Below the pieces are notes generated by a model. The model was given only the letters and a program-made list of their open reading frames with translations. It was not told the origin of the DNA and did not search any database. Positions 1 to 33,117 of a stretch of 33,117 nt of DNA are shown here, in pieces. Both the position numbers and the translations under genes were made by a program. How positions within the stretch are numbered: the first letter of the stretch is position 1; each line of letters opens with the position of its first letter. Source of the stretch: an uncultured Clostridia bacterium (GTDB lineage Bacteria > Bacillota > Clostridia > Oscillospirales > CAG-272); NCBI GenBank assembly GCA_947643245.1, contig CANRVI010000006.1, positions 1-33,117 of the forward strand. The letters are read 5' to 3'.

Positions 1-68
1 GGGCCCATTAAAATTTTTTATATTTTTTTCGCATTTACTCTTGACATTTGCCGCGTTTCTAATAAAAA

Positions 69-97
69 GGGGAGACAAAACGGTATTTTATTTCCCC
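69..97 (-). terminator. candidate rho-independent terminator of mnmE
   Basis: Minus strand reads GGGGA-aat-AAAA-taccg-TTTT-gtc-TCCCC followed by TTTTTATT, overlapping the mnmE stop codon. Confidence 0.45.
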
Positions 98-1473
98 ACA
101 CAAAAACGGGAAAAAATCTCTGAAACAATTTCCTCTGAAACGCCTCGTCCATCTAACAGAGACAAATTTGCCAGCGCTTCTTCCGCAAGCGTGCACACTC
201 CGTCTGCAGGCTCTCCTGCATCCATAGCTGCTGCCGCTTCCTCCAATAGAAAAACAGCTTCCTCCAAGGTGGCCTTATGACGGGCGTCCCAGATCAGGGG
301 AGCGGCAAAGGACCTATCCTGCGTTTGATACAGCGTTTCTACAGTTGCTGCAAGCTGTTCCATTCCAGCGCCGGTTTTGGCGGAGAGAATGACAACGCCG
401 TCCATTACATCTCGTAGGGAATCCACGTCTAGGCTTGGCGTAGGAGACAGGTCCGCTTTATTGATAACGGCAATTTTTACTGCGTCCTGACGAGTAGAAA
501 TTTGTCGAATCCAATGCTTCTCCTGATTTTTCAAAGGACGGGATCCGTCCAAAACCAAGAAAATAAGCTCTGCTTCTTCCATATTTTTTAGAGAACGCTC
601 CACGCCGATTTCTTCTACAAGGTCGGTAGTCTCTCCTTTTTCCCGCAGTCCGGCAGTGTCTGCAAGACGCAGGGTGATTCCACCAAAATCCGCTGTGTCC
701 CAAAGGGTGTCTCGGGTGGTGCCCGCAATATCTGTTACGATGGCCCGCTCCTGCCCAAGAATACGGTTATAGAGAGAACTTTTTCCACAGTTGGGAGCGC
801 CGCAAATGACGGTGCTTACACCGTCGGCTACAGCACTTCCGGTACGGTAGGTGGCAAGTAGCGTCTGCAGTTCTCCTGTAACTGCAGAAAAACCGGCGGA
901 CAGGTCTTCTGTAGTCTGCTGAGCCAGGTCTTCCTCCGGATAGTCGATGGTGGCGTAAAGGGAAGCAAGCAGGGAGGTCAGCTTTGCACGCATTCCCTGT
1001 GTTTTTTCCCGAAGAGCGCCCTGCAGGGCGCCGGCGGCAAGACGACGGCGGGAGTCGGTATCTGCGTCAATGAGAAGACCTACGGCTTGGGCTTGGGTGA
1101 GAGATAGCTTACCATTTAAAAATGCCCGTCGGGTAAATTCACCTGGGCCGGCAGGCTGTGCCCCCGCTCGAAATACAGCTTCCAGTACGGCTGCTGTTAC
1201 CGCCGTACCTCCATGGCAACTGATTTCTGCGGAGGATTCACCGGTAAAGGAAGATCCAGGGGCAAAATAGACAGCAATGCTGCTGTCTATGGTTTCGCCA
1301 TTGTGCATCACAGTTCCAAAGCAGGCCCGTCGGGGATTATCCACAGGATTTGGTCCGGAGGTGGTAAAACAGCCCTGCAGCACGGCGGCGGTATTCTCTC
1401 CGCTGATGCGGATTACGGCGATGCCGCCTTTCCCATAAGGGGTTGAGACGGCAGCGATGGTATCATGCAGCAT
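88..1473 (-). CDS. mnmE: tRNA uridine-5-carboxymethylaminomethyl(34) synthesis GTPase MnmE
   Basis: N-terminal DTIAAVSTPYGKGGIAVIRISG, G-domain GAPNCGKSS and DIAGTTRD, C-terminal CVGK; SD AAAGGAG upstream. Confidence 0.96.
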   Translation of the reverse strand: MLHDTIAAVSTPYGKGGIAVIRISGENTAAVLQGCFTTSGPNPVDNPRRACFGTVMHNGETIDSSIAVYFAPGSSFTGESSAEISCHGGTAVTAAVLEAVFRAGAQPAGPGEFTRRAFLNGKLSLTQAQAVGLLIDADTDSRRRLAAGALQGALREKTQGMRAKLTSLLASLYATIDYPEEDLAQQTTEDLSAGFSAVTGELQTLLATYRTGSAVADGVSTVICGAPNCGKSSLYNRILGQERAIVTDIAGTTRDTLWDTADFGGITLRLADTAGLREKGETTDLVEEIGVERSLKNMEEAELIFLVLDGSRPLKNQEKHWIRQISTRQDAVKIAVINKADLSPTPSLDVDSLRDVMDGVVILSAKTGAGMEQLAATVETLYQTQDRSFAAPLIWDARHKATLEEAVFLLEEAAAAMDAGEPADGVCTLAEEALANLSLLDGRGVSEEIVSEIFSRFCVGK

Positions 1474-1532
1474 AGAAATATGCTCCTTTTTATTTTGTCA
1501 TTATTGAAGTCGGGGGGAGATATAAGCTAAAC

Positions 1533-3128
1533 TTACGATTCCTCCCCGGCGCGAAGCTCCAGCATGTATTCTACAGAATCCCGCAGCGCCTGCCAGCTTG
1601 CGCTGATCACGTCCGGGGAAACACCTACCGTCCGCCAAACTGCTACGCCGTCTGTAGATTCAATCACTACACGTACCACTGCGGCGGTAGCGCCGCCGCT
1701 GACGACGCGCACTTTAAAATCGGTCAAATGCATTTGATCAATGGAAGGATAAAACCGTACCAGTGCCTGCCGCAATGCTTTATCCATGGCGTTGACCGGA
1801 CCGATGCCTTCCGCGGCACAAAGCTCTTCCATACCGCCAACCGCAACTTTGATCATAGCAGTAGACCGCATATTTTCTTCTTTTCCGCTGCCTTCGTCTG
1901 TCATTACTTTAAAATGGGGAACCTGGAAATACTGGCGCCGTATGCCCAGCGCCTGCCGAATCACCAAAAGAAGGGACGCTTCCGCATCATCGTAAGAGTA
2001 TCCTGCTTCTTCTTTAATCCGTACAGCTTCTAGCGCCGCTGCCACTTCGGGGCTTTCCCGGTCCAGATGAGGTAGAATCCGAGCCATTTTTTCTACCATA
2101 GCGGAGCGTCCGGATAGGGAACTGATGATCATATTCCGCATATTACCCACCGCCGTTGGGACAATGTGTTCAAAGGAACGGGGGGATTTGATTACCCCGT
2201 CGATGTGGGTGCCCGCTTTATGGGTAAAGGCGTAGCCTCCCACAAAAGGTTCCCGTTCGTCAAAGGCTCGGTTAGCAAATTCGTTGATCCGTCGCACTGT
2301 ATCAGTGAGAAGCCCCAGCTGTTGTCCAATACAGGAAAAGCCCAACTTTAGCTGAAGCACCGGGATTAGTGTGTTCAAATTGGCGTTGCCGCACCGCTCC
2401 CCGATACCGGAAATTGTGCCTTGCACATGGACCGCACCACTAAGTACCGCGCTTACAGAGCAGGCCTCCGCCATGCCCATATCGTTGTGACAGTGGATGC
2501 CTACATTGCAGGTCTGCCCTGTCTGTTGTGTCGTCTCCCGGGCAGCAGACACAGCAGCAGCTGTGGCCATACCGATTACGTCCGGCAGCATTCCTCCGTT
2601 GGTGTCGCATAAAACGACAGTATCCGCACCTGCCTCCCAGGCTGTGCGCAAGACGGACAAGGCGTAGTCTGCATCATCGGAATACCCGTCGAAAAAATGT
2701 TCCGCATCGAAAATCACCCGTTTTCCAGCGTCTCTAAGAAAGGAGACAGAATCACGGATCATAGAGAGATTTTCTTCCTTTGTGGTACGCAGCACTTTTT
2801 CCACTTGGTATCCCCAGCTTTTTCCAAAAATACATACGATGGAAACAGGGGCGCATGCCAGCATCGCCAGCCCCTCATTATCTTCTACCGACTCTCCCGC
2901 CCGCCGTGTAGCGCCAAAGGAGGAGAGAGAAGAATGAGAAAGCTGCAGCGCGGCGGCCCGGCGAATAAATTCCAAATCCCGCTGGCAGGTGAGCATGCCT
3001 GTTTCAATGCAGGACACACCCAGCCGGTCCAACTCCTCGATGATTTTCAGCCGATCCTCCCAGGTAAAAGTGACCGTTGCGCTTTGTTCTCCCTCCCGGA
3101 GGGTGGAATCATATATTTCCAGCTTCAT
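1533..3128 (-). CDS. cimA: (R)-citramalate synthase / 2-isopropylmalate synthase family protein (CimA type)
   Basis: MKLEIYDSTLREGEQ... DRE-TIM metallolyase signature, GIHCHNDMGMAEA motif, C-terminal LeuA-type dimer domain. ORF starts at 3164, but the M at 3128 has SD AGGAGGAATAAGGAA. Confidence 0.85.
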   Translation of the reverse strand: MKLEIYDSTLREGEQSATVTFTWEDRLKIIEELDRLGVSCIETGMLTCQRDLEFIRRAAALQLSHSSLSSFGATRRAGESVEDNEGLAMLACAPVSIVCIFGKSWGYQVEKVLRTTKEENLSMIRDSVSFLRDAGKRVIFDAEHFFDGYSDDADYALSVLRTAWEAGADTVVLCDTNGGMLPDVIGMATAAAVSAARETTQQTGQTCNVGIHCHNDMGMAEACSVSAVLSGAVHVQGTISGIGERCGNANLNTLIPVLQLKLGFSCIGQQLGLLTDTVRRINEFANRAFDEREPFVGGYAFTHKAGTHIDGVIKSPRSFEHIVPTAVGNMRNMIISSLSGRSAMVEKMARILPHLDRESPEVAAALEAVRIKEEAGYSYDDAEASLLLVIRQALGIRRQYFQVPHFKVMTDEGSGKEENMRSTAMIKVAVGGMEELCAAEGIGPVNAMDKALRQALVRFYPSIDQMHLTDFKVRVVSGGATAAVVRVVIESTDGVAVWRTVGVSPDVISASWQALRDSVEYMLELRAGEES

Positions 3129-3132
3129 TTCC

Positions 3133-4662
3133 TTATTCCTCCTGGTCAGATCCGGCGGCGACACATTTGTTTACCGCGTTAATGTACGCCTTGATACTTG
3201 CCTTAATGATATCGGTAGAAACACCCCGTCCGGTAAAGGAAGCGCCTGCAGCAGAAATTTTCACCTTTGCTTCTCCAAGTGCGTCCGTTCCTTCCGTTAC
3301 CGCCCGGATTTCATAACTTTCCAGTACAATATCGTCCCGTCCTGCAATTCGGTCAATGGCATTAAAAGCCGCGTTGACCGGGCCATCACCTGGTGCCGCT
3401 TCAGTAAAAATCATGTCTCCGTCTCGCAGAGAGAGAAGGGCCATAGCTTTCATGTGGTTGCCAGATTGGATTTGAAAGGATTCCAGCCAGTATTTTCCGT
3501 GCAGTCCATCCAAATATTCGTTTACAATGGCGCCAATATCCTCGTCGGTGACGGAGGTTTTTTTATCCGCAATTTCTTTAAATCGGTGAAAAGCTGCGTC
3601 GACGCCTTTGTCGTCTAAGGCATAGCCCAACAGCTCTAGCCGCTGACTAAAAGCATGTCGTCCGCTGAGTTTTCCTAAAATCAGCATATTTTTATCCAAC
3701 CCAATATCAGAAGGCTGCATAATTTCATAGGTTTCCCGATTTGCCAGCACACCGTGCTGGTGAATTCCCGATTCATGAGAAAAGGCGTTTTGGCCGACAA
3801 TGGCCTTTCCGGGGGGAACGGCGATAGCGGTGAGAGAGGACGCCATCCGGCTGGTGCGCACTAGCTCTCGGGTGCAGATATTGGTACGTGCGCCTAATTG
3901 ATCATGGCGTACATGAAGCGCCATGACGATTTCTTCCAGCGCCGCGTTGCCGGCCCGCTCTCCCAGCCCATTGACGGTGCATTCTATCCGGCCCACTCCC
4001 GCACCTATCGCCGCCAAACTGTTGGCGACGGCAAGGCCTAGGTCATCGTGGCAGTGGACGCTGCAAACTGCGCTAGACAAAGCGGGGACTACTTCATGAA
4101 GCCGCCGGATCAGGCCGGCAAACTCCTCAGGGGCGGCATAGCCTACCGTGTCGGGAATATTAATAATATCTGCTCCGCTGTTCAAAGCTGTTTGAATCAT
4201 CTGGCATAGAAAGGAGAAATTACTGCGGGTGGCGTCTTCCGGAGAAAACTGAACCTGACCGCAAAACTGTTTCGCATATGCTACTGTGTCTGCTACTGCG
4301 GCCAATGCTTCTTTTTCTGTAATTTTTAGTTTATATTGTAGATGAAGGGGGCTGGACGCCAAAAAAATATGTATGCACGGTTTTTTTGCGTCTGCCAACG
4401 CCTGACGCGCACTGTCTATATCTTTCCGCATCGCTCGGCACAGAGCCTGTACGGTGCAGGAAGATACGGCACGGGCCACCGCCTCTACCGCCTGAAAGTC
4501 TCCAGGGGAGGAGGCGGGAAATCCCGCTTCAATCACGTCTACGCCTAAACGTTCCAACTGACGGGCAAACTCTACTTTTTGATGCACACCCAGTCGCACG
4601 CCCGGCGTTTGCTCTCCGTCCCGCATAGTGGTATCTGTAATTTGTATGATTCGTTTCTCCAT
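3133..4662 (-). CDS. leuA: 2-isopropylmalate synthase
   Basis: MEKRIIQITDTTMRDGEQTPGVRLG, VHCHDDLGLAVANSLAA, NAFSHESGIHQHGV; C-terminal allosteric domain. The ORF extension to 4995 overlaps prmC and is not used. Confidence 0.93.
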   Translation of the reverse strand: MEKRIIQITDTTMRDGEQTPGVRLGVHQKVEFARQLERLGVDVIEAGFPASSPGDFQAVEAVARAVSSCTVQALCRAMRKDIDSARQALADAKKPCIHIFLASSPLHLQYKLKITEKEALAAVADTVAYAKQFCGQVQFSPEDATRSNFSFLCQMIQTALNSGADIINIPDTVGYAAPEEFAGLIRRLHEVVPALSSAVCSVHCHDDLGLAVANSLAAIGAGVGRIECTVNGLGERAGNAALEEIVMALHVRHDQLGARTNICTRELVRTSRMASSLTAIAVPPGKAIVGQNAFSHESGIHQHGVLANRETYEIMQPSDIGLDKNMLILGKLSGRHAFSQRLELLGYALDDKGVDAAFHRFKEIADKKTSVTDEDIGAIVNEYLDGLHGKYWLESFQIQSGNHMKAMALLSLRDGDMIFTEAAPGDGPVNAAFNAIDRIAGRDDIVLESYEIRAVTEGTDALGEAKVKISAAGASFTGRGVSTDIIKASIKAYINAVNKCVAAGSDQEE

Positions 4663-4679
4663 AAAAGGAAAAGTCCCTT

Positions 4680-5507
4680 CTATATTATATTGGGGCGCGC
4701 CCCAGGTAAGCTGCAAGAAACAACCCGGTCGCGGCCTTCCAAGTCCTGCAGAATTACAGGAGAAAAACCTGCCGCGCGGGCGATAGCGCAAACTGCCTTT
4801 CCTTGCTGCCAGCCAATTTCCACTGCAATGGAGCCGCCAGGCTTCAAATACTTTGGATACCGGGCAAATATGCTTCGGTAAAAGGCCAGCCCGTCTCCCC
4901 CATCGGTGAGAGCATGAGCAGGCTCCAGATGCACCTCCGGAGACAAATCTTCCATTTCTGCCTGCGTTACATAAGGGGGGTTGGAAACGATCCAATCAAA
5001 GGTGCCGAAAAGCTCCGTGCTACAAACGTCCCCCTGCAGCAGCTCCAGTCGATTTTCCATTCCGTACTGTCGCGCGTTTTTCTTGGCAACTTTCAAGGTA
5101 TCGGGATACAATTCTATACCCACGCCCCGTGCATCCGTTCGCGACAGCAGGGCCGCTATGGCAATACAACCGCTTCCCGTACATAAATCCACAAACCGGC
5201 CGCCGGCCGGAAGTCCCTGAATTAAAAGAGAACAAAGCAGTTCTGTGTCGCTGCGAGGGATCAGACAATCCGGTGACAGATGAAAGGTATATCCCATAAA
5301 GTCCCACTGCTCCAAAATATAGGCGAGCGGTTCCCGTCGACAACGGCGGTCCACTGCGTCCTGCAAGGCAGCGGCTTGAAAATCTCCACCTGCAAGTGCT
5401 GTCGCCCGGCTGATATGTTCAAAGTGAGCAATCAATTCCAGCGCATCAAACCGGGGGCTGTCCACTCCGGCAGCGGAAAGGCGTGCTTCAATTTCAGGCA
5501 GGGTCAT
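4680..5507 (-). CDS. prmC: peptide chain release factor N(5)-glutamine methyltransferase
   Basis: MTLPEIEARLSAAGVDSPRFDALEL, SAM motif FVDLCTGSGCIAIA, catalytic NPPY. Start at 5507 overlaps the end of the upstream DUF1385 gene. Confidence 0.93.
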   Translation of the reverse strand: MTLPEIEARLSAAGVDSPRFDALELIAHFEHISRATALAGGDFQAAALQDAVDRRCRREPLAYILEQWDFMGYTFHLSPDCLIPRSDTELLCSLLIQGLPAGGRFVDLCTGSGCIAIAALLSRTDARGVGIELYPDTLKVAKKNARQYGMENRLELLQGDVCSTELFGTFDWIVSNPPYVTQAEMEDLSPEVHLEPAHALTDGGDGLAFYRSIFARYPKYLKPGGSIAVEIGWQQGKAVCAIARAAGFSPVILQDLEGRDRVVSCSLPGARPNII

Positions 5508-6555
5508 GATTGGAGGCGCTTTCTGTATCAGATGGGTTTTCGTTTGCAGAATCAGCAGGGGCTTCTGCCTCTTGAGAAACTGTATCGGATTTGGAATCCT
5601 CTCCACTAAATTCTTCCGGCATGGCATTTTTCAAAGCTGTAATTGCTACTTCCAATTGTGATATGTCCGGCTCTTTCGTGGTAATTCTCTGCATCCACAG
5701 CCCCGGCGCGGATAAAGCACGGGTCAACGGATTCGGGTGTTTTCCCGCTAACATCAAAAATTCAAATCCAATCCCTACAATCACAGGCAGCATCAAAAGC
5801 TTTGTGCTGATAATCGCCCATCGGGGCCAGGTGTTCCAGTTGATAAAACTAGTCACCAGAATAGAAATTATCAAAATAACAAAGATAAAGCTGGTACCGC
5901 AGCGAGGATGAAAGCGGGTGCACGTTGCCGCATTTTCCGGCGTCAGCTCCAATCCCGCCTCATAGCAGGCTACCGATTTATGCTCCGCTCCGTGATATGC
6001 AAACGTCCGCTTGATATCCTTCATGCGGGATACTAGGAGCAGATACACAATGAATATAAGAATTCGCAGCAATCCGGAAATCAGATTCTGTATAAAGCTG
6101 GGCAGCGGTCCGCCGGCAGAAACGGCAGCATCGTTCAGCCACATGGTGGCCAGATTGGGCAAAACCATGAAAAGGCCCACGCTCAAAATTACTCCAAGTA
6201 CCATGCCGATAGACATCACTATGTTCATCAGCTTGTCTCCAAACTTACGCTGCAGCCACTTGTCAAATTTTGACTCCGGCTCCATATCGTCCAGCCCCAG
6301 CAGCTGGGTGCTGTCGTTCAGAGTAGAAAAACTCAGCCGCATCATTTCTACCATATTGACACAACCCCGGATCAGAGGAAAGTTCAAAAACTTGTTTTTC
6401 TTTCGGACCGATACGAAGGTGCTGTTTTTCAGTGCAATGGAGCCGTCCTCTTTTCGAACCGCTAAGGCAACATTGTCGCCACTTTTCATCATCACGCCTT
6501 CCAGTACAGCCTGGCCGCCTACTTTTCCCAGACGGCAGGTTTTCTCTTTTTTCAC
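5494..6555 (-). CDS. DUF1385 domain-containing membrane protein (YqhQ-like)
   Basis: GGQAVLEGVMMKSGDNVALAVRK, FAYHGAEHKSVACYEAG, TRFHPRCGTSF motifs; hydrophobic segments. Confidence 0.9.
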   Translation of the reverse strand: MKKEKTCRLGKVGGQAVLEGVMMKSGDNVALAVRKEDGSIALKNSTFVSVRKKNKFLNFPLIRGCVNMVEMMRLSFSTLNDSTQLLGLDDMEPESKFDKWLQRKFGDKLMNIVMSIGMVLGVILSVGLFMVLPNLATMWLNDAAVSAGGPLPSFIQNLISGLLRILIFIVYLLLVSRMKDIKRTFAYHGAEHKSVACYEAGLELTPENAATCTRFHPRCGTSFIFVILIISILVTSFINWNTWPRWAIISTKLLMLPVIVGIGFEFLMLAGKHPNPLTRALSAPGLWMQRITTKEPDISQLEVAITALKNAMPEEFSGEDSKSDTVSQEAEAPADSANENPSDTESASNHDPA

Positions 6556-6567
6556 GCTACTGCTCCT

Positions 6568-7230
6568 TTATCCGTTGTCATCCGGTTTATATTTACATAG
6601 TCCCCGCAGCGGACAGTCCATACATTTTGGGGATCTGGCCGTACAAACGTCTCTGCCGAAAAGTACCAGCCGATGGCAAAACGCACTTTGCTCCTGCCTC
6701 TGGACCAGCTCTTCCATGACTTTTTCCGTAAGAAGGGGATTTTTCTTGTCGGCCGGATAGAATCCCAGCCGGCCGCAGATACGCATACAGTGGGTGTCTG
6801 CTACAATTCCGCCTTTGCCGTATACGTCTCCCAGAATCAAATTGGCAATTTTACGGCCCACACCGGGCAAGGCCAGCAATTCTTCCATGGTATCTGGAAC
6901 CCTGCCGCCGTATTGTGCACAAAGAATGCGGGATGCGTCTCGGATACTTTTCGCTTTGCCTCGATATAGTCCGCAGGACTTGATCAGCCCTTCAATCTGT
7001 TCCAGAGGGGCGTCCGCCATAGACTGTGGCGTAGGCAGCGCTGCAAAAAGGCCTTCGCTGACAATATTGACCCGTTCGTCGGTGCACTGAGCGGACAGGC
7101 GCGCCATCACCAGCAGGCGCCAGGGATCCGCTCCTGCGTCCAGAGAGCATACCGCGTCTGGGTATAAGTTTTCCAGCGCCTCAACAATGGCGGCCGCCCG
7201 CAGACGGGCCGCCTGCTTTGTTTCTTTCAT
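6568..7230 (-). CDS. nth: endonuclease III
   Basis: HhH motif LPGVGRKIANLILG, VADTHCMRICGRLGF, C-terminal 4Fe-4S Cys pattern CTARSPKCMDCPLRGLCKY. Start set at the M at 7230 with SD GGAGA. Confidence 0.93.
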   Translation of the reverse strand: MKETKQAARLRAAAIVEALENLYPDAVCSLDAGADPWRLLVMARLSAQCTDERVNIVSEGLFAALPTPQSMADAPLEQIEGLIKSCGLYRGKAKSIRDASRILCAQYGGRVPDTMEELLALPGVGRKIANLILGDVYGKGGIVADTHCMRICGRLGFYPADKKNPLLTEKVMEELVQRQEQSAFCHRLVLFGRDVCTARSPKCMDCPLRGLCKYKPDDNG

Positions 7231-7232
7231 AA

Positions 7233-7263
7233 TAATCTCCAATCCGCCGCTGTGGCGGCGGCA
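7233..7263. repeat. 31-nt direct repeat, copy 1 (contains GC-rich hairpin CCGCCGC-TGTG-GCGGCGG)
   Basis: taatctccaatccgccgctgtggcggcggca, identical to 7388-7418. Confidence 0.9.
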
Positions 7264-7387
7264 CAATATAGAAATGAAATTCGACTGTGTTTTCTTGGAA
7301 AACAAAAATGGGTTGGGTCCCATTTTTAAGGAGAATTTAGGCGTGAAATCGTTGTACACGAAATTTCATTGAATGAAATTTTCACGC

Positions 7388-7418
7388 TAATCTCCAATCC
7401 GCCGCTGTGGCGGCGGCA
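7388..7418. repeat. 31-nt direct repeat, copy 2
   Basis: taatctccaatccgccgctgtggcggcggca, identical to 7233-7263, just downstream of the PBP2 stop on the minus strand. Confidence 0.9.
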
Positions 7419-7429
7419 TAAATCATTCA

Positions 7430-9517
7430 TTATTCTTCTCCGCCGCTGAAAAAGTAATGGTTAAATAAATCCCGCACGGCAAAGCCAGCGTCTGTACCGT
7501 TCGCACCGTGCTCAATCACGCAGGTCGCTACAATCTGTGGATCGTCAAAGGGGGCGAACGCAATAAAGGTAGCGTTATCGGACGAGTTTTCCGAAACCTG
7601 CGCCGTACCGGTTTTACCTCCAATGGCAATGGGGTAGTTTACAAAGACTCTGGCGGCAGAGCCGTTTTCCGTTACGTCTTTCATGGCGTTTTGTATTGTT
7701 CGTACCACAAGGTCGTCTAAATGAATGGAATCAACCACCTCGGGTTGCGCCTCGTATAAAACATCCCCAAAATAGTCCCGTGTCTCTTTCAGGATGTGTG
7801 CATTGGGTCGGTTCCCGCCTGCTAGCAGGGTGGTGATATACATGTTGATCTGTAAAGGTGTAAACAGATGGTCCGACTGGCCGATAGCGGCCTGCAGCGT
7901 ATCTCCGTCGTACCAAATTTTTCCGTTTTCCTCCCGGTATTTCGGACCGGCCAAAATACCTGTTTTTTCACTTAGTTCTATACCGGTGGGTTGTCCCAAT
8001 CCATATTTTTCGCAGTATTCGTCAATTTTTGTAATCGTGAGCTGTCGGCCCACCTCATAGAAAAAGTAGTTGCAGGATACCTGCAGGGCTTCGGAAACAT
8101 TTACATATCCGTGGGTCCGTTTTCCGTAGCGGGGGGAGTAAATCCAACATTTGGGTTGGTAGTCGGTATAATATGTGTACTGCCCCAGGTCCTGAATTTC
8201 AGAATAAGGGGTGATGATCCCTTCCTGCAGAGCTGCTGCTGCAACGCCTGGTTTAAAGGTGGAGCCGGGGGCGTAGGTACCCTCCAGCGCCCGGTTGAAC
8301 AACGGCGAATTTTCATCCTGTATTAAATCCGCATAGGTTTCGGAAAACTGAGACAGGTCATAAGTAGGATAGGATGCAATGGCCAAAACAGCACCGGTTT
8401 TCGCGTCAACTGCGGTAAGCGCTCCTGCGTTAGCGTCTTCCCCATCCAGCGGCGTATCTGTGGCCGCGCCTTTTTCTGCAATCATAGCAATATTGTCTGC
8501 CAGCGCTTTTTCCGCAGCCTTCTGCAGTTCCACATCAATGGTCAAATATACGTGCTGCCCCGCCACTGGTTCCCGGCTTACATACTGCTCCAGAATATTT
8601 CCATATCCGTCTTCTACGATGGTCAATTCACCATCCACCCCGTGGAGATACTGTTCAAAGGCCTTTTCAGCGCCATCCACACCTACGATTGCATCCATAG
8701 AGTAGCCAAGCTCTTTATAATATTCCGCCTCTTTTTCTGTAATTCTGCCTACCCGGCCCAGTATGTGGGAGGCGGTACCGGGATAGTTGTAGACGCGCTC
8801 TGTTTCACTGCTTACCCGAATCCCTCTGGTAGAGCCTTCTAAAATACGGCTAATCAGTTCCACAGAAACATCGGTTAGAATCGTATATGGCTCAGCAGCA
8901 GAAAAATTATGCAGCTCCATATCCAGTCGTAGGGCAAACAGAAGCGCTGCGTCTTCTTTATTATAAAGTGCATCTCCGTCGCTGTCGATCAGGCCATACC
9001 GTAGCTGCAGGGCGTTGTAGCCGTCTGCAAGTTTCTCTTCTTCCCAGGTGCCGTCGTCCTGGGGCGGAAAGTTTAAATCGCGCAGCAGCTTTGTAAGCCT
9101 CCGGCCATATACCGTTTCCATAAAGGCGCTGTTTAGCGTGACATTTCCCCCTTTTACAGTAAAGGGATTTTCTGGCATGGAAAAGGATTCTTCCTTTCCA
9201 TACTGTTTTGCAGTACCTACAACGGTAAGCAGAATGTCGTTGCGTTTCTGCGCATCCCGGGGAAGACTGCCTGCGTCCAAATAGATATTATAGGAAAAAG
9301 CGTTGGAAATCAGAGCCTTTCCATTGCAGTCGTAAATATTGCCTCGCTGGGCTTGGATAATCTCCGTGCGTGTATAGGGTTTTGTCCTGGAGGTTTCTGT
9401 GTAATAGTCCTGGCCTGCAATCTGAATGCTCACCAGTCTGGCAATAAAAATCAGACAGACGATGCAGAAAAATCCTGCAAGGCATACATATCGGACAAGA
9501 TGTTCTCGTTTATGCAT
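7430..9517 (-). CDS. mrdA: penicillin-binding protein 2 (peptidoglycan D,D-transpeptidase MrdA type)
   Basis: N-terminal TM segment, transpeptidase motifs APGSTFKPG (SxxK), SCN (SxN), GGKTGTAQ (KTG). Start at 9517 preceded by GGAGG. Confidence 0.93.
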   Translation of the reverse strand: MHKREHLVRYVCLAGFFCIVCLIFIARLVSIQIAGQDYYTETSRTKPYTRTEIIQAQRGNIYDCNGKALISNAFSYNIYLDAGSLPRDAQKRNDILLTVVGTAKQYGKEESFSMPENPFTVKGGNVTLNSAFMETVYGRRLTKLLRDLNFPPQDDGTWEEEKLADGYNALQLRYGLIDSDGDALYNKEDAALLFALRLDMELHNFSAAEPYTILTDVSVELISRILEGSTRGIRVSSETERVYNYPGTASHILGRVGRITEKEAEYYKELGYSMDAIVGVDGAEKAFEQYLHGVDGELTIVEDGYGNILEQYVSREPVAGQHVYLTIDVELQKAAEKALADNIAMIAEKGAATDTPLDGEDANAGALTAVDAKTGAVLAIASYPTYDLSQFSETYADLIQDENSPLFNRALEGTYAPGSTFKPGVAAAALQEGIITPYSEIQDLGQYTYYTDYQPKCWIYSPRYGKRTHGYVNVSEALQVSCNYFFYEVGRQLTITKIDEYCEKYGLGQPTGIELSEKTGILAGPKYREENGKIWYDGDTLQAAIGQSDHLFTPLQINMYITTLLAGGNRPNAHILKETRDYFGDVLYEAQPEVVDSIHLDDLVVRTIQNAMKDVTENGSAARVFVNYPIAIGGKTGTAQVSENSSDNATFIAFAPFDDPQIVATCVIEHGANGTDAGFAVRDLFNHYFFSGGEE

Positions 9518-9552
9518 AAAACCTCCATTTATCATATAGTGAAAAGCTGTAA

Positions 9553-10347
9553 TCAGGCGCCTGTCCGCTGGGCCCGAGACTTATGAAAGGGCCGCAGCAC
9601 CAAATAAATCAGTCCGTAAATACCAGGCGCTAAAAGCGCTGTGGAGAAAAATTCCGGAATCACAATATGAAGGAGAATTTCTCCCAGGGAGGCATTCAAA
9701 ACCGATGCGGCACAAATGGTTGTAACTACGCCGCGTCCAACGCCGCTGGCTGCAATATAGATGCCACGTACCGGAAGGGAATCGCTCAGGTAGTTTACGG
9801 CACAAATCCCGCAGAAATAACCAGCGAACATATAGAACAGAGGCAGTAGAGAGAGCCCCGCGCCCACGCCGCCCAAGGCCTGTGACAGATAAGCGGCCGC
9901 AAGTCCAAATATGGCGCCCCATTTTTCCCCTTCCGACACGGCTACAGCTACTGTCATAGAAAGAAGCAGATCTGGTATAGCACCGAAAGGAGAAAATTGT
10001 ACGAAAAAGGTGGTCTGCAACAGCAGAAAAATAACGAGAAATAGGCCTAAAACTACACCCTTTATAATGCTTTCGCCGTTTTCAAAGATATAATACCAAA
10101 TTCTTTGGAAAAAATCCTGCAGTTCCGCAAGGATAGCTTGACCTACAGTAAGAGAGGGCGTTCGCGGTTGTCTGCGACGCCGCTGACTGGGCTGGGGTGC
10201 ACCGGGACGATCCGGATACTTCCATGCCGGCCGGGACTGCTGCAACTGGCGTGGTCTGGCCGCAGGTCTATTTTTATCGATAGGGCCTTGTCCGCCGCTT
10301 CGAGTTCGTCCGCCTTTTGGCGCTCTATTATTCTGTATAGGAGTCAT
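9553..10347 (-). CDS. mreD: rod shape-determining protein MreD with basic/proline-rich N-terminal extension
   Basis: Position between mreC and mrdA, several TM segments, FSPFGAIPDLLLSMTVAVAVSEGEKWGAIFGLAAAYLSQAL. Confidence 0.85.
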   Translation of the reverse strand: MTPIQNNRAPKGGRTRSGGQGPIDKNRPAARPRQLQQSRPAWKYPDRPGAPQPSQRRRRQPRTPSLTVGQAILAELQDFFQRIWYYIFENGESIIKGVVLGLFLVIFLLLQTTFFVQFSPFGAIPDLLLSMTVAVAVSEGEKWGAIFGLAAAYLSQALGGVGAGLSLLPLFYMFAGYFCGICAVNYLSDSLPVRGIYIAASGVGRGVVTTICAASVLNASLGEILLHIVIPEFFSTALLAPGIYGLIYLVLRPFHKSRAQRTGA

Positions 10348-11167
10348 ATTCCGTAATAATCATAAACCGGTCTTCGTCGGACAAGGACGCCGCCGGTTGA
10401 ATGTACACATTGATGGTTTGATTGTATGGATCTTCTTTGATTTCCGTTACATGTCCAATTACAAGAGACCGGGGATATACGCTGCCGAATCCGCTGGAAA
10501 GGATCCGGTCTCCTACCTCCACGTCGGCATCGGCGGAAAGATATGACAGTTTACACAGCCCCTGGGATGCCAGAGAATAGTCTCCTTCTACCACGCCAAC
10601 TTCTCCGCTGCGCTCTACGTATGCGCCGATTGCCCGGCCGGATTCCAGAATCGTCACTGCCTTGGACCAGCTTTTGCCTGCTTCGGTAACATACCCCACA
10701 ATTCCGCTGCTGCTGATAACGGGCATGTCTTTTTCCACCCCGTGTTCTGTCCCTTTATCTAAAGTAAAAACGGTCATATAGTTGCCGCTTTCCCGGCCCG
10801 TCACTTTCGCGCTTTGAAATTTAAAATCTGTCCGCTCCCGTTTCAGCTCCAGATAGTCATACAGCCACTCGTTCATCTGAGAAAGTTCCTTGGATGTGTC
10901 GATCTCATCCTGCAGCGTTTCAATTTGGGCGCGTAGCTGATTGTTTTCTTCTACGATCCGGTCAAATTCTGTAAAGTAAGAAGTGAACCCCTCCACTGCG
11001 TTTGTGGCAGAAGTGAACAGCCCCTGAATTGGGGACAGAAGGGACACTGCCGCATCTTTTACAACAGAATGCAGGCCCATGGCACTAAGCACGGTAGGCA
11101 CAATGGTAAGCACCAGTGCTACAAGCACGATTATGATAAAAAATCTAGATTTCAGAAAATTGGACAC
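10328..11167 (-). CDS. mreC: rod shape-determining protein MreC
   Basis: N-terminal TM, coiled coil (FDRIVEENNQLRAQIETLQDEID), MPVISSSGIVGYV, GDRILSSGFGSVYPRSLVIGHV; adjacent to mreB and mreD. Confidence 0.93.
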   Translation of the reverse strand: MSNFLKSRFFIIIVLVALVLTIVPTVLSAMGLHSVVKDAAVSLLSPIQGLFTSATNAVEGFTSYFTEFDRIVEENNQLRAQIETLQDEIDTSKELSQMNEWLYDYLELKRERTDFKFQSAKVTGRESGNYMTVFTLDKGTEHGVEKDMPVISSSGIVGYVTEAGKSWSKAVTILESGRAIGAYVERSGEVGVVEGDYSLASQGLCKLSYLSADADVEVGDRILSSGFGSVYPRSLVIGHVTEIKEDPYNQTINVYIQPAASLSDEDRFMIITEYDSYTE

Positions 11168-11200
11168 ACTGCCGCCTCCTTTCCCGGTGATAGGGCTTCT

Positions 11201-12217
11201 TTATCGGGAGCTTCTGCCCCGGAACTGTACGATGTCGTTTGCATCGCCCATGCTTTCGATTACATGGCCAATTCCTACTGCCACAGCGTCCAACGGTGCT
11301 TTGGCAATGGTCGCCTTGATGCCGGTTACATGATTGATCAGCGCGTCCAAGCCGCCCAGCAGGGCGCCGCCGCCGGCAAGCATGATGCCGTTGTCATAGA
11401 TGTCGCTGGAAAGCTCCGGCGGAGTATTCTCTAGGGTAGTGCGGATAGCCTCCACAATATGGAAAACCTGTTCGTGCATGGCTTCCCGGATATCCGCTGT
11501 GGTCACGGTGATAATGGCAGGTAAACCGTTGAGAAGATTGCGGCCCCGAATTTCCATAGAACCCCGGTCTACACCGGGATGGACGCTGCCGATTTTCTTT
11601 TTCAACATTTCTGCGGTGATCTCTCCGATCAGGATGTTGTACCGCTTTTTGATATAGTTCACAATGGATTCATCCAACTCGTCTCCCGCAATACGCAGGG
11701 AAGTTGACAGCACAATGCCGCCCAGGCTGGTGACGGCTACCTCCGTGGTGCCGCCGCCGATGTCTACAATCATACTGCCTTTGGCATCCTCCACTCGCAG
11801 GCCACTTCCAATAGCGGCGGCGATGGGTTCTTCAATCAGCGCCACACTCTGGGCGCCTGCCTCCAAGGTCACATCCTCCACGGCACGCCGTTCCACTTCA
11901 GTAACTCCATAGGGAATGCACACAATCACCCGGGGATGGCTAAATACCGTGCTGCCGGCGGTGCGCTTGAAAAAGTCCCGGAGCATGGCGGTGGTAAAGT
12001 CAAATTCTGCGATTACGCCGTCCTTCATGGGGCGCATAGCGATAATGGAGCCGGGGGTTTTCCCAAGCATCTGTTTGGCCGCATTGCCTACAGCCACAAC
12101 TTTTTTGCTTCGCTGCTCAACTGCAACTACGGAAGGCTCCCGCAATACGATGCCTTTGCCCCGCACATAGACGATGGTGTTGGCGGTTCCCAGGTCGATT
12201 CCAATATTTTTACTCAT
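11201..12217 (-). CDS. mreB: rod shape-determining actin-like protein MreB
   Basis: MSKNIGIDLGTANTIVYVRGKGIVLREPSVVA, MIVDIGGGTTEVAVTSLGGIV, IMLAGGGALLGGLD. Confidence 0.96.
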   Translation of the reverse strand: MSKNIGIDLGTANTIVYVRGKGIVLREPSVVAVEQRSKKVVAVGNAAKQMLGKTPGSIIAMRPMKDGVIAEFDFTTAMLRDFFKRTAGSTVFSHPRVIVCIPYGVTEVERRAVEDVTLEAGAQSVALIEEPIAAAIGSGLRVEDAKGSMIVDIGGGTTEVAVTSLGGIVLSTSLRIAGDELDESIVNYIKKRYNILIGEITAEMLKKKIGSVHPGVDRGSMEIRGRNLLNGLPAIITVTTADIREAMHEQVFHIVEAIRTTLENTPPELSSDIYDNGIMLAGGGALLGGLDALINHVTGIKATIAKAPLDAVAVGIGHVIESMGDANDIVQFRGRSSR

Positions 12218-12809
12218 GATAGTATCCTTTCTGAAGGTCAGGTGTGATCCCGAACGTGTCCCGGAGAAGAACGGACACAGGACAGATGGGAAGCCCCATA
12301 ATACTGTAATAATCCCCCTGCAGCGACTGGACAAACATACCAGCTGCTTCCTGTATGCCGTAGGCGCCGGCTTTATCTAAGGGAGATCCGGTAGCCACAT
12401 AGGCATCGATTTCTTCCTCGGTAATTTCCCGCATAGTCACATAGGCGGCTAATGCCCGGGTGACGACGGTGTTTTTTTCTGATATTGTAAATCCCGTATA
12501 TACTACGTGGGTTCTGCCCGATAAGGCGCGAAGCATTTGTACTGCGCAGGCTGCATCTCCCGGTTTTCCGAGGATTTTGCCGTCTAGGGCAACCACTGTA
12601 TCCGCCGCTAAAATTACGTTGTCCGAACCGGACAAAACTGCCGCTGCCGCCGCTTTGCGCTGGGACAACTCCTGTACCAGCAGGTCTGGGGACAGCCCCT
12701 GTGCGCTCTCGTCTACATCTGGAGACAGCACGGTAAACCGATATCCCGCCATAGAGAGAATCTCTCTCCTTCGTGGAGAAGCCGAGGCTAAAATCAATTG
12801 TTTTGTCAT
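12210..12809 (-). CDS. maf: Maf family nucleotide pyrophosphatase
   Basis: MTKQLILASASPRRREIL, AADTVVALDGKILGKP, DKAGAYGIQ. Overlaps the mreB start by 8 nt. Confidence 0.94.
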   Translation of the reverse strand: MTKQLILASASPRRREILSMAGYRFTVLSPDVDESAQGLSPDLLVQELSQRKAAAAAVLSGSDNVILAADTVVALDGKILGKPGDAACAVQMLRALSGRTHVVYTGFTISEKNTVVTRALAAYVTMREITEEEIDAYVATGSPLDKAGAYGIQEAAGMFVQSLQGDYYSIMGLPICPVSVLLRDTFGITPDLQKGYYHE

Positions 12810-12822
12810 GCTTTACCTGTTC

Positions 12823-13269
12823 TCACTTCGTTCCTGTAGAGCCGATGCCGCCCCGGTTTGTCCCGCCAAGATGTTCCACCGCTTCAAAGACAAGGGCTGG
12901 CTGATGACGCATGATCCGAAATTGGCAAATCCGGCTGCCTGCTTCGATGACCGTGTCCCGCAGGGCGTAGGCGGGCATATACCATTGATCCCCGTCTCCG
13001 CAATAGGATTCGTCTACTACACCCATATGATTGGTTTGGATTATTCCAAAATTTTTGAAAGTGGAGGAGCGGGGAACAATGTGGGCCTCATATCCCTTCG
13101 GCAGCGCGATGGCCACGCCCAGGGGAAGCAGCCGAAATTCGCCTGCCGCTATCTGCACCGTTTCGGCGATACGCAAATCAATCCAATCCGATTTTCCATC
13201 CACATAACACAGGGGTTCCATATCCGGCTTTAGATATTTTACCCGAAGCTGTACGTTTTTTTCCTCCAT
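12823..13269 (-). CDS. dut: dUTP diphosphatase
   Basis: [47 protein letters not shown]-terminal [12 protein letters not shown]. Confidence 0.9.
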
Positions 13270-13281
13270 TGCCTCAAAACC

Positions 13282-15285
13282 TCATTTTTTCATTCTATAA
13301 ACTTGTCCCACAGGCGGAAGTTTCTCCTCATATGCCCGGATGATTCGGTCACATGCGTCTCTGTTTTCCGTGGAAAACAAAAAGTGCATGCGGGCAATAC
13401 CCGCCCTACGCACACTGTCCATACGGTCTGCCATATAGATAGGCACGCTGTTCCATATAATATTTTCGCATCGGTCCGTACCTGTCACCGGAAATGCAGC
13501 CCCTTTTCTATCATAGAGGATACCGCCGCATCTGCCGTCGCATGTTGTGCCTCCATTAGAAACGGCGCAACGGATCGTAAACATCAGAGGCAGTCTGCCG
13601 TATACAATGGCGCCTTTGGGAACGGGGCTTTGCAAATCCCGCATCTGAGGCAGGGACAACTCCGGAGAGAGATACACCGTCTCTGCACCGGCAGAAGCCA
13701 AAGCGCATGCCGTTTCGCTGTTATATATATTGAACCGCAAAGACGCGTCGGCAGGAATGCCAAGGTGCGCCGCCTGCCGAAGCTGCCCTGGTGTATGCAC
13801 CAATACGCGAGACGCGTTTTTCACATGTTTCCATACGGATGCCGGATCTTCTCCTGGGAGAAAAGGGGGCATCTCTATGCCCGTACCTGGTAGGAGCTGT
13901 GTGTAGGGTAGATAAATCGCGTCAAAAAATTGTCTGGCTAATGGCGTCACCTGCTCCGCAGACAAAAAGGAGGCAGTGTACACGTGTGGAGTCTGCGTAC
14001 AGGAAGGTGGTTTCTCTCCCCAGGTGGTGGGCGCACTCTCCCGTACAGGCGGCGCCAGAAGCGCTGCTACTGCAGCCCTGCGCAGCTGATTCAGCATAGA
14101 GAGGGTAAAAAAAGCCCTCTTATCGGACCGATAAGTGAAGGATGCCAGTGTAAAAGGCGTCGTGCCCAGCCTTCCGGCATTTTTGCGAGCGGCCTCTTCT
14201 CCCAGCGGGGGGATGTCCCCTGTTTGCAGCGCTGCGTCTGTGCAGACGGTCACCGTTTTTTCCGGTGAGGACGCGGTCAGCGTCCCCGGACTTCCTGATT
14301 GCAATGTCAGCGTCATGTCCAAAGGTATCTTGCGGGATAGCCCGCCATAGGACTGTTGTTCTCTGCTGCGGTATGCTTCTAAGGTACGCACGCCCAGCAT
14401 ATTTTTATAATTTTTTGTAAAGTATCCGTCTGTAAACCCGCTGCGGCTGAAAGCCGCTTCTAATACGGCCAGTTCCTCTGCATTGGCTGCGCGCCGCTGA
14501 TCCAGAAGCCGGCGGTATATTCCGGTTACGGTGTATACATATTCAGGCGACTTTTGCCGTCCTTCGATTTTCAGACTGACGGCGCCTGTCTCCAAAATTT
14601 CCGGAATGTGGGCCGCCAGACACATATCCCGCAGACTAAGGGGATATCCCGCTTTTTTTCCAAGGGTATAAGGGAGCCTGCAGGGCTGTGCACAGGATCC
14701 TTGGTTACCGCTTCGGCCTCCCATCACCGCACTCATCAGACATTGCCCGGAGAAGGATACACAGTGGGCGCCGTGAATAAACATTTCAATAGGAATAGGG
14801 GAGTGGGCGCACAGTCGCTGCAGCGAAGCATATGACAACTCCCGAGGACAAACCATGCGGGAAAATCCCGCGTCCCGCAGAGCCGCTCCGTCGTATTCCG
14901 TATGAGCGGACATTTGCGTGCTGGCATGCAGGGCCACATCGGAAATCTGTCGGCGCAGCCCAGCGGAAAGTCCCGCGTCTGCAACAATAAACGCATCCGC
15001 TCCTGCCTGCCAAAGCTGCTCTGCCAGCGTGACCGCCTCAGGAATCTGTCTGTCGGTAAGCCGGGTATTCAGCGTGATGTAAGCCTTCACGCCGTAGGCA
15101 CGGCACAGAGAAAGCGCCTGTGTTGCTTCTTCTATATGAAAGTTGTCTGCCCGCATGCGGGCGTTGAATACGTCTGCTCCAAAATAGACCGCATCTGCTC
15201 CTGCATCAATAGCTGCCTCCAGAGAAGCCATGCTCCCCGCGGGGGCCAACAGTTCAGGAAGTGGACACTGCCGCGTTTTTTCCAT
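13282..15285 (-). CDS. U32 family peptidase (with C-terminal DUF3656-like region)
   Basis: PELLAPAGSMASLEAAIDAGADAVYFGA, ELSYASLQ, EMFIHGAHCVSFSGQCLMSAVMGGRSGNQGSCAQPCRLPY. Confidence 0.92.
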   Translation of the reverse strand: MEKTRQCPLPELLAPAGSMASLEAAIDAGADAVYFGADVFNARMRADNFHIEEATQALSLCRAYGVKAYITLNTRLTDRQIPEAVTLAEQLWQAGADAFIVADAGLSAGLRRQISDVALHASTQMSAHTEYDGAALRDAGFSRMVCPRELSYASLQRLCAHSPIPIEMFIHGAHCVSFSGQCLMSAVMGGRSGNQGSCAQPCRLPYTLGKKAGYPLSLRDMCLAAHIPEILETGAVSLKIEGRQKSPEYVYTVTGIYRRLLDQRRAANAEELAVLEAAFSRSGFTDGYFTKNYKNMLGVRTLEAYRSREQQSYGGLSRKIPLDMTLTLQSGSPGTLTASSPEKTVTVCTDAALQTGDIPPLGEEAARKNAGRLGTTPFTLASFTYRSDKRAFFTLSMLNQLRRAAVAALLAPPVRESAPTTWGEKPPSCTQTPHVYTASFLSAEQVTPLARQFFDAIYLPYTQLLPGTGIEMPPFLPGEDPASVWKHVKNASRVLVHTPGQLRQAAHLGIPADASLRFNIYNSETACALASAGAETVYLSPELSLPQMRDLQSPVPKGAIVYGRLPLMFTIRCAVSNGGTTCDGRCGGILYDRKGAAFPVTGTDRCENIIWNSVPIYMADRMDSVRRAGIARMHFLFSTENRDACDRIIRAYEEKLPPVGQVYRMKK

Positions 15286-15287
15286 AC

Positions 15288-15824
15288 TTAGCCGTTGTTT
15301 TTGCCACGGAGCAGGCTTTCAATCTGGCGCAGCTTATCTCCCCGGCTTACAGCGGCAGGTTCTTCCATTTCCTTTTCTTCCTCTTTTTTCTCCTCTTCTA
15401 CAGGTAAGGCTTCTTCAGTTTCCGTGGACGAAGGCTCTGTCATATTCAGCTGTTCTGCGTCGGAGTCGTCTTCCGCTTCTGTGTCTTCCAGGGATGTCTC
15501 TGCCACATCAACGGTTTGGGCTGTCAGCATAGCTTCCTTCAGTTTAGCGTTTTCTTCCCGCAGCCGGCGCAGGTTTGCATCATACAGGCCAATCTGGGCT
15601 TCCAGATTGCGAATGCGTTTGTCCGCTTTCAGTTTTTCACCGGCTGTGTCCAGCGCTACCAGAAGCGCCGCGTCCATTTTAGAGCAGCGCTTGCTGGAAA
15701 GAGTGATTTTGCGGATTTTTTGGTCCAAGTCGCCAACCAACCGCATAACAAAATCTTCCCGTTCGTCGGAAAGAATTGCCATTTCCACATCAGCAATTAC
15801 AACTTCATATTTTTTCTTTTCCAT
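15288..15824 (-). CDS. zapA: ZapA-like cell division protein with acidic C-terminal tail
   Basis: MEKKKYEVVIADVEMAILSDEREDFVMRLVGDLDQKIRKI...KMDAALLVALDTAGEKLKADKRIRNLEAQI is ZapA-like; a long Glu/Asp-rich tail follows. Confidence 0.75.
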   Translation of the reverse strand: MEKKKYEVVIADVEMAILSDEREDFVMRLVGDLDQKIRKITLSSKRCSKMDAALLVALDTAGEKLKADKRIRNLEAQIGLYDANLRRLREENAKLKEAMLTAQTVDVAETSLEDTEAEDDSDAEQLNMTEPSSTETEEALPVEEEKKEEEKEMEEPAAVSRGDKLRQIESLLRGKNNG

Positions 15825-15861
15825 AAATATGCCCGTCCTTTGATTTGTTTGTTGATTTTTC

Positions 15862-15889
15862 TTGAATTTTTGTCAAACCATGCTATAAT
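15862..15889 (+). promoter_or_regulatory. sigma70-type promoter for proBA
   Basis: TTGAAT - 16 nt - TATAAT, upstream of proB. Confidence 0.6.
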
Positions 15890-15949
15890 AAACATAATTG
15901 CTCCGGATGCAAACCGTCCGGGAAAAATCAGAATATATGTATTCATTCC

Positions 15950-15978
15950 ATTATAATATATTATCGCATGAAATTGAA
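15950..15978 (-). promoter_or_regulatory. sigma70-type promoter for the minus-strand zapA-mre cluster
   Basis: Minus strand TTCAAT - 17 nt - TATAAT (perfect -10, weak -35), divergent from the proB promoter. Confidence 0.5.
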
Positions 15979-16023
15979 TACGATTTCGTAAATTTTTTTC
16001 AAAAACGGAGATTTTTATTTGCA

Positions 16024-16824
16024 ATGGACAACGTACAAAAATGTCGGCGGATTACTGTAAAAATTGGATCTTCCACGCTGACCCACGCAAAGACGGGCCG
16101 ACTCAACATCCGGCGTATGGAAACGCTGGTGCGCACATTATCAGATATTAAAAATTCCGGCAGGGAAGTGGTATTGGTATCCTCCGGTGCCGTAACGGCG
16201 GGAACGGCAAAGCTGGGCATGGAGATTCGTCCCCGTCCTGTAGAAGAAAAACAGGCGTTGGCGGCTGTTGGGCAGACGGAACTCATGCGCATGTATGAGC
16301 GGCTGTTCGCCATGTACGGATACCAGGTGGGGCAGATTCTCATGACCCGGGACGTGGTGGACGATGAAAAACGGCTGCGTCTTATCAAAAATACTTTTTC
16401 AAGCCTGTTGGATTTCGGCTGTATTCCCATTGTCAATGAAAACGACTCGATCAGCAGTGAGGGATTGCAGTTTAAAGGAAACGATACGCTCTCTGCCTAT
16501 GTGGCGATGGTATGCGAATCGGATCTTTTGGTCAATCTCTCCGATGTAGACGGGATGTACGACAGCGATCCCAGGAAGAATCCAGATGCAAAGCTGATTG
16601 GACGGGTAGACAAAATTACCGATACAATTCGCCGCAGCGCCGGCGGCGCCGGCAGCGCTCTTGGCACCGGTGGAATGGAGACGAAAGTGCAGGCTGCGGA
16701 AATTGCAGGGGCCGCCGGCATTCCCATGCTGCTGCTTAGCGGCAAGGATCCTTCTGTTTTGTACAGTATTATTGATGGAGAGAAAATTGGCACCTATTTT
16801 GCAGCGGCGTCAAAGCATAAGTAA
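16024..16824 (+). CDS. proB: glutamate 5-kinase (short form without PUA domain)
   Basis: ITVKIGSSTLT, VLVSSGAVTAG, PIVNENDSIS, LLVNLSDVDGMYDSDPR, GTGGMETKVQAAEIA. Start set at the M at 16024. Confidence 0.94.
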   Translation: MDNVQKCRRITVKIGSSTLTHAKTGRLNIRRMETLVRTLSDIKNSGREVVLVSSGAVTAGTAKLGMEIRPRPVEEKQALAAVGQTELMRMYERLFAMYGYQVGQILMTRDVVDDEKRLRLIKNTFSSLLDFGCIPIVNENDSISSEGLQFKGNDTLSAYVAMVCESDLLVNLSDVDGMYDSDPRKNPDAKLIGRVDKITDTIRRSAGGAGSALGTGGMETKVQAAEIAGAAGIPMLLLSGKDPSVLYSIIDGEKIGTYFAAASKHK

Positions 16825-16893
16825 GACTGTCGGGAGAGGGATATACAGACTTTCCCTCTGAAACAAATGCACAGAAAGGAAGTTTTTTATAGG

Positions 16894-18147
16894 ATGAACG
16901 AGATATGCGATCAGGTCAAAGCGCTGTGCCAGCATGCAAAATCCGCCGCGCCTGCGCTAGCCAGCGCGGCAGGTGAGATACGTAATAATGTGCTCGCCTC
17001 CTTTGCCGCCCTGCTGCGGCAAAACCAGCAAAGAATTCTTTTAGCGAACGAGGCGGATATGACGGCTGCCAGAGAAAGCGGTCTGTCTGACGCTATGATG
17101 GACCGGCTGCTCCTTACCCCGGCCCGGCTGGAGGATATCGCAGCCGCTATGGAGGCGCTGGTGATGCAGGAAGATCCTATCGGCCTTGGCACGGTGCGTA
17201 CCCGTCCTAACGGAATGGAGATCAAACGGATCCGGGTTCCTCTTGGAGTAGTGGGTGTGATTTTTGAATCCCGCCCTAATGTCAGCGCAGATATAGCAGG
17301 GCTGTGCATCAAAAGCGGCAATGCCGCTGTTCTGCGTGGTGGAAAGGAGGCTATCCGTTCCAACACGGCTATTGTGGAAATCGTCCGAGAGGCTCTGTCT
17401 GCCCATGGCCTACCGGCAGATTGTGTGTCGCTAATCCCCTTTACGGACCGTGCCGGCGCCCAGGCGCTTATGGAGATGCGCGGGCTTGTGGATGTGCTGA
17501 TTCCAAGAGGGGGCAAGGGACTGATTCAAAATGTAGTAGAAAATGCGAAGGTGCCTGTCATCGAAACGGGCGCGGGAAATTGCCATTTGTACATTCACAG
17601 GGATGCGGATGCAGATATGGCAGTGTCTATCGCTATCAATGCCAAAACCTCCCGCCCCTCTGTGTGCAACGCAATTGAAACGATTTTGGTGCACCAGGAT
17701 ATGGCAGACCTGATTCTTCCGCGGCTGCAGGAAGCTTTAGAGAGCCGGGGCGTAGAGCTTCGCTGCTGTCCCCGCACCCTTGCGGTGATTGGAGGAAAGG
17801 CTGCAAAAGAAGCGGATTGGGCCACAGAATACGACGACCTGATTGCGGCAGTTAAAATTGTGGACTCCCTGGAGGAGGCGGTAGCCCATATCAACCGGTA
17901 CAGCACCGGCCACAGCGAGACCATCGTCACAAAAAATACTGCTGCCGCGTCCTATTTTACAGGAGCGGTGGATTCTGCCTGTGTGTATGTAAACGTATCC
18001 ACTCGGTTTACGGACGGAGGCTGTTTCGGTCTGGGCGCCGAAGTGGGTATCGCCACCCAAAAGCTTCATGCAAGGGGGCCACTGGGTCTAGCAGCGCTGA
18101 CGACAGAAAAATATATTATCACCGGAGACGGTCAAATTCGAATCTAA
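16894..18147 (+). CDS. proA: glutamate-5-semialdehyde dehydrogenase (gamma-glutamyl phosphate reductase)
   Basis: RVPLGVVGVIFESRPNVSADIAGLCIKSGNA, RGGKGLIQNV, VYVNVSTRFTDGGCFGLGAEVGIATQKLHARGPLGL. ORF opens at 16867; SD placement favours 16894. Confidence 0.95.
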   Translation: MNEICDQVKALCQHAKSAAPALASAAGEIRNNVLASFAALLRQNQQRILLANEADMTAARESGLSDAMMDRLLLTPARLEDIAAAMEALVMQEDPIGLGTVRTRPNGMEIKRIRVPLGVVGVIFESRPNVSADIAGLCIKSGNAAVLRGGKEAIRSNTAIVEIVREALSAHGLPADCVSLIPFTDRAGAQALMEMRGLVDVLIPRGGKGLIQNVVENAKVPVIETGAGNCHLYIHRDADADMAVSIAINAKTSRPSVCNAIETILVHQDMADLILPRLQEALESRGVELRCCPRTLAVIGGKAAKEADWATEYDDLIAAVKIVDSLEEAVAHINRYSTGHSETIVTKNTAAASYFTGAVDSACVYVNVSTRFTDGGCFGLGAEVGIATQKLHARGPLGLAALTTEKYIITGDGQIRI

Positions 18148-18163
18148 TATTTAGGAGGCATAT

Positions 18164-18994
18164 ATGAAACTTGGTATCATCAACGATTGGAGTGAAGCGG
18201 GTTTCCAATACGTACAGAGCAAGGGCCTGGAGGCCATAGAATTTTGCGTGAACTACTACAGCGACAGTAAGGCATTTTTGGAAAAGGCGCCGGAGGTCAA
18301 AGGGCTCAGCGAAAAATATGGGATCCCGGTTGGATCCACGGGCCGTTGGGGAGCTACCCGTTTGGATGAGGAAGGACATATCATCGAAAAGGCGCTGCAA
18401 GAGGATTTGGATATTATTGAGGCTGCATCCATTATGGGCTGTCCTGTGTTCAACTGCGGCTGCAACCGGGTGGAGGCGCTGACCTATTACGACAACTGTC
18501 AGCGGGCTATCGAATATTTTGGAAAGCTGCTGGACTATGCGCGGCCAAGAGGTGTGAAAATCGCCGTATATAACTGCGGCTGGAACAATTTTGTTTACGA
18601 CGATAAGGCATGGGAAATCGTGTTGGGTGCCCTGCCGGAACTGGGTATCAAATACGATGTATCGCACTGCTTTGCTCACGGGGGCGACCGTAACTACCTC
18701 CGGGAACTGCGGGATTGGGGGCACAAGATTGTCCATTTTCATATCAAAGGGTCTCTGTACATAGATGGCGAACGGTATGATGATCCACCGGCAGGGCTGG
18801 ATCAAACCAACTGGGGTGCGGTGATGGATATGCTGTATACCAAGGGATACGACGGGATGCTGTCTATCGAGCCGCATTCGGAATACTGGAAGGAAGAAAA
18901 GGGCAGTTGGGCTGTTGATTTTACCATTCAGTATATCCGTCCCTATATTATGCCCGATGGTTATACATCTCCGGAAACTCCTTATTTTCCGTAA
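18164..18994 (+). CDS. sugar phosphate isomerase/epimerase family (AP-endonuclease 2-like TIM barrel)
   Basis: Xylose isomerase-like TIM barrel signatures: YDVSHCFAHGGD, IVHFHIKGS, GYDGMLSIEPH. SD TAGGAGGC. Confidence 0.8.
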   Translation: MKLGIINDWSEAGFQYVQSKGLEAIEFCVNYYSDSKAFLEKAPEVKGLSEKYGIPVGSTGRWGATRLDEEGHIIEKALQEDLDIIEAASIMGCPVFNCGCNRVEALTYYDNCQRAIEYFGKLLDYARPRGVKIAVYNCGWNNFVYDDKAWEIVLGALPELGIKYDVSHCFAHGGDRNYLRELRDWGHKIVHFHIKGSLYIDGERYDDPPAGLDQTNWGAVMDMLYTKGYDGMLSIEPHSEYWKEEKGSWAVDFTIQYIRPYIMPDGYTSPETPYFP

Positions 18995-19014
18995 GTGTTA
19001 AGTGGAAAATTTTT

Positions 19015-19054
19015 CTCCCAAGCATCCGATTTGTGATGCTTGGGAGGTTTTTTT
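19015..19054 (+). terminator. rho-independent terminator
   Basis: CTCCCAAGCATC - 8 nt loop - GATGCTTGGGAG then GGTTTTTTT. Confidence 0.92.
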
Positions 19055-19135
19055 ATACTCACCTTTAATGAGGGATTATTTATGTTGGCACTTCTTTTGC
19101 CCAAAAGGGAAATTTAAGTATATTGCCTGATTTTC

Positions 19136-19164
19136 TTGCAAAAGAGAGAAAAATGTGGTATCCT
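19136..19164 (+). promoter_or_regulatory. sigma70-type promoter for a candidate non-coding transcript
   Basis: TTGCAA - 17 nt - TATCCT, downstream of the preceding terminator. Confidence 0.5.
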
Positions 19165-19170
19165 AATAGA

Positions 19171-19376
19171 AAGTAAATATATGAGATATTACGTGGCAGC
19201 AGAAAGATTTCTGGCTGCTCAATTTGGGGAATTACGGCTAAAATAGAAAAGCGTTTGGCAGCATGGCGAGCTGTTCGCCATACCTTATGAATTTGTAAAA
19301 AGGGATCGCAGAGAATGGTATAGTATGGCTTTCGCTTTTCCATTTTGAATAAACAGCCGGAGACGTCTCCGGCTGT
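19171..19376 (+). ncRNA. candidate structured non-coding RNA or leader (no family recognised)
   Basis: Hairpin 19173-19192; hairpin 19196-19218 (GCAGCAGAA/TTCT-g-GCTGC); long stem AAAAT-a-GAAAAGCG (19240-19253) / CGCTTTTC-c-ATTTT (19333-19346) enclosing ATGGCGA/TCGCCAT (19263-19281); 24-nt perfect palindrome 19353-19376. No convincing ORF. Confidence 0.4.
19353..19376. terminator. 24-nt perfect palindrome, possible terminator or attenuator
   Basis: ACAGCCGGAGAC|GTCTCCGGCTGT; only a weak T-run follows on the plus strand (CATAGGTTTGT). Confidence 0.45.
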
Positions 19377-19393
19377 CATAGGTTTGTATTATT

Positions 19394-20032
19394 ATGGAAC
19401 AGAAGAAAGGCGGAGGGGCATTGCCAATCTTTGAATACGAAAGCAAGAAAAATGTAGAAAATATGAATGGAACTCCGGTCGTTATTCAAATCGAAAGCCT
19501 GCAGCGGGAACTGGAAGGCGCAAATCTTTTTGGATCTCCTACCGCGCCTGCACAGGGGAACGAGAATGGATATCTGCAGGAGGATGAAGCATTTTTGGAT
19601 ACACAGATGCCTGAAGATTTTTGCAATGAAGAAGGGACAGGTATGTATACTTTGGTCAGCCGAGGAGAGCTTTCCCGACAGGGAGAATTGCTGCAGCTGG
19701 CCTATCAGGAAGAACTGGATGGAGAAGAAGGGGTGGATGCCTCCGTTCCTACACAGGTATGCCTTACTTTTTCGGAAGCGGTGTGCAGTCCTGTCACCGT
19801 AAGCCGAAGCGGTGACATGCGCACGGTTTTTACTGTGGAACAGGGCGTGCGGCAGTATAGCACATATCATACCCCCTATGGACAGGTAGATATGTGTATA
19901 ATCGGAAAAAAAGTTGAAAATCGGATCGGCTCTGCCGGCGGTGTTCTGGTGTTGGACTATGCGGTAGAACTGCGCGGGATGATTACCCAGCGGACGAAGA
20001 TGACGATTCGGGTAAAACCGGAACAAAGATAA
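19394..20032 (+). CDS. DUF1934 domain-containing protein (YwiB-like)
   Basis: C-terminal TVSRSGDMRTVFTVEQGVRQYSTYHTPYGQVDMCIIGKKVE...GGVLVLDYAVELRG fits the family. Start is uncertain (ATG 19394, TTG 19421 after GGAGG, or ATG 19463). Confidence 0.7.
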   Translation: MEQKKGGGALPIFEYESKKNVENMNGTPVVIQIESLQRELEGANLFGSPTAPAQGNENGYLQEDEAFLDTQMPEDFCNEEGTGMYTLVSRGELSRQGELLQLAYQEELDGEEGVDASVPTQVCLTFSEAVCSPVTVSRSGDMRTVFTVEQGVRQYSTYHTPYGQVDMCIIGKKVENRIGSAGGVLVLDYAVELRGMITQRTKMTIRVKPEQR

Positions 20033-20056
20033 GAAAAAGAGAAGGGGGCGGCGTGC

Positions 20057-21112
20057 GTGACGGAAGCAGCATTTCGGCGGGAAATGAAAAATGGACTGGC
20101 CGGTGTGTATCTTCTATATGGGGAGGAGGATTATCTCAAACGGTTTTATGTTGGCCGTGCCCAGGCGTTGACGCTGTCGGAAGATGAGACACAGGCTGCC
20201 TTTGACAGCTATAAAATGGGGACGGACGCTCCAGATTTAGATGCACTGGAGGAAGCTGTCCTGGCTCTGCCGCTTATGGGTGAGCGAGTGTTTATCCAGT
20301 ATCGGGGCGGAATTGGTTCTCTTGGAACTGCCGGGCAAAAGCAGCTTGTGGAAATACTTGGGAAGGTAGATCCTGCCAGCACCGTATGTCTGGTGGCACC
20401 CCCTGCCGGTGGCTTTGATCCGGGTAAACCCGGACGAGGAAAGCCGTCTGCCCTGTACAAGAAACTGGAACCGGTGTGTACTATGGTGGATCTGTCTGCT
20501 TACCCTCCCGGAGAACTGAAAAAATGGATGAGCCGCCGTCTGTCACGTGCAGGCGTTTTTTTGCGGGAGGATGCGGCAGACGCTATGCTATGCCGGTGCG
20601 GTCGGGATATGTATATTCTGTCCGGAGAATTGGACAAGCTTGCGGCTTATGCTGGTGCGGCCGGACTGTCGGAAATCGGCCCCGATCAAGTTGAGTTTGT
20701 TACCTGTACCGCCGGAGAAGAGGACGCTTTTGCCTTGGCAAATGCCGTGCTGGCCGGGGACAGGGGCCGTGCTCTATCTGCACTTTCATATTATAAAAAA
20801 AATCAAATTAATGCTGTTGCAGCCCTTGCTTCTGTGTCAAAAGCGATTTGTGATATGCTTGCAGTCAGCCGGCTTGCCGGTGCAGGGTATGATCAGGCGG
20901 GAATTGCTTCTGCTTTGAAAATGCATACTTACCGCGCAGGTCTGTATCTGTCCGCAGTACGGGGAATGGAACCCAGCCGGCTTGCAGCCGCAGCCGGCCG
21001 ATGCCGGGAGGCGGACGTGCTGCTGAAAAGCACAAAACTGGATTATATCGCCCTGGAGCGAGTAATTTGTACCATTCCTTCTAAAAAGACAGGAGAAGTA
21101 AGGCATGGATAA
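20057..21112 (+). CDS. holA: DNA polymerase III subunit delta
   Basis: GTG start after GAAGGGGG; GVYLLYGEEDYLKR, ELDKLAAYAG, AFALANAVLAGDRGRALSAL typical of HolA. Confidence 0.9.
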   Translation: MTEAAFRREMKNGLAGVYLLYGEEDYLKRFYVGRAQALTLSEDETQAAFDSYKMGTDAPDLDALEEAVLALPLMGERVFIQYRGGIGSLGTAGQKQLVEILGKVDPASTVCLVAPPAGGFDPGKPGRGKPSALYKKLEPVCTMVDLSAYPPGELKKWMSRRLSRAGVFLREDAADAMLCRCGRDMYILSGELDKLAAYAGAAGLSEIGPDQVEFVTCTAGEEDAFALANAVLAGDRGRALSALSYYKKNQINAVAALASVSKAICDMLAVSRLAGAGYDQAGIASALKMHTYRAGLYLSAVRGMEPSRLAAAAGRCREADVLLKSTKLDYIALERVICTIPSKKTGEVRHG

Positions 21113-21698
21113 AATTCCTATTTCTCTGCCAGTTGTGGTAGAGGGTAAGTATGATCAAATCAAACTTTCTTCTGTAATCGACGCCACGATTTTGACGACT
21201 CAGGGATTTGGCGTGTTTAACAATTGGGAAAAACGGGCCTTGTTACGAACTTTATCAAAAAACGGAATTATTATTTTGACAGACAGCGATGGAGCGGGGA
21301 AAATGATTCGATCTCACATCCAGTCTTTTATTCCGCCGGATAAAATTTATCATTTGTATATTCCCCAAATTGCCGGGAAAGAAAAACGTAAAAAAGCCCC
21401 CTCTAAAGCGGGAACGCTGGGAGTGGAAGGAATGGAACCGGCGCTTTTGCGGCAGATTTTTGAAAAATTTATCAGCCGTCATGGGGTTTCAAATAGAAAC
21501 GTGGCTCCTATCACGAAAGCAGATTTTTTTGCAGATGGACTTACAGGGCGGGCAGGCAGCGCTGCAATGCGGAACGCCTTGTCCGCGCGTCTGTGCCTCC
21601 CAAAAGATATGACGCCAACCGCGCTGCTGGCAGCAGTAAATATGCTGCTGGATCGAAAGGAATACCAGGCGCAGATTGCGTCGATTCGGGAAGGATAA
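21105..21698 (+). CDS. Toprim/DUF4093 protein, RNase M5-like
   Basis: VVVEGKYDQIKL, IIILTDSDGAGKMIR (Toprim DxD), GTLGVEGMEP. Overlaps the holA end by 8 nt. Confidence 0.8.
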   Translation: MDKIPISLPVVVEGKYDQIKLSSVIDATILTTQGFGVFNNWEKRALLRTLSKNGIIILTDSDGAGKMIRSHIQSFIPPDKIYHLYIPQIAGKEKRKKAPSKAGTLGVEGMEPALLRQIFEKFISRHGVSNRNVAPITKADFFADGLTGRAGSAAMRNALSARLCLPKDMTPTALLAAVNMLLDRKEYQAQIASIREG

Positions 21699-21776
21699 TC
21701 TTATCGCTCCCTGCACACAATACAAATACCACCGACAATAAGAAAGGATTTCCCTTCGGGGAACGGTGAAGATTGG

Positions 21777-22211
21777 ATGCTGAAACGGCTATTTTTAAAA
21801 TATCGTCAGTTATTATTGTATACACTGTTCGGCGGTTTGACTACAGTTATCGATCTGGCTGTATACTATATATTATACAATTTATTTTCTATTCATTATC
21901 TGGTGGCGCAGACGATTAGCTGGATTGCCGCCGTTTTGTTTGCGTATGTTACCAACAAGCGGTATGTGTTTGTCAGTCGGGCGCGGGGAATGACCATGTT
22001 GGCGGAATTAGCTAAATTTATTTCCGGCCGTCTTTTCTCTTTTGGCGTACAGACAGTATGTTTGGCAGTTCTGGTGGAATTGGCCCATTGGAATGAAAAC
22101 GTAGTCCGCCTGCCTGTGCTGGTGATCGTTACAATTTTAAACTATGTCGTCAGTCGGGTGTTTGTTTTTGAAAAGAAACAGGATTCGACTGCGACAACAC
22201 AGGAAATATAA
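21777..22211 (+). CDS. GtrA family membrane protein
   Basis: YTLFGGLTTVIDLAVYYIL, AQTISWIAAVLFAYVTNKRYVF, FISGRLFSFGVQT; four TM segments. Confidence 0.9.
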   Translation: MLKRLFLKYRQLLLYTLFGGLTTVIDLAVYYILYNLFSIHYLVAQTISWIAAVLFAYVTNKRYVFVSRARGMTMLAELAKFISGRLFSFGVQTVCLAVLVELAHWNENVVRLPVLVIVTILNYVVSRVFVFEKKQDSTATTQEI

Positions 22212-22251
22212 AGCAAAGTAAACGGCAAACCGCCGTTGCAATGCTTTATAT
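22206..22251. repeat. nested inverted repeat overlapping the GtrA gene stop codon
   Basis: ATATAAAGCA-aagta-AACGGC-aaacc-GCCGTT-gcaa-TGCTTTATAT. Confidence 0.8.
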
Positions 22252-22283
22252 TGGGTTTTGTCCCATATTAAAGGAAAAGAAAA

Positions 22284-24197
22284 ATGGAAAAAAAATTTTT
22301 ACCAGTAACTCCCCATGAGGTACACGCAGCCGGCCAGGACGTGCCGGATTTTGTATATGTATGCGGTGATGCATACGTGGATCATCCGTCTTTTGGCGCC
22401 GCAATTATTGGCCGGGTGCTGGAAGACGCTGGATTTGTGGTGGCGATGCTGCCCCAGCCGGATTACAAAAGCTGCCAAGCAATGAAAACTTTTGGCCGCC
22501 CCCGGCTGGGTTTTTTGGTATCCAGTGGAAATATTGATTCTATGGTATGCCATTATACAGCGGCAAAGAAAAAACGTACAACAGACTATTATTCCCCCGG
22601 CGGACGGGCAGGATACCGTCCGGACAGAGCGGTGATCGTATACTGTAACCGGATCCGGGAGGCATATGGAGACGTGCCAATTATTATTGGCGGGCTGGAA
22701 GCGTCCCTGCGTCGGTTTGCGCATTACGATTATTGGGATAACCGTGTGCGCCGCAGTATATTGGTGGACAGCCGAGCGGATATTCTTTCCTATGGGATGG
22801 GGGAAAAATCTATTTTACGTATAGCGCAGCTGCTGGATAAGGGTGTACCGGTAAAGAAGATTCGAGACGTCCGCGGCACTGCTTATCTATGCAGGAAAGA
22901 GGACGCAATTCATTTCCCTAAGGTGGAAGAAAATTTTGATTACGATCAGTTAAAAACAGATAAGGCAGCTTATGCGAAAGCCTTTGCGATACAATATAAA
23001 AATAACGATGCCATCAGCGGCCGTGCTATCACCGAATATTACGGAGAACGGATGCTGGTACAGAATCCCCCTATGCCGCCTCTGGAGCGAGAAGAGCTGG
23101 ACCGGGTGTACGCCCTGCCTTATATGCGGGCAGTCCATCCCATGTATGATAAGGATGACGGCGTACCTGCTATTTCCGAAGTTAAATTTTCTATCACCCA
23201 CAACCGCGGCTGCTTTGGAGGGTGTAATTTTTGCGCTCTAGCGTTTCATCAGGGACGGAGTGTACGCAGCAGAAGTATTGAAAGTGTTGTCCGCGAGGCA
23301 GAAATTATTGCCGCCATGCCGGACTTTAAAGGATATATTCACGATGTAGGCGGGCCAACGGCAAATTTTCGTCATCCTTCTTGTCAGCAGCAGCTGGAAC
23401 GTGGGGTATGCCAGGGAAAACGGTGCTTGGTACCTACTCCGTGTAAGCATTTGGATGCGGACCATAAGGAATACATAGAATTGCTGCAGGCTGTAGAAAA
23501 GGTTTGTGGCGTGAAGAAAGTATTTATCCGCAGCGGCATTCGGTTTGACTATATGCTGCAGGACAAAAACGATGCGTTTTTTGAAAAGCTGGTGCGGGAT
23601 CATGTGAGCGGGCAGTTAAAGGTAGCGCCAGAGCACTGCTCCCCCTATGTGCTGCGTTGCATGGGTAAACCGGATATTGCGGTATATGATGCATTCAGAG
23701 AAAAATTTTTCAATCTAACGGAGAAGGCAGGAAAGGAACAATATTTGGTACCTTACCTTATGTCCAGCCATCCGGGCAGCCGTCTGTCCGATGCAGTTGA
23801 GCTAGCGCTTTATATCAAGCGGATTGGGCTGTCCCCTGAACAGGTACAGGATTTTTATCCTACCCCTGGAACAGCTTCTACTGTGATGTATTACACGGGA
23901 ATTGATCCCCTTACAGGAAAGAACGTGTATACGGCTACAGATTATAAAGAAAAACAGCTTCAGCGAGCTTTGCTTCAGTATTGGCGGCCAGAGAATCGGC
24001 GGCTGGTAATGGAAGCGCTGCACCGGTGCGGCAGAGAAGATTTAATTGGTTTTGGCTCGGACTGTTTGATCCGTCCTACACGGGATGGTAAGAAAAAAGG
24101 GACAAAAGAAAAAAAGGGACAGCCGTCCCGAAAAGGAAAAAATCGTCCTGCTAATGGTAGCGCTGATACTCGTCGGGGACGAAAAGGCAGACGTTAA
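22284..24197 (+). CDS. YgiQ family radical SAM protein
   Basis: DVPIIIGGLEASLRRFAHYDYWD, radical SAM CFGGCNFC (Cx3Cx2C), lysine/arginine-rich C-terminal tail. Confidence 0.93.
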   Translation: MEKKFLPVTPHEVHAAGQDVPDFVYVCGDAYVDHPSFGAAIIGRVLEDAGFVVAMLPQPDYKSCQAMKTFGRPRLGFLVSSGNIDSMVCHYTAAKKKRTTDYYSPGGRAGYRPDRAVIVYCNRIREAYGDVPIIIGGLEASLRRFAHYDYWDNRVRRSILVDSRADILSYGMGEKSILRIAQLLDKGVPVKKIRDVRGTAYLCRKEDAIHFPKVEENFDYDQLKTDKAAYAKAFAIQYKNNDAISGRAITEYYGERMLVQNPPMPPLEREELDRVYALPYMRAVHPMYDKDDGVPAISEVKFSITHNRGCFGGCNFCALAFHQGRSVRSRSIESVVREAEIIAAMPDFKGYIHDVGGPTANFRHPSCQQQLERGVCQGKRCLVPTPCKHLDADHKEYIELLQAVEKVCGVKKVFIRSGIRFDYMLQDKNDAFFEKLVRDHVSGQLKVAPEHCSPYVLRCMGKPDIAVYDAFREKFFNLTEKAGKEQYLVPYLMSSHPGSRLSDAVELALYIKRIGLSPEQVQDFYPTPGTASTVMYYTGIDPLTGKNVYTATDYKEKQLQRALLQYWRPENRRLVMEALHRCGREDLIGFGSDCLIRPTRDGKKKGTKEKKGQPSRKGKNRPANGSADTRRGRKGRR

Positions 24198-24250
24198 CCC
24201 TGCTTTAAGGTTTGTACAAGCTTTGTGATATGAAAGGAAATGCAATCCCT

Positions 24251-24922
24251 ATGCAATACAAAGATACCATTCATGGTAAATTTTTGTCCCGTCCAAACCG
24301 ATTTGTCGCGTTGGTAGAAGTGGATGGGACAGTACAAATCTGCCATGTGAAAAATACCGGACGATGCCGGGAATTACTAATTCCTGGCGCTGATGTAGTA
24401 CTGAGCGTTGCAGAGAATCCAGCACGAAAAACAGCCTTTGACTTAATAGCGGTAAAAAAAGCTGGCCGTCTGATTAACATAGATTCTCAAGCGCCCAACC
24501 AAGCTGCTGCAGAATTTTTGCCTACTATATTTCCTGAAGAAACGATTTGTCCGGAATATAAAATAGAAGATTCCCGTCTGGATTTTTGCATAGAGACAAG
24601 GGATGGGCCAGTATATTTAGAAGTAAAAGGGGTTACACTGGAAGAAGATGGCGTAGTTCTATTTCCAGACGCACCTACGCAACGAGGAACGAAGCATTTG
24701 CATACACTAACCCGGCTTGCGATGCAAGGGTATAAAACTTGTGTCTTTTTTGTAATTCAAATGGAAGGAGTATCCTATTTTACTCCAAATCGCCGGACAG
24801 ATCCCGTTTTTGCAAACGCTCTAACAGAAGCCGCTGCTGCGGGGGTAACGCTTTGGGCTAGAGATTGCCATATTACGGACAACACAATGGAAATTGGAGA
24901 CTCGGTAGAAATTCGGCTGTAA
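24251..24922 (+). CDS. sfsA: DNA/RNA nuclease SfsA (sugar fermentation stimulation protein homolog)
   Basis: FLSRPNRFVALVEVDG, HVKNTGRCRELLIPGADVVL, YLEVKGVTLEEDGVVLFPDAPTQRGTKHLHTL. ORF opens at 24212; start 24251 fits family length. Confidence 0.92.
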   Translation: MQYKDTIHGKFLSRPNRFVALVEVDGTVQICHVKNTGRCRELLIPGADVVLSVAENPARKTAFDLIAVKKAGRLINIDSQAPNQAAAEFLPTIFPEETICPEYKIEDSRLDFCIETRDGPVYLEVKGVTLEEDGVVLFPDAPTQRGTKHLHTLTRLAMQGYKTCVFFVIQMEGVSYFTPNRRTDPVFANALTEAAAAGVTLWARDCHITDNTMEIGDSVEIRL

Positions 24923-24929
24923 AAGAATA

Positions 24930-24957
24930 AAAAAGTACCGGCAAATCAGCCGGTACT
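24930..24957 (-). terminator. rho-independent terminator of the minus-strand 24967-25287 gene
   Basis: Minus strand AGTACCGGC-tgattt-GCCGGTACT then TTTTTATTC. Confidence 0.8.
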
Positions 24958-24966
24958 GGCAAGGTG

Positions 24967-25287
24967 TTATATTGCAAACAAATCGTCAATTACTTCGTCT
25001 AATGTGCAGGGCGTTACTAAACCTCTGCTGATCAAGTCATAAATTTGTTCTGCTTCCATCCGATTTCTTGTAAGATCTGGAAGACATCGTACTTCCCGTC
25101 TGGTACCACCACAATCTACTTTTGTAACTGTAAGAGAATATTGAGATTGTGTGAGTTGTTTAGAAGTATATTCAGCCTGTACCGGTTCCTGCGTCAGACG
25201 GTATAGGAGAATTATATCCCCTGCAGCTCTTTTTATTGATGTACGAATTACCTCTTGCAGATTTTCTTCAAGTTTTTTGTGTGTCAT
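24967..25287 (-). CDS. small DUF6514-like protein
   Basis: 106 aa; C-terminal VRCLPDLTRNRMEAEQIYDLISRGLVTPCTLDEVIDDLF resembles clostridial DUF6514. Own terminator; SD AAAGGACGG. Confidence 0.6.
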   Translation of the reverse strand: MTHKKLEENLQEVIRTSIKRAAGDIILLYRLTQEPVQAEYTSKQLTQSQYSLTVTKVDCGGTRREVRCLPDLTRNRMEAEQIYDLISRGLVTPCTLDEVIDDLFAI

Positions 25288-25685
25288 ACCGTCCGTCCTT
25301 TCTCTGAAATGAATAAGATAACAAAATTATAGCAATGTTACAAATTTGAAGATTAAGAAACATTTGATATTTTTCGCACAAATGGAACGACTTGCAACTC
25401 TTTTCGACAGCATATGACCGGAAAAGGCGTGTAAAAACAGGGATTTTCGAGAATATCTTGCAAAGAATTCTAAAATATTCTTTTATTCGTCAGCAATCGA
25501 AACCATCTACATGTTGTATTTCTTGGTTTTTAGATACAAGAAAGGGCACAAGATATACGAATTACTGTAGTTTTTTGCAGATTATGTTTTACAAATGGGA
25601 GATTAAAACGTATTTTTTAATTTTTTAATTATAGAAAAATATTTTAATAAATCATTCAATTAAAACGGAGGCAGATAAAAGAAAT

Positions 25686-26378
25686 ATGGATGATAGCGAA
25701 CGGTTTTTAAATTTATATAGAGATTTGGAAGAAGTGCTGGGAGCCAGATATCAGATGCGTTCCGGATCTATCCAACATTTTGGAGCAAATGAAGGAAGTC
25801 GATGGCGTGAAGAACTTAATTTATTTCGTGAAGTGCGCAATTTATTGTCTCATCATGGAAAAATTGATGGTCAATCTCCTGTATTGCCTGCAGTTTCTAC
25901 CATAAAAGCATTAGAAGAGGTTTTAGAATATGCGAAACATCCACCGGCAGCATTGGCGATTGCAACATTGACTGACGATCTGTATTGTGCTAAAGAGGAA
26001 GAATTGGTTACAGAACTTCTAGCGGTAATGGAACAACGTGGATTTTCACACATTCCTGTAGTAGATAAAAAGCGATATCTTACAGGGGTATTTAGTGTAG
26101 GATCACTTTTCGCTTTTTCCAGAACCCGGCCGGACATACCTACTGCAGGATTAAAAGTACAAGATATGGCAACGATATTGCCTCCGGAAAAGCATATTAT
26201 GGAAAAATTTTATTTTGTTGATAAAGACGCTTCCTGTTATACAATAAAAAAATTATTTCAAAAAAAAGAAGCAGGCAGCCGCCGCGTTGCAGCAATATTT
26301 GTTACTGTAAATGGAGATGAAAAAAGTCCCTTAATGGGTATGATTACGCCTTGGGATGTATTGCGTGCAGTAAAATAA
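25686..26378 (+). CDS. CBS-pair protein with N-terminal HEPN-like helical domain
   Basis: SD CGGAGG; N-terminal region has FREVRNLLSHHG (R-x4-H); the C-terminal part has two CBS-like repeats (ELLAVMEQRGFSHIPVVDKKRYLTGVFSV; RRVAAIFVT...LMGMITPWDVLRAVK). Confidence 0.8.
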   Translation: MDDSERFLNLYRDLEEVLGARYQMRSGSIQHFGANEGSRWREELNLFREVRNLLSHHGKIDGQSPVLPAVSTIKALEEVLEYAKHPPAALAIATLTDDLYCAKEEELVTELLAVMEQRGFSHIPVVDKKRYLTGVFSVGSLFAFSRTRPDIPTAGLKVQDMATILPPEKHIMEKFYFVDKDASCYTIKKLFQKKEAGSRRVAAIFVTVNGDEKSPLMGMITPWDVLRAVK

Positions 26379-26407
26379 GTAAAGAATGAAATTTCTTTGT
26401 GCAATCT

Positions 26408-26456
26408 ACTTTATCATCAATAATTTATATCAAAATAGGTGATGGTAAAGTTTTTT
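26408..26456 (+). terminator. rho-independent terminator of the CBS gene
   Basis: ACTTTATCATCA (26408-26419) / TGATGGTAAAGT (26440-26451), one G-U pair, then TTTTTT. Confidence 0.75.
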
Positions 26457-26524
26457 GGATATATAACTTTGTTATAATGATAAAATTTTTTGTTTATTAT
26501 TTTATATAAAGAAGATATATAAGT

Positions 26525-26566
26525 AAAAATCTCCCTTATATTTTGTAAAATATAAGGGAGATTTTT
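26525..26566. terminator. perfect bidirectional terminator hairpin
   Basis: AAAAATCTCCCTTATATTTT-GT-AAAATATAAGGGAGATTTTT, 20-bp perfect stem. Confidence 0.9.
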
Positions 26567-26595
26567 TATTAAAGATTTATTGAAAAAATGGTCAA

Positions 26596-29124
26596 TTATT
26601 CTTTTAAAGGAGTATTTAATTCTTTATCCATCCAAGTCCAGCGGTTTTGAATAAATTCATTTAAAAACTCTATTTGTGAGACATGCGTTGTTCGTTGTAC
26701 AATATTGTATGGCTGCATTCCTACCCGGTCATATAAAATATTCCATTTTATGAAATTGTCATCTGCAGAAGGTGCTGTCAATCGATATCCTTCTTGTACT
26801 GCTGCTAATGCAGTTTTTAAAAGTGACTCTTTTATTGTATTCCATCGTTGTTGCAATTTAGCAACAAATGTTTTGTCTTCCATAAGCCGGCATATCCAAT
26901 TATAACGAACATAACCATTTTGTGTAGCAAGGCATGCCCATTCATTATAGGCTTCTAAATCTGCTACATTATTTCCAAATGCCAAATCGAAATCCCAAAC
27001 TTGAGAAAGATGTAGTTTGTCTCCTGCATTTTTTGTAAGAAAGACACTTCGGCGAAAACAGGAGTCTGCATTATAAGAAAGTTCTGTTAAAATAAACCAG
27101 TCAATCAGGGAAGGTATATCTATGTATAGTTCATAGTCTGTTAAGTCTTCCACGGCTTGATCTGCTACAGCTATATAATTTTGAATATAAGTCAATGTTT
27201 GTTCGTTTATATTTTGAGGTTCAAGCACGCCTATATTTTTTAATATTGAAGAAGAAAATACAGGATGCCCACTTTTTCTGCTAACGCCGAGTTCTAAAAG
27301 AAATCCAGTATTTACATTTCCTGCATCTTCTCTGATAAAAAGACGCTCGTTTCCTGTTTCTACTTGTTCACCTAGAGTATATACGCCTACATATTCTCCG
27401 TTCAAAAATACATCCACTGGATATTGTGTAGCGTAACAATCCATGTTGTCCAGTACCTTTGCACTTTCTAGTGCGACATAATTACGAATTAAGCTTTTGT
27501 CAGAAAAATTTGCTAAAAGGACCCATTTTTTTCCTGGCTGTAAGCCTAATAAAGATACGGTTTTATCAAACTTTAATTTATACGGTTTTTTATCCGACCA
27601 TTCCCATGTAGTATTGCCTCTTCCTCGAATTTGGACGGCACTGGGTTCTAGTGATGGAAGATTATCAGAAAAATCACTTTCAATAGAAACAGTAGCGCCT
27701 ACATATTCTTCTTTGGAAGTAATAGCTTCACCATTGTTCGTTTCAATACAGACTACCGGCAATATGGATTTCCAGTTTGTTTCCATATAATATAAAGAGC
27801 TGACATTTCCATCTGATATAGAAAAATAACATCCCAGTGGATTCAGCAAATTGACTGTGCCATCCTGGTTTATACTAGGTCCTGTGAACGTAATTGTATA
27901 GCCTGCGGGTGGAGTGATGGTCAATGCGGCAGTTTTTAAAATGGAGGGGGACAGAACACAATCGATTTGTGCGTTTAATACAAATGATTTTTTTCCGGCA
28001 TCATTCCAGACGATATTTCCTGTGCTGTATTTGTCTGTTGTAAGGGAAATTTCCGGTATGGCAGTGCAATTTCCGCCTAAAACATAAGCGTTGGGGTCTA
28101 TACCGTTATAAGATACGATTTTGTATAGCTGCTGTACTACATGTAGAGGTGGGCCATATGTTTCCCAAATCAGTGTGCAATTTGGCGCTTCGAGGAGAAC
28201 ATTTTCCCATGGCAGGGACCCTTCCAGTTCAATTTTTCCTTTTTCCAGGGTCTCTATAAGAATAGGCGCATCTAATGTTACGCCGTTATCCATCAGGGAT
28301 ACTGGTTTTGTAAAGATTACCTGTTGATCTACTGTAAAATCTTTTAGCCGTATTGGTGTATCGGAGTTAGCTTGTATATAATTTGCACTGTTTGCCAATT
28401 GGTTCAATTCATCCATAGAATTGGCGGTGACTGTACCATCTAACTGAATATCATTTAAAGAAGCAGCGGCAATTTGAAAGGATATATTTTGAGGTATAAG
28501 GGAGTTTGGAATTGTAATGTGACAATTTGGCGAACGTGCATACAATGCATTCGCAGATATATTTCCGGATAGCGAAAATGTACCCATGTCCTGACAGGTA
28601 AAGGAAATTGTATCCGATACGGATAAAGTATGCCCGTCTGTGGATAGGGAACAGGGAGTTGTAAAGGCAAGATTTCCATCTAGAGATATATCTCGAAGCA
28701 GTGTAATGTTGGATGCACCGTCTGCACTGGCTGCCTTCAATGCATTGGCGGATAGAATATATGCATGGTCTGTTTCATTTTGTATCAAACGAATACCATC
28801 GTTCAGCTCTGTTTCTTCTGATAAAGTTAAATAAACGGTATCGTTTTCTCCTGCTTTAGCCAAAAGCGATACCTGGCCATTTTCTACCCCGTCGGTATAC
28901 AGAATAATTTGGGTATCATTGTCTGTATTATTGTAGAAAGTAAGATTTACATTTCCAGATAGTTGAGCTTGTTGCAGCATAGGCCCACTTTCCGTTGAAA
29001 ATAGCAAGGAATGATCTGCATAAATCCAAAGGCCAGCATCCTTTTGCCGGTCACAGGATACCAAAAAAGGGAGCCATAAAAACAGCAGTACAAACAGTCC
29101 TGCCATAACAAATTTTTTTTGCAT
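26596..29124 (-). CDS. CotH kinase family lipoprotein
   Basis: Lipoprotein signal MQKKFVMAGLFVLLFLWLPFLVSC; CotH motifs VQIRGRGNTTWEWSDKKPYKLKFDK, NGEYVGVYTLGEQV, QVWDFDLAFGN. SD AGGAGGGG before 29124. Confidence 0.88.
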   Translation of the reverse strand: MQKKFVMAGLFVLLFLWLPFLVSCDRQKDAGLWIYADHSLLFSTESGPMLQQAQLSGNVNLTFYNNTDNDTQIILYTDGVENGQVSLLAKAGENDTVYLTLSEETELNDGIRLIQNETDHAYILSANALKAASADGASNITLLRDISLDGNLAFTTPCSLSTDGHTLSVSDTISFTCQDMGTFSLSGNISANALYARSPNCHITIPNSLIPQNISFQIAAASLNDIQLDGTVTANSMDELNQLANSANYIQANSDTPIRLKDFTVDQQVIFTKPVSLMDNGVTLDAPILIETLEKGKIELEGSLPWENVLLEAPNCTLIWETYGPPLHVVQQLYKIVSYNGIDPNAYVLGGNCTAIPEISLTTDKYSTGNIVWNDAGKKSFVLNAQIDCVLSPSILKTAALTITPPAGYTITFTGPSINQDGTVNLLNPLGCYFSISDGNVSSLYYMETNWKSILPVVCIETNNGEAITSKEEYVGATVSIESDFSDNLPSLEPSAVQIRGRGNTTWEWSDKKPYKLKFDKTVSLLGLQPGKKWVLLANFSDKSLIRNYVALESAKVLDNMDCYATQYPVDVFLNGEYVGVYTLGEQVETGNERLFIREDAGNVNTGFLLELGVSRKSGHPVFSSSILKNIGVLEPQNINEQTLTYIQNYIAVADQAVEDLTDYELYIDIPSLIDWFILTELSYNADSCFRRSVFLTKNAGDKLHLSQVWDFDLAFGNNVADLEAYNEWACLATQNGYVRYNWICRLMEDKTFVAKLQQRWNTIKESLLKTALAAVQEGYRLTAPSADDNFIKWNILYDRVGMQPYNIVQRTTHVSQIEFLNEFIQNRWTWMDKELNTPLKE

Positions 29125-29184
29125 GTTCTCCCCTCCTTTAAAAAAACTTCCATAATACATAGTATCATAACAGAAACTAACGTG

Positions 29185-31107
29185 TTACTCAACATCTTGC
29201 GCTACAGAAAAATTTGCTTCTTCTTCATATAGTTGCATGAGCTGGTCTTCCACGTAAATTCGCTGATCCTCTAACTGTGCGGCCTTTACATAATCAGCGG
29301 CATCTTCTCCATACAGCCTGTCGGTGATATCCGCAAGTTCTTTTTCCAGCCGTTCGATTTCTTGAATTACCTTTTTTCGACGAGCTTCTTTACGTCGTAA
29401 AGCAGCTTGTTCTTCTTTCTTTTTTAAATACAGTTCTTTTCCAGTAGGCGGTGTTTGTGCCTTGGCAGTCTGTGTTTCTGACATATCCTCTATTTGTTCC
29501 AGTGCGGCAATATATTCTGTGTATCCGCCCCGATAATCCCGCACCGGATTTTGTAGGGATAAAATACGGGTAGCCAGCCGCTGCATAAAATACCGGTCGT
29601 GGGATACGGCAATAATCGTACCTTCAAAAGCTTCCAGTGCATTTTCCAACGCTTCTCTGGAGGAGATATCCAGATGGTTGGTGGGTTCGTCTAGAATCAG
29701 AACATTGACTTTTGATAGAATCAACTTTGCCAAGGTCAGTCGTGCCCGTTCTCCGCCGGAAAGGACAGAAACAGTTTTTTCTACATCTTCTCCCCGAAAC
29801 ATAAATACTGCCAGCACGGAATGCAGTTCTTGTCTGCTGATTGTGGGATATGCATCCCACAATTCATCCAACACGGTTTTATCCGGAGATAGGTTTTGGT
29901 TCTCCTGATCATAATAGCCTACACGAACATTGTATCCAAAGGTTACGCTTCCTGCCCGCGAAGAAAGCTTTCCAAGAAGCGTTTTTAAGAGGGAGGATTT
30001 ACCGCATCCGTTGGGGCCGGCAATCAGCAGCCGCTCTCCCCGTTTTACAGAAAAGGTCAGGTCGGAGAAAAGATTTTTCTCTCCAAACCCAATTGCAAGA
30101 TTTTTTACATCCAGTACGTCGTTTCCGGATTGAACCGTTTTGGAAAAGGCAAACTGCAAAGCGCGTGGTGCATCCTGCGGCCGTTCTATTTTGTCCATAC
30201 GAGCAATAGCCTTTTCCCGGCTTTCCGCTGCAATGATATTTCGTTCTCGGTTCCAGCGGCGTTGCTGCTCAATATAGGCTTCCAGCCGGGCAATTTCCCG
30301 CTGCTGAAGTATGTACTGCTTTTCCAAAGCAGCGCGTTGTTCTTCTTTTTGTTGTTTATATGCGGTGTAGGAACATTTATACAGTTTTGCTTTGTGATGT
30401 TCGATATCCAGCGTTTTATTTGTGACCCGATCCAAAAAATACCGGTCATGACTAACTAGGAGAAGCGTTTTTTTATAGCTTGCCAGATGTCCTTCCAACC
30501 AGGACATCGTATCTATATCCAAATGGTTGGTGGGCTCGTCCAATATTAAAATATCCGGTTCCTGAAATAAAAGCCGTGCGAGTGCCAGACGGGTGCGCTG
30601 CCCTCCCGACAGGGTAGAAATACTGCGGCAGTAGGTTTCTTCGCCAAATCCCATTTTTGCCAGCAGACTTTTGCAGCGGGATTTGTAATGAAGCCCGCCA
30701 TCATTTATAAATCGTGTGTTCAGCCGTTCGTACCCGGCGCTGAGAGAGAGCAGCTGCTCAGGGGAGGCTGTTTCCATTTCGGTTTCCATTTCTGCCAGCC
30801 GTTTTTCGTCTTGGACAAGTTGTGGAAATGCCGCGTACATTTGGGAGAGGACTGTGTCTTCTCCCTGTAGTACCTGAAAGGGATCATCCTGCCGGAGCAT
30901 TCCGAGAATTTTATCCCGGGCAAAATAAATATCTCCGTTTTCTGCTTTTTCCATTCCGGTGATCAGCCGCAGCAGGGTGGTTTTGCCACTGCCGTTGACT
31001 CCCACGATTCCCAGCCGATCTCCTTCTTCAATGGAAAAAGTGATGCCCTCCAATATTGTTTTGGTTCCAACGCTGTAGCACAGGTTGTTTACACTTAGTG
31101 TCGTCAT
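29185..31107 (-). CDS. ABC-F family ATP-binding protein
   Basis: Two ABC domains: GVNGSGKTTLL / LSGGQRTRLALARLL and GPNGCGKSSLLK / LSGGERARLTLAKLIL; inter-domain linker and C-terminal coiled coil. Confidence 0.92.
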   Translation of the reverse strand: MTTLSVNNLCYSVGTKTILEGITFSIEEGDRLGIVGVNGSGKTTLLRLITGMEKAENGDIYFARDKILGMLRQDDPFQVLQGEDTVLSQMYAAFPQLVQDEKRLAEMETEMETASPEQLLSLSAGYERLNTRFINDGGLHYKSRCKSLLAKMGFGEETYCRSISTLSGGQRTRLALARLLFQEPDILILDEPTNHLDIDTMSWLEGHLASYKKTLLLVSHDRYFLDRVTNKTLDIEHHKAKLYKCSYTAYKQQKEEQRAALEKQYILQQREIARLEAYIEQQRRWNRERNIIAAESREKAIARMDKIERPQDAPRALQFAFSKTVQSGNDVLDVKNLAIGFGEKNLFSDLTFSVKRGERLLIAGPNGCGKSSLLKTLLGKLSSRAGSVTFGYNVRVGYYDQENQNLSPDKTVLDELWDAYPTISRQELHSVLAVFMFRGEDVEKTVSVLSGGERARLTLAKLILSKVNVLILDEPTNHLDISSREALENALEAFEGTIIAVSHDRYFMQRLATRILSLQNPVRDYRGGYTEYIAALEQIEDMSETQTAKAQTPPTGKELYLKKKEEQAALRRKEARRKKVIQEIERLEKELADITDRLYGEDAADYVKAAQLEDQRIYVEDQLMQLYEEEANFSVAQDVE

Positions 31108-31131
31108 AGTTATATCCTTTTTGTTGATCAT

Positions 31132-31160
31132 AAAAAGGCCTGTGTCCCTGGACGCAGGCC
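31132..31160 (-). terminator. rho-independent terminator of the TPM-domain gene
   Basis: Minus strand GGCCTGCGTCC-ag-GGACACAGGCC followed by TTTTT. Confidence 0.85.
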
Positions 31161-31180
31161 CTGTTTATCTATTTGCAGAA

Positions 31181-32110
31181 TCAGCGCCGTCCGCCGCCTG
31201 CACCTCGGCTTCCACCGCCGCCTGGTCTCATGCCGCCCCCTGCGCGGCCGCCGCCGAATCCGCCGGTTCTGCCTCCGCCAAAGCTACCGGGCCTTGGTCC
31301 TCCAGGTCTGGGTCCTGGACCATAATGGTGATGATGGTGATGGTATCCTCCCCAGAAGGGTCGACGATATCGGGGACCGCCGTAATATCCCGGCCCGCCG
31401 CAGGCGCAGCAGGAGGAACGCAGCAGCGCAAAAATTACGACTGCGATCACTGCGAGGGTGATCAGCAGTCCGATTATACCGGAAAAAATAGTACTAATTA
31501 CGCTGACAGCTCCGCCGGTTTTGCCGCCGGCGGGGCCGTTCATATTGCTGGATCCATAATAAAACGTAGTACCGTCCCACCTGGATACATCTATACTATA
31601 GCTTTGCTCCAGAGCTTCCGTTATTTTTTCACAGAAAATTTTTGCGGCTCTGTCATATTCTTGATTGTCAAAGGCGGTTTCCATGCCGCTGTCAAAAATT
31701 CGCTGGAGGATGGCAGAGGTAATCTTGCTTTCCAGACCGTAACCCAAAGCTGCCCAGTACTTGTAAGTGGAAAGTTCCATTACAAACAAAACGCCATTGT
31801 TTTCTTTGGCATCTCCAATTCCCCAGTGATTAAAGAGATCGTTGGCGTATTCACTGAGGTCCGAATATCCGGTTTTGTCTATAGCCACTACCATGATTTG
31901 TGCACCGGAAAGGGCGTATAGCGCCCGTGAATTTTCATCGATCAGCTGCTTTGTGTCGCTGTCGATTACGCCGGCAGGATCATATACGCAGGAACCTCCT
32001 CTTGGGGGATCTGGTAAATCATCAGCGGCTCCTACTTGCAGTACTGCCCCCAAAGGGAGAAGCAGCAAGGTCAAAAGCATCGCCGCGCATCTTTTTATCG
32101 CTGTACGCAT
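31181..32110 (-). CDS. TPM domain-containing protein (YgcG family), Gly/His/Arg-rich C-terminus
   Basis: Signal peptide; GGSCVYDPAGVIDSDTKQLIDENSRAL, GIGDAKENNGVLFVMEL, GYGLESKI; TM segment then GGYHHHHHHYGPGPRPGG... Confidence 0.88.
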   Translation of the reverse strand: MRTAIKRCAAMLLTLLLLPLGAVLQVGAADDLPDPPRGGSCVYDPAGVIDSDTKQLIDENSRALYALSGAQIMVVAIDKTGYSDLSEYANDLFNHWGIGDAKENNGVLFVMELSTYKYWAALGYGLESKITSAILQRIFDSGMETAFDNQEYDRAAKIFCEKITEALEQSYSIDVSRWDGTTFYYGSSNMNGPAGGKTGGAVSVISTIFSGIIGLLITLAVIAVVIFALLRSSCCACGGPGYYGGPRYRRPFWGGYHHHHHHYGPGPRPGGPRPGSFGGGRTGGFGGGRAGGGMRPGGGGSRGAGGGRR

Positions 32111-32132
32111 GCAGTATAATCCTTTCGTGAAA

Positions 32133-32663
32133 TTATTCAAAGACAACCACTTGTTCTCCTGCAAAAAGAGAAGCAGGAAAAACAGCGGTTTTTATATTGT
32201 ATTTTTTTGCTGCCGCGTTATAGTCCTCATATTTGCGCAAAATGGAAAGATCGCTTTCTACCGCCATGTGTGCTGCGCGAATTTCGTCTTTATACTGGCC
32301 TGCTATCAAAAGCCGGTCATACAAATTTCGGATGCTGCGCTGGATATTTATATATTCGCTTCCAAGGGCAGCGGGATCTTCTCCTCGCTTTTCGATTTCT
32401 TGTGCCGCAGTGCGAAGGAGAATGCTGTCATTATCTTTTTCCACGCTCCGTTCGTAGGCGTCGGCAAAGACTGCGCTGTGATATGCGAGGTCACGCAGGG
32501 TGGAGGATACTGTCTGGCCAAAGCTGTCTTCTTTTATAAATTCCCGCTGCACTTTTCCCGCCTGCATAGCTACACTGCGCCAAGTTCCGAAAACAGACGC
32601 AAGAATGATAACAAGAGCAAGCGCAACACCGGCTCTACCCCTGTTCTCCAAAAAAAATTTCAT
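32133..32663 (-). CDS. divergent LemA-like protein
   Basis: N-terminal TM, helical body, C-terminal YNAAAKKYNIKTAVFPASLFAGEQVVVFE resembling the LemA ending; lies between TPM and TelA genes. Confidence 0.6.
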   Translation of the reverse strand: MKFFLENRGRAGVALALVIILASVFGTWRSVAMQAGKVQREFIKEDSFGQTVSSTLRDLAYHSAVFADAYERSVEKDNDSILLRTAAQEIEKRGEDPAALGSEYINIQRSIRNLYDRLLIAGQYKDEIRAAHMAVESDLSILRKYEDYNAAAKKYNIKTAVFPASLFAGEQVVVFE

Positions 32664-32675
32664 ATAAGTCGTTCC

Positions 32676-33117
32676 TTATTTGCTGTTCTGCATCAGCTTT
32701 GTTCGCAGTTCGCCTTCAATACGTCCAAGTTCTTGTTCTGCCGCGGCGCGTTTTGCCTTGCCTTCGGCCTGGATTCTCTGTACCTCATCCAAGGTTGCAA
32801 TCAGCTGCTGGTTGGTATTTTGCAGTGTCTCCAATTCTACGATGCCCCGCTCCGATTCTTTGGCAATGTCGATAGAGCCTTGCTTGAGGGTTTGGGCATT
32901 TTGACGCAGCAGTTCGTTGGTCATATCGGTTACAGCCCGCTGGGCTTCCATGGCTTGGTTCGAGTGTTCGATACCAAGTGACAAAATCATTTGGTTTTTC
33001 CATAGTGGAATGGTGGAGACAATTACCGACTGGATTTTTTCTGTCATCAGCGTGTCATTGTTTTGCACCAGACGTATCTGAGGGGCCATTTGAATACAAA
33101 TTGTACGGGTCAGCTCC
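32676..33117 (-). CDS. toxic anion resistance protein TelA (truncated by window edge)
   Basis: Frame continues to the right edge (ELTRTICIQMAPQIRLVQNNDTLMTEKIQSVIVSTIPLWKNQM); C-terminal part of TelA. Confidence 0.88.
   Translation of the reverse strand, partial: ELTRTICIQMAPQIRLVQNNDTLMTEKIQSVIVSTIPLWKNQMILSLGIEHSNQAMEAQRAVTDMTNELLRQNAQTLKQGSIDIAKESERGIVELETLQNTNQQLIATLDEVQRIQAEGKAKRAAAEQELGRIEGELRTKLMQNSK

Follow-up and report, generated by a model that had tools for sequence, protein, structure and literature searches.

A probable structured 5′ leader with a covarying palindromic hairpin upstream of DUF1934-holA in an uncultured Clostridia bacterium

Introduction

Leaders of the translational riboswitch or RNA-thermometer type form mutually exclusive helices, one of which masks the Shine-Dalgarno sequence. 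Another documented function of 5′ structure is mRNA stabilisation by stem-loops, and the B. subtilis aprE leader and E. coli papA are among the examples given in a review (PMC3997798).

The locus described here precedes the DUF1934 and holA genes in a 33,117-nt window (the whole stretch of DNA analysed) of the genome under study, G000. As in translational switches, mutually exclusive helices are predicted and one of them would cover the Shine-Dalgarno, but Rfam is negative, there is no ligand and only two copies exist. In the relatives G003 and G008 a GC-rich stem-loop likewise lies near the putative mRNA 5′ end before a strong ribosome binding site (RBS), as in the known stabilisers, whereas in G000 the covarying hairpin lies ~ 180 nt from the putative transcription start. 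Intrinsic terminators also place a GC-rich palindromic stem between genes; the palindrome studied here, however, has no U-tract and is found 3′ of DUF1934's own promoter and 5′ of its RBS. A literature search returned nothing relevant on DUF1934, nor on ywiB/holA leaders.

Results

The layout of the locus is given in Table 1. A terminator scan of 18950-19480 gave a single terminator-like site, at 19014-19054. The preliminary description had this terminator isolating the region from proBA; it is present, but the gene preceding it is the TIM-barrel gene and not proA itself.

Table 1. Features of the leader region and its neighbours, in window coordinates
Feature	Coordinates	Strand	Basis or remark
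Xylose-isomerase-like TIM-barrel gene	18164-18994		Upstream of terminator; itself 3′ of proB and proA
Intrinsic terminator	19014..19054	+	13-pair stem, then TTTTTTTATA; 3′ of TIM-barrel gene, insulates from upstream transcription
Leader promoter TTGCAA-17-TATCCT, extended -10 (TGG)	19136..19164	+	Direct reading, conservation in relatives
21-codon frame within leader	19181..19246	+	Considered as leader peptide, rejected
Hairpin 1, soon after putative transcription start (~ 19171)	19195..19219	+	Fold; same-place hairpin in G016 and G005
Large stem-loop domain, arms 19240-19253 and 19333-19346	19240..19346	+	Fold; only in G000 and G016
Inner alternative helices of large stem-loop	19263-19281 and 19277-19329	+	Fold prediction
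24-nt palindromic hairpin before DUF1934	19353..19376	+	Genus-wide conservation, covariation
Shine-Dalgarno region CAGAAGAAAGGCGGAGG	19400..19416	+	Predicted pairing with 19330-19347 (3′ arm of large stem)
DUF1934 gene, TTG start	19421..20032	+	PF09148, E=9e-18
holA (DNA polymerase III delta subunit), gene after DUF1934	20057..21112	+	PF21694, E=2.9e-15

The promoter was read directly as TTGCAA at 19136-19141, a 17-nt spacer and TATCCT at 19159-19164 with TGG before the -10; a scan with a stricter -10 criterion did not list it. The promoter-like element noted previously is present by this reading, and it is conserved as TTGCAN-17-TAT(C/T)CT upstream of DUF1934 in five relatives (G016, G005, G003, G008 and G002), so that it is common to six of the 17 genus genomes, G000 included. 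Across 19129-19166 none of the 38 bases differs between G000 and G016. Since DUF1934 homologues begin with MP(I/L)xEYE and G016 carries a 1-nt insertion between ATG 19394 and TTG 19421, the sequences indicate that the true start of the gene is TTG 19421, with AAGGCGGAGG as its Shine-Dalgarno, and not ATG 19394. Therefore, everything from the putative transcription start at ~ 19171 to 19420 would be leader, and the structured region extends to 19420.

On the plus strand, the predicted fold of 19165-19385 has an energy of -63.7 kcal/mol (z -2.4) and 2 of 200 dinucleotide shuffles fold equally well, so it appears moderately better than the shuffles; the minus strand of the leader region gives z -5.4. 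The successive stems and the 24-nt palindrome of the preliminary description are all found in the region, including its 13-bp, one-mismatch stem around a 7-bp inner hairpin, which is here a 14-bp stem with one A.C mismatch (19245/19341). This mismatch is a G-C pair in G016, where the stem is perfect. The inner hairpin is ATGGCGA/TCGCCAT at 19263-19281, and the predicted MFE structure contains the alternative pairing of GCCATAC (from 19277) with GTATGGC (to 19329). The alternative folding proposed earlier is reasonable; a more telling alternative is the pairing of the large stem's 3′ arm with the Shine-Dalgarno.

The genus sample comprised 17 genomes, 14 of them with DUF1934, and was complemented by 41 family controls. 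A GC-rich hairpin lies upstream of the DUF1934 start in all 14 (z -1.7 to -5.4), and the controls show no comparable structure (mean z -0.34). In a 12-sequence alignment, double changes affect 7 of the 10 palindrome pairs and 6 of the 8 in the outer helix. Standard pairs make up 95% of pair cells, a percentage biased towards structure as the sequences were cut around the hairpin before aligning. Double changes occupy 17 cells, and neither value was attained in any of 500 shuffles. The pre-cutting accounts less readily for the double changes, and the signal collapses when the partner is slid by 1-3 columns. A matched change is also seen between G000 and G016, from G19356-C19373 to A-U. Furthermore, genomes carry no more than two occurrences of the exact hairpin motif, hence the hairpin is not a dispersed repeat; the exception is G005, with three further occurrences besides two in its leader (L013). 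These latter are near-identical hairpins, CAGCCGGAG..CTCCGGCTG and CAGCCGGGG..CTCCGGCTG, located ~ 180 nt apart and also able to pair with one another.

The surroundings of the hairpin vary within the genus. G016 (contig CAOKAC010000008.1 of an uncultured Clostridia bacterium, assigned at 95% identity) has the entire leader with 93% identity to G000. G005, a third species, has the promoter followed by a diverged leader of similar length. In G003, G008 and G002 the promoter is followed by the hairpin within ~ 15-40 nt of the -10 and then by the RBS. In the other eight DUF1934 genomes a hairpin separates DUF1934 from the gene upstream and no promoter is evident in between; in members of this kind it was read directly 3′ of a ThuA-like gene.

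The stretch of ~ 150 nt that separates promoter from palindrome is found only in G000 and G016, with a diverged equivalent in G005. Indeed, a model search of the 17 genus genomes and 196 family genomes recovered the large stem domain in G000 and G016 only, where the stem shows a single mismatch-to-pair change. As this central domain is restricted to two genomes, only the palindrome could pass the covariation test suggested earlier, and its pairs do covary; the central domain has no covariation support. From ~ 19231 to 20056 the two genomes diverge by ~ 2% (2.0% at DUF1934 third codon positions), compared to 13-26% third-position difference in the neighbouring genes measured. This pattern suggests that 19231-20056 is likely a short, recent recombination tract, in which DUF1934 and part of the leader were exchanged. 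With divergence abnormally low across the whole exchanged tract, identity between G000 and G016 is uninformative on constraint, and an argument for constraint based on it was withdrawn.

Hairpin 1 lies just outside the low-divergence block. There, 14 of 64 bases differ between G000 and G016, and a hairpin occupies this position in G000, G016 and G005 despite largely different sequence. An equally stable fold arises in 2.6% of random substitution placements and in 11.6% when clustering is kept. Strict compensation was rejected, the two predicted folds being read in different registers. Rewritten between close relatives yet still a hairpin, this element resembles the outcome of quasi-palindrome correction. 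An origin of the extension by tandem duplication of a hairpin-RBS block was also rejected, as anchored alignments were not significant (p 0.14, 0.05 and 0.42).

A search of Rfam 15 returned no match at gathering score and chance-level matches only under permissive settings, in agreement with the earlier remark that no Rfam family was recognised. The label of orphan thus stands as regards Rfam, with the qualification that only two genomes carry the central domain. The absence of a convincing ORF was likewise borne out, no frame on either strand having relatives beyond the two genomes: the plus-strand frame matches only G016 and G000 and otherwise gives chance-level matches, Pfam has no match for the 99-aa minus-strand ORF or the leader peptides, and no phage match was found for the former. 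The leader peptide was rejected, since in G016 its ATG is ATA and its TAG stop is TGG, and it has no protein relatives; with the ATG lost in G016, the conserved short ORF of a leader-peptide attenuator is not found. A mobile element or MITE was rejected too: the region has one copy in its own genome and no match in plasmids or phages, and a model search of the genus and family genomes yielded no further copy.

In folds extended over the start region, the large stem's 3′ arm is predicted to leave its partner and pair with the Shine-Dalgarno. The predicted mean unpaired value of the Shine-Dalgarno in full-leader folds is 0.086 in G000 (7.3% of shuffles at or below this value) and 0.010 in G016 (0 of 150 shuffles), two values that are not independent as the shared tract was recently exchanged. 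The corresponding values are 0.26-0.58 in G003, G008, G002 and G005, which lack the large stem domain, and no masking of the Shine-Dalgarno is predicted for the middle region of G005. The predicted cost of an open Shine-Dalgarno is 2.3-9.9 kcal/mol and varies with the length of sequence folded, and the open state wins when the G016 sequence ends directly after the start codon. The duplex between 3′ arm and Shine-Dalgarno (-17.6; best in the leader -18.9, p 0.12) is not above chance on its own.

Discussion

We consider it fairly probable that the locus is a ~ 250-nt 5′ leader (~ 19171-19420) of DUF1934-holA, with a selected hairpin and an extension that possibly gates translation. Of the two roles offered in the preliminary description, the cis-regulatory leader agrees with the same promoter and hairpin lying directly before DUF1934 in relatives and with the covarying pairs, which are confined to the palindrome. 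A sigma-A-type promoter would initiate the DUF1934-holA transcript, and the GC-rich hairpin selected throughout the genus, placed without a U-tract just 5′ of the RBS, would stabilise or insulate the downstream message. By analogy with known 5′ stem-loops, this role for the palindromic hairpin is likely. In the lineage of G000 the leader would have gained an extra ~ 150 nt, with hairpin 1 and the large stem, whose 3′ arm has two predicted partners: pairing with the matching 5′ arm would leave the RBS free, and pairing with the Shine-Dalgarno would hide it. With less confidence, the predicted folds suggest that the extension may lower or gate translation. If the leader controls DUF1934-holA, the expression of a clamp-loader subunit and of an uncharacterised protein family would be linked to an RNA element in uncultured Clostridia; if it does not, it would be an ordinary structured 5′ UTR. 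The testable part is the genus-wide covarying hairpin.

A new translational switch, riboswitch-like or protein-binding, would go beyond the gating proposed above, with a ligand selecting between arm:arm and arm:Shine-Dalgarno pairing. In its favour are two rival folds that differ by a few kcal/mol, the predicted masking in both full-leader folds and the resemblance of the 5′ arm GAAAAGCG to the Shine-Dalgarno flank GAAAGGCG; the negative Rfam search, the existence of only two near-identical copies, the lack of independent covariation, the divergence in G005 and the association with a single locus with no clue to a ligand make it distinctly improbable. That an undescribed, lineage-specific switch serves DUF1934 and holA, one arm taking either its partner arm or the Shine-Dalgarno, seems slightly less probable still. 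The other role offered earlier, a standalone ~ 200-nt sRNA running from the promoter at 19136 to the palindrome as its terminator, would fit the dedicated promoter, the upstream terminator and the several stems. However, the palindrome is followed by CATAGGTTTGTATTATT and not by a U-tract, and the terminator scan did not report it, which disfavours this role; G003, G008 and G002 keep promoter and palindrome with almost no RNA left between them for an sRNA; and the RNA body is unconserved beyond G000 and G016. We therefore hold an sRNA to be very unlikely. A small protein gene, encoded by a plus-strand 55-codon or a minus-strand 99-codon frame, is scarcely credible: both frames are free of indels in G000 and G016, but the plus-frame start and stop codons are not common to both genomes, searches gave no convincing relatives, and the differences cluster in hairpin 1.

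The palindrome might instead be a relic, left from the terminator of a ThuA-like gene upstream, with the rest of the region drifting as functionless intergenic DNA. In G001 and G012 hairpins of a similar kind close ThuA-like genes, several genus members have one between such a gene and DUF1934, and the extension is lineage-specific. In six genomes, however, the hairpin lies 3′ of the conserved promoter, so it would not usefully terminate the upstream gene, and it nonetheless covaries and stays stable there; moreover, the U-tracts are weak. A relic is accordingly unlikely in our estimation, and a selected hairpin in the DUF1934-holA leader remains the preferred reading. The hairpin that ends the ThuA-like gene in G001 and G012 (L084 and L093) is CAGCCGGG..CCCGGCTG with a better U-rich tail, and because of this likeness the DUF1934 hairpin may have descended from such a terminator.

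A further arrangement was observed in G011, G015 and G007 (L018, L019 and L020). In these genomes a Shine-Dalgarno-like AAAGGA or AAGGAAGG precedes the GC-rich hairpin, whereas the interval from hairpin to ATG has none; the hairpin would seem to draw the Shine-Dalgarno near the start codon.
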